Assembly (NCBI GenBank): GCA_012026795.1
Contig: VEPM01000002.1
Coordinates: 1-64,000, forward strand
DNA from: Candidatus Methanoperedens sp.
GTDB lineage: Archaea; Halobacteriota; Methanosarcinia; Methanosarcinales; Methanoperedenaceae
Length of the DNA stretch: 64,000 nt
Reading direction: 5' to 3'
Below the pieces are notes generated by a model that saw only the letters and a program-made list of their open reading frames with translations, made no database searches and had not been told where the DNA came from. Shown in pieces: positions 1 to 64,000 of this stretch (position 1 is the stretch's first letter; each line of letters opens with the position of its first letter). Both the position numbers and the translations under genes were made by a program.

Positions 1-213
1 AGCATAGTTAAGAGCCCGTTTCAGGTCTGCTTTTGCGTATGCCAATGCCTGGTCCGGTGCTGATATCTCAATAGTTGATGACATGGTCTTTGCCATTTTA
101 ATATCCATGCGTGTAAGATTGAGTGAAATGATGGTTGACAGGATCACGAAGAATATGCCGATAACAACGAAGGGAACGCGGGCCGAGTCGTCGCGGAGGA
201 AGAGCCTATTCAT
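1..213 (-). CDS. Partial membrane protein of pilus-associated cluster (DUF7286-like), 5' part
   Basis: The gene starts at 213 and runs off the left edge of the window, so only the first 71 codons are seen. The protein begins MNRLFLRDDSARVPFVVIG and has one hydrophobic segment at about residues 14-32, then a soluble part. Its ATG overlaps the stop of the upstream gene as ATGA, which indicates translational coupling in a minus-strand operon of five small membrane proteins. The layout of a short charged head, a DDSA-type motif and one transmembrane helix resembles the DUF7284-DUF7288 proteins that sit beside PilB/PilC-type secretion ATPase genes in archaea. That family link is from memory and is inference; the partial gene and the coupling are seen directly. 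Confidence 0.6.
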   Translation of the reverse strand, partial: MNRLFLRDDSARVPFVVIGIFFVILSTIISLNLTRMDIKMAKTMSSTIEISAPDQALAYAKADLKRALNYA

Positions 214-1403
214 TTCCTTTTCTCCCATAAAGACAATGTTGCCTGTGCCCGGTTAATGTTTATTCGCGAAAAAACTTCAATAATGACCCTGTCTTTTGCC
301 TCAATTATCGTGATAGCATTATTCACATACATATCCGCAAGTTCAGTCGAAAATGATCTGATCTCTTCACCGGTTGCAGCCTGTATCTCTTCTTTTGCAG
401 TTGCCTTAAGATAATTTTTGAGCTTATCTGACATTGTTCCTGATAAGTCGGAGCTAACGTTATCCAGTGTGTTATTTATCTCATCATTTATTTCCTGGTC
501 AAGGGGTATTTCAGAATCCAACAGGAGGCCATTGACATCTTCAATCATTTTGTTCCTGGATTCATCAAGAACAGGTCCCAGCTTTTGATCCACTATCAGG
601 CCAACGGAATCATCAACTGTATCATTAATTATGTTATTTATTTTATTAGAGATCTCCGTCTCTATCACATCACGGGCCGACTCATTGTTTTTCAATTCTT
701 CCAGAGTAAATGAAAAGTTTCCGAACCTGCTGTTATTGAAATTATTCTCGATAATATCCTCCACGCGTTTGCGTGAAATTACGATGCTATAAGGCATCGT
801 GATATATGCTGATTCCACATATGCGTTACGAGGTACAGGTTCCCCGATATCCAGGTTTCCCCCGATGGGGGCGCCGGTAAAAGGCCGCCATAATATTGTG
901 AAATTATAATCATACCTGTCCCCGATTTGCTCATCAAGATAATTTTTCATGATATTTTTTGAACTGCTTGAATAATTTGTCATCATGAAATTCAATTGTG
1001 TTCTTGTTCCATTGTAATAAATAACCCACTGCACCGCCGCATTCTCAGCCGCAATATCAGAAAAAGTCTTATGTTTTAATTGTTTCCCTGCAATTATTTT
1101 TTTACCTGTTACAAAAACCGGGGAATTATTCAACGGGCCAGCAACTGCATCTAACTGATCGCCTGCCACTATATATTCAAATTCATACACCTTTCCATTC
1201 AGAAGCGTGAGCAGTGTATCCCCCGAATTCTCCTGGCTTTTTGATTCAAGCGCCGATTTGACCTGGGTGTTGCCTGTTATTGAAGGAAGAAGTATTACTG
1301 CCGAAATAGAGATCATGATAAGGAACAGGAATATATCAAAAGTAGTAGAGAAACCAGCTGTATCTTTATATAAATTGTTCCTCTCATTCTGTTTTGTCAT
1401 CAT
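210..1403 (-). CDS. Large single-pass membrane protein of pilus-associated cluster (DUF7284-like)
   Basis: About 397 residues. A short head with a KDTAG motif is followed by FSTTFDIFLFLIMISISAV, one transmembrane helix near residues 20-40. The rest is a long extracytoplasmic region rich in Asn and Asp, with a helical central stretch (roughly residues 215-330) that could be coiled coil. The first ATG is at 1412, but the ATG at 1403 is preferred: it sits 5 bases after GGAG and forms an ATGA overlap with the upstream stop, as in the next gene pair. The N-terminus resembles haloarchaeal DUF7284 proteins of pilus biogenesis loci; the role is inferred, probably a minor pilin-like or assembly component. 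Confidence 0.6.
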   Translation of the reverse strand: MMTKQNERNNLYKDTAGFSTTFDIFLFLIMISISAVILLPSITGNTQVKSALESKSQENSGDTLLTLLNGKVYEFEYIVAGDQLDAVAGPLNNSPVFVTGKKIIAGKQLKHKTFSDIAAENAAVQWVIYYNGTRTQLNFMMTNYSSSSKNIMKNYLDEQIGDRYDYNFTILWRPFTGAPIGGNLDIGEPVPRNAYVESAYITMPYSIVISRKRVEDIIENNFNNSRFGNFSFTLEELKNNESARDVIETEISNKINNIINDTVDDSVGLIVDQKLGPVLDESRNKMIEDVNGLLLDSEIPLDQEINDEINNTLDNVSSDLSGTMSDKLKNYLKATAKEEIQAATGEEIRSFSTELADMYVNNAITIIEAKDRVIIEVFSRININRAQATLSLWEKRK

Positions 1404-1867
1404 TTTCTCCATATTTTAACAGTAAGTATACCTGGCTGCTCCTCTACATCATTGAACCTGACAGTTACAGGTATTGAAGCAGAAACACCGATCTTTGATT
1501 CGCCTGAGTCCGGATTTTTGATAATGATATTATATTTCCGGTTTTCTGAATTTGAATCGATCTTGAACATGAAATCGTAATAGGAACTATATTGCTGTAA
1601 TATTTCAGCAGGGTCGAGATTTTCCAGTTTTTCCGAATCAATCACACCAGGGTAGCCGCCAGTCAATGCACTATCCCTGCCAAGCTTCTGGGCAAGATTT
1701 GCTGCATCCTCATAATGCCCTGCGATGAAAGATTTTTCCTGGTATGTCGTATAAGCCTGGGTAATAACCGCGATAAAAACAATAAATCCAACGACAGCCA
1801 GAGCCATAGCTGGAAGCTCGGTATAGGGTTCTATCAATCCTTTTTCATCACTGGTAAACGAAGACAT
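1400..1867 (-). CDS. Small membrane protein of pilus-associated cluster (DUF7285-like)
   Basis: 155 residues. The N-terminus contains SDEKGLIEPYTELPAM and then a transmembrane helix at about residues 21-40, followed by a soluble domain ending in a beta-rich segment. It overlaps the upstream gene by 20 bases and the downstream gene by 4 bases, so it belongs to the same operon. The charged head, single helix and extracytoplasmic domain match pilin-like secretion-locus proteins, but there is no clear class III prepilin cleavage site. A specific function cannot be given. Confidence 0.6.
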   Translation of the reverse strand: MSSFTSDEKGLIEPYTELPAMALAVVGFIVFIAVITQAYTTYQEKSFIAGHYEDAANLAQKLGRDSALTGGYPGVIDSEKLENLDPAEILQQYSSYYDFMFKIDSNSENRKYNIIIKNPDSGESKIGVSASIPVTVRFNDVEEQPGILTVKIWRK

Positions 1868-2513
1868 AATCTCTTTTTTGAATTTCCGTTTGATTCTTAT
1901 AATGGATTATTACCTTTTCGATGAACAGGGGCTTATCAAGGTCAGGGGTAAAAGGGCTCACAGCGAGCTCTTTTCGCGTTGATTCGAATATCGCATCTAC
2001 TTTTTGTTTATCAACCTCAGTATCAAGAGGACTTGATATATCCCCGTTTTTTCCGCCACCTATAGTATCGCTTATATATTTTCGAAAACCGGATGTATTG
2101 CCCCAATTACTGTTCGGGGGATAGACGTATGTTATCAAAGGTTCGGCATATATTAATTCCCTGTCTTCCCATATAGAGGAGCTAAGATTTGAATGTACAT
2201 TAACATATTCCGTGGATATCTCTATTCTTATATCCCTGTTATTCTCTTCGAAAACGTAGTTGTATTTATATCCTGGTATGGTAATACTGTCAACGGCTTC
2301 TATTTTTGAGGTTATATCATAGGCTATGGTATCAAGATCCAACCTGCTCTCCCGCTCCTGGAACATCGGGTATATTTTAAAAGCTGTAAGAAGCAGTATT
2401 GCTGCAAAAAGGATCAATCCGATCCGCGTAATAAAAAAATCAGCCCATGCGCTGTCATTTCGTACGAATAATGTAAATACTCCGGTTTTATTCGATCCTG
2501 ACATAAGTACCAT
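1848..2513 (-). CDS. Single-pass membrane protein of pilus-associated cluster
   Basis: About 221 residues. The motif FVRNDSAWADFFITR lies directly before a transmembrane helix (residues about 28-46), and the remainder is predicted extracytoplasmic. The NDSA motif is shared with the next upstream gene and resembles DDSA in the partial gene at the window edge. It overlaps both neighbours and is co-transcribed on the minus strand. An ATG three codons downstream is also possible. Likely a component of the same pilus or secretion machine; not identified further. Confidence 0.58.
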   Translation of the reverse strand: MVLMSGSNKTGVFTLFVRNDSAWADFFITRIGLILFAAILLLTAFKIYPMFQERESRLDLDTIAYDITSKIEAVDSITIPGYKYNYVFEENNRDIRIEISTEYVNVHSNLSSSIWEDRELIYAEPLITYVYPPNSNWGNTSGFRKYISDTIGGGKNGDISSPLDTEVDKQKVDAIFESTRKELAVSPFTPDLDKPLFIEKVIIHYKNQTEIQKRDYVFVYQ

Positions 2514-3015
2514 TTTTGTTTTTTACAAGTTCCATTGTTAAATCATACTCTCCGGGATAAAGCACGAACGGCCTGTCCAGTTCCGTGGTGTTTGCACGAA
2601 AACGTGCTATCGATGATCTTGTTTGCACCCTGCCGTCATCCAGGACATAATAAAATACATTATCAGTATGCAGATTTCCTGCTTCCGGAGGACTAACATT
2701 ACCATCAGGCATTCCCCCAAAAACCACAAATGCGGCATTATCCGGTATTTCTACATGTATGTTTTCCACGGTTCCTGAGAAGTCGGCAGGATCATCAATA
2801 TCCCGCGCTCCTCCCTGGATATATATCAAAGAAGCGCTCTTGTCGATTAGATCAAGCTGTCCTTTGAGCTTTTTTTCATTTGCATTATCTATGAAAAGAT
2901 ATACAGCCTTTGCAGATAGGCCGATAATAACCGAAAAAAGAATAACAGTAACCACAAGTCGCATTGGCAGGCCTTCGGCAGCTGAGTCATTATCAAAGAA
3001 ATTTTTATGTGTCAT
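2488..3015 (-). CDS. Single-pass membrane protein, first gene of pilus-associated cluster
   Basis: About 175 residues from the ATG at 3015; the longer reading from 3039 begins with TTG and is less likely. The head carries FFDNDSAAEGLPMRL, followed by a transmembrane helix and a mostly beta-rich outer domain. This is the first gene in the visible part of the operon, with about 140 bases to the VapC gene behind it. The shared NDSA motif ties it to its neighbours. Function inferred only from the cluster. Confidence 0.57.
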   Translation of the reverse strand: MTHKNFFDNDSAAEGLPMRLVVTVILFSVIIGLSAKAVYLFIDNANEKKLKGQLDLIDKSASLIYIQGGARDIDDPADFSGTVENIHVEIPDNAAFVVFGGMPDGNVSPPEAGNLHTDNVFYYVLDDGRVQTRSSIARFRANTTELDRPFVLYPGEYDLTMELVKNKNGTYVRIE

Positions 3016-3157
3016 AAATTTATTTATTTTCCAAAGCAATTTTCCCCAAAAATAGCCTGATACAATAAGAATCTATCTATCCTGATCCATCAAAATCTCT
3101 GCTTAAAATCGCTAATATTGCGGCGATCCTTTGCGAATTTGAATAATACTATAAAAA

Positions 3158-3568
3158 TTAATACCCAATTTTTAAAAGGTCTATTCTGTTAATATCTTTT
3201 AAATCATCAAAGTGTGCATCATCGGAAACGATCTCATTTAAACCATTCTTAACCATTGTCACATAATGAATTGCATCCCCCAGTTTCCAGCCTTTATTCG
3301 GCATTGGAAGTGCTTCAATGAGAATTTCCGGATTAAAGGATAGCAGCATAACTCCATGCTGGTTTATCTCTTTCAATATTCCTGCTATTTTTTGTTCTGA
3401 AAGCTTTTTGCCTTTCAGGAACGCATATATCTCGACCATTGTATGAACAGAGGTCGCTGCGATCTCCTTTCCGGAAGCTACGTCTTCAAGGTACATCTGG
3501 GCTACGTCTCCCAGCCTGTTATCCCCTATAAGGTTTGCTATGAGTATGTTGGCATCTACGTATTTCAT
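3158..3568 (-). CDS. vapC: VapC-type PIN-domain toxin
   Basis: 136 residues, normal length for VapC. The PIN-domain acidic residues are visible: D5 in MKYVDANIL, E46 in HTMVEIYAF, D98 in KLGDAIHYV and D116/D117 in VSDDAHFDD. These form a Mg-dependent ribonuclease active site in the family, usually cutting tRNA or rRNA. The start overlaps the stop of the upstream AbrB-type gene by 4 bases, the usual antitoxin-toxin arrangement. Expression is probably controlled by the antitoxin at the palindrome just upstream of it. Confidence 0.9.
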   Translation of the reverse strand: MKYVDANILIANLIGDNRLGDVAQMYLEDVASGKEIAATSVHTMVEIYAFLKGKKLSEQKIAGILKEINQHGVMLLSFNPEILIEALPMPNKGWKLGDAIHYVTMVKNGLNEIVSDDAHFDDLKDINRIDLLKIGY

Positions 3569-3801
3569 TCTGTCCCCATTGCCGCATATCCTTCTTCTAT
3601 GCCCTCATCTATCGTGCCTTCGTGCCTGATTATTCCATGTACCCGCTTTACAGAATTTATACTTCCGCGGTGAGGATAAAGTACTGCCCTCCCTTTCTCG
3701 ATAACGAATTCCACAGTTTCCCCGATATTGATCCCCAGCGCCTTACGAACATCTTTTGGGATAACTACAAGATATTTTTCATGTACTTTTACTTCAGTCA
3801 T
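3565..3801 (-). CDS. vapB: AbrB/MazE-family antitoxin (VapB)
   Basis: 78 residues starting MTEVKVHEKYLVVIPKDVR. The N-terminal half is a SpoVT/AbrB swapped-hairpin DNA-binding domain (VIPKDVRKALGINIGETVEFV); the C-terminal tail should wrap the PIN toxin. A longer frame to 3906 exists, but the ATG at 3801 begins the AbrB domain exactly and lies 2 bases from a strong palindrome. It overlaps vapC by 4 bases. Autoregulation through that palindrome is inferred. Confidence 0.88.
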   Translation of the reverse strand: MTEVKVHEKYLVVIPKDVRKALGINIGETVEFVIEKGRAVLYPHRGSINSVKRVHGIIRHEGTIDEGIEEGYAAMGTE

Positions 3802-3802
3802 A

Positions 3803-3824
3803 GTTATACGTATAACGTTATACG
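3803..3824. promoter_or_regulatory. Interleaved palindromes, probable vapBC operator
   Basis: Three alternating copies of the half-site GTTATACG/CGTATAAC lie here. They make a perfect 14-base palindrome (3803-3816) that overlaps a perfect 16-base palindrome (3809-3824). The block is directly upstream of the vapB ATG, where an AbrB-type antitoxin would bind to repress its own operon. An AT-rich stretch just beyond (about 3825-3836) could hold the TATA box. Confidence 0.6.
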
Positions 3825-3943
3825 ATAAAAACTTTATTATGGCATGAAGATACTCCTGATAAAAAACCCTTTTCATCATAACATAATTATTTAACCTTTG
3901 GTGCAAGTACTGATTTCAATGATTTATATAAAGAGGTAGGACA

Positions 3944-4171
3944 ATGGTACGATTGGAACGAGAAGGAAATTCGTTCGTATTCATAACAGGGAAAACTCAA
4001 CCTGTGCAGGATATAAACATCCTGGTAAATGCGTTATCTGAACTTCGAAATAGTTCTCCTGACGCCTTAAAAATAAAAGAAGGGCTTCTGTATATTGATA
4101 ATTCAAATGAGTCTGATATCCTGGATGAAATTAAGAATATACTCAAAAAAGCCCTGGAGAGTAAAGAATAA
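3944..4171 (+). CDS. Small hypothetical protein
   Basis: 75 residues, not recognised. It has a beta-like start (MVRLEREGNSFVFITGKTQ) and a helical, acidic-then-basic C-terminus, with no cysteines and no signal or membrane segment. It lies 32 bases before the larger hypothetical gene on the same strand, so the two are probably co-transcribed. The region before it is the divergent promoter shared with vapBC. Confidence 0.6.
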   Translation: MVRLEREGNSFVFITGKTQPVQDINILVNALSELRNSSPDALKIKEGLLYIDNSNESDILDEIKNILKKALESKE

Positions 4172-4203
4172 ACGTATAGATAATTATCCTCTTTTAGGTA
4201 TTG

Positions 4204-5295
4204 ATGCCAAAATTGTTCCTTATACCTGTCATCAATGTTCTGGATGTACATGATGCGGCAATGAGGGAATGGCTTGGCGGTCTTGAAGATAATGCCATTA
4301 AAGGACATCTTGAATATCCATTTAAACTTGAGAGATTTTTTTCTGAAAGCGCAAGGCTCGCATTAATAAATGGGGACAAAGTTCATGATGAAATCCTTTA
4401 CCTGTTCAATAGTATTGATCCGCAGGCAGTTTTCCTTAATATTTCAACAGATTTCCATGAACTTGAAAATAAATATAATAAACGGATGATCTCACCGTTT
4501 GAATTCTGGCTGGAATATTATGAGAATATCTCAAAAGATATAAGCGAACCTGCAAGAACACTTTACAGGATATATTTAAAAGAGACCATTGATAAAAATA
4601 TCAGGCTCATAGAAAGTAAAGAGCGCCTTCCTTTGAATGTACTTTTTTATGGGCTAAATATAAAATCAAGAGATGAACTTATTCCTGTCTATGATGAAGT
4701 CTTCAGCCTTGTCGAGGTATTCACATTAAAAATGGCGCGGGCAGTCAATGAGATTATGAATCTTCGTGAAAAGCCAAGACACCTGTGGCATAGTCCATTC
4801 AATTCAGCGCGGATGGGTATTTCATATGAAGAGACTGAAAAATTTTATGATGAGCTCCTGAGCAGGTTTAAAAGGCTTCTTAAATATAAAGCAAGAGATT
4901 ATTTCGTAAAAAACTTATGGGAACATTCGAGGACATATGCAGAATCGCATGAAAAATTTCTTGATCATAAGATAAATGAAGATGAAATTAAATTTTCAAA
5001 TATTACAGAATGTATGAAAATATTGGGATTACAGATAGGGCGATCTGAAATTGTGATACTTTGCGAGCCTGTGGATTATAATGCAATTCTTAATTTTTTA
5101 AAAAATAATGCGGACCCGGCTTTCTCAGGTTTTTCCATGCAGGGGGTAAGTCTTACCGGGCTATTTGAAAAAATGAAACCATTTATCCAGAAAAACAGGA
5201 TAATGCAATGTAATTATGAAATTGCCATGGACATTCTCGGGCGTGAAATACCAGAAAGATTCACAGGTCATAGTGCTACTCTTGTCCCGAAATGA
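4204..5295 (+). CDS. Hypothetical mostly helical cytoplasmic protein
   Basis: 363 residues. The ATG at 4204 is chosen over a TTG one codon earlier. The protein is rich in helical, charged stretches with many Glu and Lys, has no membrane segment and no recognised motif. Cysteines are few. It ends just before the convergent MgtC-like gene. I do not recognise the family. Together with the preceding 75-residue gene it may form a two-gene unit. Confidence 0.65.
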   Translation: MPKLFLIPVINVLDVHDAAMREWLGGLEDNAIKGHLEYPFKLERFFSESARLALINGDKVHDEILYLFNSIDPQAVFLNISTDFHELENKYNKRMISPFEFWLEYYENISKDISEPARTLYRIYLKETIDKNIRLIESKERLPLNVLFYGLNIKSRDELIPVYDEVFSLVEVFTLKMARAVNEIMNLREKPRHLWHSPFNSARMGISYEETEKFYDELLSRFKRLLKYKARDYFVKNLWEHSRTYAESHEKFLDHKINEDEIKFSNITECMKILGLQIGRSEIVILCEPVDYNAILNFLKNNADPAFSGFSMQGVSLTGLFEKMKPFIQKNRIMQCNYEIAMDILGREIPERFTGHSATLVPK

Positions 5296-5307
5296 TTTTT
5301 CACCGTG

Positions 5308-6603
5308 CTAAAAATAGGTAATGAATATTCCCCATATCACAAGAACAATCCCTCCTGCAATAATGAAGCGTGTGAATGTCTTATTGACAAGATCGCTTAG
5401 CATTGACGGACCCGACCATTTAACGATTATCATCTTATTCCCTGTACTTACGAGGCTTGCGAGAATTGCAGTTATCGCACTTGTGCTATATGAAATATCG
5501 CCGTTCACTGCAAGCGCGGCTGCTGATGCCGTTACTACGGCGCTGCTTATAAAGCCGCCCAGCGCAGTAGCATAAACACCTGCTGCACCAGCCCAGAGGT
5601 TAGCATATTTTGAAACGATAGATAATCCTGTAAAGCCAACAGCAAATCTTATCGCGGGTGAAAGCGCGAATGGTGATTGCAATTGGATCGATTCGCTAAC
5701 GTGTCCGGTGTTTTTTGATCCTAAAACTACAGATGCAGAGTAAATAATGATAAATATATGGGGAATTGCCATCAGAAAGGCTACCTTTCCTGTCGGATCC
5801 GCAATAAGGGCGATTATGAGGTTTCGAATAAGCATTGAAGAATTGCACAAAATAATCCCTGTAAAACTGGATTCGGTCAATTCGTGTCTATGTTTTGCCA
5901 TAGCTGCAAGCGCTGCTGTTGTGGCTTCGCTGTTAACAAGCCCTCCCAGCATTCCGGAAATAGGGACTCCTTTTTCCGTCCCCATGTTTTTCATTATTAC
6001 AAAGCTGGCAAAGCTAATGGAGGCAACAAATATCACAATTAAAAGGATCGTTCTTGGATTTATGACTCCCAGATAAACTGCATCAGGAGCCAGGGGAAAG
6101 AGTATGAAAACAACAGCGAGAAACCGGACTGCGCTTAATATTTCATCGTCCCTGAGTTTTGTTGCGAAAGAATGGAGAGGTTGCTTTTCTGCAAGGAGAA
6201 GTGTGATAATAACAGCCCCGGCGATAGCAGGGACGAATTGATCATAAGATATTAAAACACCAAGAAGGAAAGTACAATATAGTGCAATCGGACCTGTTAT
6301 ACCAGGGGCTTTTAATACTACATTTTTAATATATATGTATAATGTTGATATTAATGCAAAAAATGCAAGTGATATAAGAAGAATACCGGGATTGACTTTT
6401 AATGCTATGAATGAGGATATCATACCTGCGATACAGGCTATGGTAAATGAGCGGACCCCGGCGATCAATTCTTCTTTCTCAGGCCGCCTGTGTTCCCTTT
6501 CAATGCCAATAAGTATTCCAATAAGCACAGCCAGGGCTAATTTCTTAAAGAAATCAAAATTGACATCCATATCATTGAAAAATTGCGGTACAAGATCAAG
6601 CAT
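5308..6603 (-). CDS. MgtC/SapB-like membrane protein with DUF4010 domain
   Basis: 431 residues with about 11-12 hydrophobic segments. The N-terminus (ALAVLIGILIGIEREHRRP) is the MgtC/SapB signature with its conserved Arg and Glu. The following part matches the DUF4010 type, including GGLVNSEATTAALA and the C-terminal TGNKMIIVKW stretch. Members of this group are inner-membrane proteins of poorly known transport or stress function. It is convergent with the hypothetical gene at 4204 and lies 32 bases downstream of the DUF1786 gene on the same strand, so the two may be co-transcribed. Confidence 0.85.
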   Translation of the reverse strand: MLDLVPQFFNDMDVNFDFFKKLALAVLIGILIGIEREHRRPEKEELIAGVRSFTIACIAGMISSFIALKVNPGILLISLAFFALISTLYIYIKNVVLKAPGITGPIALYCTFLLGVLISYDQFVPAIAGAVIITLLLAEKQPLHSFATKLRDDEILSAVRFLAVVFILFPLAPDAVYLGVINPRTILLIVIFVASISFASFVIMKNMGTEKGVPISGMLGGLVNSEATTAALAAMAKHRHELTESSFTGIILCNSSMLIRNLIIALIADPTGKVAFLMAIPHIFIIIYSASVVLGSKNTGHVSESIQLQSPFALSPAIRFAVGFTGLSIVSKYANLWAGAAGVYATALGGFISSAVVTASAAALAVNGDISYSTSAITAILASLVSTGNKMIIVKWSGPSMLSDLVNKTFTRFIIAGGIVLVIWGIFITYF

Positions 6604-6635
6604 TGATATTCTAATATTAATACTTTTATAAATAC

Positions 6636-7709
6636 TTAATTTCTTTCATCCCTCAAAGAGTCTGAATTGCAATTCCTTAAGTAATGCATGTAAGCATCAA
6701 CCAGTCCGAAACAGCCAGTCAGCATCATATCCCCGTAAGGAGAAGCAAAACTGAACTCCAGTTTTGAGCCGCGCATGATCTCACGTTGCGGACCCGTGAC
6801 CAATATTGAGCCAATATTTTCAAAGCCAATCGCTTCTTTCACATAACACCCGTGCCCGCCATCATTAAAAACCTCATCAAACCCGAGTGTTCCATTACAT
6901 AATCGCATCAGGTAATCATCAAGTTTCCCTGAGGTCATCTGCTGTGTGTGGTGTTCCATTAATGCGATGAGTTTTCCATTATCAATGATCCCGGAAAGTG
7001 TGTGGCCATTGCCGATATTTACAACAAGATGCGGCTCGCGGGCACACTCATCAAGAAGTGCTCCCCGTATTGCAGCCATTCCCGTATCCATCAGCATTGC
7101 ACCAGGCAATGTTCTTTCCACAGCGATCATCCTTGTAAAGCGCTCCGGGATTTTTTTCGTATTATTCGTATATACAAAAGAATCAAGTGTTGCGCCTTTT
7201 TCAATGATTTCCCTGAAATATTCAAACCGGAAGACGCGATTGCTTCCGGCCGGAGAAAATCCGTGATCCTGGACAGCTACGGCAAAATTTTGCGGGATTG
7301 GAACACCAAAAAGAGCAAAGGCTTCCGTAAGGGCGGCTTTATCTATATCGCACATTTTGATAACCGAAGCATTTAGTTCGGTTACTTCATTCTCTTTTAC
7401 AATGACAACACCTATTTCCTTTGTCTTTTCAAGATCGTCATTCAGGGTGAGAGCTGCTTTTTCTGTGGCAAAAACTGATAGGTTTGCTTTTAAATGCCTC
7501 TTTATTGCGGCCGCACATGGGCCTCCCCCCATTGTTTCACCCGTAAGGACAATATCTTTTTTCAATGCCGTCTCTTCAATGATCCTCTGGGCAATGATCC
7601 GGGTCTGCGATGGCAAAACCATCTTAAAGCAATTTTCAATATTCTCATGGCTGTCATAGAGAAGAATATCCTGTGTCCCCATTCCGACATCAATAGCAAG
7701 AAGCTTCAT
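6636..7709 (-). CDS. DUF1786 family protein (ASKHA-like fold)
   Basis: 357 residues. The N-terminus MKLLAIDVGMGTQDILLYD is a phosphate-binding-like loop of the ASKHA type. LVVNIGNGHTLSGIID near residue 230 looks like the second phosphate motif. GGGPCAAAIKRHL near residue 60 and the Cys near the C-terminus are typical of DUF1786 proteins, sometimes loosely labelled pyruvate-formate-lyase activating enzyme. No radical SAM CxxxCxxC motif is present, so that label should not be taken literally. Substrate unknown. Confidence 0.75.
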   Translation of the reverse strand: MKLLAIDVGMGTQDILLYDSHENIENCFKMVLPSQTRIIAQRIIEETALKKDIVLTGETMGGGPCAAAIKRHLKANLSVFATEKAALTLNDDLEKTKEIGVVIVKENEVTELNASVIKMCDIDKAALTEAFALFGVPIPQNFAVAVQDHGFSPAGSNRVFRFEYFREIIEKGATLDSFVYTNNTKKIPERFTRMIAVERTLPGAMLMDTGMAAIRGALLDECAREPHLVVNIGNGHTLSGIIDNGKLIALMEHHTQQMTSGKLDDYLMRLCNGTLGFDEVFNDGGHGCYVKEAIGFENIGSILVTGPQREIMRGSKLEFSFASPYGDMMLTGCFGLVDAYMHYLRNCNSDSLRDERN

Positions 7710-7826
7710 CGGAGATCACTTAAGATTTAATAATATTTATATCGAACTATCATTTAGAGCTTAGCCATGATATAATCACTCAGCTTTAAATAACCCGATG
7801 AGAATTCAAAGATTAATTGAACGCTC

Positions 7827-7883
7827 ACCGCAAAGAACGCAAAGGGCGCAAAGATTTGCTGCTATGCTTTGCGTTCTTTGTGG
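7827..7883. repeat. Period-9 repeat with long inverted arm (CGCAAAGNN type)
   Basis: The unit CGCAAAGAA/CGCAAAGGG/CGCAAAGAT repeats three times at a 9-base period. A second arm at 7867-7883 is the reverse complement of 7828-7844 over 17 bases with one G-T wobble position, so the RNA could form a long hairpin with a 22-base loop. The same unit recurs at 37222-37249. No protein is encoded here. Confidence 0.7.
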
Positions 7884-7954
7884 TTTATTGTATCGTTTCC
7901 TTTCGGGCTAAATATGCATGATTGACTATATCATCGACCTTAATTCTTCCACAC

Positions 7955-8173
7955 TTAAGCTATTGCAGCTTCCCTTACTTTATTAATCTGTGGATCAAGA
8001 CTTTTGATAATATACTGAATATTATCAACCGCGCTCTCCTCAAAATATGCTTCATTACATTTCGAACATATCCATGCTGGAACATCGTCGATCAATAAAT
8101 GATAGCCCAATCTATTCAATGCGTATGTTGTTTTTCCTTTTTTCATCTCTCCGCCACAAAAGTGACATTGCAT
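7955..8173 (-). CDS. YgiT/MqsA-type zinc-finger protein
   Basis: 72 residues. MQCHFCGGEMKKG and WICSKCNEAYF give a CxxC...CxxC zinc site typical of YgiT/MqsA N-terminal domains. The C-terminal helix-turn-helix of full MqsA is absent; only a short helical tail follows. It lies 18 bases downstream of the RelE/ParE-like toxin on the same strand. YgiT-type proteins normally pair with DUF4258 toxins, so pairing here with a ParE-like module is unusual or coincidental. Confidence 0.75.
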   Translation of the reverse strand: MQCHFCGGEMKKGKTTYALNRLGYHLLIDDVPAWICSKCNEAYFEESAVDNIQYIIKSLDPQINKVREAAIA

Positions 8174-8191
8174 TTTATTTTCTCCGAGTTC

Positions 8192-8500
8192 TTAGATTTG
8201 TTTCCCTTGTAGAACATTCTTCAGCGGCTTTGAACTATGACTGATCGCAGCAATTTCAATAATCTCTCCTTTGATACGATATATTATTCTGTAGTTTTCA
8301 TATATCTTCTCACGTATATTCTCGTCCTCATATTCAGGCACAATTCGCCCAGCTTTAGGAAATTGAGGAATAGATTTTACGGCTGCATTTATTTTGTTAG
8401 CAAAAAGAGTTGCATAAACTTCTGAATCCTTGGCAATGTATTCACATATCTCTTCAAAGTTAGAAGCTGCCTTTGGAGACCACCTTATCTTTTGAGCCAT
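8192..8500 (-). CDS. RelE/ParE-family toxin
   Basis: 102 residues. The pattern KIRWSPKAASNFEEICEYIAKDS, then GRIVPEY and YRIIYRIKGEIIEIAAISHSSK, is the ParE/RelE fold with a C-terminal beta-sheet ending in His and basic residues. ParE members poison gyrase and RelE members cut mRNA; which applies here is unclear, with ParE-like favoured. Its start overlaps the upstream antitoxin gene by 16 bases. Confidence 0.85.
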   Translation of the reverse strand: MAQKIRWSPKAASNFEEICEYIAKDSEVYATLFANKINAAVKSIPQFPKAGRIVPEYEDENIREKIYENYRIIYRIKGEIIEIAAISHSSKPLKNVLQGKQI

Positions 8501-8673
8501 TTGGCCATCCGCTTTTCAACCTCTTCATGAGGTATTCCCTTACCTTCATCAAGCTCCTTCAGACCAGCATCAACCTGCTGCTTGAAATACAGTTCTGCCA
8601 TAATATCATCGACAGTAATCTCTTCAGGAAGAGCCTCTATCATACGGATGACTTGTTGTTTTACACCATTCAC
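8485..8673 (-). CDS. Antitoxin of the RelE/ParE module
   Basis: 62 residues. MIEALPEEITVDDIMAELYF followed by VDAGLKELDEGKGIPHEEVE is the sequence pattern of small Phd/RelB-like antitoxins paired with ParE/RelE toxins. The C-terminal acidic-basic helix is the likely toxin-binding part. The stop lies inside the start of the toxin gene, giving coupled translation. The operon is antitoxin, toxin, then the zinc-finger gene. Confidence 0.8.
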   Translation of the reverse strand: MNGVKQQVIRMIEALPEEITVDDIMAELYFKQQVDAGLKELDEGKGIPHEEVEKRMAKWLKR

Positions 8674-8715
8674 GCTTATTACCTTCTGGCCAATAATTTC
8701 TTATTCCTCCTATAT

Positions 8716-9390
8716 CTATCTTATCTCCCCTCTCCTCCTCAACTCCCTCACAGCCTCCTCCACCCCAGTCCCATGCTCTCCCTTCGTTACCAAGCGTGCA
8801 ACTTTTTTCAGATCAGGATGCGCATTCCCAACAGCCACCCCAAAACCAGCCACCTCAAGCATCTCGATATCATTCGGGGAGTCCCCGAAAGCCACGAAAT
8901 CCTGCACATCAAGACCCATCATTTGCGCGATCCTTCTCAACCCTGTACCTTTATTGACCTTTTTGCTCTTGATATGAATCGCGAACCCGGTATCAACAAT
9001 ATCCACAGGCGCATTACCCAGGAGTTTTCTTGCTTTATCCACATCGAAATTGCGCCGCAAGCCTATTTCGGTGATCCTGTTCTCACGGTCAAGCATCTCA
9101 AGGGAGGAAAAGTGCTGCTCCAATATCTCTAAAGCCTCCCTGCACTCTTTTATATGGGATGTGTCAGCTTCAACTTTCCCGCACTCAACGACCCCGCCAT
9201 TCTCAGCTATCACGATACCTCTTGTTCCCAGGAGTTTTGCGACTGTCCGGGCAACGCAGAGTACGTTCCCTGTAGCAACGACTACCTGAACGTGAAGGCT
9301 TCGTAATGCTGCAACGGCTTTACAATCGATACTCCTGTCGCTATATGTAATTGTTCCGTCAATATCGACTACGACAGCTTTGTATTTCAC
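8716..9390 (-). CDS. Phosphoglycolate phosphatase, archaeal HAD type
   Basis: 224 residues, normal length. HAD motif I is VVVDIDGTIT, motif II is VVVATGN near residue 40, the Lys is in the KVNKGTGL region, and motif IV is VAFGDSPNDIEML. The cap type and length match the TA0175-like archaeal phosphoglycolate phosphatases, which remove phosphate from 2-phosphoglycolate in the cytoplasm. It lies 17 bases after radA on the same strand and may be transcribed with the radA-rpa-psmA block. Confidence 0.88.
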   Translation of the reverse strand: MKYKAVVVDIDGTITYSDRSIDCKAVAALRSLHVQVVVATGNVLCVARTVAKLLGTRGIVIAENGGVVECGKVEADTSHIKECREALEILEQHFSSLEMLDRENRITEIGLRRNFDVDKARKLLGNAPVDIVDTGFAIHIKSKKVNKGTGLRRIAQMMGLDVQDFVAFGDSPNDIEMLEVAGFGVAVGNAHPDLKKVARLVTKGEHGTGVEEAVRELRRRGEIR

Positions 9391-9407
9391 ATCCTTAATA
9401 TCGATTC

Positions 9408-10385
9408 TTAATCCTTAAGCCCTTCTGACGTAACCGAGAATATCGCTTCGCCCTCAGGTAGATTCGGAGAATCCACAAGCCTTGCTATTCTCTTCTCACC
9501 TTTGGATTTTCGCAGGTACAGCCTGAATGTCGCGGTATGTCCCACGATATGCCCGCCAATGGGTTTTGTGGGGTCGCCGAAGAATGCATCGGGTTTTGAC
9601 ATCACCTGGTTGGTAACGATAATCGCAGCATTATAAAGACTTGCAAACTTCATGAGGTCGTGCATGTGCTTATTGAGTTTCTGCTGCCTGTCTGCTAAAG
9701 TTCCGCGCCCCACATATTCAGCCCTGAAATGAGCGGTCAATGAATCAACGATCAGCAGGCGCACCGGCTTATCGGTATCCCTGAGCTTTAAGGCAAGATC
9801 ATTTGCAGTATCCACAAGCAGTATCTGGTGGTTTGAATTATAGGCTTTTGCAACATGGATGTTCTTCAGGAACTCCTCAGGATCATACTCTGTCCCGTAT
9901 TTTGCAGATAATCCCATTACCATCTGGGTTATCCTTTCTGGCCTGAAGGTATTTTCAGTGTCAATTATTATCACTGATCCTCCGAGTCCTCCTTCTTCCT
10001 TTGGGAGCTGCACATTTACAGCCATCTGGTGGCCAACCTGCGTCTTTCCCGAACCGAATTCCCCGTAGAACTCCGTAATTGACTGGGACTCAACCCCGCC
10101 CCCCATGAGGTCGTCAAAGGCCCTGGTGCCAAAACTTAATTTTCCCACAAGCTTCCTGCGCTCAAGAACAAGGTCGCCTGTTTCAAATCCCCCGACATCT
10201 GCGGCCTGTCGTGCCGCATTAATGATCTTCTGTGCGGTTGATTCCCCGATCTCAGCTATACTTGCAAGTTCGGATGAGGATGATACGGCTATGGCTTCAA
10301 TTGAGCCAAAACCCGCTTCTTTCAATTTCTCTGCTGTCGCCGGACCTACACCCGGTAAATCTTCCAAAGTTTTTCTTTCTGCCAT
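9408..10385 (-). CDS. radA: DNA repair and recombination protein RadA
   Basis: 325 residues from the ATG at 10385; a longer frame to 10436 adds unrelated residues. Residues 1-60 are the helix-hairpin-helix domain ([15 protein letters not shown]). Walker A is GEFGSGKTQ at 108-116, Walker B is [11 protein letters not shown], and the L2 region follows [16 protein letters not shown]. It is the archaeal Rad51 homologue that forms filaments on single-stranded DNA for strand exchange. It sits beside RPA and the proteasome gene on the same strand. Confidence 0.97.
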
Positions 10386-10487
10386 GTTGTTTCTCCAGTG
10401 CACATTTTGTTTGTTATATGGTGCACAATTATCCATTATCTTGGCGTATCTATTAATAAACCTTATGAGAGCGGGGTGAAAGTAATA

Positions 10488-11612
10488 TTACTTCCTGATA
10501 ACCTGGATGCTTGTCCTTGCTCCTGCGCTCAGTTCCACTTCCTCGTTCCTTCCCGATTTTGCAAAAACATCCACAATGCGGATCTCACTTCCGATTTCAA
10601 GTTCATTTATAAGGTCTGCATGTTCGCCCCACAGCGCAACTTTTATGCGCCCTGTGTCATCTGAAATATAAATATTTGACACCTTGCTTTTTGTTCCATC
10701 AGGCCTGTCGAATTCCCTGATCTCATCAATTCCAGATACATGCCCGGCCACGCTATAAGCTGAATTAATACCGATATCGGATATTGGCGTGAGAGGTTCG
10801 TTATAAGTAACTACCGCGCTGCTTCTTGTAATTCCCCCGCCTGAACCAAGCGACAGTTCTATCGAGTTGCTGAATGTATTTTCCCGGGCGTATGCATTCA
10901 TTACTTCCACTATATCCCCTGCATTTACACCAGGGGATTCAGCTTTTGCATCCCATAAAGTAACCCGGATTTTCCCTGTTTCATCACCTATGGTAATATT
11001 TAAGACCTTACCTGTCTTTCCATCCTTGCGTGCAAATGTACGCACTTTCCCAATATCAAGCACCTTGCCAAGAACATTCAGGTCGTTCATTCCTGCTTTA
11101 ATCTCGCTGATCTTATGTGGCTTTAAATTTACAGGGACTTCTTTTTCTATATGCTCGACATTCCCGCCCCTTCCCACGTTTACTTCAAGCCCGCGCTGCC
11201 CCTGTTTGACAAACCCTTTCACTTTAATAGTCTGCCCTATCTTTAAATCCCCGATCTTCACAAGGTCGGCAGCCTCATCCCATAACGCAGCCCTGATAGA
11301 GCCGGTTTCATCCGCAAGATTAAGATTTACAACGCGGCCCATTGTATCATTATCTCGTGAAAACTGTTTAATATCCCCGACAGCAGTCACCTTTGCAATA
11401 AAAACAACATTGCCCTTATCTGCTGTCATATCCTTGATCTTAACATTCTCATTCAACCCCAGTTCGCTTGCAACAAGCATAGCTGCGGTGCGCGGATCGC
11501 AAAGACCGTTCATTTCCGTAAATTTGGTTTCAACCCTTGACCTGAATTCGTCGGGTGTAAGTTTCCCTTGAAGTTTTTTGAAGATCTCTTCAATCTCTCC
11601 GAAATTCACCAT
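10488..11612 (-). CDS. rpa: Replication protein A-like single-stranded DNA-binding protein
   Basis: 374 residues with three OB folds in tandem. Each contains the pattern KVSNIYISDDTGRIKVALW or its equivalent (around residues 85-110, 195-220 and 305-330). A short helical N-terminal region precedes them. No C-terminal zinc finger is seen, unlike some euryarchaeal RPAs. It starts 1 base after the psmA stop, so it is co-transcribed with the proteasome gene, and it lies upstream of radA, matching its role in coating ssDNA before strand exchange. Confidence 0.92.
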   Translation of the reverse strand: MVNFGEIEEIFKKLQGKLTPDEFRSRVETKFTEMNGLCDPRTAAMLVASELGLNENVKIKDMTADKGNVVFIAKVTAVGDIKQFSRDNDTMGRVVNLNLADETGSIRAALWDEAADLVKIGDLKIGQTIKVKGFVKQGQRGLEVNVGRGGNVEHIEKEVPVNLKPHKISEIKAGMNDLNVLGKVLDIGKVRTFARKDGKTGKVLNITIGDETGKIRVTLWDAKAESPGVNAGDIVEVMNAYARENTFSNSIELSLGSGGGITRSSAVVTYNEPLTPISDIGINSAYSVAGHVSGIDEIREFDRPDGTKSKVSNIYISDDTGRIKVALWGEHADLINELEIGSEIRIVDVFAKSGRNEEVELSAGARTSIQVIRK

Positions 11613-11613
11613 A

Positions 11614-12360
11614 TTATTTTTTCTTTCCCTTTTCAGTTTCTTTGGAGGTCCCTGATATATATTTTTTCACTTCGGAAACGGCCAGCTTCCTGAATTTTCG
11701 CGTTGAAAGTTCAATCACTCCTACCTCGATGTTCAATTCATTCAGGCCGCCTTCTGTTACTGTCTTGAGAGCTTCAAGCCCAAGAACAATAGCTTTATCA
11801 AGATCAATATCCTCAGTATAATTTTTCTCCAGGAACTCCATTATTTCAGGTCTTCCTGAGCCAATTCCGGTGGCTTTGTATTCAAGCAAAGCCCCACTGG
11901 GGTCGGTCTCAAAAATGCGCGTTCTATGTCCTTCGATCCCGGCAATAAGAAGAGATGTCCCGAAAGGTCTTACTCCGCCTGTCTGGGTGTAGGACTGCTT
12001 GAAATCGCATATCTCTTTGGACAGGGTCTCGATCCCGATCGGCTCATCATAAGTTGTCTTGTTGATCTGGGCCTGTGCGCGCGCGAAATCTACAAGAGCC
12101 CGCGCATCAGCTACCAATCCCGATGTTGCCACCCCTATGTGATCGTCTATCTGGAAAATTTTTTCAATGGATTCCATCTCCACAAGTCTAGTGGTGGCAC
12201 GCTTATCTACTAATAAGACCGCGCCGTCCTTTGCTTTAATTCCTATTGCTGTTGTTCCTCTTTTCACAGCTTCACGTGCATATTCTACCTGGAACAGCCT
12301 CCCATCAGGGCTGAATACGGTTATTGCACTATCATATCCTGTTTGTGGTGACTGCATCAT
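11614..12360 (-). CDS. psmA: 20S proteasome alpha subunit
   Basis: 248 residues. The signature [20 protein letters not shown] is at residues 9-28, followed by [14 protein letters not shown] and the GPxR-equivalent [10 protein letters not shown]. The N-terminal gating region and the C-terminal charged tail (KETEKGKKK) are typical. The subunit forms the outer rings of the archaeal 20S core. Two ATGs stand in tandem at 12360 and 12357. A JAMM-type protease gene lies 66 bases upstream on the same strand, a meaningful neighbour for ubiquitin-like modifier removal. Confidence 0.96.
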
Positions 12361-12426
12361 ATTATCTCCTGGTTTTTATGTTTCAAGGTTGCAGAGTATA
12401 TATCTATTTCTATACTATATTGGTTT

Positions 12427-12822
12427 TTACTCAAATAATATGTCATTTTCATCTTTGAATTCATAATCAACTACCTCAAGTTTGATCGGAAGCCCGTCTT
12501 TATCATAGCATCTATAGCTATTAAAATCAAATGGCGCACCTGCAATAATATGAACAACTCCTTTCTTATCAAATAGTTCAAGATCCGGGCCGGAAGGCGC
12601 CATATTCCCGGATGGATGGCTGTGAACCGATCCGATCGTATGTATGTTTGGAAGCATGAATAACTGCATCACTGCGCTCTCATCGCTTGACTCTGTGCCA
12701 GGGACTACTATGACTTCAGTAATGACATCCCCCCGCGCCGAAAGCATACCTGCAAATTCATTTGGTGCTGATGATTTGCATACTTCAAGTATGAATTGTA
12801 AAGTATCCCTCGCAATTTTCAT
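12427..12822 (-). CDS. JAMM/MPN+ metalloprotease
   Basis: 131 residues. The JAMM zinc motif is complete: E22 in NEFAGML, H67 and H69 in SVHSHPSG, S77 and D80 in PSGPD. In archaea such proteins (for example HvJAMM1) remove ubiquitin-like SAMP modifiers from targets. It lies immediately upstream of psmA on the same strand, which supports a role in proteasome-linked modification. No cofactor domain is fused. Confidence 0.9.
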   Translation of the reverse strand: MKIARDTLQFILEVCKSSAPNEFAGMLSARGDVITEVIVVPGTESSDESAVMQLFMLPNIHTIGSVHSHPSGNMAPSGPDLELFDKKGVVHIIAGAPFDFNSYRCYDKDGLPIKLEVVDYEFKDENDILFE

Positions 12823-12879
12823 GTTACCTTATTGGTGCGAAATGTATATATTAACTTAGCATTATTAGAGGAAAGTCCT

Positions 12880-12953
12880 GGGCTGGTAGCTTAGACAGGC
12901 AGAGCGTCGGACTCTTAATCCGACGGTCGTGGGTTCAAATCCCTCCCAGCCCG
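12880..12953 (+). tRNA. tRNA-Lys (CTT)
   Basis: A cloverleaf folds with acceptor stem GGGCTGG/CCAGCCC, discriminator G, anticodon stem TCGGA/TCCGA and loop CTCTTAA, giving anticodon CTT. The T-arm GTGGGTTCAAATCCCTC is intact. CCA is not encoded. It is divergent from the JAMM gene and has no intron. Confidence 0.95.
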
Positions 12954-13236
12954 CTATTGATTTTTCGAATAACTATCAAGAAAACAACGATTGAATCTTA
13001 CTTTTGGCTATTCAATTTTAAATATAATTACATGATCATTATAATTAATATTCATTATAATTCTTAGAAAGCTTTATTTATATGTTGTTTCTTAGATTGA
13101 TCAGAGAGAGGCGGTGAAAAAACGCTTAATCCTTTATTCAAAACTCTTTGATTAAACCATGCTTTAAAAAATCCGAGATTCATGGGAATTTGCCTGATGG
13201 TAGTGTGGTTAACACATCAAAAAGGAGGTAAAAAGA

Positions 13237-13613
13237 ATGTTAGATAAAAAGACTATAGTGGTAGCAGCCGCTTTAATGTTGTTTGGTGTAACAATGGCAT
13301 TAGGAGCGGCCAATGTAATTGCAAATGGTTCTGGCATAGTAACCGGTACTAAACCAGCGGTAGAAGCGAACTGATAATCGGACAGAGCGGAACCCCGGCG
13401 AACATATTGGTAGTTACTCAAGCAAACGAATATTGTTTCAGAGGAACCGTAACTGATGTTACCGGCTATGACTCGAGCCATATACAAGTTTCAGGGACGA
13501 TAGTAGGCGGTGGCACATTTGATGCTAATGCAAGTACAGCAAATGTCCTCAATAAATGGACATTACAAATAACAGGTGACATTGTTAACAATGAGAATTT
13601 TTTAAATATTTGA
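13237..13613 (+). pseudogene. Frameshifted small secreted protein gene
   Basis: A strong ribosome site (AAGGAGG) precedes ATG 13237. The first frame encodes a signal-peptide-like start (MLDKKTIVVAAALMLFGVTM...), then about 20 residues ending in PAVEAN and stop TGA at 13372. The next frame continues without a stop from 13353 through LIIGQSGTPANILVVTQANE to 13613, with beta-rich Gly/Thr/Ser/Val sequence. A single-base shift near 13363-13371 joins both into one secreted protein of about 124 residues. It is either a real frameshift, a sequencing error or, less likely, programmed frameshifting. The family is not recognised. Confidence 0.6.
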
Positions 13614-13776
13614 TCCCCGCTGGTTTTTCCAGTTGTTTGATTTTCATCTGATTAATAATATTTTGAGTAGTTGCCAGCTTTGGAAAATACCACTCTTTAC
13701 ATCGAGCGTAAACTATATCTATGATTGTTCGTAAATATATGAACTAACAGTAAATAAGTCAAAAAGGAGGTATAAA

Positions 13777-14013
13777 ATGACATATCAAAAGAAGAGACTT
13801 GGATTGTTGGTTGGTTTTAGCGGCGCGACATTTTCATTATTCATTCTTACGCTATTCGTTCCGGCCACAACAATATTCTTTGCTTTAGTTATCGGATTTC
13901 TATTTGTTCTGCCAATAGCAGCATTGGTATCATTATTTTTAGGAGCTTATACGGTTCCAAAGAAACCGAAAAAACCATCAAAAAAAGAAGTAATAATTTC
14001 TACAATCAGTTAA
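13777..14013 (+). CDS. Small two-helix membrane protein
   Basis: 78 residues with two transmembrane helices (about residues 8-28 and 31-56) and a basic, Pro/Lys-rich C-terminal tail. The ribosome site TCAAAAAGGAGGTATAAA is nearly the same as that before the frameshifted secreted gene at 13237, suggesting high translation and a shared history. The next gene is convergent. Function unknown. Confidence 0.65.
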   Translation: MTYQKKRLGLLVGFSGATFSLFILTLFVPATTIFFALVIGFLFVLPIAALVSLFLGAYTVPKKPKKPSKKEVIISTIS

Positions 14014-14025
14014 AATAAAAAAATT

Positions 14026-14056
14026 ACAGCTAAAAATGGCTGTGATTCATTTTTAT
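14026..14056 (+). terminator. Probable hairpin and T-rich terminator
   Basis: A 5-base stem ACAGC/GCTGT (14026-14030 and 14039-14043) is followed by a T-rich run. It lies between two convergent genes. The stem is short, so the call is tentative. Confidence 0.35.
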
Positions 14057-14082
14057 TCTTTAATTAAAAAATAAAAAATTGG

Positions 14083-14349
14083 TTATGCTTCTGCGTGTGC
14101 CGCTGTTATTTCTTCAGGAGTATATATTTTAACCTCGTGAGCACGTGCTTTATTTCTTAAGAATTCCGGCACTATTTTCAATGATTCTTCTTTACTATCT
14201 GCATCTACATACGCCCAGCCTGTATGTTCTCCTGAACTACATGCAAAAGCAAATTTTTTAAGTATGTCTTTTCCCTCTTTAAGTGTCTCATCAAGTGCCT
14301 TCGTACACTCTTCGGAAGTGTGCGTTGATTCAACTACATATTTTGTCAT
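14083..14349 (-). CDS. Small conserved-looking protein, possible ferredoxin-like fold
   Basis: 88 residues from the ATG at 14349, which follows GGAGG at good spacing. A GTG 15 bases upstream would swallow that ribosome site and is rejected. The sequence TKYVVESTHTSEECTKALDE, a central FACSSGEHTGWAYVDADS and a C-terminal VKIYTPEEI suggest a small alpha/beta protein, perhaps of the DUF4242-like ferredoxin fold, but this is a guess. It is divergent from the radical SAM gene and has a perfect palindrome just upstream. Confidence 0.65.
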   Translation of the reverse strand: MTKYVVESTHTSEECTKALDETLKEGKDILKKFAFACSSGEHTGWAYVDADSKEESLKIVPEFLRNKARAHEVKIYTPEEITAAHAEA

Positions 14350-14377
14350 ATTTTGTTCCTCCACTCTTTTAATTTTG

Positions 14378-14396
14378 TATACACTATTAGTGTATA
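14378..14396. promoter_or_regulatory. Perfect 19-base palindrome in divergent promoter
   Basis: TATACACTA-T-TAGTGTATA is a perfect inverted repeat with 9-base arms. It lies 29 bases upstream of the minus-strand small gene and about 90 bases upstream of the divergent radical SAM gene. It is a likely binding site for a dimeric regulator controlling one or both; the regulator is unknown. Confidence 0.5.
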
Positions 14397-14488
14397 TTGA
14401 TATCTACCACTTCTTAGTAAATATACTTTATTTTAATCAATGCGCAAAACTATTAATACTTTAAAGAAGCGCTAAATCAAGATATCAT

Positions 14489-15658
14489 ATGGCTTTTCAC
14501 GTAATGCTGATCCCAACTTTAAGCTGTCCCGCTAATTGCAGTTATTGCTGGAGTTCCGATAAAGGCTCCCCGATAATGAGTATTGAAACCATCAAAGAAG
14601 TAGTTGAGTGGCTCAAGGATTTCCGGTCCGATCAAGTCACATTTACCTTCCATGGCGGTGAACCTCTCATGGCAGGCGCTGGTTTTTACCGTGAGGCGCT
14701 TCCATTACTGGCAAAGAACCTCAGTCACTTGAAACCGGCTTTTGCACTTCAGTCCAATCTCTGGTTAATGACCCCTGAAATGGCTCAAGCCCTTGCAGAG
14801 TATAATATTCCAATCGGTTCCAGTCTCGATGGCCCAAAGGAACTTACTGACCTCCAGAGAGGAAAAGGATACTTCGATAAGACCATGAAAGGTTTTCAAA
14901 TCGCAAGGGAAAATGGTCTTAAAGTGAGTTTTATTTGCACCTTTACATCCCATTCTGTAAAGCAGAAAGAGGAGATATTTAATTTTTTCCTGGAGAATGG
15001 CATAACCCTGAAATTACATCCTGCGCTTCCTTCAATTCGTGATGATACCCCAGAAAAATTTGCACTTTCCCCGGAAGAGTACGGGGAATTGCTGGTTTAT
15101 CTCCTTGATAAATACCTGGAAAACATGGGCAAGATCGAGATCATGAATATTGACCACCTCTGTAAATGCATGTTTACCAGCCGAGGCACTGTTTGCACCT
15201 TCGTTGATTGCATGGGAGATACTTTTGCGGTAGGTCCTGACGGGAGCATATATCCATGCTATCGTTTCATAGGCATGCCTGAATATGTTATGGGAAATGT
15301 GAGAGATCATCCCCGCAAGGAAGACCTTGCAAAGTCCGATGCCTGGAAGAAAATGTTCCAGTTCAAGGATTATGTGGACCAGAATTGCAAGGAATGCAGC
15401 AACATCAAATTCTGCAGGGGCGGATGTCCGTATAATGCAATAGCTCCTTATAATGGCGAAATAAAGGGCGTTGACCCGCACTGTATTGCTTATAAGAGGA
15501 TATTCAAGGAAATAAAGGACAGGTGGGAGAATGAGTTTTTTGGCTTCTCCGCCCCCGATATGCCGATGTTCGGTCTTCCGGGAGAACCGAAAAAGACCGC
15601 AAAGCATGGAATAATGCCACTGATGATGAAGCGCATCCAGTCACATGATTCGGGTTAA
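14489..15658 (+). CDS. Radical SAM/SPASM protein, probable peptide-modifying enzyme
   Basis: 389 residues. The radical SAM cluster motif is CPANCSYC at residues 14-21, with FHGGEPLM as the GGEP motif and SSLDGPKE further on. The C-terminal SPASM region has Cys in CSNIKFCRGGCPYN and flanking cysteines for auxiliary Fe-S clusters. Archaeal proteins of this type (TIGR04083/TIGR04084-like, named from memory) are predicted to mature small peptides or enzymes as anaerobic sulfatase-maturase-like activators. No Cys-rich precursor peptide is seen next to it. The following gene is a small AbrB-like protein. Confidence 0.88.
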   Translation: MAFHVMLIPTLSCPANCSYCWSSDKGSPIMSIETIKEVVEWLKDFRSDQVTFTFHGGEPLMAGAGFYREALPLLAKNLSHLKPAFALQSNLWLMTPEMAQALAEYNIPIGSSLDGPKELTDLQRGKGYFDKTMKGFQIARENGLKVSFICTFTSHSVKQKEEIFNFFLENGITLKLHPALPSIRDDTPEKFALSPEEYGELLVYLLDKYLENMGKIEIMNIDHLCKCMFTSRGTVCTFVDCMGDTFAVGPDGSIYPCYRFIGMPEYVMGNVRDHPRKEDLAKSDAWKKMFQFKDYVDQNCKECSNIKFCRGGCPYNAIAPYNGEIKGVDPHCIAYKRIFKEIKDRWENEFFGFSAPDMPMFGLPGEPKKTAKHGIMPLMMKRIQSHDSG

Positions 15659-15700
15659 ATATCGTTAAATACCATAATAAAAAATAAAAAAGGTGATAAT

Positions 15701-15862
15701 ATGGGTGAAGTAGTAAAACTTCAAAAGTCAGGTAAGAACCTGATAATTTCCATACCGATCGCAATATGTGAAAATTTAGATCTCAAGGATGGAAATGAAG
15801 TTGAGATCGAGCAATTTACATGTAGCGGTGAAAATGGGTTACGAATAAGATTAAGAAAATGA
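15701..15862 (+). CDS. Small AbrB/SpoVT-like protein
   Basis: 53 residues. MGEVVKLQKSGKNLIISIPI, then LDLKDGNEVEIEQF, is an AbrB/MazE swapped-hairpin pattern. AGGTGAT precedes the ATG. It lies 42 bases after the radical SAM gene and ends close to the convergent isocitrate dehydrogenase gene. No toxin partner is seen beside it, so it may be an orphan antitoxin or a small regulator. Confidence 0.65.
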   Translation: MGEVVKLQKSGKNLIISIPIAICENLDLKDGNEVEIEQFTCSGENGLRIRLRK

Positions 15863-15889
15863 AATAGATTAAAAAATGAATTTTCCTTT

Positions 15890-16906
15890 TCACTTTATTT
15901 TCCTGATTATCTCATCAACCATCCTGCTTGACTTTGCGCTCCCTCCAAGGTCATAAGTCAGGTATTTGCCTTCGGAGATAACTTTTTCCGTTGCCTCGAA
16001 AACCGCTTCGGAATTCTTTTTCTCGCCAAGGTAATCAAGAAGCCATGCGCCAGCAAGCACTGTTGCCACAGGATTTACCTTATCAAGCCCGGCATATTTT
16101 GGTGCAGATCCGTGGGCAGGCTCAAACATCGCATAGTTATCACCGATATTTGCCGAATAAATGAGCCCGATGCTTCCCACAAGAGCGGAACACTCTTCGC
16201 TCAATATATCCATGAACAGGTTCGTCGAAAGCAGGACTTTCCGGTTGAATATCTGCGGGTTCTTGATAAGCTGCTGGGCTATGTTATCTATATGATATTC
16301 TTCCAGTTCAATGCCTGGATAATTCTTTGAGACTTTTTCCGTTTCCTCAAGGAACGTGCCGCAGGTCTGCTTGAGAATGTTGCTCTTGTGGATCGCCACA
16401 ACACTCTTCCAGCCTCTCCTTACAGCTTCCTCGAATGCGTACTTTGCGACATTTCGGCATGCAGGCCGGGTGATCTTTCGAATGGCGATAAAAACATCGT
16501 CTGTCAACTGGACCTCCTTTCCGATATACAGTCCTTCGGTGCCTTCTCTTACACAGACAAAATCCACATCACCAAGAGGTTTCTGGGTATTTGGAAAAGA
16601 TTTGATCGGGCGGACGTTAGCATAGAGGTTGAACTTCTGGCGGATCGATACAGCCACACTCCTTGGTGAGCCTGCGCCGCCAGGTGTGGTCGTGGGGCCT
16701 TTAAAACCAGCGTCAGTGTCACCGAGAATATCCCATGTTTCCTGCGGGATCAGGGAATCCCCGCCGTTTTCTTTCCACCATTGTTCTCCACCTTCGCACA
16801 TTATGAACTCGACTTTTGTACCGACGGCTTTTGCCACCCTGAGCATGCTATTTACAAGTTCAGGTCCTACGCCGTCGCCTTTTATGACTGCTGCTTTTTT
16901 ACTCAT
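15890..16906 (-). CDS. Isocitrate dehydrogenase (isocitrate/isopropylmalate dehydrogenase family)
   Basis: 338 residues. IKGDGVGPELV starts the fold. PRSVAVSIRQKFNLYANVRP is the substrate loop with the Ser that binds isocitrate, but the usual following Asn (as in RSLNVALRQ) is Ala. NLFMDILSEECSALVGSIGL carries the metal-binding acids. GSAPKYAGLDKVNP contains Lys-Tyr at the positions that favour NADP in E. coli Icd, so NADP use is predicted although the protein is short like NAD enzymes. It would convert isocitrate to 2-oxoglutarate; AcnB lies elsewhere in this window. It ends 28 bases from the small AbrB-like gene (convergent). Confidence 0.85.
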   Translation of the reverse strand: MSKKAAVIKGDGVGPELVNSMLRVAKAVGTKVEFIMCEGGEQWWKENGGDSLIPQETWDILGDTDAGFKGPTTTPGGAGSPRSVAVSIRQKFNLYANVRPIKSFPNTQKPLGDVDFVCVREGTEGLYIGKEVQLTDDVFIAIRKITRPACRNVAKYAFEEAVRRGWKSVVAIHKSNILKQTCGTFLEETEKVSKNYPGIELEEYHIDNIAQQLIKNPQIFNRKVLLSTNLFMDILSEECSALVGSIGLIYSANIGDNYAMFEPAHGSAPKYAGLDKVNPVATVLAGAWLLDYLGEKKNSEAVFEATEKVISEGKYLTYDLGGSAKSSRMVDEIIRKIK

Positions 16907-16924
16907 GATTTACTTCCTGCCCCT

Positions 16925-17653
16925 TCATTTCTTTGAAATGCTATTAAGTTTATCCAGGTACATTTTTAATGTGATCAATGACAGGGTAGTTGAAATTATA
17001 TCTCTCCAGCTACCGTTTTCCTGCTGTTTTCCAAGAAGCCATTTGATGGATGGCGCGATGTCCTCATCCTCTACTCCTGAAACGATCAAAGCCTGGATAA
17101 CAAGGTTGCTTGTTGCGATATAAGTCCAGCCCCCGTCCTCTCTTTTTGAAAGCAGCCAGCTTGCACGATCGTTTATGAAACCGCAGTATTTTTCTTTGTC
17201 CTGGATAGAAAGTGCAGTAATTATAAGAGAAGTTGTTCCGGGATGCTCCCATTTCTTCCCATAATTGCTAACAAGCCATTTGCATCCGCTTTTATTTTTT
17301 ATGCTGCATTCTCCTAATGCCATGAGAGCATAAGCTGTATCAATTTCACTGTTGTTCCAGTTATCGTCGAGCTGCTGTTCCTGTATCCAGGTGATTATTC
17401 CGGGTTGTACTTTCCCGCATTTGCATAGAGCAATGAATGCTCTTGCAGTATCAGTAAGAGGAGTTTGCGTTTCCCAGAAACCATCTTTTTTGAGGGATAA
17501 CAATTTTTCGATTAAGGAGGATGCGGGTTTATTCCATAATGTTAATGCCTGGATGGAGCGGGATATGTCCTTGATGGTTTCAGGTTGTTGTTCCTTTAGC
17601 CATTCCAGCCCGCGAGAAGCTGCATCGGTCAGGTCACTATGAACCATATTCAA
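16925..17653 (-). CDS. Prenyltransferase/squalene-oxidase-type toroid repeat protein
   Basis: 242 residues made of repeats such as GLEWLKEQQ, TWIQEQQLDDNWNNSEIDTAYALMAL, WLLSKREDGGWTYIATSNLVIQAL and WLLGKQQENGSWRDIISTTLSLITL. These are QW-like repeats of an alpha/alpha toroid, as in terpene cyclases and prenyltransferase beta subunits. The protein is too short for a full cyclase and shows no DxDD motif, so catalytic activity is doubtful. It lies 18 bases upstream of the isocitrate dehydrogenase gene on the same strand. Confidence 0.75.
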   Translation of the reverse strand: MNMVHSDLTDAASRGLEWLKEQQPETIKDISRSIQALTLWNKPASSLIEKLLSLKKDGFWETQTPLTDTARAFIALCKCGKVQPGIITWIQEQQLDDNWNNSEIDTAYALMALGECSIKNKSGCKWLVSNYGKKWEHPGTTSLIITALSIQDKEKYCGFINDRASWLLSKREDGGWTYIATSNLVIQALIVSGVEDEDIAPSIKWLLGKQQENGSWRDIISTTLSLITLKMYLDKLNSISKK

Positions 17654-17875
17654 ACTCCATAACTTCTAAGTACGTTTAATTTCATTGACAAAACAAATGT
17701 TTACTGATGCTATGAAATCTTATATCTTATGCCCGCCTGTTTTTCAATAATTTATGGTTTGAAATTTCATCCCATTAGATACCTTTAATAACAATCGGAG
17801 GAATTATTAGCGACCCACAAGGGGCTGTGGCCTAGTCCGGCATGGCGACGGGCTCCAGCGGAAAACCGGAGAAAT

Positions 17876-17909
17876 CCGGGGTCAAGAGACCCCGGAATTA
17901 ATTCCGGGG
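17876..17909 (+). other. GC-rich hairpin and palindrome in the tRNA-Trp intron
   Basis: CCGGGGTC-AAGA-GACCCCGG (17876-17895) forms a perfect 8-base stem. It overlaps a perfect 20-base palindrome (17890-17909) with arms CCCCGGAATT. The two structures are mutually exclusive. They lie between exon 1 and box C and account for much of the extra intron length. Confidence 0.7.
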
Positions 17910-17913
17910 TGTA

Positions 17914-17980
17914 ATGATGAGCAACGGGTCTACCGAGTGAACCGGACGCGGTAAGCAATGAGGAACCGTTGGAGCACTGA
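17914..17980 (+). ncRNA. C/D box guide RNA inside the tRNA-Trp intron
   Basis: Box C is ATGATGA (17914-17920), box D' is CCGA (17933-17936), box C' is probably ATGAGGA (17958-17964) and box D is CTGA (17977-17980). The D' guide ACGGGTCT pairs with tRNA nucleotides 36-43, and the fifth base before D' falls on C39. The D guide TTGGAGC pairs with 31-37, and the fifth base before D falls on C34. This mirrors the Haloferax tRNA-Trp intron, which guides 2'-O-methylation at 34 and 39. Confidence 0.85.
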
Positions 17981-18188
17981 ACGTGCTGCTCAAAGATTAA
18001 ATTGCCAAAAACCTGGCATTTTCGGAGAGACCCGTCGATCGTGAGTTCAAATCTCACCAGCCCCACATTATAATAAAATAATTAGTATGGGCTTTGGATA
18101 TTCAGAACAGATACTAATTGCATTCTCTCTTTATCAGCCCTGATTGGAGAAAGAACTGCGAAAGGCAAGAGAATGTCAATGAGAATTT

Positions 18189-18338
18189 TTATAAGTTCGA
18201 CTGGAAATCTTCAAAGAGCAAACTTGTCTTACCTATTCTCCTTCTTCCATATAGTATTATCAGCCTTCCACCCGGTTTATTCCATTCTTCTTCCAGTAAA
18301 GACATCTCTTGATGGCGGTCGATAAATTTACTAATCAT
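18189..18338 (-). pseudogene. N-terminal fragment of an archaeal P-loop ATPase
   Basis: A 49-residue frame starting MISKFIDRHQEMSLLEEEW and containing ILYGRRRIGKTSLL, the Walker A form typical of the archaeal AAA ATPase family often fused to DUF234. A normal member is 350-450 residues; here it stops at 18189 and no continuation was seen downstream. It is a decayed remnant lying between tRNA-Trp and the B12/radical SAM gene. Confidence 0.6.
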
Positions 18339-18361
18339 GATTAGTACTAATTTGGATTAGT
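18330..18361. promoter_or_regulatory. Two adjacent 16-base dyads
   Basis: ACTAATCATGATTAGT is a perfect palindrome and is followed without a gap by ACTAATTTGGATTAGT, with the same 6-base arms. The first contains the start codon of the ATPase fragment, so this could be an old operator of that gene. It is now next to no intact gene. Confidence 0.45.
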
Positions 18362-18405
18362 ATAATTTTCCTGCATACATAGTATTTTGAGCCAGACCTT
18401 CTGCG

Positions 18406-18545
18406 CTATACATACCTGGCTTCCTTCATGTTGAAGTGCCTGCCATCGTCGATAATCACATGATCAGGCACATCTATGCCCATTATTTCCCCGTTTCAAC
18501 CAGCTTCTTTATGATATCCACTAATTCTTTTATCTCAAATTCTTT
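18406..18545 (-). pseudogene. Fragment resembling the RadC/JAB domain
   Basis: Downstream of the B12/radical SAM gene, one frame reads KELVDIIKKLVETGK and, after a one-base shift, MGIDVPDHVIIDDGRHFNM. This follows the RadC-type pattern of a helix, then LDHIIVGDG and Y/F-S. Only about 40 residues remain and the frame is broken, so it is a remnant. The match is from memory of the motif and needs a search. Confidence 0.4.
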
Positions 18546-19962
18546 CCAGCCTCTTTACCATCCCTTCATAAAACCTGCACCATTCCTCAAAGCCACACCC
18601 CGAATTCATTGGCATCCCTGCCCTGAAATCCCTGGTAATATCAAAATACTCCTGTGAAAACCATGGCGCCTTAAAATCAAACTGGTCAAAGTCGCCCCAC
18701 TCTTCAAGAGTGTTCATGGGCTTTAATCCGTTCTTAACCGAGGCCTCATACAGCTTGGTGTGCGGGTATGGCGTAAAGAACGATAACAAAATATCCATGT
18801 GTTTAAGTTTTCCCATTTTCCCGTAAGCAGAAATGATCGTATGTATCTCTTCAAATGTCCTTGTCACCTCTTCTTTTGCATCCATCCCCGGAATTCCCAC
18901 CATGAATGAGCCGCGAATATCGAGATCATTTTCTATACATTTATCAACGCACATTTTTATCTGGTCAGTCTTTGCTCCCTTATTCATAGCATCAAGCGCC
19001 TCCTGGAGCCCGCTCTCAAAGCCAATGAATATCTCATGGATTCCTGCTTTTCGCAAAAGTCCCCATACATCATCATCCATTCTCGAAAGCTTCTCCATCC
19101 TGCCATTGACGCTCGTGAGACGAATCCCCGGGTCTTTCTCTATCAGGAGCATGCAGATCTCTTTCACCCGCTTCACATTGATGAAAAAATCACTGTCCCG
19201 GATCATGAATGTATCAATGTTGTAGGTTTTTGCAAGATACTCAAGTTCCGAAACAACTGTTCCTGCTGTAAGTCCTGACCAGCGCCTGCCGCAAAATAGC
19301 GGCTCTGAGCAGAAATCACATCCTGCCGCACAGCCAATACTTGAATAATAATCAATACATCGATCAGCGAATTTATACCCTTTGACATGTCGCTCTACAT
19401 CTATCATGTCATATCGTATGGGAGGGAAAGAATCAAGGGATTTGAATTCCTGTCCCGGATTTTCAATTATTTTCCCACCTTCTTTATAGGAGACACCTCT
19501 AACCCCGTTAAGGGATTCATTATTCCGAAGTTTTTCAACCGCTTCTTTAAAAGGAATCTCTCCCTGCCCCCTGATAACAATATCAATACAGGGATTTTTG
19601 AGGGTTTGCACTGGCTCTGTTGATGGGTGATACCCTCCCCAGATGACCGGAAGCTGCGGATAAAGTTCCTTGACAGCTTTGCACACATCGATACCATCGC
19701 TGATCTGGTAACAGGTCATGCTACTAACCCCCAGGCACAGGGCTTTTTTGGCGGCATCGATGATATTTCTTTTATAATCATTATCTGCTACTGCATTGAC
19801 TATTTTAACGTCATATTCATCACGAACCATTCTTCCAAGGGCAAGAAGCGATAGAGGAACATTCACAAGCGGGACTTGCAGGGATGTTGTCATTTTATTG
19901 GGGATCGCAACAGGATGTTCCACAGGCATCGGGTTAAATAAAATTATAGTGTTCTTTTCCAT
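18535..19962 (-). CDS. B12-binding domain radical SAM protein
   Basis: 475 residues. The N-terminal cobalamin-binding-like domain includes VPLSLLALGRMVRDEYDVKIV and VIWGGYHPSTEP. The radical SAM motif is CAAGCDFC near residue 212, followed by FMIRDSDFFINVKRVKEIC and IHEIFIGFESGLQEALDAMNKG. Such proteins (BchE/HpnP-like) methylate or rearrange hydrocarbon and cofactor substrates; the substrate here is unknown. It stands alone, with a divergent ABC transporter upstream. Confidence 0.85.
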   Translation of the reverse strand: MEKNTIILFNPMPVEHPVAIPNKMTTSLQVPLVNVPLSLLALGRMVRDEYDVKIVNAVADNDYKRNIIDAAKKALCLGVSSMTCYQISDGIDVCKAVKELYPQLPVIWGGYHPSTEPVQTLKNPCIDIVIRGQGEIPFKEAVEKLRNNESLNGVRGVSYKEGGKIIENPGQEFKSLDSFPPIRYDMIDVERHVKGYKFADRCIDYYSSIGCAAGCDFCSEPLFCGRRWSGLTAGTVVSELEYLAKTYNIDTFMIRDSDFFINVKRVKEICMLLIEKDPGIRLTSVNGRMEKLSRMDDDVWGLLRKAGIHEIFIGFESGLQEALDAMNKGAKTDQIKMCVDKCIENDLDIRGSFMVGIPGMDAKEEVTRTFEEIHTIISAYGKMGKLKHMDILLSFFTPYPHTKLYEASVKNGLKPMNTLEEWGDFDQFDFKAPWFSQEYFDITRDFRAGMPMNSGCGFEEWCRFYEGMVKRLERI

Positions 19963-20083
19963 TTTTCACACTTTGCGTTTGATACTTTAAGCATTAACAT
20001 AATATAAGTGTTTATATTTCATATAAGTTAAAAAAGTTCTAAATAGTATATAATAAATCATAGAATAAAAATACGATACAGAT

Positions 20084-21016
20084 ATGGAACCGATAATCGA
20101 AATTCGCTCTATAACAAAAAGCTATGGGAATTTCAAAGTACTGGATAATGTGACACTGGGCATTGAAAAAGGGATCATATTCGGTCTTCTCGGACCTAAC
20201 GGTGCAGGAAAATCAACATTGATCAAAATCCTTTCATGCCAATCAAGACCATCATCGGGTCATGCATTTATATCCGGACTTGATGTTGTATCTGATAAAA
20301 AAGATGTACTTTCAATCATCGGAGTTGTTCCCCAGGAGAACAGTTTCTATGATGAGCTTACTGTGAGTGAAAACCTCATGTTCTTCGGTTCGTTATACCG
20401 GATACCTGTAATTGATATCAAAAAGAGGAGCCATAAAATACTTACGTTGCTAAAGCTGGATGAAAAAAGCAATGTAAGGGCCTATAACCTGTCCGGGGGA
20501 ATGAAGACAAGGCTAAATATCGCATGTGCTCTCATTCATAAACCAGCGGTACTGATCCTTGATGAACCAAGTGTGGGGCTTGACCCGGTGTCAAGAAAAG
20601 CCCTCTGGGAAACTATCCGGGTTGTTAACAGGGAAGGAACGGCGATCCTTCTTACGACACATTATATGGAAGAAGCGGACTTATTGTGCGACCGGATACT
20701 GATAATGAACCGGGGAAAAATAGTTATCGAAGGAAAACAAGATGACTTGAAAAAAAAGGTAGGTGAAAAGGTTATTTTAATAACAAGCTCACCGGGGAAT
20801 TATGAGGCCATACAACATAACCTGGGCTCCATTGAAAATATTTCTTCGTGCAGCGTAAATGAAAAAGGGCTTAAAATAACTTTTACGGATGAGCAGCCAC
20901 TTCAGGCAATTTTTGAGATTTTTGATTCGAAGGGAGAAACGATCCGAAGTATCGAATCAAGTACGCCCAGCCTGGAAGACGTATTCATTCTTGCTTCAGG
21001 AGAAGAGTGGCATTGA
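20084..21016 (+). CDS. ABC-2 type transporter ATP-binding protein
   Basis: 310 residues. Walker A is GPNGAGKST (37-45), the signature is LSGGM (136-140) and Walker B is VLILDEP (156-162), followed by the H-loop in LLTTHYMEEADLLCDR. The DrrA/CcmA-like C-terminal domain ends in SLEDVFILASGEEW. It energises export through the permease whose gene overlaps its 3' end by 10 bases. Confidence 0.95.
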   Translation: MEPIIEIRSITKSYGNFKVLDNVTLGIEKGIIFGLLGPNGAGKSTLIKILSCQSRPSSGHAFISGLDVVSDKKDVLSIIGVVPQENSFYDELTVSENLMFFGSLYRIPVIDIKKRSHKILTLLKLDEKSNVRAYNLSGGMKTRLNIACALIHKPAVLILDEPSVGLDPVSRKALWETIRVVNREGTAILLTTHYMEEADLLCDRILIMNRGKIVIEGKQDDLKKKVGEKVILITSSPGNYEAIQHNLGSIENISSCSVNEKGLKITFTDEQPLQAIFEIFDSKGETIRSIESSTPSLEDVFILASGEEWH

Positions 21017-22917
21017 GCATTGTTCCGGTCATAAAGAAAGATTTTCTGGTATATGTCCGCCACAGGAAGACTTTACTTTTGATATTTCTTGCTCCTATTC
21101 TTATTATGATATTGATCGGGTCGGTTTTTTCAGGAGCCTCCGGTGAAGGTCTGAAAGAAGTAAAACTTGGCGTTGGGGGCGGGTCGGTATCCGGAAATGA
21201 CATAATCGAAGAATTAAACCGCAGCAAAATGTTCATAATCGTTAAAGAAAACACTGATGACCCGTCTGTTATCGAAGATGGGGTAAGTAAGGGAAAATAC
21301 AGCGCCGGAATATTCATTCCCGAAAACCAGACGCAGTCTATGAAATTGTATATTGATAATTCCCGCGTCCAGATAGCGCCTGTAATATCCACGGTTTTCC
21401 TTACCACTACTGAAAAAATGTCCTACGAACTCACCCTTGGTTTTATCAGCACGCTCTGGGAAAACCTGGGAGAGATGGAGTCAGAACTTGGCCCATTAAA
21501 AGACGGTGTCTTTTCAATAAACGGGAATATCAGCAGACTGAACAATGATACACAGAATGTGCTTGTCCGGCTGGATGAGATCAATGTAACCAGGATGAAT
21601 CAATCCATTAGTATGATGAAAACCGCACTTGACCAGATGGGAATTGATCTCTCCCTGACGGCTGTGGATTTAAATACAACGCGTAGTGATATTTTAGAAC
21701 TTGATAAGAATGTTAGTTCTATCTATAATGACTCGGCAACATTGAGGGACGACCTGAAGTTTGTGGTCGATAATATCGATTCTACAGATGCCGCATTATT
21801 TGCGATCCAGGCCGACCTGCAGGGAACATATAATTCAACATGTGCCATTTCTTCAACACCACAATGCATATCCATTTCAAGCACCATCCGGCAGATCCAG
21901 GATTCAAGGGCGCTTTTACTTGAAAAGACCGACCGGATAAGATCACTTAATAACGGCCTTGCAAATGTTGCCCAGAAAAGCTATGAATTGCATGAAAAAC
22001 TGGTACGCACCGACATCAGGTTGCAGAATATGCAGACGTTGATCAGCAATTACATTTTTCAAATTTCAAATATCCAGGGTAATATCTCAAATATCGAGAC
22101 TGCAATCGTGATACTGGATCAGGTCAAGAATCAGTCATCCGATGTTTCTATCCAGATGAACAACCTTTCTACAGAAATGGAAAATAGCACTTCAAACCTG
22201 GTATCAGAGATCAGCAGGACAAAAAGTATCCTGGGCGATGTAAGAACAAAGTCGCCTGCTGCTATTGCTGCGCCCATTAAACTTGAAAGAGAGCCAGTAT
22301 TTAAAGACATGTCTTATCTTGATTTCCTGATTCCTGCTATCGTATCCATCGTCCTGATGTTCATTTCATTCCTGCTCTCCTCAATCACAATTGTGCAGGA
22401 GAGGACCAAAAAGACCCTGCTAAGAACACTTTTGACACCATTATCCCTGGAGGAGTTCATTTTCGCAAAGACCCTGGCTCTTATTCTTATAGCCATGTTC
22501 CAGGGGATCATCCTGGTCGTTGTTGCTTTCATGTTCTACGGGATATTGATCCCGGCTGGCCAGATGGGGCTGTTGTTCCTTGTTATCCTTGTATATTCAG
22601 CAGCTTTCATAGGTATCGGTATGGCTGTAGCAACATTCGCAGAATCGGAAAATACGGCCATGTTATCATCCCTTGTATTGAGTATCCCCATGCTTTTCCT
22701 GTGCGGTGTTTTTTTCCCATTCGAGACCATGCCGGCATTGATGGTCAAGATAGGAAGCTCCCTTCCTATCACTCTGGGTATAAGGGCTCTTGATTCGGTA
22801 TTGATATACCAGGAAGGGTTTAGCGCGCTCTCCGGATATCTCCTGCCGCTTCTTTTATACGGCATTGCCGGACTGGGACTTGCATATATCCTGTTAAGGA
22901 AGGAAATTATGGATTGA
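21007..22917 (+). CDS. ABC-2 type transporter permease with large extracytoplasmic coiled-coil domain
   Basis: 636 residues. One transmembrane helix near residues 16-40 is followed by about 390 residues outside, rich in Asn, Ser and Gln with predicted coiled coil (NISRLNNDTQNVLVRLDEIN region). Five or six helices follow from about 435 (DFLIPAIVSIVLMFISFLLSS). The layout is that of YhgE/Pip-like ABC-2 exporters. Substrate unknown. The Smr gene starts 2 bases after the stop. Confidence 0.9.
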   Translation: MALSIVPVIKKDFLVYVRHRKTLLLIFLAPILIMILIGSVFSGASGEGLKEVKLGVGGGSVSGNDIIEELNRSKMFIIVKENTDDPSVIEDGVSKGKYSAGIFIPENQTQSMKLYIDNSRVQIAPVISTVFLTTTEKMSYELTLGFISTLWENLGEMESELGPLKDGVFSINGNISRLNNDTQNVLVRLDEINVTRMNQSISMMKTALDQMGIDLSLTAVDLNTTRSDILELDKNVSSIYNDSATLRDDLKFVVDNIDSTDAALFAIQADLQGTYNSTCAISSTPQCISISSTIRQIQDSRALLLEKTDRIRSLNNGLANVAQKSYELHEKLVRTDIRLQNMQTLISNYIFQISNIQGNISNIETAIVILDQVKNQSSDVSIQMNNLSTEMENSTSNLVSEISRTKSILGDVRTKSPAAIAAPIKLEREPVFKDMSYLDFLIPAIVSIVLMFISFLLSSITIVQERTKKTLLRTLLTPLSLEEFIFAKTLALILIAMFQGIILVVVAFMFYGILIPAGQMGLLFLVILVYSAAFIGIGMAVATFAESENTAMLSSLVLSIPMLFLCGVFFPFETMPALMVKIGSSLPITLGIRALDSVLIYQEGFSALSGYLLPLLLYGIAGLGLAYILLRKEIMD

Positions 22918-22919
22918 TT

Positions 22920-23264
22920 ATGGCATGGTTCGAAGCAGATATCTTCAAGAAATGTGTTGAGGTTGACCTGCATAAATATTCAACAAGGACAGCGCTCATG
23001 GCAGCCCGCGAAAAGATCAAAGAGGCTTATGAGCACGGGTTCAGGCATGTGAAATTGATACACGGGGCAGCAAATATTACGAACAAGGATGAGGGCGCAA
23101 GTATAAAGTTCGCATTGCGTACCATGTTAAAAAGCGGGCAGCTTGACAAATGGATAGGCAGGAATGGTTCCAGGGTCCGGGATGGATCCATGATACTTGA
23201 AATCAGGAAGAACCCGGTGGCGGTGGAGCGGGAGTGGGAAGAGATGCCGATGGAGGATTATTAG
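22920..23264 (+). CDS. Smr-domain protein
   Basis: 114 residues from the ATG at 22920. VDLHKYSTRTALMAAREKIKEAY, then HVKLIHGAANI, is the Smr signature (LDLHG-like and HGxG-like). Smr domains are nucleic-acid nickases or endonucleases found alone or on MutS2. The second motif HGAANI lacks the usual Gly after HG, so activity is uncertain. It follows the ABC permease directly. Confidence 0.8.
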   Translation: MAWFEADIFKKCVEVDLHKYSTRTALMAAREKIKEAYEHGFRHVKLIHGAANITNKDEGASIKFALRTMLKSGQLDKWIGRNGSRVRDGSMILEIRKNPVAVEREWEEMPMEDY

Positions 23265-23346
23265 ACTTAAGTGTTTCCATTTTAGTAAACAGCTAAACAA
23301 AAACTTTTAATAGTATTGCCTCCAATGTATTATCGGGGTGAATTGT

Positions 23347-24267
23347 ATGGTAGATTCTAAAATACTAGATAGTTTATACAGACTGGCAGATCAATTTATT
23401 GCCTTTATACCAACACTGATAGCAATAATTGTTCTAATAATTGTTGGATGGATTTTGGGAAGATTTATCGGAAAAATCGGGGCTAAAGTGTTAGACAAGA
23501 TAGGACTTGATAATCTTATTGATAAAACAGCTCTGGGAGGAATAATAAGAAAAGCAGGAATGAGCACTGTAGGATTCTTCGAGTCAATTATCAAGCTGTT
23601 TATTTATATAATTTTTGCTGCTATAATTCTGGATATACTAAGAATACAGATTATAACAGATTTTGTCACCCAGGTTATTTCATATATACCTCTTATAATA
23701 ACGGCTTTGATAGTACTGATCATTGGCTTGCTAATTGTTGATTTCCTTGCAGATATTATCCGCAAAAGCCTTGTTGCTATGGGTGTAGATGATAAGATTA
23801 TGAAGAGCTCTATGGGAGAACCCCTGAAAGCAGGTGGAACATCTGTCTCAGGAATCGTTTCTGGCTTAGTAAAATTGTTCGGTTATCTGATATTTATATT
23901 GGCCGCCGTAGAGATATTGCGTTTTAGATTCCTTACTGAATTCTTGATAAATGTATTAAATTACATTCCGAATCTGTTTACAGGGGTCCTGATATTGATA
24001 ATCGGATTTTTGTCCATCGACATTGTAATGGATTATTTGCAATCAACAATGAAAGGAATGAAAGTCGAAGGTTCAGAAATATTTATTCCTTTGATGAGGG
24101 GCTTTTTATTCCTGGTATTGATAGTATTAGCACTTGACACAATGTTAATCAAAACCAGTATTTTCTATATATTCCTCGGACCTCTTGCGTGGGGTGTCGC
24201 CGTAGTCGTGGCATTTAAGTATGGGGTAAAAGATGCTTTAGTAGCATATGCAAAGGAGAAAAAATAG
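23347..24267 (+). CDS. TM-helix (MscS-related) membrane protein
   Basis: 306 residues from the ATG at 23347; a GTG nine bases earlier is less likely. There are three repeats of a motif like YIPLIITALIVLIIGLLIVDFLADI, each a helix pair as in the conserved TM helix family (Pfam TM_helix) related to mechanosensitive channels. The MscS beta domain is absent. It probably forms a small-conductance or scaffold channel; function not established. Confidence 0.8.
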   Translation: MVDSKILDSLYRLADQFIAFIPTLIAIIVLIIVGWILGRFIGKIGAKVLDKIGLDNLIDKTALGGIIRKAGMSTVGFFESIIKLFIYIIFAAIILDILRIQIITDFVTQVISYIPLIITALIVLIIGLLIVDFLADIIRKSLVAMGVDDKIMKSSMGEPLKAGGTSVSGIVSGLVKLFGYLIFILAAVEILRFRFLTEFLINVLNYIPNLFTGVLILIIGFLSIDIVMDYLQSTMKGMKVEGSEIFIPLMRGFLFLVLIVLALDTMLIKTSIFYIFLGPLAWGVAVVVAFKYGVKDALVAYAKEKK

Positions 24268-24333
24268 GTTTTTCTCCTTTTTGAATCCTGAAATGAGATA
24301 ATCTCTTTATATCGTAAATCCATAAGACAGGAT

Positions 24334-25266
24334 ATGCTTTTTGATAAATATTGCGCCCAGATCGATTCCCTTAACACCGACAGTGCAACAAAAAATGCTA
24401 TGCGTGTATCCTTCACAAGAAGGATGGAATTATTTGGCAACGATCTTCATTTTTTCAGGGAGCCTTTTACACCGATATCGTTGACCGGAACCCGGTGCTC
24501 TTTGAAATGCAAGCATTGCGATTCATATTATCTTGGTCATATGCTTGATGGCTCAAATGGCAAACTGCGATCGTATGCATATCGCCTGGCTGGCGCTAAT
24601 GGAATATTATTAAGCGGCGGAAGTTTACCTGACGGAAGCGTTCCTACATACTTGCAGGCTGATGAGATCGCACAAATAAAAAAGGATACAGATCTTAAAA
24701 TTAGCGCCCACACCGGGATCATTAACAGGGGACAGGCAGAACTTCTTTCAAAATATCTTGACATGGCACTTGTTGATGTTATCGGGAATGATGAGACCAT
24801 ACATGATATCCTCGGCCTTTCTGCAACGATACAGGATTATGAAAATACATTATCGCACCTTTCGTCTTTCGGGATCAGGCTTGCGCCGCATATCATTGTA
24901 GGGCTGCATAACGGTAAATTAAAAGGGGAAATAAGAGCACTTGAGATAGCCAGGAAATTCGATCCTGAAGCGGTCGTAATTGTTATATTCATACCCACAA
25001 AAGGGACAGCATCAGAAGGAGCAGAGCCTCCTCGGATTGAGGATGTTGTAAAGGTAATATCAAAAGCGCGGGAAATGTTTGATGTGCCCCTGTCTTTGAG
25101 CTGCGTGCGCCCCGGGGGACGATACCGTTCAATGCTTGATAAGTACGCGATCCTGGGCGGGATTGACAGGATGGCTGTTCCATCAAGAAGCGCCTACAGG
25201 ACAGGGCAGGATATTGGTCTGGACATTATTGAGATACCAAAAATGTGCTGTTCTTATGGAGTTTGA
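24334..25266 (+). CDS. Radical SAM protein, COG1856-like (biotin synthase homologue)
   Basis: 310 residues. The cluster motif is CSLKCKHC near residue 55, then GILLSGGSLPDG, ISAHTGIINR and LAPHIIVGLHNGKLKGE. The C-terminal Cys pair CCSYGV and YRTGQDIG may bind a second cluster or substrate. A paralogue lies at 33647-34561 with the same motif order. COG1856-type proteins have been linked from memory to the archaeal two-protein lipoyl synthase LipS1/LipS2; assignment here is inference. The next gene follows with no gap. Confidence 0.85.
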   Translation: MLFDKYCAQIDSLNTDSATKNAMRVSFTRRMELFGNDLHFFREPFTPISLTGTRCSLKCKHCDSYYLGHMLDGSNGKLRSYAYRLAGANGILLSGGSLPDGSVPTYLQADEIAQIKKDTDLKISAHTGIINRGQAELLSKYLDMALVDVIGNDETIHDILGLSATIQDYENTLSHLSSFGIRLAPHIIVGLHNGKLKGEIRALEIARKFDPEAVVIVIFIPTKGTASEGAEPPRIEDVVKVISKAREMFDVPLSLSCVRPGGRYRSMLDKYAILGGIDRMAVPSRSAYRTGQDIGLDIIEIPKMCCSYGV

Positions 25267-26088
25267 ATGAAAAAGATTGCAGGGCATGATGGGGTAGATA
25301 TCCATGCACCCGATAATTCAAGATTTTCCTTCTTGAAAAGCCCTTATGCAGCCCATAAAACAAACAGTGCGGTTGATATTTATTATGGATATTTCGGGGG
25401 CGAGGCTATTTCCCCGGTTGGTGGAACGGTAATCGATATCCGGAGTTTTGATACACCTACACCTTTTAAAGGCAGGGATTCTAAGGAATATCTTATAGCA
25501 ATACAACAGGGAAAATATGTGGTTAAAATAATCCATATAGAACCTGATATTTCAATCGGCGAGGAAATATCAATTGGAGAACGCATAGGGACATTTATCA
25601 AAAATGGGTATTTTATTTTCTGGAATGACCCTGTTATGCATGTCGAGGTCAGGGACCCATGTAATTATTTGCGCGCATCGAATGATCATGAACTTTCACC
25701 GGATATTGCATGGAAACGCCTTCCTTATGGGAAAAAAATGGAATTTGAGTGTGTTGTTAAAATGGTAAATAAGAATTATTCTCTCCTTTATGCCCCATTC
25801 CGGACCTGCGGGATAATTGGAGGATTCGCAATTGATGGAGGATTTGTTGATGGCTATATCAGTTCAAATGGGGAAGACCATTTCTTTGGTATTCTCAAAC
25901 CAGAAGGATTTTTCCGTCCGGAATGTTCTCTTCTTCAAATAACAAAAGAAAATAAATCGGTGAAATGTTCGGGGATTGCCTTTTCTTTATCTTTCAATGA
26001 ACCCCGGATAAAGCTGATCCCGGAAAAATATGGTGATAAACCGCTATCTAAGGGCGATAAAATCAAGATCTTACTTGATATTGGTTAA
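25267..26088 (+). CDS. Hypothetical protein with duplicated-hybrid-motif (M23-like) fold
   Basis: 273 residues. GHDGVDIHAP, AISPVGGTVIDI, VKIIHIEPD, SIGERIGTFI and HVEVRDPCNYL have the layout of a lysostaphin/M23-like barrel. The catalytic His/Asp set is incomplete, so peptidase activity is unlikely, and no signal peptide is seen. The ATG directly follows the stop of the radical SAM gene (TGA-ATG), so the two products probably act together. It could bind or present the radical SAM substrate, but this is speculation. Confidence 0.65.
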   Translation: MKKIAGHDGVDIHAPDNSRFSFLKSPYAAHKTNSAVDIYYGYFGGEAISPVGGTVIDIRSFDTPTPFKGRDSKEYLIAIQQGKYVVKIIHIEPDISIGEEISIGERIGTFIKNGYFIFWNDPVMHVEVRDPCNYLRASNDHELSPDIAWKRLPYGKKMEFECVVKMVNKNYSLLYAPFRTCGIIGGFAIDGGFVDGYISSNGEDHFFGILKPEGFFRPECSLLQITKENKSVKCSGIAFSLSFNEPRIKLIPEKYGDKPLSKGDKIKILLDIG

Positions 26089-26108
26089 TTACTTCATTCT
26101 CATGAAAC

Positions 26109-26591
26109 TCAATATCCCTGATTTTCTTTTCGAAGCCTCACTCTCAATACATCTGCTGCACTGCTTATATCGGTTTCATAAAGATCCCTGATTATTGAAT
26201 CATATAAAATAGAGTAGATTTGAAGAAGGTCTTTTTCTGCTTTATCTTTTAAATCCGTATTTTCAGGTGCCAGCATTAGATGAAAATCATCCTGGTGTGT
26301 TATTACAAATTTCCTGAGATCTTCAACTTTTTTCATTCCCTGTAATAATCCGAGCACCCTGAGAATTGGCGCTCCTCTTTTTTTTCGCTGCCTTGGACCA
26401 TCATGAATGTATAATCCAACAAGTCCGTTGTTTGTTTTTATTATTGCAGTTAAGGTGAGGGCACCTGCGCCGCTGCATACTTCCACCTTTTCGCTAAGCA
26501 CACGATAACCACCATCGGATAATTGTTGTTTTGCGAATTGCAGGATGGATATTTCATATTCTTTTTCAGGAATACCCCAGTAATCATTCAT
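26109..26591 (-). CDS. Hypothetical protein
   Basis: 160 residues from the ATG at 26591. The longer frame to 26789 runs antisense into the Nudix gene and is rejected. The protein begins MNDYWGIPEKEYEISILQFA and has an alpha/beta look with HDGPRQRKKRGAP near residue 70 and a helical C-terminus. It is divergent from the Nudix gene (58 bases apart) and convergent with the M23-like gene. Family not recognised. Confidence 0.65.
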   Translation of the reverse strand: MNDYWGIPEKEYEISILQFAKQQLSDGGYRVLSEKVEVCSGAGALTLTAIIKTNNGLVGLYIHDGPRQRKKRGAPILRVLGLLQGMKKVEDLRKFVITHQDDFHLMLAPENTDLKDKAEKDLLQIYSILYDSIIRDLYETDISSAADVLRVRLRKENQGY

Positions 26592-26649
26592 GATAGCAAG
26601 CTGGTAAGGATGGGTATTTATATGTATCTTCAAAGGTGAAAGATGTAGA

Positions 26650-27108
26650 ATGAAGGATATGGAAAAAGAAATCAAGTCAATCCCTAACCTCCCAAAAAAA
26701 GAGTTTGACAGGGTTCTAAAAATGGTAACAACTACTGTTGTCGAGGTCATTGTAAAAAACGAGAATGGCATACTACTTGGGAAACGCAATACAGAGCCAT
26801 TTCGCGGAATGTGGCACCTGACGGGCGGATTTGTGCATTACAATGAGAAAATATCAGACTCAGTAAAACGGGTTGCAAAACGTGAGATCGGAGTTGATGT
26901 CGGGATCGTGAGATTACTCGGGATATATGAATACATAAATGAAGATCCGCGCGGGCATATGATAGCGCTTGCACATATTGTGGGGATTCAGGGCGGAAAT
27001 ATTGCGCCAAATCAGGACAATACTGAACTGAAGTATTTCATAAAGGCACCAGAAAATATGATCCCGTATCAGAAAAAGATTTTTAACGATGCGATGAAAA
27101 ATAGCTAA
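26650..27108 (+). CDS. Nudix hydrolase, GDP-mannose mannosyl hydrolase-like
   Basis: 152 residues. The Nudix region is GGFVHYNEKISDSVKRVAKR followed by EIGV. The canonical REUXEEXGU is changed to RVAKREIGV, keeping only the last Glu, the pattern seen in GDP-mannose mannosyl hydrolases (RLTMAELGL). WHLTGGFVHY fits the same group. It may act on GDP-sugars rather than on NTPs. It is convergent with the SdhA-like gene. Confidence 0.8.
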   Translation: MKDMEKEIKSIPNLPKKEFDRVLKMVTTTVVEVIVKNENGILLGKRNTEPFRGMWHLTGGFVHYNEKISDSVKRVAKREIGVDVGIVRLLGIYEYINEDPRGHMIALAHIVGIQGGNIAPNQDNTELKYFIKAPENMIPYQKKIFNDAMKNS

Positions 27109-27137
27109 ATATGTACACGGAATATTAATTTACTGCC

Positions 27138-28811
27138 CTAATATTCCCTTGGTTTTGGCTGGAACATCTTGATATTTACTGGTTTATAATTAATTTGCGC
27201 ACCACCTGGCGTGAATGTAACAAGCGTGTGTTTCAGCCAATTGGCATCATCCCTTATAGGATAATCCAGGCGAAAATGAGACCCGCGGCTTTCTTTGCGC
27301 ACCTTTGCCCCGGAACATATAGCTTCAGCAACATCCAGCATTCCCTCAAGCTCGATCACATTTACAAGTTCCTGGTTAAAAATCGTGTCTTTATTCCGGA
27401 CATACACATTCTTGTAACGCATTCTGAGTTCCCTTATCATATCAAGTGCGATTGCCAGATCAAACTCTGTCCGGAATATTCCTGATTTTTCATCAAGGAT
27501 GGTTTTAAGTTCATCTCGTATCCTGTAAAATTCTTCACCAGCTTTACGCTCTAATAATCCTGATATCTTTTTCTTTTCATCCTCTGTGGCCCTGTCGATC
27601 AATTCTTTTTCCCCCTCCCTGTTCGAATTTACATATTTTTCCGCATTTTCTCCTGCAATTTTGCCGAAAACAATAGTCTCAAGAAGCGAATTTCCCCCAA
27701 GCCTGTTCGCCCCGTGTACACTGATGCAGGAACATTCCCCGCACACATAGAACCCGGATATCGATGTTTCACATTCCTTATTTGAGGCAATGCCTCCCAT
27801 GGAATAATGCTGCCCTGGCCTTATCGGAATTGGTTTTTTGACAGGGTCGATATTAGCAAAGTCAATTGCTATCTGCCTGATCCCTGGCAGGCGCTCATTT
27901 ATTTTCTCTTCCCCAAGGTGTGTAAGATCAAGATGGACATATCCACCCTCAAATCCCCGGCCTTCGTTAATCTCTGTCTGGATTGCACGCGCAACGATAT
28001 CCCTTGGCGCAAGATCAAGCTGGTGAGGTGAATATCGCTTCATGAAGCGCTCTCCATTCCTGTTCACAAGAAAGCCCCCTTCACCGCGCGCTCCTTCCGT
28101 TATGAGGATATTGGTTCCGAAAAGGGTTGTAGGATGGAACTGTACGAACTCCATATCTTCAAGCGGTACTCCTGCCCGATATGCTACGGCACAGCCAGAT
28201 CCTGTGTTAATTACTGAATTTGTGGAATGTTTGTATATCCTCCCATAACCTCCTGTTGCAAAGATCACAGCCTTTGCCTTAAAACCTTCAACGATCCCGT
28301 CAGGAATATTATATCCTGTGACGCCGCAGCATCTCCCTTTATCAACTACGAGGCGGGTTATGAGCCATTCATTATAGAACTTGATACCATTCTTTAGCGC
28401 CTGTTCATACATGGTATGCAGTAAGTGGTGGCCTGTCCTGTCTTCTGCATACGCAGTCCTTGGAAATCCTGCACCTCCGAAGGGACGCTGGGCGATCCTG
28501 CCGTCGTCTGTTCTTGAAAAAAGCGTTCCCCAGTGTTCCATCTCAATGACACGGGCCGGTGCATCCTGGCAAAGTACCTCTACAGCATCCTGGTCAGCAA
28601 GATAATCACTACCTTTAATGGTATCAAAGGCATGATCTTCCCATCTGTCATTAGTTGCAAGCACAGCGTTTATTCCACCCTGCGCAGCAATGGAATGCGA
28701 ACGCAGGGGATGGACTTTTGATATGACGGCTACATCGGCTGATCTTACAGATAAGGCAGCGCGTAATCCGGAAAGTCCGCCCCCAACTATGATAATATCA
28801 TGATTGAACAT
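27138..28811 (-). CDS. sdhA: Succinate dehydrogenase/fumarate reductase flavoprotein subunit
   Basis: 557 residues, near the usual SdhA length. GGGLSG (10-15) is the FAD dinucleotide motif. H39 in [10 protein letters not shown] is the expected covalent FAD site. [21 protein letters not shown] carries the substrate Arg and His, and [23 protein letters not shown] is the typical C-terminal domain. No iron-sulfur or membrane subunit is adjacent. It could also be the A part of a thiol:fumarate reductase; an L-aspartate oxidase is less likely given the WLKHTL ending. Confidence 0.9.
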
Positions 28812-28854
28812 AGTTATACAATGGTATATGCACAGGGAAATAAATATTGTTTTT

Positions 28855-29898
28855 CTACTTTTTTCCGGCTTCTATCTCCATGTACCCTGCTTCATCCCCC
28901 GAAGCCAGCACAACATTCTTCGACCCGCAATTTCCGCATACGCTTGAGTTAATTAAGCATCTTCCGTTCCCCAGAGCATCAAGCTCAACGTAAAAATTCC
29001 CAGTTCCATATTGTATTTTCATGATTTTATCAAGCTCTTCTTCATCTTCTTTCGTTTCGGGGCATCTTGAAACTTCAAAATATCTTTCCTTCATGTCAGT
29101 CCTGTTTCCACAATCCTGGCATACCTTCTGCCCAAAACCTTTGCCTGGTATATCAATTTTCAATTTTTTCAGTTCCTCAGGGGAGATTTCCCTGACCTCA
29201 ATGGTCCCCGGGTTTTTCGTACCTTCTACTTTCTGTGCTGCCACAAAAGCTTTTCTTGCGTCATCTGTGCGTTTTTCAAGAAGACATGCTTCACCGCATA
29301 TACGAAGTATTTCTTTTGTTGGAGTTTTATCTGCCAGTTTGTAAGCATCAAGACCAGGTGTTACCTGTCCTGTATTGAAACACACATCACCGCAGATAAC
29401 CAGTTCATCTTCAGGCGGGGTCTTATTAGCTAACTTGTACGCCTCCAGTCCATCCGAAAGCCTCCCGTCTTTGAAACATATGTTGCCGCAAATAATAAGC
29501 TCCTCTTCGGGCGGCTTTTCTTTAATGATCTTATACGCTTCAAGAGCAGATGTGATCTTCCCTTTGCGCAGGCACTCTTTTGCGATAACAGCGATCTTCT
29601 CTTTGGGAAGTGGCGTTCCGATTATTCTTGAAGCATCCACTGCCGAATAAATTTTTTCTTTTTCAAGATATTTATTCACATATTCTGAAAGTACATCTTT
29701 AGGAAGCTCTATGCCTGCTGCCTTTGCCCCGTCAATTGCTTTTTGCATCCATCCATTCTCAAGATATTTCCTGATATATCCATTCAGTTCTTCCTTTGAA
29801 AGCTGCATGTCTGTGACTCTGGCGGTATCTATTGCTTCTGCCATCCTTCCTGCATCAAGGCATTTTTTTATGTAAGCTGTAACTTTCTCATCAGTCAT
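28855..29898 (-). CDS. 32-residue repeat protein with C-terminal zinc-binding domain
   Basis: 347 residues from the ATG at 29898; an upstream TTG is less likely. Seven tandem repeats of about 32 residues follow the pattern (Y/C)xxxCLxxGxxxxAxxAxKxxxxxPxxEx, forming a TPR/Sel1-like helical solenoid. The last three begin CGNIC, CGDVC and CGEAC. The C-terminal third has CQDCGNR and VCGNCGSKN, a zinc-ribbon-like site. It lies 44 bases upstream of the SdhA-like gene on the same strand. Function unknown. Confidence 0.7.
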
Positions 29899-29998
29899 TT
29901 TCTTTTTTCCGGATATGTTCCATGCTCCTGCCAAACATTCAAACTTTAAAATTGATAAAGATTTCGTATGCGATTTCTTTGGGGAGTGATAAAAAAAA

Positions 29999-31057
29999 TT
30001 AAAAAAACTGATCCACCGTCTCCACCGCCCGTATTATAAGTTTTACACTGTTTTCAAGATCATTCATGCTCAATACATTTACAGGGGTATGGATATATCT
30101 TGATGGTGTGCTGATCACGCCTGTTGGTATTCCTTTCCTGGTAAGGTGTATGACAGAAGCATCAGTTTGTCCGCCTGAACCCACCTTTAACTGGTATGGA
30201 ATATTCCCCGATCGTGCTGCACCTTGCAACCACTTCAGTACAGGTTCGGGTACGATTATTCCGCGTCCTTCGGCGTCACTTACCGTAATAGCAGGCCCTT
30301 TACCGATTTCAAGCGCTGAATCTTTTTTCTCAATCCCCGGATGGTCTCCGGTAAATGTGACTTCTGATACGAGCGCGACATCGGGGTCAAGCCCGAAAGC
30401 AGAAGTACGGCCTCCCTTGAGGCCGACTTCTTCCTGTACAGTAAAAACAGCATGTATGGTGGCCTTTACATCCTTAACCCGCTTCAGAGCCTCGATCAGT
30501 ACGGCGCAGCCTCCACGGTCATCAAGGGCCTTACCTGTGACAAAATCATTACATAGTGACCTGAATTCGGTATCCGATGTGATGGGTGTTCCCGGGAAGA
30601 TGCCATGTTTCTCAGTATCTTCTTTGCTTGTTGTCCCCACATCTATGAACATATTTTCGGCTTTAACCGGTTTTTTTGTTTCTTCCTCTTTCATGGCATG
30701 GGGAGGTTTTGAACCTATGACGCCATAGATAGGACCATTCACTGTATGCAATATCATCCTCTGGTTCAGGAGGGTCTGGTCAAACCAGCCGCCAGTTGTT
30801 GTAAAATAAATAAAACCTTTTTCATCGATATATTTTACCATAAGCCCGATCTCATCCATATGAGCGGCAAGCATCAATCCGGGAGATCTGCCGTTTTTCG
30901 TGGCCACAAGATTTCCCATTTTATCGGTCCTGATCTCATCTACAAAAGGCCGTATCTCCTCTTCGATGATATTCCGGACATTTTTTTCATATCCCGAAAC
31001 CCCGTGAGCGTTCGATAACCGTTCCAGAAGATCTTTTATTTTATCCATAATTGTCAT
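29999..31057 (-). CDS. M42 family aminopeptidase
   Basis: 353 residues from the ATG at 31057; an earlier TTG and a later ATG at 31048 are possible. Metal ligands and the catalytic set are in MLAAHMDEIGLMV, ALDDRGGCAVLIEAL, TVQEEVGLKGG and YIHTPVNVLS. M42 enzymes form large tetrahedral (TET) aminopeptidase complexes that trim peptides released by the proteasome. It is divergent from the GT-C gene. Confidence 0.92.
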   Translation of the reverse strand: MTIMDKIKDLLERLSNAHGVSGYEKNVRNIIEEEIRPFVDEIRTDKMGNLVATKNGRSPGLMLAAHMDEIGLMVKYIDEKGFIYFTTTGGWFDQTLLNQRMILHTVNGPIYGVIGSKPPHAMKEEETKKPVKAENMFIDVGTTSKEDTEKHGIFPGTPITSDTEFRSLCNDFVTGKALDDRGGCAVLIEALKRVKDVKATIHAVFTVQEEVGLKGGRTSAFGLDPDVALVSEVTFTGDHPGIEKKDSALEIGKGPAITVSDAEGRGIIVPEPVLKWLQGAARSGNIPYQLKVGSGGQTDASVIHLTRKGIPTGVISTPSRYIHTPVNVLSMNDLENSVKLIIRAVETVDQFF

Positions 31058-31183
31058 TTTATGATTCTCTGGTGTGGGTATCAAACTATTGTTTTACAAG
31101 AAAGCATTATCATTTCCGGATTCTACATTACTGGAGGGACAGGGAAAATCATAAATATTGGTTTCACAATTAAACGCTTGGGG

Positions 31184-32491
31184 ATGGTACCTATAAATCT
31201 CAAATCGTTGCAGATTATTGGAAAAAATATTAAATCAAAGATCAATACCTGGTTTAGCATTACAAGAAATCAATATCTATCGATTGCCTTTATTTTATTT
31301 TCTGCTTTTCTTGTAAGAATGTACCTATCTACGTCCGAAGGATTTGAATTCGATATTTCACTGTTCAGGACATGGAGCCGCGGAGTTCATTTTACAGGAA
31401 TTTCTAATTTTTATCATGGTGTAAAGTCCGATTATCCTCCGTTATATATATATATTTTATGGGTAGTAGGAACATTTTATAAATTATTCATATCTGCATC
31501 CTTTGACATCCAGTCCCCTGTTTTTACAATTTTGCTAAAGACTCCTGCTATAATAGCTGATATTGTAACAGCCTTATTGATATTTTTGATCGTAAGAAAA
31601 TATGGAAGTTTCAGGCTGGCAATCCTGTGCATGACGGTTTATGCATTCAATCCTGCTATCATCTACAACTCTGCAATATGGGGTCAGGTGGATTCGGTTT
31701 ATACGCTGTTTTTAATGTTTGCTCTTATGGAATTTGTCTCAGGAAAGCCGATGATTGCAGGAAGTTCTCTTGCCCTGGCGATCCTGACCAAACCCCAGAG
31801 TCTTGTACTTGTTCCTCTTTTTGCGCTGGTAATGCTGAAAAAACATTCTCTATTTAAATCCGTAAAAGTATCAATTGCATCATTTGCCGTATTTGTACTT
31901 GTAGCATTGCCTTTCTATCTGAATACATCGATTTTTGGATTGTTCAAATTATATTTTTCATCATATAGCCAGTATCCGTTTAATTCTTTAAATGCTTTGA
32001 ATATATGGTCTTTTGGAGGTTTGTTCCAGCCTGATAATAAGATTTTCCTGTTTTTGACATATAGAATATGGGGATACCTTTTATTCAGCCTGCTTTTTAT
32101 TTATGTGGCGCACGTTATCATAAAACGAAAAGAGGATAGATCGATATATATTGCCTCAGCAATATTATTTTTCGGATTTTTTATGCTGTTTACCCGGATA
32201 CATGAAAGGTACCTATTTTCTCTTTTTGCTCCGCTTGCAGTTGCAATGGCCCTTAACAGACGTCTTTCTTATGTGTATTTATTAGCAACAATAACTTTTT
32301 TGTTCAACCTGTATTTTGTCCTGGAGGAATCAAAAACAGGCATTGTATTTGTGAATAGTAGATTCTTATTACCTCTTACAGCAGGGATTAACCTTATCCT
32401 CTTTATATATACAATTTATTGTTTTTCATCAGATTTAAATAGTTTAAAAGTAGATATTAAACACCCAGGAATTGAAAAACATCATGAATAA
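31184..32491 (+). CDS. GT-C type membrane glycosyltransferase
   Basis: About 435 residues from the ATG at 31184; a longer frame from 31061 overlaps the divergent peptidase gene. There are ten or more hydrophobic helices. FEFDISLFRTWSRG carries the Asp of GT-C enzymes, and YPPLYIYIL, NSAIWGQVDSVYTLF and TRIHERYLFSLFAPLA match polyprenol-dependent mannosyl/glucosyl transferases. It should glycosylate lipids or surface proteins. The 3' end overlaps the LUD gene by 8 bases. Confidence 0.85.
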   Translation: MVPINLKSLQIIGKNIKSKINTWFSITRNQYLSIAFILFSAFLVRMYLSTSEGFEFDISLFRTWSRGVHFTGISNFYHGVKSDYPPLYIYILWVVGTFYKLFISASFDIQSPVFTILLKTPAIIADIVTALLIFLIVRKYGSFRLAILCMTVYAFNPAIIYNSAIWGQVDSVYTLFLMFALMEFVSGKPMIAGSSLALAILTKPQSLVLVPLFALVMLKKHSLFKSVKVSIASFAVFVLVALPFYLNTSIFGLFKLYFSSYSQYPFNSLNALNIWSFGGLFQPDNKIFLFLTYRIWGYLLFSLLFIYVAHVIIKRKEDRSIYIASAILFFGFFMLFTRIHERYLFSLFAPLAVAMALNRRLSYVYLLATITFLFNLYFVLEESKTGIVFVNSRFLLPLTAGINLILFIYTIYCFSSDLNSLKVDIKHPGIEKHHE

Positions 32492-33677
32492 TGGAGAAGT
32501 CAGAGCGCTTCGCAAAGCATTTGATTCGGTTAAAGAGAGGCAGGCTTTTAACCAGTCAAAAGGCTTTGCAGAAAGAACAAAGAGACTTATTTCATCACGG
32601 GAACTTTGTGTGGGAAATGAAGTGCTTCTTGAACAGGCTATCGCAAATCTCAAGAAAAACGGAATAAAAGTCTGTCTTGCCAGGGAGAAGCAGGAAGCGC
32701 TTGATATGATATTGAATGAGGTAGGGAAGGAAAAAATCATCGTAAAATCAAAATCCAATGTGACCAAGGAACTGGAATTAACAAAATTTCTTGAAAAAAA
32801 CGGGTCAACTGTTGTGGAAACAGATATCGGGGACAGGATATTACAGGTATTGAATGCAAAACCTTCGCACCCCACAGGTCCTGTGACCCACCTTTCAGCA
32901 AAACAAATTGCAAAAGGTATCTCACAATATTATGATGTACCTGTTGCTGAAACACCCGAAGATATCGTGAAGATAGTAAAAGCGGATATCGTTTCAAGCC
33001 TTGATAATGCAAAAATCGGGATTACGGGAGCCAATGCCATTGCTGCCGAGGAAGGCTCTATCATCATGACACATAATGAAGGGAATATACATGAGGTCAT
33101 GAGAAAACAAAAACATATTGTAGTAACCTCGATAGATAAGATATATCCTGATATTGAATCTGCTATAAATATGATACGGATACTGTGTTACAATGCTACA
33201 GGCGCAATAATCCCTTCATTTGTTGATATAATAACCAGCGTAAGCAAAACAGCAGATGTGGAAAAAAAATTCATTAAAGGGGTCCATAATCCATCAGAAA
33301 TAGTTCTTGTTCTGGTCGATAATAGGAGGAGCGACCTTGCAAAGAAGGGATTTAAAGAACTTCTTAAATGCATAGGATGCGGGAATTGTTTGTTGCATTG
33401 TCCCATGTACAATACTATCGGGAATGAATACGCAATAGATAGCTACCTCGGAGGGAAGGGATTAGCTTATTATTCGGTATATGCCAATGAACCGAATGAG
33501 AAACTGGAGTTATGCCTTGGCTGCGGGAAATGTATGGAAAATTGTCCCCTTGAACTTGATATTCCTGATCTGATCAGGAAGTTAAGGAGCACCGGTATTT
33601 CTTCGGAAGTGTATTATTTCTTGAAATCCCATATTATCTGGGTATATTACCAGGCTGTCTTGAGATTGGGGAAATAG
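32484..33677 (+). CDS. LUD-domain iron-sulfur protein (LutB-like)
   Basis: 397 residues from the ATG at 32484, overlapping the transferase stop. The LUD domain includes KSKSNVTKELELTKFLE and GITGANAIAAEEGSIIMTHN. The C-terminal part has two 4Fe-4S motifs, CIGCGNCLLHCPMY and CLGCGKCMENCPLE. LutB works with LutA and LutC in L-lactate oxidation, but neither partner is nearby, so the electron partner here is unknown. The end is convergent with, and overlaps by 31 bases, the radical SAM gene. Confidence 0.85.
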   Translation: MNNGEVRALRKAFDSVKERQAFNQSKGFAERTKRLISSRELCVGNEVLLEQAIANLKKNGIKVCLAREKQEALDMILNEVGKEKIIVKSKSNVTKELELTKFLEKNGSTVVETDIGDRILQVLNAKPSHPTGPVTHLSAKQIAKGISQYYDVPVAETPEDIVKIVKADIVSSLDNAKIGITGANAIAAEEGSIIMTHNEGNIHEVMRKQKHIVVTSIDKIYPDIESAINMIRILCYNATGAIIPSFVDIITSVSKTADVEKKFIKGVHNPSEIVLVLVDNRRSDLAKKGFKELLKCIGCGNCLLHCPMYNTIGNEYAIDSYLGGKGLAYYSVYANEPNEKLELCLGCGKCMENCPLELDIPDLIRKLRSTGISSEVYYFLKSHIIWVYYQAVLRLGK

Positions 33678-34561
33678 TTTATCTTCGTATTATCATCAGG
33701 AATAAGACCACAGCAGGTGCCATAATAATTTATCTCATACCCATTTTCCTTTGCAAACCTGATCGTCCCAAAAGTCGGCGCCGCAATTCCCGACACACCG
33801 CAAAGAAGTGCGATCTTTTCAATATCAGCCCTGTCTTTTCCGCTTGAATGGGCGCATCCTAATATGACAGGAATATCAGGGAACATAACGATCGCTCTTC
33901 TTATGATTTTTTCAAAATCTGATGGATCCGGCTTAATATGCTGCATTGGCGTCCCTGCAACCGGCATCAGTCCGGTTATGATTACCGTTGTGGGCGCTAT
34001 CGAGCTGATCATTTCAATGGCGCGGTATTCCCCGTTCAATTTCCCGAAATGGATGCCCACGCAAACATGGGGAAAAATGAGCAGTCCTGAATCCGAAATG
34101 GCATGGAGGCTGTCCATATATTCTTTTTCGGAAATATGAAGGCCGTAAATATCCAGCACTGAAGTCATATCGCCCATTACATCAAATCCGATGCCATCAA
34201 GGCCGGAGTCTTTTAATGCCCCTGCTTCTTCCCTAGATATGAAACCTGTATGCGCGATAAGAATAAGATCAGTTGTTTCCTTTAGTTTTTTTATTGTCGA
34301 TATTAAATTTTTAATTGGCACACGCCCCCGCTCATCACAGCCTCCTGTCAGCAGTATTCCTTTTGCGCCTGACCTGTGGAGCATAAGGGCTTTCTTTTCA
34401 AGCTCCTCATTTGTGGTTGCAGGGATCAGGCGCTGTAATAATTTACCCTTACAATGCTGGCACATAAGGGAACATGAATTTCCTGTGACGGATATAGAAG
34501 GGAAAGTGTCCGAAGTGATGAAGAAATTGATTTTCTTATTTAAATGACTTTTTTCAGGCAT
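33647..34561 (-). CDS. Radical SAM protein, COG1856-like paralogue
   Basis: 304 residues. The cluster motif is CSLMCQHC near residue 30, then GILLTGGCDERG, LIAHTGFIS, IFPHVCVGIHFGKLNGE, ILGCAHSSG and a C-terminal YGTCCGL. The order of motifs matches the protein at 24334-25266, including the HTG and G(L/I)HxGKL segments, so these are ancient paralogues. A pair of this type is reminiscent of LipS1/LipS2 lipoyl synthases; this needs a search. It overlaps the upstream membrane protein gene by 8 bases. Confidence 0.85.
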   Translation of the reverse strand: MPEKSHLNKKINFFITSDTFPSISVTGNSCSLMCQHCKGKLLQRLIPATTNEELEKKALMLHRSGAKGILLTGGCDERGRVPIKNLISTIKKLKETTDLILIAHTGFISREEAGALKDSGLDGIGFDVMGDMTSVLDIYGLHISEKEYMDSLHAISDSGLLIFPHVCVGIHFGKLNGEYRAIEMISSIAPTTVIITGLMPVAGTPMQHIKPDPSDFEKIIRRAIVMFPDIPVILGCAHSSGKDRADIEKIALLCGVSGIAAPTFGTIRFAKENGYEINYYGTCCGLIPDDNTKINYFPNLKTAW

Positions 34562-35051
34562 GGAATTTATCCTTATATTTATATCCGTATATTACAACTC
34601 CTCCAACAAAAAGTAATACACACAGGAGATAAATATAAAATGCTGGGAAAAACCCGGTATTGAAAAATGGGTTGAAATCAGAAGGATAAAATGGTTTGAT
34701 ATCACGATATAAGGGTGAATCAAAAAGGATATGCAGGAATATCCCTGAAAACGATGCTATCCAGATACTTTTTGATGAAAAATCCTGCGATAGTTTGAGT
34801 GTCACAAGTGTGTCCTGGAGATATTTATCCGTTTTAATCATTAAAAGTGCAAGAATTATGGCAACAATTGAACCGCCTGCAAAAGAATGAAAAAAGCCAT
34901 GAAGTGGATGACCGGGATTAAAAAACAAAATTAGGAATGGTTCTACATCGACAATGACATTTGCAATAAGGAATGTGGGGAAGTGGATATACCGGAATAA
35001 CAACAAACCGAAAAACAACGCAGGGCCAAGATGAAACGGTGTAAAGGGCAT
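34554..35051 (-). CDS. YdjM/DUF457-like membrane protein
   Basis: 165 residues from the ATG at 35051. MPFTPFHLGPALFFGLLLFR, then DVEPFLILFF and HGFFHSFAGG, is the pattern of the LexA-regulated membrane-bound metal-dependent hydrolase family, with conserved His and Asp. Four or five hydrophobic helices are seen. It precedes the radical SAM gene with a short overlap and follows a hypothetical membrane-anchored protein gene by 34 bases. Activity unproven for the family. Confidence 0.75.
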   Translation of the reverse strand: MPFTPFHLGPALFFGLLLFRYIHFPTFLIANVIVDVEPFLILFFNPGHPLHGFFHSFAGGSIVAIILALLMIKTDKYLQDTLVTLKLSQDFSSKSIWIASFSGIFLHILFDSPLYRDIKPFYPSDFNPFFNTGFFPAFYIYLLCVLLFVGGVVIYGYKYKDKFHA

Positions 35052-35084
35052 GATTTCTTTCATTCCAATGATCTTTTTTATTTT

Positions 35085-35849
35085 CTAATTGTAACGGCCT
35101 TCACCCTCAACAAGTTCTCCGCTTGCTGGAACCCAGCCATGCTTTTCTCCTGTTAAAGTAATACCTAAACTTTCACGATATATATTAAAAGCCCAACCAC
35201 CGGCGAACCATTCATTTCTTCCATCCAATGACACAAGAACTTCAACAGTAGCATTCGGGGATGATCCATAGTCAGCATATATGATGCTATCATACCTTTG
35301 TGTTTTCAGTGGAATTCCATTCGAAGGGTATTTATAAGAAGATGGTGTCAGGTTGAATTTTTGAGAAAGGAGAGGTTCATTTTCAGTTGCATTCTTAGTA
35401 TCTATAACATGGTCAGCCACCATGGATACACTCAAATATTTATCTCCCATTGTAAATGAAGAACTATTTCCTGTTGGAATATCACCTGTTTGACCGGGAA
35501 CGGGTGGTTGCAGCTCGACCAGCTTTTTGACCCCAGGAACAAATTCCTTTGTACTGATTTTTAACATTTTACCATATTCTGTCTCAATTATACTAAGATT
35601 CCAGTCATCAGATACTCGTGCATTTTCATTTATTGCCATATTTGCCATCGTGATGTCATTCCCAAGAACTGGAATCGGAACATAAAAAATCGGTTTCTCC
35701 AGCTTTGAATCTGTAGTTAATGAGATCGTGTAGCCATAATGGCTGCTGAGAGAAGATTCATCATATCTTGTAAATTCGTAAAGAAATACGCCAATTATTA
35801 TAACTATAAATAGCATTAGTCCAAGTGCGATTTTTAATAATTTTCCCAT
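35085..35849 (-). CDS. Membrane-anchored hypothetical protein
   Basis: 254 residues. A single helix at residues 5-25 (KIALGLMLFIVIIIGVFLYEF) anchors a beta-rich extracytoplasmic domain with several N-x-S/T sequons, for example NSSSF and NATVEV. There are no catalytic motifs I can name and no cysteines. It is the first gene of a minus-strand unit with the YdjM-like and radical SAM genes. Not recognised. Confidence 0.65.
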   Translation of the reverse strand: MGKLLKIALGLMLFIVIIIGVFLYEFTRYDESSLSSHYGYTISLTTDSKLEKPIFYVPIPVLGNDITMANMAINENARVSDDWNLSIIETEYGKMLKISTKEFVPGVKKLVELQPPVPGQTGDIPTGNSSSFTMGDKYLSVSMVADHVIDTKNATENEPLLSQKFNLTPSSYKYPSNGIPLKTQRYDSIIYADYGSSPNATVEVLVSLDGRNEWFAGGWAFNIYRESLGITLTGEKHGWVPASGELVEGEGRYN

Positions 35850-36021
35850 GATTTGATATGTTTAAATTTGTTATTCGGTATATATTATTTTCCTATACAT
35901 CAGAAGAGCTGAGGAGGAATTGTAAAGCGCCTGACCCTTGCGTACATTGCAATAAACAAAGGTTAATGATTACCGCAAAAAAGATTAATCATGAAGTATA
36001 TAATAGAAGGGAGGAACAACT

Positions 36022-36528
36022 ATTAATAATCTTCAGAAGACCGAAGACTGGGTGATGATAGCTTTAGATGATTATAACGATGCGCTTTCGGATTTCAACG
36101 AAGGGAGGTATCCAAGCAGTGTTTACCATGCACAGCAATGTGCAGAGAAGGCATTAAAAGCACTGTTATCTTTTTTTGGCGTTGTTCATGAAAAAACTCA
36201 TTTTCCTTCAGATATCCTTGGAGAAGATATTCTTAGCGATCCCGAAATCACCTCAAGGTTCCAATTGACAAAAGAACATATTCAGTTGATGTTGAAAATG
36301 ACTGAATTAGCTTCTATCATAGAAGGTCAAAGAAGCATGCCAAGATATGGCTGGGAAACAAAAGACAGGATTATTAGACCGTCTGAGATTTATAATGAAG
36401 AAAAAGCGGATGAAATTATCCGATATACCGTCGAAATAATGAGTTTATTATGTCAATTCTTTGAAACATTACAAACAAAACAAATGGACAAATTAGCCAG
36501 GGAAATAAAGAAATGTTTGAACAAATAA
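36022..36528 (+). CDS. HEPN-domain protein (toxin-type)
   Basis: 168 residues if translation begins at ATT 36022, which sits 7 bases after GGGAGG; a GTG-ATG pair at 36052 lacks a ribosome site. TEDWVMIALDDYNDALSDFNEG and PSSVYHAQQCAEKALKALLSF are the HEPN helices, but the catalytic RxxxxH is not clear in the second half. HEPN proteins are RNA-cleaving toxins held off by MNT partners. It overlaps the MNT gene by 16 bases. Confidence 0.8.
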   Translation: MNNLQKTEDWVMIALDDYNDALSDFNEGRYPSSVYHAQQCAEKALKALLSFFGVVHEKTHFPSDILGEDILSDPEITSRFQLTKEHIQLMLKMTELASIIEGQRSMPRYGWETKDRIIRPSEIYNEEKADEIIRYTVEIMSLLCQFFETLQTKQMDKLAREIKKCLNK

Positions 36529-36935
36529 TCGAGCAATATATAAAGCAGATATCAGAGAAATTCGACATAAAAGGTATTATCTTATATGGGTCAGTCGCAA
36601 GAGGTACCGCAAAGAAAACAAGCGATATTGATCTAATAGTTATCGTCTCAGGATTGCCTGACATTAAAGATAGGTTCGATTTTATCAAAATCAAGAAGCC
36701 TTCTAAATTAGAAGCCGTCTGGATGACGCCGGAAGAGCTGACAGGAATGGTTGACGCCAAAACCGGCTTTGTTGTAGATGCGTTGCTTGAGGGGAAGTTT
36801 TTAAAAGATGATGGGACGGTTACGGATGCGAAGAATAGACTGGAAAAATCACTCCAGAGACTTCATGCTGTAAAACTAACTCATGGCTGGTTCATACCGC
36901 GAGACAATCTGAACGAAGTGATAAATTTTTATTAA
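36513..36935 (+). CDS. MNT nucleotidyltransferase (antitoxin-type)
   Basis: 140 residues. GIILYGSVARGTAKKTSDID, ending in DIDLIVI, is the minimal nucleotidyltransferase motif GSX10DXD. In HEPN/MNT pairs it adds AMP to the HEPN toxin and blocks it. The gene overlaps the HEPN gene and ends about 60 bases before the convergent tRNA-Ser. Confidence 0.88.
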   Translation: MFEQIIEQYIKQISEKFDIKGIILYGSVARGTAKKTSDIDLIVIVSGLPDIKDRFDFIKIKKPSKLEAVWMTPEELTGMVDAKTGFVVDALLEGKFLKDDGTVTDAKNRLEKSLQRLHAVKLTHGWFIPRDNLNEVINFY

Positions 36936-36993
36936 GGCGCCTGCTAAAAGGAACTTCTGGCTTGAAACCATAAAAATCAAGAAAAACGAAATG

Positions 36994-37078
36994 CGCCGAG
37001 GGGGGGAATTGAACTCCCGAGGGGCGTAAGCCCCACAAGCTTTCCAGGCTTGCGCCTTAGCCGCTAGACTACCTCGGC
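36994..37078 (-). tRNA. tRNA-Ser (GGA)
   Basis: The minus strand folds with acceptor GCCGAGG/CCTCGGC, discriminator G, anticodon arm CAAGC-CTGGAAA-GCTTG (anticodon GGA), a long variable arm GGGGCTTACGCCCC and an intact T-arm. There is no intron and no encoded CCA. Confidence 0.95.
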
Positions 37079-37221
37079 ATGCAAAAAAGCATCAAATAGC
37101 GGTATCGATACTTCTTGCCCTTAATACATATTTGAAGTATAAAAACCTGTTCAGGATTGGAATTTTTGACCGCAGATTCCGAGTCGCACCCAGGGGAACT
37201 TGTTTCATCTAATTCGATTCA

Positions 37222-37249
37222 CCGCAAAGGTCGCCAAGAACGCAAAGAG
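37222..37249. repeat. Period-9 repeat (CGCAAAGNN type), second copy
   Basis: CGCAAAGGT, CGCCAAGAA and CGCAAAGAG follow one another after CAC, the same unit as at 7827. It lies between tRNA-Ser and cbf5. A possible short inverted arm (TTTTTGCT) lies 15-20 bases on. No coding function seen. Confidence 0.6.
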
Positions 37250-37267
37250 TAGCAGCAAAATTTTTGC

Positions 37268-38260
37268 TTAGGGCTTCGCTTTCCATCCTTTTGGATATGT
37301 GCCTGCCTCCAGAAGAACCCTGTCAGTACTTACAACGATCCCGGTAGCAGCTTTCAAAATATCTATTGTCTTCATCTGCGCTTTACCCAGGGACACTACT
37401 TCGCCCTTTAACGTAAAAACAGCAACTATGTCGCCTTTTTCAATCCCGGTCTCAACCGAAAGCACGCCAGGCGCGGCAAGCCCTGCGCCATGACATACTG
37501 CATCCACAGCATTATCGCGTATAACTACCTTTGGAAGATGCGAAACCCCGAATTCCATGGGGAGGATGACTTTTCGCAATACACTTTCATTCCCGTTTTC
37601 CTTCCATTCAACATAAGCATCCTGCAGATCCTGTAGAGTGATCAGCGTTTCATCCTCCCGGAAAGGACCTGATTTTGTGCGCCTCAATTCCTGCATGTGC
37701 GCGCCTGTTCCCATTGCCATCCCCATGTCGTGGCATAATTTACGAATGTAGGTTCCTGCCTCACAGCCTACCCTGAAAAGTACATTATTCTCCTCTACTT
37801 CAAGAAGTTCATTATAATAAATGGTCCTGATCCTTGTTTCTCTCCTTACCGCAGATTTAATTGAAGGTTTCTGGTAAATATTACCTGTAAACTCAGACAT
37901 AACTTTCCGTATAACATTTTCCGGCATTACCGTATGCAGCTTCATCAGGCAAACATACTCTTTCCCTGCCGTAAGAAGACCATCAACTGCCTTTGTCGCA
38001 TCCTCAAGCATGACAGGAAGAAGCCCGGTCACATTGGGGTCAAGAGTGCCGCTATGTCCTGCTTTGTTCAAACAAAGGATTTTTTTTACCCATGAGGTTA
38101 CTTCATGACTTGTTGGCCCGGCCGGCTTGTCAAGATTGATAGCCCCTTTTCTAATATATTCTTCAATCGGGCGATCCTGCGGTTTCTTACCATATTTATC
38201 GTCAGTCGTATCCTCGGATTTTATCAGTGTCTCTCTTTTTACTTCAGATGGCAGTATCAT
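37268..38260 (-). CDS. cbf5: tRNA/rRNA pseudouridine synthase Cbf5
   Basis: 330 residues. GAINLDKPAGPTSHEVTSWV and HSGTLDPNVTGLLPV hold the TruB/Cbf5 core with the catalytic Asp. A PUA domain is at the C-terminus (about 240-320). It works in H/ACA RNPs for rRNA pseudouridine and in tRNA U55 formation. It overlaps the cmk gene by 4 bases (ATGA), which places it in the conserved adk-EMC3-cmk-cbf5 operon. Confidence 0.96.
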   Translation of the reverse strand: MILPSEVKRETLIKSEDTTDDKYGKKPQDRPIEEYIRKGAINLDKPAGPTSHEVTSWVKKILCLNKAGHSGTLDPNVTGLLPVMLEDATKAVDGLLTAGKEYVCLMKLHTVMPENVIRKVMSEFTGNIYQKPSIKSAVRRETRIRTIYYNELLEVEENNVLFRVGCEAGTYIRKLCHDMGMAMGTGAHMQELRRTKSGPFREDETLITLQDLQDAYVEWKENGNESVLRKVILPMEFGVSHLPKVVIRDNAVDAVCHGAGLAAPGVLSVETGIEKGDIVAVFTLKGEVVSLGKAQMKTIDILKAATGIVVSTDRVLLEAGTYPKGWKAKP

Positions 38261-38778
38261 ATCGGGAAACCAGCTGCTTTTTCTATAATTTCACTTATCT
38301 CTTGTGCGCTCCACTTACTTGAATCTATTACTATATCATAAACTGACAGGTCTTTAATATCCAGGTCATAATATTTCAAATAACGCTCCCTTTCGCACTC
38401 CTCCCTTTCAAAAGTTTCTTCCATTGCTTTTGCTACCGATTTACATTCTCTCTTAGCAATACGCTCTGCCCGGACTTCAAGAGGCGCTTTTAGCCATATC
38501 TTAAGATCAGCATCTACAAGAAAACCGGAAAGCCTTCCTTCTATCACGATATTGTCTTTCTCATTTGCGATCTTTTTTTGCATCGCATCGATCTCATGAT
38601 CAATTTTTTCATTGCATCTGGCGATTTGCCCGAACTCATCAAGTGACATACAGCGATCGTGTGCACATTTGCGGAATATATCTCCCATGGACACCAGTTC
38701 CAGCCCGAGCTTAACTGAAATTATCTTTGAGAGAGTGCTCTTACCGCTTCCAGGAGGGCCGCTGATTGTGATTATCAA
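38257..38778 (-). CDS. cmk: Cytidylate kinase, archaeal type
   Basis: 173 residues. MIITISGPPGSGKSTLSKII is the P-loop, followed by GLELVSMGDIFRKCAHDRC and the Arg-rich lid near ERIAKRECKS. It converts CMP/dCMP to the diphosphates. It sits 5 bases after the EMC3-like gene and overlaps cbf5. Confidence 0.92.
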   Translation of the reverse strand: MIITISGPPGSGKSTLSKIISVKLGLELVSMGDIFRKCAHDRCMSLDEFGQIARCNEKIDHEIDAMQKKIANEKDNIVIEGRLSGFLVDADLKIWLKAPLEVRAERIAKRECKSVAKAMEETFEREECERERYLKYYDLDIKDLSVYDIVIDSSKWSAQEISEIIEKAAGFPI

Positions 38779-38783
38779 TTAGA

Positions 38784-39398
38784 CTACACCTTTGTATCCA
38801 GTGGCATTCCACCTATATTCAATGCCTTCCTGGTCATCTGGCTGACAGGTATTGAACACATGAAATACCAGAATAGCCAGTACTGGAATACCCAGAAAGC
38901 AGTTGCATCTAATTTCTGTTCTCCCCAGAAAGGAAATATCATGGTAGCATCAGGGTTCTGGCTGATGAGAAGATACACCCAGTAGAAAAGCGGGATTGAG
39001 ATAATACTTATATAAAGCATGGGCTTGAACTGCTGCTTGAACATTTCCATCTGGTCGCCCATCATTTCAGCATATTGCCCTTCTAATTTTTTTATCTTCT
39101 GGGTATTATTTGACAATTGGGCCTCACGCATTTCCTTCTGGATTATTTTCGATTTCTCCTGGACACGTTTCATTAATCCCCAGTCCATTGTATATTTCTG
39201 GATTAGGGATGCATAAAGACCGGTAAAAGCCGCCAGCACGAAAATTATCATATGGATCGGAAGCCAGCCCAATAATGGCTTCAAAAGTATATCCATAAGT
39301 TTGCCTATTACATCCCTCATTTCGGGAAATATAATAATACCAAACATTAAAAAAATACCCATAACTATTGCAAGCTTATTTAGTGTCTTTTTTATCAT
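38784..39398 (-). CDS. DUF106/EMC3-TMCO1-like membrane insertase
   Basis: 204 residues. Several hydrophobic segments include FGIIIFPEM, MIIFVLAAFTGLYASLIQKY and FWVFQYWLFWYFMCSIPVSQ, separated by a charged coiled stretch (KRVQEKSKIIQKEMREAQLS). This is the archaeal YidC/Oxa1/EMC3-type protein that assists membrane insertion. It lies between adk and cmk, in its conserved position, and overlaps adk by 23 bases. Confidence 0.9.
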   Translation of the reverse strand: MIKKTLNKLAIVMGIFLMFGIIIFPEMRDVIGKLMDILLKPLLGWLPIHMIIFVLAAFTGLYASLIQKYTMDWGLMKRVQEKSKIIQKEMREAQLSNNTQKIKKLEGQYAEMMGDQMEMFKQQFKPMLYISIISIPLFYWVYLLISQNPDATMIFPFWGEQKLDATAFWVFQYWLFWYFMCSIPVSQMTRKALNIGGMPLDTKV

Positions 39399-40038
39399 AT
39401 TCCTCCAATGCTTTTTTTATTTCTTCAAAAATCTGCGGGATTTCTTTGCTTCCATCAATTGTCCGGAGTATTTTTTTCTTATTGTAATAATTTATTAATG
39501 GCTGCGTTTGTTTTTTATATACATTTAACCTGTTTCTTATGGCTTCGGGTTTATCATCGTCGCGCTGGTATAATTTCCCATTGCATGCATTGCATGTATC
39601 TTCTTTTTCAGGACTGTTGAATAAAATATGGAAACTTGCCCCGCATTTGCACATTCTCCGTCCGGACAGGCGCTTTATGAGTTCGTTGTCATCCACCGAG
39701 ATATTAAGGACTACATCAATCTTCTTACCCGATTCTGTCAATATCATCTGCAAAGCATCAGCCTGCGGGATCGTCCTGGGATAGCCATCTAACATAAATC
39801 CTTCATCGCAATCTTTTTTTGACAACCTGTCCTTGATAAGTGTTATCAAAAGTTCATCCGGGACAAGCTCTCCCCTTGACATATAAGATTTTGCCTTTAT
39901 TCCGAGACCTGTATTATTATTAATGTTTTCACGCAGGATATCCCCCGTAGAAATATGGGGAAGTGAATAGTATTCCTGTATTTTTTTGGCCTGTGTACCC
40001 TTTCCTGCTCCGGGAGGCCCAAGTAAAATAATATTCAT
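39376..40038 (-). CDS. adk: Adenylate kinase
   Basis: 220 residues. P-loop GPPGAGKGTQ is at residues 7-16. DGYPRTIPQADAL follows, then a zinc LID domain with CKCGASFH and CNACNGKLY. The long, bacterial-type zinc LID form interconverts ATP, ADP and AMP. First gene of the adk-EMC3-cmk-cbf5 operon in this window; secY, usual upstream partner, is not adjacent. Confidence 0.95.
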   Translation of the reverse strand: MNIILLGPPGAGKGTQAKKIQEYYSLPHISTGDILRENINNNTGLGIKAKSYMSRGELVPDELLITLIKDRLSKKDCDEGFMLDGYPRTIPQADALQMILTESGKKIDVVLNISVDDNELIKRLSGRRMCKCGASFHILFNSPEKEDTCNACNGKLYQRDDDKPEAIRNRLNVYKKQTQPLINYYNKKKILRTIDGSKEIPQIFEEIKKALEEYDKKDTK

Positions 40039-40104
40039 CTCGATCGAATCCGTAATGGTCAGGTGTATGTAATAAATCTTTTCAAAATAAACGCCAAAAA
40101 AAGA

Positions 40105-40323
40105 TTATTCAAGCAAATTCTTGCCCTTTGTAAAACCCAGAACCGATGCGGATAGTATGATCAAAACGATCAGGCCAACTGATATGTATATCGTGGTCAC
40201 GCGGTCAATATTTTTTAGTAATATCTTATATAAAACATCTGATGTCCATATGCCTATTATTAGGCCCATGAATCCGAAAACAATTGCATACACAGTATTT
40301 TTGAGGAAATTTGATAAATTCAT
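40105..40323 (-). CDS. Small two-helix membrane protein
   Basis: 72 residues with two helices (about 8-35 and 42-64) and a basic C-terminus (GFTKGKNLLE). It lies 66 bases upstream of adk on the same strand, where secY is often found, but it is too short to be SecY. Function unknown. Confidence 0.6.
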   Translation of the reverse strand: MNLSNFLKNTVYAIVFGFMGLIIGIWTSDVLYKILLKNIDRVTTIYISVGLIVLIILSASVLGFTKGKNLLE

Positions 40324-40403
40324 AATCTTGTTGTGTATAGTATTTTATCAATATTAATTTATCGTAAGTATCAAAAAATTAATAGTAAGGACTACCATTC
40401 TGG

Positions 40404-42872
40404 ATGTCTATGACACCGGAAATTCTTGAATCTTATCACAATCACATCACGGAAAGGCAAAAACAGGGAATTCCCCCGCTTCCGATGAATGCCGGGCAGG
40501 TTAAAGCGCTATCAGTCCTTGTTTTTGACCCCCCGCAAGGCCAGGAAGATTTTATCCTTGAACTCCTGAAAGATCACATTCCACCTGGTGTCGACCCTGC
40601 TGCTCTTGAAAAATCAAAAATGTTGCGAAAAATTGCCCTTCGCGAGAAAAGATCAAAACTTCTCACGCCGCGCGAGGCAGTCTCCCTTTTAGGTATGATG
40701 AAAGGCGGTTATAATATTGAAACGCTCGTTGAATTGCTGGATGATCAGGAACTTGGGGATGAAGCAGTTACTGCCCTCTCAAATACGATCCTTATTTTCG
40801 GTTTCTTTGACCGGATAAAAAAGCTTTCGGCTACAAACCCCAACGCAAAAAAAGTTCTTGAAAACTGGACAAAAGCACAATGGTTTACAGGAGGATATGG
40901 AATCCCCGAAACACAAAAAGTGACGATATTTAAAGTCCAGGGAGAAGTAAATACTGATGATCTTTCTCCGGCATCACGCGCCGGGACCCGCGCCGATATC
41001 CCGCTCCATTCTCTCTCCATGCTTGAAAATCGCTATCCAGGCGCACTTTCCGAGATAAACAGGCTTAAAAAGAAAGGAAATCCGATAGCATTTGCAGCAG
41101 ATGTCGTTGGAACAGGAAGCAGCAGGAAATCAGCAGCCAATTCCCTTATCTGGTGGATAGGGCAGGACATTCCCGGTGTCCCGAACAAGCGAAAAGGAGG
41201 AGTGATACTCGGAAGCCAGATAGCTCCAATATTTTTCAACACGGCGCGAGATAGCGGTGCTCTTCCTGTCAAATGCGATGTCTCAACACTAAAATCAGGC
41301 GATGTAGTTACACTGGATTTCAAACATGGGAGGATACTTGGTGAAAAAGGGGAAGATATTGCGTCATTTTGCCTTGAGCCTGAAACACTTCCTGATGAAT
41401 TCAGGGCAGGCGGGAGGCTTTTGCTTTTAATAGGAAAAGAACTCACAAAAAAAGCACAGGCTGCACTTGGTGTAAATTACGATATATTCATCAAACCAAG
41501 GGAACCCGGGAATTCAAATCGCGGTTACACGCTGGCTCAAAAGATCGTGGGGAAAGCCTGCGGACTTCCGGGCGTGCGCCCGGGGCAATCATGCCTTCCA
41601 AAAATATCGACTGTCGGGTCACAGGATACAACAGGCCCGATGACCGCTGATGAGATCAAGGAACTTGTATGCCTTGAATTCATGGCGCCTCTGGTTATGC
41701 AATCCTTCTGCCACACAGCTGCATATCCGACGCCTGCTGACAGAGCAATGCATAAAGAACTCTCGCAGTTTTTCAAAGAAAGGGGCGGAGTTACCTTAAA
41801 ACCCGGTGACGGGATAATCCATTCATGGCTCAACCGTATGATCCTGCCCGACACTGTTGGCACGGGAGGCGACAGCCATACAAGGTTCCCGATAGGTATT
41901 TCATTTCCCGCGGGAAGCGGCCTTGTGGCATTTGCCGCAGCATTAGGGGTAATGCCGCTTGACATGCCTGAAAGCGTACTTGTAAGATTTAAAGGTAAAC
42001 TAAAAAAAGGCCTGTACTTACGTGATGTTGTCAATGCGATTCCTTATTTCGCAATAAAGCAGGGCAAACTGACACTTCCGAAAAAGAATAAAAAAAATAT
42101 CTTTAATGGCAGGATACTGGAGATGGAAGGTCTTCCCGACATTACTGTGGAACAGGCATTTGAACTTACGGATGCAAGCGCAGAGAGATCAGCCGAAGCT
42201 GCTGTGATAGCGCTTCCAACAGAACAGGTGGCACGCTTCCTTGAAAAGAACATATCTATTTTAAGATCGCTCATTGAGGAAGGTTATGCATCAAAGGCGC
42301 TTGAAACACGGATAGCAGCCATGCAGGAATGGCTTGATAACCCCTCTTTGCTTGAAGCTGATCCTGATGCGCAATATTCAGATATCCTTGAAATCGATCT
42401 GTCCGCTATCAATGAACCTCTTCTTGCCTGCCCTAATGATCCTGATTTTATCAAACCATTATCCGAGACGCAGGGAGTTAGAATTGATGAAGTGTTTATC
42501 GGGTCATGTATGATAGGGACCGAACAGCTGGACAGGGCTTCCGGAATACTTGAGAAAGCAGGCAGCATTAAATCCAAGTTATGGATCGCTCCGCCTACAA
42601 GGCTTATCGAAAAAAGTCTTAAAGAAACAGGTGGGTATTCCACATTCAAGGAACTCGGCGCAAGAATGGAAATCCCGGGATGCAGCCTTTGCATGGGGAA
42701 CCAGGCAAGGGTAGCTGATAATGCTGTAGTATTTTCCACATCTACTCGTAATTTTGATAACCGCATGGGTAAGAATGCACAGGTCTATCTTGGTTCGGCT
42801 GAGCTTGCTGCGATCATCGCAGTTCTTGGCAGGATTCCAACACTTTCGGAATATCAAGAATTATTGGAATAA
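40404..42872 (+). CDS. acnB: Aconitate hydratase B
   Basis: 822 residues, slightly shorter than bacterial AcnB (about 860). The N-terminal HEAT-like domain starts at ESYHNHITERQKQGIPPLPM, and VNTDDLSPASRAGTRADIPL opens the swivelling domain. The Fe-S ligands are in SFCHTAAYPTP and GCSLCMGNQA. FIGSCMIG carries a further conserved Cys. It would convert citrate to isocitrate in the cytoplasm, feeding the isocitrate dehydrogenase at 15890. The B type is mainly bacterial, so transfer into this lineage is possible. Confidence 0.94.
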   Translation: MSMTPEILESYHNHITERQKQGIPPLPMNAGQVKALSVLVFDPPQGQEDFILELLKDHIPPGVDPAALEKSKMLRKIALREKRSKLLTPREAVSLLGMMKGGYNIETLVELLDDQELGDEAVTALSNTILIFGFFDRIKKLSATNPNAKKVLENWTKAQWFTGGYGIPETQKVTIFKVQGEVNTDDLSPASRAGTRADIPLHSLSMLENRYPGALSEINRLKKKGNPIAFAADVVGTGSSRKSAANSLIWWIGQDIPGVPNKRKGGVILGSQIAPIFFNTARDSGALPVKCDVSTLKSGDVVTLDFKHGRILGEKGEDIASFCLEPETLPDEFRAGGRLLLLIGKELTKKAQAALGVNYDIFIKPREPGNSNRGYTLAQKIVGKACGLPGVRPGQSCLPKISTVGSQDTTGPMTADEIKELVCLEFMAPLVMQSFCHTAAYPTPADRAMHKELSQFFKERGGVTLKPGDGIIHSWLNRMILPDTVGTGGDSHTRFPIGISFPAGSGLVAFAAALGVMPLDMPESVLVRFKGKLKKGLYLRDVVNAIPYFAIKQGKLTLPKKNKKNIFNGRILEMEGLPDITVEQAFELTDASAERSAEAAVIALPTEQVARFLEKNISILRSLIEEGYASKALETRIAAMQEWLDNPSLLEADPDAQYSDILEIDLSAINEPLLACPNDPDFIKPLSETQGVRIDEVFIGSCMIGTEQLDRASGILEKAGSIKSKLWIAPPTRLIEKSLKETGGYSTFKELGARMEIPGCSLCMGNQARVADNAVVFSTSTRNFDNRMGKNAQVYLGSAELAAIIAVLGRIPTLSEYQELLE

Positions 42873-43075
42873 GGAATATTGCATGGATATATTTTTAGCT
42901 GTTAGAAGCTTTGCAACTAAAGTACCATTTTTGAGTGACTGCAGGTGCAGACAGAAGACTTAGGTGCAACTTTGTGACTTTATGTCCAAATGCGACTCTA
43001 AGTGCAAAGCTGCTCTTAGAAAAGGGGTTAAATATACGTTAGGTCAATTAAATTATATAAGAAAATGTGGAGTGA

Positions 43076-43363
<288 letters not shown>

Positions 43364-43400
43364 ACCTATCCTGAAATTGAAATAAGATCAAAAATAAGGG

Positions 43401-44690
43401 CTATGTGATACTCAACCCGAACTCCCCCAATCTCTCCTTAGCTGCTTCTCTCTTTTCCTGGTGGTCTTTCAGGAATTCCCGCATGAGCTTCGCCGCAAAT
43501 TTCTTGCAATTTCCGCATACGTGCGTGCCTCCTACACAGTCCTTATAAATCTCCAGAAGCTCATTATCGTCCTCTACAAGATGGTAAAGCAATAACTCAT
43601 ACACGCTGCATTTATCAGGCTCGCCGCCAAGCTTTTTCTGCTCTTCAAGCGTTACCCTGCCGCCAGTTATTGCGCGCATTACTTTCTTTGCCCCATCTTC
43701 GGGTCTGTCAGTGAGGGCTATATAGCTTTCAGGGATGCTGCTTGACATTTTGCCGCCCTGGAGTCCTGTCATGAACTTGTGATATGTAGAAGCAGGGGGC
43801 ATGAAGGCATAACCGCCATGTTTCAGTTCTACTTCGCAAACTACCGGTTCAACTTCTTCAAGAGTTCGTCCGGAAATATCCACATGTTCTTCGTAGAGTT
43901 TACCACCTGTGCGCTTTGCAATTTCCTTCAGGGCTTCCTTTGGTGCCGCTTTTCCGCGGACGCTTATCAATCCATTCTCTGCGCGGCGTTCTTCGATCAT
44001 AAACATATTTGTTTTATAAGCAAGCCCCCTTGTCAGCCTGATATGCGGATCCTGGTCAGAGCCTACCGGAATAACAACTGGTTTGGGACCTCCGAATTCT
44101 TTCAACTGCGGATGCAGGATGTCAGCGCTTTGCGTAAGTGCGCTGACCATGTGCGCAATGTTTGTCTCACCTGAAAAACCATATATGGCAGAAAGCTCAG
44201 AAAAATTCGCTTTAATGCCAAGTTCAAATGATAAGTCTTTCACTGGCTTGAACCCTGATTGGAAATAAATATGCGCACCAGGCTCAAGACCAAGAGCTAT
44301 TGCGCTTAATATATATTCATTTATTCCCAATTCTCGGCATTCTTTCCAGCTTTTTCCCCTGACTGCATGCGCTTCCATATCCGCAATAGCAAGGAACGCA
44401 TCCCCGCCCTGCTGCTGGTGCCAGATGATCTCTTCCATGACCATTTTATGACCCAGATGTGCCTTTCCCGAAGGCATAAATCCGCTCAATGCCGCAAAAG
44501 GTTTTCCCGATATCATCGCACGAAGGACAGAATCATAGCTCCTGTGCCCGAATATGACATGCCTGCGCATGTACCTGTGTGGATTCTTTATCTTTCCGAG
44601 GAGGTCGTCAAACTTTGAAATCCCGAATTCGTCAAACAGTTTTGAATAATTATCGATTTTGACAACGCCCCAGGGGTCAAGAGTAGTCAT
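43401..44690 (-). CDS. trpS: Tryptophanyl-tRNA synthetase
   Basis: 429 residues. [17 protein letters not shown] holds the HIGH-like motif and [15 protein letters not shown] the KMSKS-like motif. [20 protein letters not shown] is typical of archaeal/eukaryotic TrpRS. A C-terminal [14 protein letters not shown] adds a Cys-rich element. It charges tRNA-Trp, whose intron-bearing gene is also in this window. It is convergent with the Pro-rich gene. Confidence 0.96.
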
Positions 44691-44948
44691 GTGCCCTATT
44701 CAGGGCTTATAAATATGTAAAGTTTATCATGAGTCATAAGGTTTGTGATGAATCAACCTGAAAGTTCTGTTTTCAAAAATAGAAAAATATATACGTTATA
44801 AAATGAAAGTATAACATCAACAGGTAAAACCATCTTATGGATTTTGTCTGAATTAAAAATTTTTTATTCGTGCAAAAGGGAAAAAGGGAAAAACGGCAAA
44901 ACGGGGAAAAACGGATATATTCAAACCTTCTGGAAAGGTTTAGGCACC

Positions 44949-46391
44949 ATGATAGTTACAAAGCATATATCCATTGACAAAGAATGTGTTGACAAATTAA
45001 AATCGCAACTGGAAAAGCATAATGGGAATTTCAGCGCTGCAATAAGAGATATTATCGATCGTAATGGTAAATCCGCTTTTCCGAATAATTCATCAGCAAT
45101 AGATACTTCCCTCTTAAAATGGATGCTGACAGAGACCGATGGTACACTTATTCCGGACAATGTAATGGATGAATTGCTGGATCCGGTATTGATCAATTCA
45201 ATAAGGAAACTGGAAGATTGTCTTAATTGCAGGTTCAGGGAACTTGAATGGGATATTAATATTGAGTTCAAATATGATAACGATACGTTACCAAGCGGTG
45301 TCATGATAGAATTAAGAGGGGAAACTAATAAGATACGAACCGTCGCCCGCATATTATCACAATATATGGTTAAGAATTCTCTTGAAAAGATACCTCTTGA
45401 GATTATGTCTGTTTTTAATATTAATGAATGTATCCGGATTGAACTTGCAAGATCAACTAAAAAAGAGGCCACAAACAGCCTTCTTACTTTTTTTGGGGGT
45501 ATGGATGAGGTAATAAAAGGAATAAAAAGTCGCCCACAATTCTGGAAGGCAATAATCAAAAGACACCTGTTAAGCAATTATAATATGGTTACAGTTCACA
45601 GGAATTTCTTTGAAGACCTGCTTTCCAATAATATACCACTTGGTGAAATAAGCATCGAAAACCTTGCAAAAAAACCGATACAGGAAATACCATTAAAAGA
45701 CATGCTTTTATTAATAAAAGAAGTTTATGAAACTTCCCGGGTAATTGACAAGGTAGAGATCGATAACGATAATTTAATAATATTTCATAGTTACAGGTCT
45801 AATGAAGCCATTGAAAAAATAAAAAAAACACTTGTACTGCTTTTAGAAGCAAATGGTCATTTATTCGATCCCAAAACAACGGCTAACATGATAGTATTGA
45901 CCCACAGGCCTGACGTGGGCCTGAAAGTCAATGAGATTATTAATAATTTGAAAACCAGCAGGACGAGCTTTGACCAGGAATTGGTGATGTTCATGACTTT
46001 TTTAAAAGGATTAAGGGACATTCCGGATATTCCATTATCTTTTATAGCTTTAGGACGAAAGATCGGAACTTCGTTAATGCAGGAGTATGAAAAGGAGAAT
46101 GGTATCAAGAACTGGGACCTGGAGACATTTAAAACCGTTTTTGAAATAATAAATTCAAAGATCCATACAGAAAGTGAATGGAAATTAGATGGAAACAATC
46201 TGCTATATACAATAAGGAAATGCCATATTGCCACAGAAGGGAACAAATTTGACAAATATATATGTAATACATCCAGGGAAACCTTCAAGGGTGCGCTGAA
46301 TTATGCTTTCGGGAACAAGGCAGTATTGGAGATCAAGAAATTGATATCCCACGGAGATAAATTGTGCGAAGTGGTTATAAGATTGCCTTGA
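44949..46391 (+). CDS. Large hypothetical protein with RHH-like N-terminus and possible V4R-like C-terminus
   Basis: 480 residues from the ATG at 44949, preceded by GGAAAGG; a TTG at 44844 would add a Lys/Gly-rich head. Residues 1-40 (MIVTKHISIDKECVDKLKSQ, then GNFSAAIRDIID) resemble a ribbon-helix-helix domain. A long middle region with no known motif follows. The end (FDKYICNTSRETFKGALNYAFG and GDKLCEVVIRLP) resembles a V4R/heme-NO-binding-like module. It could be a ligand-responsive regulator. The glycosyltransferase gene follows closely. Confidence 0.65.
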   Translation: MIVTKHISIDKECVDKLKSQLEKHNGNFSAAIRDIIDRNGKSAFPNNSSAIDTSLLKWMLTETDGTLIPDNVMDELLDPVLINSIRKLEDCLNCRFRELEWDINIEFKYDNDTLPSGVMIELRGETNKIRTVARILSQYMVKNSLEKIPLEIMSVFNINECIRIELARSTKKEATNSLLTFFGGMDEVIKGIKSRPQFWKAIIKRHLLSNYNMVTVHRNFFEDLLSNNIPLGEISIENLAKKPIQEIPLKDMLLLIKEVYETSRVIDKVEIDNDNLIIFHSYRSNEAIEKIKKTLVLLLEANGHLFDPKTTANMIVLTHRPDVGLKVNEIINNLKTSRTSFDQELVMFMTFLKGLRDIPDIPLSFIALGRKIGTSLMQEYEKENGIKNWDLETFKTVFEIINSKIHTESEWKLDGNNLLYTIRKCHIATEGNKFDKYICNTSRETFKGALNYAFGNKAVLEIKKLISHGDKLCEVVIRLP

Positions 46392-46442
46392 ATATAAAAA
46401 ATAGTGATATTTATATACATTAAATCCGAATCTAATAATATC

Positions 46443-47588
46443 ATGGTTCACAATATTTATTTTTCAGTATGTGGGGAAGGTTATGGTCATTCAAGCAGGG
46501 ATATGGCAATAGCCGCGAAACTTAAAAGTGCGGGGGCAAATGTTCTCATGGGGAGTTATGGTTATGCGCTGGATCGCCTGAAAAAGAGTTTTGATTGTAT
46601 TAAAATTGAGAAAGAATTTGAAATGACGTCAAAGGATGGAGCCTTTGACCTTAAAGCCACAATTTCACAAAGTACGAATTCAGTATTTCATTATTCAAGA
46701 ACAATATCCCAGGAAAAAAAGATCATGGAGGATTTTTCTGCAACATGCATGGTTGCAGATGGCAGGGGCGCCTCTGTTTTTGCGGCCTTCAAACTCGGGT
46801 TGCCCTGCATTATAATATCCAACCAGACAAGCATTGAATCCTTTTTCAAGGAAAGTAAATTCCTTTCAAACCTTGTGGGTAAGCCGGTGGATCTTACCCT
46901 TAAAACTACGATGGCGCTTGCTGAAGAAGTCCTGATCCCTGATTTTGCACCACCTCATACTGTTTGTCTTAATACGTTAAGTAAAAGTTCCCATGTAATG
47001 AAAAAACAAAGATTTGTCGGGCCTGTAGTATCTGCCAAATACGAAACCCAGCAGCCTGAACCAGTTGGCATAAAAAATCCATTCATATTAACCATTCTCA
47101 GCGGGCATTCGTTCAGCCGTCCCATTTTTAATGGAATATTAAAGATCGCGGACAGGTTCCCTGAGATAAATTTCCTGGTGTTTGCAAGATTCAAAAGCGA
47201 TAATATCCCAAAAAACACAACTGTTGTGGGATTTTGTGAAGATCCATCTCCGTATATAGCAGCGGCAGAGCTTGTTATTGCCCAGGCAGGCCACAGCACT
47301 GCCATGGAAATCCTGACACTTGGAAAACCAGCCCTTATTATCCCAATTAAAGGTCATATCGAACAGGAATATAATGCATCACGAATGAAAGAACTTGGGG
47401 TATGTGAAATCCTGGATTATCAATCCTTTAATGGCGAAGGTCTCTATGAAAAGATCAAACTTCTTTTGAATGAAAAAGGATTCAAGGAAAAAGCGAAATT
47501 ATTTTCTGAAAATGCACGGGAAATGAGAGGATCACAAAAAGCGGCAGATATTATCCTGGAGTTATCGAACCGGATACAATGTTATTAA
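46443..47588 (+). CDS. GT28/MGT-type glycosyltransferase
   Basis: 381 residues from the ATG at 46443. The N-terminal half has YFSVCGEGYGHSSRDMAIAA (the GxGH acceptor-side motif). The C-terminal half has TTVVGFCEDPSPYIAAAELV, AQAGHSTAMEILTLGKPALI and GHIEQEYNA, typical of the GT-B donor site. It lies 51 bases after the RHH-like gene, and its 3' end lies 50 bases before mtnA. Substrate unknown. Confidence 0.85.
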   Translation: MVHNIYFSVCGEGYGHSSRDMAIAAKLKSAGANVLMGSYGYALDRLKKSFDCIKIEKEFEMTSKDGAFDLKATISQSTNSVFHYSRTISQEKKIMEDFSATCMVADGRGASVFAAFKLGLPCIIISNQTSIESFFKESKFLSNLVGKPVDLTLKTTMALAEEVLIPDFAPPHTVCLNTLSKSSHVMKKQRFVGPVVSAKYETQQPEPVGIKNPFILTILSGHSFSRPIFNGILKIADRFPEINFLVFARFKSDNIPKNTTVVGFCEDPSPYIAAAELVIAQAGHSTAMEILTLGKPALIIPIKGHIEQEYNASRMKELGVCEILDYQSFNGEGLYEKIKLLLNEKGFKEKAKLFSENAREMRGSQKAADIILELSNRIQCY

Positions 47589-47638
47589 GGCACTTAAAAG
47601 CAATTTATTTAAGCCTGAATGATATAAATACGATTTCA

Positions 47639-48664
47639 ATGAGAACAATCGACTGGAATAACAATAACAGCAATATTGCCATGATAGACCAGACCCTTCT
47701 GCCTGCTGAGTATAAAATTATAGAATGCTCTACAATAGATTCATTATGCGAAGCCATAAAATCCCTTCGTGTCCGCGGCGCACCTGCACTGGGGGCAGCG
47801 GGAGGTTTTGGTGTCGCTCTTGCTGCATTTCGAAGTAATGCCAGCTCAGTAGATAGATCAATGGATGATATCCATGATGCTGCAAACACCATAATAGCTA
47901 CCAGACCCACAGCAGTAAACCTTTCATGGGGAGTAAAACGCGTGTTGGGGGCATTAGAGGATGCAAAGAACATCAAAGAAATAAGAATGTTCGCGCTTGA
48001 CGAGGCAAAAGCAATAGCTGATGAGGATGTGCAAAAGAACATGCAGCTTGGGGAGCATGGCGCTATGCTCCTTGAAGACGGGGATACTGTCATGACACAC
48101 TGTAATGCCGGAAGGCTTGCCTGCGTGGACTGGGGAACTGCACTTGGGGTTATCCGTTCTGCTCGCGCCCAGGGAAAAGACATAAGAGTAATTTCCTGCG
48201 AGACACGACCGCTAAACCAGGGAAGCAGGATAACAACATGGGAATTAATGGAGGACAAAATTCCGGTAACGCTTATCACAGACAGCATGTCAGGCCATGT
48301 AATGCGAAAAGGCATGGTTGATAAAGTCATTGTGGGCGCAGACAGGATCACCCAGGATGCAGTGTTCAATAAGATCGGGACATATACACATTCTGTCATT
48401 GCAAAAGAGAACCAGGTGCCATTTTATGTTGCAGCGCCTGTTTCAACATTTGATTTTGAACGGTTTGAAGATGAAATCGAGATCGAATTAAGAAAACCTG
48501 ACGAACTGAAGTATTTTGGGAAATACCAGATAGCTCCAGTTGGGGTAAATGTTTATAATCCGGCCTTTGATGCAACCCCGATGGAGAATGTGACTGCTCT
48601 TATCACAGAAAATGGGGTTTTTTATCCGCCATTTCTCCTTGAAGAAGTCAAGGTACATACATGA
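47639..48664 (+). CDS. mtnA: S-methyl-5-thioribose-1-phosphate isomerase
   Basis: 341 residues from the ATG at 47639; a longer frame from 47579 overlaps the transferase. SLRVRGAPALGAAGGFGVAL, THCNAGRLACVDWGTALGVI (catalytic Cys) and IVGADRI (catalytic Asp) mark MtnA. It isomerises methylthioribose-1-phosphate in methionine salvage. aIF2B and R15P isomerase are related, but the NAGRLA segment favours MtnA. Confidence 0.9.
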   Translation: MRTIDWNNNNSNIAMIDQTLLPAEYKIIECSTIDSLCEAIKSLRVRGAPALGAAGGFGVALAAFRSNASSVDRSMDDIHDAANTIIATRPTAVNLSWGVKRVLGALEDAKNIKEIRMFALDEAKAIADEDVQKNMQLGEHGAMLLEDGDTVMTHCNAGRLACVDWGTALGVIRSARAQGKDIRVISCETRPLNQGSRITTWELMEDKIPVTLITDSMSGHVMRKGMVDKVIVGADRITQDAVFNKIGTYTHSVIAKENQVPFYVAAPVSTFDFERFEDEIEIELRKPDELKYFGKYQIAPVGVNVYNPAFDATPMENVTALITENGVFYPPFLLEEVKVHT

Positions 48665-48778
48665 TTATTTTTGTGACATATTATATCTCAAAAAAATAAC
48701 ACCTGGAAAAAAATATTTTTAGGCAGACCCGAAAGAATTATAATATCCCACGTATATGACTTTATCCGGTAATATAGG

Positions 48779-49141
48779 ATGGAAAGAAAAATGTCGGATG
48801 TATATAATAAAGTTCTATTGGATTTAAAGAGAATGAATGGTGTGAAAATGATCGCATTGGCAGGCCGCGATGGTTATCTTATCGGTGAACATGCAACCGA
48901 AGGATCGGAAATGCTTACCCTGATGTCAGCAAACATGCTACGGGCTGCTGAAACGGCCACTAATAAGCTTGAGAAAGTCAATCCCCACCGCGTGATAGTA
49001 GATTATAAAGGAGGAAAGCTGATCACAACATCAGCAGGCTCAAAAGCGTTGATATCAGTTATGGCGACAAATGATGCAAAACTTGATCCCATCATAAAAG
49101 AAATTGAAAAGACAGCTGATATAATAAAAGATATCCTTTAA
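48779..49141 (+). CDS. Roadblock/LC7 domain protein
   Basis: 120 residues. NGVKMIALAGRDGYLIGEHA and IVDYKGGKLITTSAGSKALI form the roadblock/longin-like fold that works as a GTPase partner or dimer scaffold, like MglB. An ATG at 48791 with a GGAAAG ribosome site is an alternative start. It lies 42 bases upstream of a TGS-domain GTPase, a likely functional partner. Confidence 0.85.
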   Translation: MERKMSDVYNKVLLDLKRMNGVKMIALAGRDGYLIGEHATEGSEMLTLMSANMLRAAETATNKLEKVNPHRVIVDYKGGKLITTSAGSKALISVMATNDAKLDPIIKEIEKTADIIKDIL

Positions 49142-49183
49142 TTTATAGAAAAAAGTTAAGTTCAAAAGATATGTATTAGTAGC

Positions 49184-50356
49184 ATGTCTATTTCAATAGC
49201 TCTTGCCGGGAAACCTAACTCAGGAAAATCAACATTTTTTAAAGCCGCAACGCTTGCGAATGTTGAGATAGCAAATTATCCTTTTACCACTATCGATGCG
49301 AATCATGGCGTGGCATATGTGAGGACTGTATGCCCATGCAGGGAGTTGAAGCTCGTTTGCGGTAATTGCCGGGATGGTGTGAGGTTCGTGCCTGTTGAAA
49401 TGATCGATGTGGCAGGTCTTGTGCCTGATGCCCATAAAGGACGGGGACTTGGCAATGAATTTCTTGATAATCTCAGGCAGGCAAAGGCCATAATCCACGT
49501 AATAGATGCATCCGGTGGCACTGATTTCGAAGGTAATCCCGTTACAGTGGGTTCGCATGACCCGCTTGGGGATATAGAATTTCTTCCGCATGAAATAACC
49601 ATGTGGATGGCAGGTATCCTGAAGCGCAACTGGGAAAGGCTTTCAAGAAAGGTAAACGCAGAAGGACTGAAGATCGAAGAGACTATCGCAGGCCAGCTGG
49701 AAGGCGCAGGAATAACAGAAGCACATGTGAAAACAGTTCTTTCAAGAATGAGGTTGCCGCGCGATAAGCCCCAGGTATGGACAGAAGAGCAGATAATCGA
49801 GCTATCAGATATGCTCAGGGCTGAAAGTAAGCCATATATCATTGCGGCCAATAAGGTAGATATTGCTTCACAGGAAAATATCGAGCGCCTTTTGAAAAAG
49901 GGAGCTATCCCGGTAAGCGGGGCAACAGAAGTTGTGCTGCGCCTTGCAGATAAGAGCGGCGCCATAAAATATATTCCCGGAGATGCTGATTTTGTTGAAT
50001 CGCCAAACCTCTCCGGTGCCCAGAAAGAAGCATTATCAAAAATCCGGCTGCTTCTGAAGAAGAATGGCGGCACAGGTATCCAGAGGTGCATCAATGAAAC
50101 GGTTTTTAGGCTTCTTGAACTGATCGTTGTTTATCCTGTTGAAGATGAGAACAGGTTCACAGATAAGAAGGGCACAATACTTCCCGATGCGTTCATTATG
50201 AAAAAAGGCAGTACGCCAAAAGACCTTGCCTTCATGATACATACGGATATCGGAAAGAGTTTTCTTCACGCAGTAGATGCTCGCACCAAGATGAGGCTTG
50301 GGGAGAAACATGAGTTGAAGAACGGGGATATTGTGAAGATAGTGTCTGTGAAATAG
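49184..50356 (+). CDS. Obg/YchF-like GTPase with TGS domain
   Basis: 390 residues. G1 is AGKPNSGKST, G3 is VEMIDVAG and G4 is ANKVD, so GTP rather than ATP is expected. CPCRELKLVCGNC is a Cys-rich insertion. The C-terminal TGS domain (DAFIMKKGSTPKDLAFMIH) suggests ribosome or RNA binding. Archaeal members are translation-associated. The preceding roadblock gene may encode a regulator. Confidence 0.9.
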   Translation: MSISIALAGKPNSGKSTFFKAATLANVEIANYPFTTIDANHGVAYVRTVCPCRELKLVCGNCRDGVRFVPVEMIDVAGLVPDAHKGRGLGNEFLDNLRQAKAIIHVIDASGGTDFEGNPVTVGSHDPLGDIEFLPHEITMWMAGILKRNWERLSRKVNAEGLKIEETIAGQLEGAGITEAHVKTVLSRMRLPRDKPQVWTEEQIIELSDMLRAESKPYIIAANKVDIASQENIERLLKKGAIPVSGATEVVLRLADKSGAIKYIPGDADFVESPNLSGAQKEALSKIRLLLKKNGGTGIQRCINETVFRLLELIVVYPVEDENRFTDKKGTILPDAFIMKKGSTPKDLAFMIHTDIGKSFLHAVDARTKMRLGEKHELKNGDIVKIVSVK

Positions 50357-50730
50357 TTGAAACACGGTTATAATAATCAAGGTTCAACTATTTATTATAG
50401 TTAAAAACCAAACAATTCAAATTATCTTTGCGATCTGGTATCCCATATTTCGCACTTGATATAATAAATTTACGATTTATCTATGGAATATGAAACTAAC
50501 AAAATTACTATGTGGATTTTGTAAGAAAATTGCATTTATTCAGACAGGATGATAAGTATAAGTTACTAAAATCGTATCCTGTCGATCCTGTTAATCCTGT
50601 CAAAATATGTGGTCTTTACGGTTATGGATTGGAAGAATAAAATCTAATAATCATGAAATAATGTGCGAAATGGGATAAATTATTCTTGACTATAATTACC
50701 CTTAAATATTCCCCTAACCAACAAACAATC
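50357..50730. other. Intergenic region with period-9 repeat
   Basis: About 374 bases with no gene. GTTGAA/TTCAAC (50356-50361 and 50383-50388) can form a weak terminator hairpin after the GTPase gene. A repeat of the ATCCTGTNN type lies at 50543-50602 (listed separately). The rest is AT-rich, and the promoter of the Nif3-like gene lies in the last 60 bases. Confidence 0.6.
50543..50602. repeat. Period-9 repeat (ATCCTGTNN type) with inverted arm
   Basis: ATCCTGTCG, ATCCTGTTA and ATCCTGTCA follow one another exactly (50576-50602). GACAGGAT at 50543-50550 is the reverse complement of the first unit, so a hairpin with an 8-base stem can form. No gene is encoded here. Confidence 0.7.
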
Positions 50731-51468
50731 ATGCTTCTTAAAGAAATTATCCAGATGCTTGAAACTATCGCTCCCCCCTCGCTTGCCGAAGATTTCGATA
50801 ATGGCAGGATCGGGCTTGTGCTTGACAGGGGCAACGACATTAAGAAGATCGCAGTCGCACTTGACCCGACCGACTCGGTTCTTAAAGAAGCAGTACGCAT
50901 CGGCGCAGACCTGCTCATAACCCATCATACTCTTATATTTGACCCTATAAATCTTATCTCAAAACGATTATCAGATACCCTGAAAATTGCAATCGATAAC
51001 GATATTTCCATATACACGATGCACACTAATTACGACAAAGCAGAGGGCGGAGTGAACGATGTGCTTGCCGGATTACTGGGATTGAAAAATACTGTTCCTC
51101 TTGCCCTGGGAAGGATTGGTGAGACCGAACCGATAAAAGCGCCTGCATTCGCAGCTTTTATCGCAAAAAAGCTGGACACTCATGTCCAGTATAAAGGAAA
51201 TGAGGTGATCAAGAAGGTGATGGTGGTGGGTGGAAGCGGATTCAGGCGCGAATACATAGATATCGCAATAGAGAACGGAGTTGATGCTCTTGTTTCCGGG
51301 GAAATGCGCCATGATGCGATACGATATGCTGAAGGGTTATGTCTTTTTGATGCTACCCATTATGCAACAGAGGCGCCGGCGATGAGAAAATTATGTGAGA
51401 GATTACCTGAAGAGTCTTCTTATATTGAAGATAAACCCGACGTTAAAGTGTCTCATTTACAGGCATAG
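50731..51468 (+). CDS. Nif3-like dinuclear metal-centre protein
   Basis: 245 residues from the ATG at 50731. LITHHTLIFDPI, TMHTNYDKAEGGVND, SGEMRHDAIRYAE and FDATHYATE provide the His/Asp/Glu metal ligands of the NIF3/DUF34 family. The family is widespread; a GTP cyclohydrolase-like hydrolase role is debated. It stands alone. Confidence 0.88.
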   Translation: MLLKEIIQMLETIAPPSLAEDFDNGRIGLVLDRGNDIKKIAVALDPTDSVLKEAVRIGADLLITHHTLIFDPINLISKRLSDTLKIAIDNDISIYTMHTNYDKAEGGVNDVLAGLLGLKNTVPLALGRIGETEPIKAPAFAAFIAKKLDTHVQYKGNEVIKKVMVVGGSGFRREYIDIAIENGVDALVSGEMRHDAIRYAEGLCLFDATHYATEAPAMRKLCERLPEESSYIEDKPDVKVSHLQA

Positions 51469-51741
51469 AGTAATCACTATTTCCTGCTTCAAGTATATGA
51501 TTGCATTCTAAGGGAAAATATACACTTTCATCTTATTATATCTACTTATATACTAATAAAAACTAAAATATACCTTTTATTCCCCCTAAAACACAAAATA
51601 AACCCAAAAATTGTCAGAGTATTTATATTGATCCGGGTTATTTTAGTAGAATGAGGAAGTCATTAATCTCATCATCGATCTACGTGTATACTTTAAATAA
51701 AAGTTACCCTTTATGGCTTCCTCCACACCTTTTAAAGTTTA

Positions 51742-52470
51742 CTAATACACATACATATTCCCATACGGCCTCAGCGACAGCGGCACCAGCTTTGTGAACT
51801 TTGCACTCATGACCTCGTTAAAGTCAAATCCGAAATATTCACAGTATTCCTTAAGATATCCGCTGATGAGTTTCGTATCCTCCTCGCTCAATTCAAGGCA
51901 GCTCACTTCTTTTCCGAGATGGTACGGGTCAACCTTCCCGCGGATGTAAATTACACCCCCATGCATGCCAGTCCCGACATAATCGCCAACAAGCGGGCTC
52001 TTTCCATTCATGCCAAGAAGGATCATTATCCCGCCTGCCATGTATTCGCCGAAAAAATCACCGGCTGTGCCGCCAGCTATGATAATCGGAACCTGTTTCT
52101 TATACTCTTTCATATGGATACCCACACGGTAGCCCACATCTCCCTTGATGTAAAACTTCCCGCCGCGCATTCCGTATCCGATGATATCGCCCACATTGCC
52201 GTGGACAATGATCTCACCAGCATTCATGGTGTTGGCAAGACCATCCTGTCCGTTAGCGTTTACGATGATCTTGGGTCCATTCATAAAAGCTCCGAGGTCA
52301 TTACCGGGAGTGCCGTTAATGGTGATTTTCACATTCTCGTTCAGCCCTGCGCCGATATACCTCTGCCCGCCTATGTTATCAAGCTCGAACTCTTTCTCGC
52401 CTGATGCTACCGCATCGCGGATCATCTTGTTCATTGGCCTGTAATGCATGCCTTTTGCATTTATTCTCAT
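51742..52470 (-). CDS. Glutamate synthase subunit, GXGXG domain (GltB3)
   Basis: 242 residues. Right-handed beta-helix repeats such as NAGEIIVHGNVGDIIGYGMRG, AGGTAGDFFGEYMAGG and GVIYIRGKVD match the third domain of glutamate synthase. In archaea this domain is a separate protein acting with GltB1 and GltB2. It is the last gene of the operon and is separated from gltB2 by 137 bases that contain a period-9 repeat. Confidence 0.92.
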   Translation of the reverse strand: MRINAKGMHYRPMNKMIRDAVASGEKEFELDNIGGQRYIGAGLNENVKITINGTPGNDLGAFMNGPKIIVNANGQDGLANTMNAGEIIVHGNVGDIIGYGMRGGKFYIKGDVGYRVGIHMKEYKKQVPIIIAGGTAGDFFGEYMAGGIMILLGMNGKSPLVGDYVGTGMHGGVIYIRGKVDPYHLGKEVSCLELSEEDTKLISGYLKEYCEYFGFDFNEVMSAKFTKLVPLSLRPYGNMYVY

Positions 52471-52497
52471 AAAGCATCACTTCCATAAATTAGAAAT

Positions 52498-52535
52498 ATC
52501 CGTGAAAATCCGTCCGATCCGCGTCATCCGTGTTC
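52498..52535. repeat. Period-9/10 repeat (ATCCGTGNN type)
   Basis: ATCCGTGAAA, ATCCGTCCG, ATCCGCGTC and ATCCGTGTT follow one another between gltB3 and gltB2. It is the same style as the repeats at 50543 and 7827, with a different unit. No gene is encoded here. Confidence 0.65.
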
Positions 52536-52607
52536 TAAGTCGATGCATTATTTCCTTCCCTGGCGCTTCCCAATTATCAAATTTCAACAACAAATTATCC
52601 ATAATAA

Positions 52608-54116
52608 TCACTGTCCTATTCCTGCATGTTTAATCCCGAGGATATCCAGCGTTTCCTGTGAAAGACCTACACCCCGCAAGCGCTCGCGGCTTCCGCGCAA
52701 CGATTCAATCGCATTTATCCCAAGCGAGCCCAATACTTCCTGGATCTCATGACCCCATGCAGTAAGCAGGTTGCACAACCTGTCTGCTCCTACCTCCGGG
52801 TTCAGCCGGCGCACAAGTTCAGGCTTTTGTGTCGCAATGCCCCAGGCACAGTTGCCTGTGTAGCATTTCTGGCAAACGCGGCAGCCCATTGCAATGAGTG
52901 ATGCCGTGCCTATGACACATGCATCAGCACCAAGCGCAATAGCCTTAACGACATCAGCGCTCTGCCTGATGCTTCCTCCGACAAGGATAGAAGCGCGGTT
53001 GCGTATACCTTCCTGCCTCAACCTATCATCAACTGCTGCAAGGGCAAGCTCAATTGGTATTCCTACATGATCCCTGATGACCATGGGAGCGGCTCCCGTC
53101 CCGCCCCTGAAGCCGTCTATCATTACTATATCAGCGCCTGCCCGCACGATGCCGCTGGCGATGGCAGCGACGTTATGAACTGCCGCGATCTTGACAGATA
53201 CGGGTTTCTTATAATCTGTGGTCTCTTTTATAGCGTATATCAACTGAGATAGGTCTTCAATTGAATAAATATCATGATGCGGCGCAGGAGATAGCGCATC
53301 CGTGCCAACAGGTATCATACGGGTCTTTGAGATATCCTCTCCAACTTTTTCGCCAGGCAGATGCCCGCCTATTCCTGGTTTTGCGCCCTGCCCGATCTTG
53401 ATCTCAACAAGGGCGCTGTTGTTCAGGTATTTGCTTGTTACACCGAAACGCCCTGATGCAACCTGGACGATTATCCTGTCAGTATAACCTGCAAGGTCTT
53501 CATGCAGCCCTCCTTCACCTGTATTCATGAGCGTCCCCATGCGCTTTGCTGCCATTGCAAGCGCTTTGTGGGCATTCAGGCTTATGGCGCCATACGACAT
53601 CGCCGCGAAAACAATGGGTATATCCAGCTTCACCTGCGGCGCAAGTTCTGTCTTAAGGCTGATATTATCAATATCTCCCTCAAATTCAAGTGCTTCAGGT
53701 TTAGCGCCAAGATAAGTTCTAAGCTCCATTGGCTCCCTCAACGGGTCTATCGAGGGATTTGTCACCTGGCAGGCATCTATCAGCATGTGATCCCAGTAGA
53801 TCGGATATGGCCTGGGATTGCCCATGCCCGTCAGTATGATGCCGCCGCTCTCAGCCTGTTTCAGAATATTCTTCCTGATCTCTGGCGACCAGTTGTAACC
53901 GTCTTTGTAATCAAGGGGGTTATGGATAATAGTGATAGCGTTTTCTGGACAGAATGTAGCGCACCTGTGGCAGGCCACGCACTGCCTGTTGTTTGCCGTG
54001 ACCTTATCCTTGAATTCAATAGCACTGAAACTGCAATTAATTACACAGCGCTTGCATTTCCGGCACCGTTCATGGTTAATATTAACAATGAATTCTGCAG
54101 GCAGTTGTGATTCCAT
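52608..54116 (-). CDS. Glutamate synthase FMN-binding subunit with ferredoxin head (GltB2)
   Basis: 502 residues from the ATG at 54116. Two 4Fe-4S motifs at the N-terminus (CRKCKRCVINC and CVACHRCATFC) precede the FMN/glutamate synthase domain (GEGGLHEDLAGYTDRIIVQV, GAKPGIGGHLPG, MIDGFRGGTGAAP). CRVCQKCYTGNCAWGIATQ holds the 3Fe-4S cluster site. It reduces 2-iminoglutarate to glutamate with electrons arriving through its ferredoxin-like head. It shares one base with the gltB1 stop. Confidence 0.95.
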   Translation of the reverse strand: MESQLPAEFIVNINHERCRKCKRCVINCSFSAIEFKDKVTANNRQCVACHRCATFCPENAITIIHNPLDYKDGYNWSPEIRKNILKQAESGGIILTGMGNPRPYPIYWDHMLIDACQVTNPSIDPLREPMELRTYLGAKPEALEFEGDIDNISLKTELAPQVKLDIPIVFAAMSYGAISLNAHKALAMAAKRMGTLMNTGEGGLHEDLAGYTDRIIVQVASGRFGVTSKYLNNSALVEIKIGQGAKPGIGGHLPGEKVGEDISKTRMIPVGTDALSPAPHHDIYSIEDLSQLIYAIKETTDYKKPVSVKIAAVHNVAAIASGIVRAGADIVMIDGFRGGTGAAPMVIRDHVGIPIELALAAVDDRLRQEGIRNRASILVGGSIRQSADVVKAIALGADACVIGTASLIAMGCRVCQKCYTGNCAWGIATQKPELVRRLNPEVGADRLCNLLTAWGHEIQEVLGSLGINAIESLRGSRERLRGVGLSQETLDILGIKHAGIGQ

Positions 54117-55192
54117 TATTCCACCTCTGCCTTCAGGGTTCCAAAAACAGGTGTTCCTGCCATGGGGCTCCATACTTCGTCAAGGTCAGGCGCAATTTCC
54201 CGGATCGCTGATTCCTCAGATGCCATGTAAAGCATATCGTCCTTGCGCGCCGCTGTCATAGGTCGAAGCTTGATCCTGTCGTTCAATCCGATCATGCCCC
54301 GGTTATGTCCGATTATTATGCTAAAAGGCCCATTTAATAGAGTACTTCCATATACCTGCCTCAGGGCAATTGCTATCTTCTTTTTCTGTGATTCCATGCG
54401 GTCAATATCTTTCCAGAATGGCGCTGCAAGCGCTTCAGCTGCCTTTTCAACCGGAAGCTTATGCTTTCGGACGAGCAGGTCGAACATATAAGCGATAACT
54501 TCGGTGTCGGTTCTTAATTCAAGCTTGTAACCGAACATCTCAAGATAGCGTTTGTTGATGCCATAAGAGGATATTTCACCGTTATGCACCACGGACCAGT
54601 CAAGAAGAGTGAACGGGTGAGCGCCACCCCACCAGCCCGGTGTATTTGTGGGAAACCTGCCATGGGATGTCCATATATATGCACTGTAATCTTCCAGTTT
54701 ATAGAAACTCCCTATATCTTCAGGATAGCCCACACCTTTGAAAGCACCCATGTTCATGCCGCTTGATGCAACGAAAGCCCCATCTATCTCAGAGTGTATC
54801 TTCATTACGGTTTTTGTGACATAATCTCTCTCTGAAAGGAATTCAAGTTTATTCTCAGGCACCTCAAGAAAATATCTCCACAGGATTGGAGGATTGGATA
54901 CGCCATTTTGTCTTTGCGTGGGTATGGCTTCATCCTTATCGACGTTGAAGTGGTCCTTGAAGAATTCTTCAGTGTTCTCTTTTGCCTGCATATTATCAAA
55001 CATCATGTGAAAAGCATACATGTCTTTTCGTTTCGGATAAATACCATAGGCTGCAAACCCTCCTCCAAGCCCGTTTGAACGGTCGTGCATGCAAGCAATG
55101 GATCGGATGATCACTTTGCCGCCAATGCGTCTTCCATCTTCGCTCATTAACCCTGATATCGCACATCCGGACGGTATTCCATCAGATTTCAT
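54116..55192 (-). CDS. Glutamate synthase glutaminase subunit (GltB1)
   Basis: 358 residues from the ATG at 55192, after GGAG, overlapping the HdrBC-like gene by 11 bases. The class II amidotransferase fold starts at GCAISGLMSED, so Cys10 is the likely nucleophile and a short propeptide would need removal. Motifs SHGRFPTNTPGWWGGAHPF and VVHNGEISSYG are typical. It supplies ammonia from glutamine to GltB2. Confidence 0.92.
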   Translation of the reverse strand: MKSDGIPSGCAISGLMSEDGRRIGGKVIIRSIACMHDRSNGLGGGFAAYGIYPKRKDMYAFHMMFDNMQAKENTEEFFKDHFNVDKDEAIPTQRQNGVSNPPILWRYFLEVPENKLEFLSERDYVTKTVMKIHSEIDGAFVASSGMNMGAFKGVGYPEDIGSFYKLEDYSAYIWTSHGRFPTNTPGWWGGAHPFTLLDWSVVHNGEISSYGINKRYLEMFGYKLELRTDTEVIAYMFDLLVRKHKLPVEKAAEALAAPFWKDIDRMESQKKKIAIALRQVYGSTLLNGPFSIIIGHNRGMIGLNDRIKLRPMTAARKDDMLYMASEESAIREIAPDLDEVWSPMAGTPVFGTLKAEVE

Positions 55193-56522
55193 TTTCTTCT
55201 CCTTTGTTATTAATATGATCAAGTAATTTCTTCAGTTCCTCTCCACCGCTCTTTGGTGGCTCTGCAAGTTTCAGTTTCTTTCGCATACTTGTTGGCTCAC
55301 CAAGTCTCCCGTCTTTCCTGAACATCTCGATACTTGCAGCAAAGCCTTTTGGCCCCATTCCTTTTTCAATGGCCATATGCTTTAGTTTGTCAAAAATCTT
55401 GTTCATTCCCATTTTCTGGGGACAGAGTTCATAACATGTATAACAGTCAACGCATTGCCAGATGTTGTGAGACCCTGTAACGGCCTCAAGTTCACCTGAA
55501 AGTAATCTTCCGATTATTTCATTTGGATTGAAATCCGGATTCACCTTTACAACAGGGCAGTCATTAACACAGGCTGCGCACTCGTAACATTTACGGATAG
55601 CGGAAAGATCGAATACTTCTTTTAACGTTTTCAGGTATTTATATTTTGAATCCCACTTTGACAGGAATTCTGCCAAATCGATCCTGTGCATATCCATCCC
55701 AAGTTCCTGCGCTGAGAGACCCATAGCCAGACCAAGCAATTCAGGGTAAAACAGAACCGGAACGTTCAATTTTTCCCCTGTTTTTTGCATCATATACTGG
55801 CGTGAATCGTATTGCATGAAGCATGAAGGGCAGGTAAGTGCTATCGCATCCGCTTTTTTTGTGACTTCCATTAGTTTTATACGTGCAAGGGCTGTTGCCT
55901 CCTCCGGTTCATCCGCAGTATTGAGATTGCCGCCGCAGCAAAGCATTTTTGTTTCATAGTCGATGCTTTTTGCACCCAGCGCTTCTATTAAAGCGTCGAA
56001 TTTTTTGGGTTTGTTGGGGTCATCAAAAGTTATTGATGAACTGGGACGAAGCATGTGACAGCCATAATGGGGTGCTATTCTCATGCCGTCGAATGATTTT
56101 ATGAGGTGCTGTTTGATCTTCGGTAAACCGATCTCATCATGAAGTACCTCAACAAGATGTTTTACCTCGACCGTTCCTGTATATTCCAGGCCTGCAGAAG
56201 CAAGAATTGCGTTTACTTCGTCCCGTATTCCGGGATTTACACGCATTTCGACTTCCACGGATTTTAATGTGCTGTAGCAACCATTACATGGAACCAGCAG
56301 GTTATGGCCTGTTTTTTGTGCAAGTGCCAGGTTCCTTGCTGCTGTTACGTACCAAGCAAGATCTCCGATCGGCTTTACTATGCTTTTTGTAGGGCAGCAT
56401 GTAGCCCCTTCAAGATCGTGAAGAATGCAGCCGAGCTGTGATAATACAAGCCTGGTTGATTTTTCCATGAAAGGGAAACGTGCTGGGATGATACAACCTA
56501 AAAACAAAGTATATTCTTGCAT
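55182..56522 (-). CDS. HdrB/HdrC-like fusion protein
   Basis: 446 residues from the ATG at 56522. Two complete CCG domains come first: FLGCIIPARF...CILHDL...TCCPT...CNGC, and YGCHM...LCCGGN...CPSCF. They are followed by two 4Fe-4S motifs, CYECAACVNDCPV and CVDCYTCYELCPQ. This is the HdrB catalytic unit fused upstream of an HdrC-like ferredoxin, the reverse of the usual HdrC-then-HdrB order. HdrB reduces heterodisulfides; here it heads the operon of the three-part glutamate synthase, so it may donate or accept electrons for it. Confidence 0.88.
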   Translation of the reverse strand: MQEYTLFLGCIIPARFPFMEKSTRLVLSQLGCILHDLEGATCCPTKSIVKPIGDLAWYVTAARNLALAQKTGHNLLVPCNGCYSTLKSVEVEMRVNPGIRDEVNAILASAGLEYTGTVEVKHLVEVLHDEIGLPKIKQHLIKSFDGMRIAPHYGCHMLRPSSSITFDDPNKPKKFDALIEALGAKSIDYETKMLCCGGNLNTADEPEEATALARIKLMEVTKKADAIALTCPSCFMQYDSRQYMMQKTGEKLNVPVLFYPELLGLAMGLSAQELGMDMHRIDLAEFLSKWDSKYKYLKTLKEVFDLSAIRKCYECAACVNDCPVVKVNPDFNPNEIIGRLLSGELEAVTGSHNIWQCVDCYTCYELCPQKMGMNKIFDKLKHMAIEKGMGPKGFAASIEMFRKDGRLGEPTSMRKKLKLAEPPKSGGEELKKLLDHINNKGEENEI

Positions 56523-56989
56523 TATTTTCTCCAGTTGGGGAAGCAAACGATAGCTCTAATACTATATAAATTTAACTCGGAAAGGGGAAGGATACTGGCG
56601 ATATATTATTAGTTATATGTGAATAAATATAACAAAACCGTTTATGATGATAATCTGCGTTATGAGATTTTTGCCATAAGACCGCAAGGTTTTTAAAGGG
56701 ATATATCTTATTAAGCAAGGGTTTGCATAGATGAAAAAATAATGCATCCATGCGAACATCATCCAGAGAAAAGTAGTTAGAATTAGATATTTCATAATTA
56801 TACAGGGGTCACAGATATCAATTGTGACCTGATAGATCAATGTTACTTGTCATTCATGGTTTGGGTTATAAGAGAAAGTCAAAGGGTCCGGGACTAATAC
56901 AGTACTTTAGTTCAGGATAGGTACTTTCAAAAATAACAGCCCAAACGAATGAAATCTTTTTCTAATACTGTTCAAAGGGAGGGTACATT
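56523..56989. other. Intergenic region upstream of dnaG
   Basis: About 467 bases between two divergent transcription units. It is AT-rich. The only clear structure is a 7-base stem GGTCACA/TGTGACC (56807-56813 and 56823-56829) with a 9-base loop. A hydrophobic frame on the minus strand at 56613-56840 has no ribosome site and is not called. Promoters for dnaG and the HdrBC-like gene should lie here. Confidence 0.5.
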
Positions 56990-58375
56990 ATGCAAAATTC
57001 AGATACAACAAAATATATCATTCATGCTACGATAAAAGCAGACGGAGTAATAGAACGCCCGGATGTTGTCGGGGCAATATTCGGACAAACCGAAGGGTTA
57101 ATAGGAGCGGATCTTGACCTGCGGGAACTGCAAAAAAGCGGCAGGATCGGAAGGCTTGAGGTCAACATAAAATCAAACATGGGTAAATCGGCAGGAACAA
57201 TAGATATACCCTCAAGTCTTGATAAAGTTGAAACCGCAGTCCTTGCAGCAAGCCTTGAAACCATCGACAGGATCGGTCCTTGCATTTCCAATATCAGCAT
57301 TGTGAAAATTGAAGATGTAAGGAGTTCGAAAAGAAAACAGATAGTTGACAGGGCAAAGCAGGTACTTACAGCCATGTTCGATGAAATGCTCCCGGAAAGC
57401 CAGGAGATCATTGATGAGGTAAGGCAATCCGTAAGGATAGAGGAAATGACCACATATGGGAAAGATAATATCCCGATGGGCCCGAATGTGCTTGATTCTG
57501 ATGCCATTATTGTTGTTGAAGGGAGGGCAGATGTCCTGAACCTTCTTCGTTATGGCATCAAAAACGCAATAGCTGTTGGCGGGACGAATGTACCGCAGGC
57601 AGTTGCTGATCTTTGCAAAAAGAAAACTGTTACAGCCTTCACGGATGGAGACCGGGGTGGAGAACTGATCATCAAGGAGTTGCTCCAGGTCGCAGATGTG
57701 GATTTCATTGCCCGGGCACCGGACGGGAAAGGCGTTGAGGAACTTGTCCAGAAAGAAGTTGTAAAATCATTAAGACAGAAAATACCTGTTGAGCAGGCAT
57801 TTGATTATTACCAGGTTAACAAGAAGAGAAGAATAGCGATACTTGCAGCAACAAAGAAGAAAGCAGGAAAAGGCGAACCTATACCCATGCTTCCGGAAGA
57901 GGTAGAAACAAAACCTGTCAGGGAAGGATATGCAGAAATTGAACCTGTTTTAGAACAGGAAAGACAAAGGACAAGAGCGGAACCAAGGATAGAACATAAA
58001 TTTGAATCCAGGGCAGAAACAAGAACTGAACAAAGAGTTGAGCCCAGATTCGAAACCAGGAAAGAACCAAAATATGAAAAAGAGGTAAAGGAAAGTCCTT
58101 TCCAGGAGCATATAACCGATTTGAGCGGCACCCTGAGCGCTCGCTTCATAGATGAAAATAATAATACAATCACTGAAGTGCCGGTCCGTGATCTTGCAAC
58201 AGCTTTGAAAGATGCAAATGGCAACATCAAAAGTATAGTGTTTGACGGTGTTATAACCCAGCGCATTGTGGATATTGCAGCGGAGAAAGGTATTGAGAAC
58301 CTGGTTGGTGCAAAAATGGGAAATATCGTGAAAAGCCCGACATCGATCCACATAGAAACGTCAAACCAGTTATAG
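56990..58375 (+). CDS. dnaG: DNA primase-like protein DnaG (archaeal)
   Basis: 461 residues. The TOPRIM motifs are [18 protein letters not shown] and [12 protein letters not shown]. Archaeal DnaG associates with the exosome and can make short primers. A charged spacer (about residues 320-370), rich in EPR/ETR repeats such as [20 protein letters not shown], precedes the C-terminal domain that ends [14 protein letters not shown]-like. The next gene, cobT-like, starts 7 bases after the stop. Confidence 0.92.
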
Positions 58376-58382
58376 GAAAAAT

Positions 58383-59408
58383 ATGTGGGTTAGGCCCAAC
58401 CCGGATTTTAGCCCTGAAAAACCCCTGTTCCTTTGCATACTTGCAAATACGGAAACGGCTAAAATCCCCAATATATCAGCGGCAGGAAAATCCCCGGAAC
58501 TCACTGATTATACTCCTGCCGCAGATGCAGAACTTGTGGAGACGGGAAACGCCATAAGCATCAATGAACCTGCAATGACGCCGTCAGGCGCCCCCACTCC
58601 AGCAGTCCTGACAAGAGCTTCAATGCTGCTTACGGGAATACCCTGTATTTTTATTAACTGCGGGCTTCGGATCCGTCCCATGATCCCGACCATAGACCTG
58701 AATACCCGTCCTGGCGGTGATATCCGGAAAGGCCATGCAGTTATTGATGCATATGATATTTTCAGTAAATCAAAGGCTCTTGGCGAAAAACTCGGACAAC
58801 TCTCGGATTTTGTGATTATCGGTGAGAGCGTGCCCGGAGGAACAACAACTGCAATGGGTGTGCTCAGGGCTATCGGGTATGATGGTAAGGTCTCGTCCAG
58901 CTTTCCGAAAAACCCCCTGCAAATAAAGAATAAAGTAGTAGAAGAGGCGATGAAAAATTCAGGAATATCTTTTGGAAGCTTGAGGAACAGCCCTCTTAAT
59001 GCAGTTGAAAGTCTTGGAGACCCGATGATGGCGGCAGCAGCAGGACTTGTTGACGGGCTGAATAAAAAGACTGTGCTTGCCGGCGGAACCCAGATGGTAT
59101 CTGTTCTTAGCGTCATTAAACATCTCGGCCTTGCGCGTGATGTTTCCATTGCAACTACGCGGTATGTTGCTGACGATAAAAGTGCAAATTTCCGGGAAAT
59201 GACTGAAATCCTGGGCTACGAATCTTTTGCTGCTGATCCCGGTTTTGGAAATTCGAGGAGAAAAGGGCTTCGTATGTATGAGAATGGGGATGTAAAGGAA
59301 GGAGTAGGCGCAGGCGGTGCCATGTTCGCAGCAGCAATGATGGGTTTTTCCCAGAAGGAATTCAGGGAAAAAACAGAAGAAGTATGCGATAGTATTTTTG
59401 GAATTTAA
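58383..59408 (+). CDS. CobT-like nicotinate-nucleotide phosphoribosyltransferase (archaeal UPF0284 type)
   Basis: 341 residues. FLCILANTETAKIPNISAAG, GIPCIFINCGLRIRPMIPT and GESVPGGTTTAMGVL resemble archaeal CobT/UPF0284 proteins, which are thought to activate the lower ligand base for cobamide synthesis. GGTQMVSVLSVIKHLG and GVGAGGAMFAAAMMGFSQ are further conserved stretches. It probably shares a transcript with dnaG; the link is positional only. Confidence 0.85.
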   Translation: MWVRPNPDFSPEKPLFLCILANTETAKIPNISAAGKSPELTDYTPAADAELVETGNAISINEPAMTPSGAPTPAVLTRASMLLTGIPCIFINCGLRIRPMIPTIDLNTRPGGDIRKGHAVIDAYDIFSKSKALGEKLGQLSDFVIIGESVPGGTTTAMGVLRAIGYDGKVSSSFPKNPLQIKNKVVEEAMKNSGISFGSLRNSPLNAVESLGDPMMAAAAGLVDGLNKKTVLAGGTQMVSVLSVIKHLGLARDVSIATTRYVADDKSANFREMTEILGYESFAADPGFGNSRRKGLRMYENGDVKEGVGAGGAMFAAAMMGFSQKEFREKTEEVCDSIFGI

Positions 59409-59415
59409 CGATATA

Positions 59416-59787
59416 TTATTTCATTATTTCCGTATCAATATTAGCTGCAATTTTTTTCATTTTATTATACCACTCATCGATGTTTCCCTCTACCATCTCT
59501 TTTAGCTTTGCGGGTTCAAGTGCTCTATATTCATAGTAATACCCGCCTTCTGTAATAGTTTTTGTCTCGCGGTGAACAAGACCGCTTGTCATCAGGTTCT
59601 GTAAAGACCTGTAAGCAGTGCTTCTCTCACGGGTAAGGATCTCACCCAGGCATTCTGCCGTCATTGGCCCCTTTATTACAAGTACTTTGTAAGCATCTAT
59701 ATCGATGGTTTTAAGACCGAGGATACACTTTGCGATATCGTCACATTTGAAATTTCCCCGGATCATTTCTGGAATTGATCTTGGCAT
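59416..59787 (-). CDS. TrmB-type HTH transcriptional regulator
   Basis: 123 residues. DIDAYKVLVIKGPMTAECLG, then RERSTAYRSLQNLMTSGLV, is the winged helix of TrmB-like archaeal regulators, and the C-terminal helix (WYNKMKKIAANIDTEIM) should dimerise. No sugar-binding domain is present. It is convergent with the cobT-like gene and divergent from a ferredoxin gene across an operator-like palindrome. It probably controls its own expression and that of the ferredoxin. Confidence 0.82.
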   Translation of the reverse strand: MPRSIPEMIRGNFKCDDIAKCILGLKTIDIDAYKVLVIKGPMTAECLGEILTRERSTAYRSLQNLMTSGLVHRETKTITEGGYYYEYRALEPAKLKEMVEGNIDEWYNKMKKIAANIDTEIMK

Positions 59788-59798
59788 AATATCCTACG

Positions 59799-59819
59799 TT
59801 TTGCACAATTTGTACAAAA
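59799..59819. promoter_or_regulatory. Operator-like inverted repeat between regulator and ferredoxin genes
   Basis: TTTTGCACAA-T-TTGTACAAAA has 10-base arms with one mismatch, located 12 bases from the regulator start and 35 from the ferredoxin start. It is the obvious binding site for the adjacent TrmB-type protein. TATA-like TCTATACC follows at about 59824-59831. Confidence 0.55.
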
Positions 59820-59853
59820 CCTATCTATACCTGTAAGTTTAAATAGCTTATGA

Positions 59854-60036
59854 ATGAAAACCGCAGGTTTTATTATTGTTCTCGGATGTAAGAAATGCGG
59901 GAAGTGCGATGGGGTTTGCGAGACCGGGGCTTTGACGCGTGTGGATGGCATTGCGCGTGTGGATCATGAAAAATGCAATTTGTGCTTGCGCTGCGTTAAG
60001 GTATGCCCGAATAAAGCACTTGTGTATCTTGATTGA
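59854..60036 (+). CDS. Small 2[4Fe-4S] ferredoxin
   Basis: 60 residues. CKKCGKCDGVCETGAL and CNLCLRCVKVCPN are two complete CxxCxxCxxxC motifs. The first cluster has no Pro after its fourth Cys. The protein is a low-potential electron carrier. It is divergent from the TrmB-type regulator and may be regulated by it through the palindrome. Confidence 0.88.
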   Translation: MKTAGFIIVLGCKKCGKCDGVCETGALTRVDGIARVDHEKCNLCLRCVKVCPNKALVYLD

Positions 60037-60119
60037 ATGTAATATATTAAAGACATCACAATAATTATATATTACCCTAATTCCAATATAAGGTTGCGCT
60101 AAAAGCGTAGGGTGAATAT

Positions 60120-60623
60120 ATGGAAATAATAAATGCAGTCGTAGGGATTATACAATTAGTTATTGCAATTATACTTGCAGTAGTTGCATTGTATATTGGT
60201 TTTTCCGTATTAGGAAAGATAACTAAAGGGATTGATGAGGAAAAGGAAATTGCCAGAGGCAATACTGCGGTAGGAATCCTTGTAGCATCGGTATTTGTTG
60301 CGATAGGAATAGTCGTCCAGTCAGGAGTTGCAGGTATCTCAGTGGGAATTTCACAGGCTATTAATGCTGGTCTTACTTCCTCTTTGGGCATAACAATAAT
60401 CGTTGTCAGCATCGTTCAACTTATACTTGGCATAGTGCTTGCGATTGTAGCAATATATCTTGCATTGAATATCCTCGATAAACTGACCAAAGAGATCGAT
60501 GAATTCGCAGAACTAAAGAAAGGAAATGTAGCAGTAGCCCTTGAAATGGCAGGCGTAATAATTACGGTTGCGATTATTATCCAGTCAGGAGTAATGGGTA
60601 TAACAGCCGCATTGATCGGATAA
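60120..60623 (+). CDS. DUF350 membrane protein with internal duplication
   Basis: 167 residues. Two similar halves, each with two helices: FSVLGKITKGIDEEKEIARG, then NTAVGILVASV, and NILDKLTKEIDEFAELKKGN, then VAVALEMAGV. Each half holds the acidic motif of DUF350. Four helices in all. Function unknown. Preceded by a good GGTGAA-type ribosome site. Confidence 0.82.
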   Translation: MEIINAVVGIIQLVIAIILAVVALYIGFSVLGKITKGIDEEKEIARGNTAVGILVASVFVAIGIVVQSGVAGISVGISQAINAGLTSSLGITIIVVSIVQLILGIVLAIVAIYLALNILDKLTKEIDEFAELKKGNVAVALEMAGVIITVAIIIQSGVMGITAALIG

Positions 60624-60671
60624 TTCCTTTTTTTAATTTTTTATTTTTCTGAATGACAACTATATTTTAAT

Positions 60672-60848
60672 TTAAATGCAACTACTTTTAAGAGTGGTTT
60701 TCTTGACAGGGTCATGTAATGGCACAGTAACTGTTGATTCCCCTCTTTGCATAAACACATGGCTCCCTTTCTGTCGTACTATGATAAAACCCATCTTATT
60801 CAAAGATCTGATAATCTTTTTACCAGATACAGAAGGGAGTTTAGGCAC
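60672..60848 (-). CDS. HicA-type toxin, C-terminally shortened
   Basis: 58 residues from GTG 60848, which overlaps the hicB stop by 8 bases. SVSGKKIIRSLNKMGFIIVR, then QKGSHVFMQ, is the HicA dsRBD-like fold with its catalytic His. The end, PVKKTTLKSSCI, lacks about 10 residues of the usual tail (GTLRSILKQAG...), so it may be impaired. Paired with the HicB-type gene upstream. Confidence 0.75.
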   Translation of the reverse strand: MPKLPSVSGKKIIRSLNKMGFIIVRQKGSHVFMQRGESTVTVPLHDPVKKTTLKSSCI

Positions 60849-61047
60849 TTGCCACTTCCACCTTGAAGACTTCTGTATATGCTCTTGCTTGCTCATGGGA
60901 GACTTCAAGAACCAATTGAATTGCTTCTTTAATATTTTTTAGTGCTTTTTCTTTTGTATCTCCTTCACTTATAGCTGCGGGAAGTTCAAGACATTGGGCG
61001 GTATATCCCCCTTCATCAGAGTCTTCGAGTTTTACTGTAAATTGCAT
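60841..61047 (-). CDS. HicB-type antitoxin
   Basis: 68 residues. MQFTVKLEDSDEGGYTAQCL, then ELPAAISEGDTKEKALKNIKEA, is the partial RNase H-like HicB fold. The usual C-terminal DNA-binding domain is missing, as in short HicB forms. It overlaps the hicA start. A second hicBA pair lies at 61795-62246. Confidence 0.8.
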   Translation of the reverse strand: MQFTVKLEDSDEGGYTAQCLELPAAISEGDTKEKALKNIKEAIQLVLEVSHEQARAYTEVFKVEVASA

Positions 61048-61165
61048 ACCCGATAATTAGGTTTTTTGTTATTAAAACTATAGGATGTTATTCGCGCCTG
61101 AATTCTGGATTTAGGATGTTATCATCATAATCTATCACTTTTCCGAGAGCATGAAGGTTCTATCG

Positions 61166-61620
61166 CCTTCGCAGAGTAGAGCAGTGCCCTTTCAGGCACC
61201 ACCCCCTCATCAAACTGCACGGACGGATTTCCCGTATGCAGCTTTCACCTGTCGTATCCCTTTGCAGGAAATGGTATCATCCAGCATCGAAGAAAGCGAA
61301 ACCAGCCCCATGTTTGTAAACTCAGCAGGATGTATCCCGAACACAAGTATCTTCAGATTACGCCTCGAAGCTTCTCAAGCGTCCCCTGATATACCCATCA
61401 AGTATCGTACTGTTCGCCTCTATTCTGTCCAAGCTTCTGCATGTGATTGGAACGTCGCATTGCATTAAGGTCAATATTGGTTCACTGGTGTTCAGGGCTG
61501 TTATTGCCGATATGGGAACTCCGAAAAGTGCATTGCTGTACCGCTCTTCCCTTCTCTTCATCCGGGGACAGACCCGGAAGGTGGGATTTTAACCTTTTGG
61601 ACATGACACCCCAAGGGGTG
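61166..61620 (-). mobile_element. Group II intron lacking a reverse transcriptase, or its remnant
   Basis: The minus strand carries a recognisable domain V at 61212-61245 and a domain VI-like GC stem-loop ending near 61170 (CTCTACTC). Upstream to about 61620 the sequence is non-coding, rich in small stem-loops, and contains an AAAGGTTAAAATCCC stretch and a GTGTC end resembling the intron 5' end. No RT gene is present. The 5' limit is uncertain. It lies between two hicBA modules. Confidence 0.6.
61212..61245 (-). ncRNA. Group II intron domain V
   Basis: On the minus strand this 34-base stretch begins AAAGCTGCATACGG and ends GTGCAGTTT. It folds as a 9-base lower stem with the catalytic AGC triad and a G-T wobble in it, a 2-base CC bulge on the 3' side, a 4-base upper stem and a GAAAT loop. 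The usual loop is GAAA. Confidence 0.7.
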
Positions 61621-61628
61621 TCTTTTTT
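61605..61628 (+). terminator. Hairpin followed by T-run
   Basis: GACACCCC-AA-GGGGTGTC (61605-61622) is a perfect 8-base stem and is followed by six T. It borders the intron remnant. It could be a terminator or an element end. Confidence 0.45.
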
Positions 61629-61671
61629 AGATGTCCTGTTTGTTATACTTTCTATCGCTTCAGGGCACGAA

Positions 61672-61706
61672 GTCACTACCCCCGACAGAGGTCGGGAGCA
61701 TCAATG
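61672..61706. repeat. Hairpin resembling an IS200/IS605 end
   Basis: CCCGAC-AGAG-GTCGGG (61681-61696) forms a perfect 6-base stem and is preceded by CACTACC and followed by AGCATCAA. The layout recalls the right-end hairpin of IS200/IS605-type elements. A transposase remnant is 1 kb away. Tentative. Confidence 0.3.
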
Positions 61707-61794
61707 CATGGATGCATAGGGCCTCTATAGTTTATTCGTTCCTTTGGCTTTTACCAATCGGGGAAGGGCATAAAAATAAGGCGCAATAAAGGTA

Positions 61795-62028
61795 TCACAA
61801 TTTCTTCAAATGCTCATTGTATTCCTCAACACTAAGTTCTATCTCCCTTAATATTTCTTTTATCAACGGACGTGCTAAATCTCTTCCAGGATGATGCGGT
61901 ACACTGGTTGTTCTCCCATCAGGATGTCTGTAGAAAACGTGACTCCCTTTCTGGCGTACCCTTTCAAAGCCAAGCTTAAACAGCAACTTTTCCATTTTTC
62001 TGGCATCAATTACATTAAGCTTGGTCAA
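61795..62028 (-). CDS. HicA-type toxin (second module)
   Basis: 77 residues from TTG 62028, which shares the TTGA overlap with the hicB stop. MEKLLFKLGFERVRQKGSHV, then FYRHPDGRTTSVPHHPGRDLA, is a full HicA pattern with the catalytic His and an intact tail (LIKEILREIELSVEEY). It is more complete than the HicA at 60672. Confidence 0.85.
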   Translation of the reverse strand: MTKLNVIDARKMEKLLFKLGFERVRQKGSHVFYRHPDGRTTSVPHHPGRDLARPLIKEILREIELSVEEYNEHLKKL

Positions 62029-62246
62029 CCACTCACCTCAACTTGCTGGATTCCGACAAATTGAGGTAAATTTTGCTTGGTTTCAGGCTCTAGCTCTTCT
62101 AGGCATAGCTCTAATACCTCTATAAGGTTCTGTTGAAGCTCATCAAGAGTTTCTGCTTGAGTATGAGCGCCAGGAATTCCCGGGACAATCGCCACATATA
62201 AGCCTGTTTCTGGGTCTTTTTCGATATATGCTGTTAATGTAGGCAT
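62025..62246 (-). CDS. HicB-type antitoxin (second module)
   Basis: 73 residues. MPTLTAYIEKDPETGLYVAI, then VPGIPGAHTQAETLDELQQN, is the HicB fold in its short form without a DNA-binding domain. It overlaps the hicA gene by 4 bases. Together they form a coupled module oriented like the first. Confidence 0.85.
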   Translation of the reverse strand: MPTLTAYIEKDPETGLYVAIVPGIPGAHTQAETLDELQQNLIEVLELCLEELEPETKQNLPQFVGIQQVEVSG

Positions 62247-62352
62247 TTGAAAACCTCGGTTAATCTTTGATTTATAGGTACCGATTATATCTCCAATTAA
62301 CTTTATGCTTTTCGATTCAGTTTTATAGGTTTTAGGAAGAAATCAATGGTTG

Positions 62353-62700
62353 ATGACGCTTTGGGATGATTTCTGCAAACAGCACAAAATCCTACAGACG
62401 GGAGTTCCTTTGTTTGAGGGCAAAGGTAACTTCATCAAAGTTAAGACTTTTGGGAGAAAAAACAAACGTAAAGTATTACAGCGCAGTAAGGAAATGGAGA
62501 AATTAATCGAAGATGAAGTGAAAAAGCTAAAAACAGATTTTGAAAATGAATATGAAGGATTAATTTATATGATGTATTGGACAGAAGGCAATCATGTAAT
62601 CCCATTATACATTGGGAAAGCTGAAAAGTTTGGAAAGAACCACAACGAACTATCAGCAAATATAACTACCACTGATAATAGCAAGTTTTGTAGATGGAGT
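62353..62700 (+). pseudogene. Truncated nuclease-like gene (possibly GIY-YIG-like)
   Basis: About 116 residues are genuine from ATG 62353 (MTLWDDFCKQHKILQTGVPL), through YEGLIYMMYWTEG and VIPLYIGKAEKFGK, to LSANI and SKFCRW. YIGKAEKFGKNHNELSANI resembles a GIY-YIG-type nuclease segment. Beyond about 62700 the frame runs antisense through a transposase fragment, so the original C-terminus was lost. Confidence 0.5.
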
Positions 62701-62943
62701 CGGTTTTGCATGATGTTTATCCTGCATCTGGATGTATTTCTCAACAATCTCCCATCCATTTCCCACAGACCCATGGAAGCAGCTTGGTGCCCACATATGT
62801 TCACCGCACCATTCCTTAAGATGGGGAAATTCCTTCCTGATTATTCTGCTTGTCCGTTCTTTCAGTTTTTTCACGATAAAACTGAGCGAATACTTTAGAG
62901 GGTATTTAAAGAAAATATGTACATGATCAGGATTTACTGCACC
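62690..62943 (-). mobile_element. IS200/IS605-type TnpA transposase fragment
   Basis: On the minus strand, in one frame: NPDHVHIFFKYPLKYSLSFI, then VKKLKERTSRIIRKEFPHL, GEHMWAPSCFHGSVGNGW and EIVEKYIQMQ. The HxH of the HUH nuclease (DHVHIF) and the catalytic Tyr (EKYIQ) remain, but the N-terminal third is missing. One end lies in the nuclease-like gene, the other overlaps the last codons of ppsA. Confidence 0.75.
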
Positions 62944-64000
62944 TCGCTCCCTTGAGCAGCAACTGCATCTCCGTTCTCGCAACCATATCCCGCACAGCCT
63001 CAACCGCATCGATATTCGCGGAAATGCTCGTGATACCAAGCTCCACTAGCCTCTTTGCCACTTTCGGGTTGCTTCCCGCCTGTCCACAGATACTTGTCTT
63101 CACACCGACCTTATTGCACTCGATGATGACATGCTCTATAAGCTTCATGATAGCAGGATGCAGTTCATTATACAGGTGAGCGACATGTTCGTTATTCCTG
63201 TCAACCGCAAGCGTGTACTGTGTCAGGTCGTTGGTGCCAAAGCTCACAAAATTCAGCCCCTCGGCAAGGAACTGATCGATTATTAGCGCAGCCGCAGGGA
63301 TCTCGACCATTATTCCGATATCGATCCTGTCAATGTCAATCCCGTTATTCCGCATGAACTCTTTTGCTCTTCGCAACTCAGATGGATGCTGGACAAGAGG
63401 GATCATTATACCCATATTATTATAACCGCGTTTTATCAATTCTTTGAATGCCTTTACCTCAAGCTCGAAATGTTCGGTATCAATAAGGTCACGCCTGATA
63501 CCACGGTATCCGAGCATCGGATTTGGCTCAACCGGTTCACCCTCGCCTCCCTCCATAGCCCTGAACTCATCAGTGGGCGCATCAAGTGTTCTTACCCATA
63601 CAGGTTTTGGATAGAAGGCATCAACCACCGTCTGGATTCTCGAAACAAGCTCCTCAACATACTCATCTGCCTTTCCTTCCTTTATGTATTGCTTGGGGTG
63701 TTTTGGAAGACCAAGGATCATGTGCTCGATTCGTAAAAGCCCCACGCCATCTGCCTGCGTTTCAATAGCCCGCGCCGTAGCTTCAGGGATTGAAACATTA
63801 ACCTTTACTTCAGTTGCAGTTACCGGTTTTGATTTTGCAAATGATATAACTGATTTTTCCTTTTGTGCTGTTTCAGGAACCACAATTTCTTTCTTACCTT
63901 CAAACACAAGCCCCTTTTCCCCGTCTACTGTTATTTTCATACCATCCGTTAATATTTCAGTGGCCTTCCTTGTTCCTACGACAGCAGGGCAGCCCAGTTC
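62927..64000 (-). CDS. ppsA: Phosphoenolpyruvate synthase, C-terminal part (partial)
   Basis: The frame is open to the right edge, where it reads ELGCPAVVGTRKATEILTDG, so an upstream part lies outside the window. EHMILGLPKHPKQYIKEGKA, PVWVRTLDAPTDEFRAMEGG, NPMLGYRGIRRDL, FVSFGTNDLTQYTLAVDRNN and SICGQAGSNPKVAKRLVELG are the PEP-utilising enzyme barrel with its catalytic Cys. It makes PEP from pyruvate. The last residues (KGARCSKS) run into the IS fragment, so the native end may be altered by a few residues. Confidence 0.95.
   Translation of the reverse strand, partial: ELGCPAVVGTRKATEILTDGMKITVDGEKGLVFEGKKEIVVPETAQKEKSVISFAKSKPVTATEVKVNVSIPEATARAIETQADGVGLLRIEHMILGLPKHPKQYIKEGKADEYVEELVSRIQTVVDAFYPKPVWVRTLDAPTDEFRAMEGGEGEPVEPNPMLGYRGIRRDLIDTEHFELEVKAFKELIKRGYNNMGIMIPLVQHPSELRRAKEFMRNNGIDIDRIDIGIMVEIPAAALIIDQFLAEGLNFVSFGTNDLTQYTLAVDRNNEHVAHLYNELHPAIMKLIEHVIIECNKVGVKTSICGQAGSNPKVAKRLVELGITSISANIDAVEAVRDMVARTEMQLLLKGARCSKS

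Follow-up and report, generated by a model that had tools for sequence, protein, structure and literature searches.

A tRNA-Trp intron in Candidatus Methanoperedens as a predicted box C/D guide RNA directed at C34 and C39 of the same tRNA

The tRNA-Trp gene and its intron

The tRNA-Trp(CCA) gene of Candidatus Methanoperedens at 17821-18064 is interrupted by a 171-nt intron (positions are those of the window, the 64,000-nt stretch of DNA that was analysed), which raises the question of whether this intron is simply spliced out or is itself an RNA that directs modification of its own tRNA. The initial annotation proposed the latter, with a dual-guide box C/D RNA that would methylate C34 and C39, and the intron interval that it gave is exact: the cloverleaf, the stem pairing and the BHB junction agree on it. 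The spliced tRNA-Trp is 73 nt long and has a cloverleaf fold. The splice junction matches the BHB motif, with a 4-bp helix between CUCC (17853-17856) and GGAG (18024-18027) and 3-nt bulges AG^C and AG^A, and the computed minimum-energy fold of the junction is the same arm in a slightly shifted register. ARAGORN, in its bacterial setting, did not call the tRNA-Trp gene at 17821-18064. Only one tRNA-Trp gene was found in this genome. Genomes of its genus match contigs named Methanoperedens.

Table 1. Features of the tRNA-Trp gene and of the predicted guide RNA in its intron
Feature	Position	Strand	Description	Basis
tRNA-Trp 5' exon	17821-17858	+	nt 1-37, ends CUCCAG; anticodon CCA at 17855-17857, C34 = 17855	
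Intron	17859-18029	+	171 nt, directly after nt 37 of the tRNA	BHB fit; 12/12 scored pairs formed in the anticodon, T and acceptor stems
Palindromic hairpin	17889-17910	+	perfect palindrome ACCCCGGAATTAATTCCGGGGT, upstream of box C	
Box C	17914-17920	+	AUGAUGA	
D' guide	17921-17932	+	GCAACGGGUCUA, N+5 G opposite C39	
Box D'	17933-17936	+	CCGA	
D'-C' linker	17937-17957	+	GACG tetraloop stem (ACCG-GACG-CGGU)	
Box C'	17958-17964	+	AUGAGGA; fourth-position G of UGAGGA able to pair with second C of D'	
D guide	17965-17976	+	ACCGUUGGAGCA, N+5 G opposite C34	
Box D	17977-17980	+	CUGA	
tRNA-Trp 3' exon	18030-18064	+	nt 38-73, C39 = 18031; CCA not encoded	

A box C/D guide RNA in the intron

The intron matches the Rfam sR3 family (RF01133) at 17910-17982 with 49.4 bits (E 3.9e-11; gathering score 41), although the score is 40.7, just below the cut-off of 41, when the whole genome is searched under stricter filters. 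All four boxes could be located, and together with the match above cut-off they confirm a dual-guide box C/D RNA inside the intron. The D' guide pairs with the tRNA over 8 bp, and the fifth base upstream of box D' is a G facing C39. The D guide pairs with the spliced tRNA over 7 bp, including one G.U, and its fifth base upstream of box D is a G facing C34. The D guide pairing is longer in the unspliced RNA, where 10 bp span the exon-intron junction (-20.5 kcal/mol, versus -11.5 for the 7 bp after splicing), and the computed strength of the D' guide pairing is the same for both RNAs. The C and D boxes are canonical, and the C'/D' pair UGAGGA/CCGA retains the tandem G.A core, with a G:C at 3b:3n as read from the sequence. 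The genome also has genes for the box C/D partner proteins fibrillarin and Nop, and for EndA and RtcB, which function in splicing and ligation.

The locus is very probably a tRNA-Trp(CCA) gene of an ordinary archaeal kind, with an sR3-family box C/D guide RNA as its intron and C34 and C39 of the same tRNA as predicted methylation targets. The sR3 reading follows from the RF01133 match, phylum-wide conservation, co-variation of guide and target, and pairing that is not due to chance. Intron-guided methylation at 34 and 39 is already published for H. volcanii and Pyrococcus, as is C39 as a target, and the find is real but ordinary. A review describes the box C/D RNA nested in the tRNA-Trp intron as selecting C34 and U39 (PMC4090602), and a 2018 review table names an intron guide for 'Cm34 and Um39 (or Cm39)' (PMC6313347). 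Methanoperedens thus joins the archaea whose tRNA intron is a guide, here a predicted one, for modification of its own tRNA.

The euryarchaeal sR3 (RF01133) has the same gene, intron site, box order, guides and targets, with C39 and guide G in the family consensus; the intron studied here differs in its CCGA D' box with UGAGGA C' box, and in its 171-nt length with an extra hairpin. The H. volcanii tRNA-Trp intron (Cm34, Um39) shares the gene and the mechanism, which is experimental in that organism (PMC5372725, PMC4090602) and sequence-predicted here, but its target is U39 rather than C39. H. volcanii is viable without this intron (PMC4090602). By its description Pyrococcus sR50 is similar, since it is also a tRNA-Trp intron that guides its own tRNA (PMC7994747), and C39 has been predicted as a target in P. 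furiosus (PMC7668247).

Conservation and co-variation of guides and targets

The sR3 element is present in 54 of 60 relatives and in 248 of the 392 genomes of the phylum. In all, 211 distinct arm-plus-intron sequences were read, from relatives, phylum genomes, named archaeal contigs and haloarchaea; searches by RF01133 and guide pattern favour intact guides, and these counts are therefore no measure of how frequently guides are lost. All 211 have an N+5 guide base that pairs with nt 34. Nucleotide 39 is a C in 190 introns, each with a guide G, and these 190 are all the introns outside the U39 haloarchaea. The other 21, all haloarchaeal, have U39 facing a guide A in 12 cases and a guide G in 9 (10 A-U and 7 G.U without four mis-parsed rows, L241 and L264-L266). 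Joint changes of guide and target are also seen at nt 41 (C-G to A-U) and nt 31 (G-C to A-U). One deep split carries most of the co-changes, so that the independent events are few. Conservation across Halobacteriota and co-variation agree with the N+5 targets first proposed for this intron.

C39 is the usual predicted target on the methanogen side of Halobacteriota. The contrast with the U39 of Haloferax, to which the initial annotation drew attention, holds as far as the base itself is concerned, but it is not peculiar to this genome, since C39 occurs in 190/190 introns outside the U39 haloarchaea. Neither C39 nor the CCGA box is unique to this genome, as both are found in other introns compared. 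Several haloarchaea (L254-L263) have a guide G instead of an A facing U39, which places a G.U at the methylation position.

The C'/D' kink-turn

The D' box does read CCGA, but the initial description of it as a weak form is incomplete, because it is matched by an altered C' box, UGAGGA. In the standard kink-turn of archaeal box C/D RNAs, position 3b:3n is a U:U (PMC5689011). In this intron the U:U is replaced by G:C, where the mapping of 3b and 3n onto box positions is our own and follows published nomenclature. Among the 190 C39 introns the combination is U:U in 118, G:U in 30, A:U in 10 and G:C in 32, and none of the 190 has a D' box with C at this position together with a C' U or A. Outside haloarchaea, CCGA without a matching UGAGGA was found in none of the introns compared. 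The haloarchaeal introns compared differ from this one in having mostly C:C at 3b:3n, in both C/D and C'/D'. The D'-C' linker of this intron corresponds to a paired linker that is longer in Methanosarcinaceae.

The G:C combination is found in 26 of 29 distinct Methanoperedens introns (one of the 26 has CCAA as its D' box) and in six Methanosarcinaceae introns, several of them named Methanosarcina, and it probably arose twice independently. By a published rule, metal ions are not enough to fold a kink-turn with a Watson-Crick pair at 3b:3n (PMC4382518), so folding of C'/D' would depend on L7Ae. The matched CCGA/UGAGGA boxes are a natural test of kink-turn rules.

Weakening of the D' guide

In Methanoperedenaceae, 8 of 29 distinct introns have a mismatch or a one-base deletion at D' guide positions 6-7, compared with 2 of 161 in the others (kinship uncorrected), suggesting that the C39-directing half may be under weaker selection in this family. 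None of the 29 has a defect at positions 2-7 of the D guide. It has to be considered whether Methanoperedens uses the D guide (C34) alone, with the D'/C' half a decaying relic retained mainly as structure. The invariant D guide beside the frequently defective D' guide would fit such decay, as would the mass-spectrometric survey of P. furiosus, which did not detect the predicted methylation of tRNA-Trp C39 (PMC7668247). However, the D' guide of this intron is intact, with 8 bp and its N+5 base on C39, the deletion alleles elsewhere still hold 6 contiguous pairs that include C39, and the C' and D' boxes vary in matched fashion, all of which make a relic improbable. Some sister species have an intact D' guide and others a damaged one, and they lend themselves to a comparison that would show if methylation at 39 is of consequence.

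We suggest, tentatively, that the C'/D' kink-turn went from U:U to G:C at 3b:3n by a matched pair of changes in Methanoperedens, and on a separate occasion in some Methanosarcina, likely via the G:U intermediate that is seen in Methanosarcinaceae. Taken with the loosening of the D' guide, such a switch would imply that the C39-directing half evolves apart from the C34 half.

Chance pairing and a tmRNA-like match

When the intron was dinucleotide-shuffled 20,000 times, a guide of at least 7 bp to the tRNA appeared in about 9% of the shuffles, and two such guides in 1%, but a pair aimed at C34 and C39 appeared in none. A plain spliced intron with coincidental guide complementarity could draw on the fact that the BHB is by itself enough for splicing, and on the frequency with which any single 7-bp guide appears in the shuffles. 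The absence of these two guides from all shuffles makes coincidence exceedingly improbable, and the conservation of boxes and guides across the phylum, with guide-target co-variation, already refutes it. A tmRNA-like gene over 17821-18068, to which a sub-threshold RF00023 match of 18.9 bits points, can be dismissed on anatomy, as the score is far under the gathering score of 47, a complete tRNA-Trp with BHB accounts for the locus, and the false match arises because tRNA-like ends flank a long insert.

Guiding, refolding and splicing

As an sR3-family guide, the intron would be bound at its C/D and C'/D' kink-turns by L7Ae, Nop5 and fibrillarin. Two nucleotides would then be 2'-O-methylated: C34, the wobble base, as directed by the D guide, and C39, which lies at the base of the anticodon stem, as directed by the D' guide. 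Guiding may take place in cis on the unspliced precursor, or in trans once the intron has been excised. EndA would then cleave the BHB, and RtcB would ligate the exons and probably circularise the intron; in T. kodakarensis the excised tRNA-Trp introns are circular (PMC9014305).

The D' and D guides are mutually complementary over 6-8 bp in most introns, which exceeds what is seen in shuffles of their non-target ends, and they pair with each other in the predicted splice-ready fold. The sequences involved differ, with CAACGG/CCGUUG in methanogens and CUCCAG/CUGGAG in haloarchaea. Refolding between guiding and splicing has been discussed in the literature (PMC5372725), and the guide-to-guide pairing is consistent with that.

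Intron length and hairpins

The tRNA-Trp introns of Methanoperedens are 122-209 nt long, nearly all of them longer than the range of 11-129 nt known as of 2014 (PMC4090602). In the longest, the extra length consists of hairpins, inserted either upstream of box C or downstream of box D. The palindromic hairpin of this intron is absent from the closest sister introns. Near copies of it are scattered in other Methanoperedens genomes (up to 6 in G017), apparently intergenic in the copies viewed, and similar hairpins occupy either of two sites in tRNA-Trp introns (L310-L317); it is possibly a small palindromic repeat element. Outside the guide RNA, the intron tail GUGCUGCUCAAAGAUUAAAU with a small hairpin (17980-18023) shows strong conservation in most members of the genus.

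Other candidate loci

Apparent second tRNA-Trp genes in three genomes were rejected: those in G009 and G025 have no tRNA 3' exon and resemble coding sequence, and in G010 the candidate is a fragment at a contig end. Where sR3 gave a second, weak match (G015, G026, G036, G049 and G053), the match is to a C/D RNA that stands alone and carries another guide. In free-standing box C/D RNAs (L299, L300, L301, L302 and L303, around 300-360) the D guide is AACCCUAUGAGUA; under the N+5 rule it would be directed at C34 in the CAU anticodon loop of elongator tRNA-Met.
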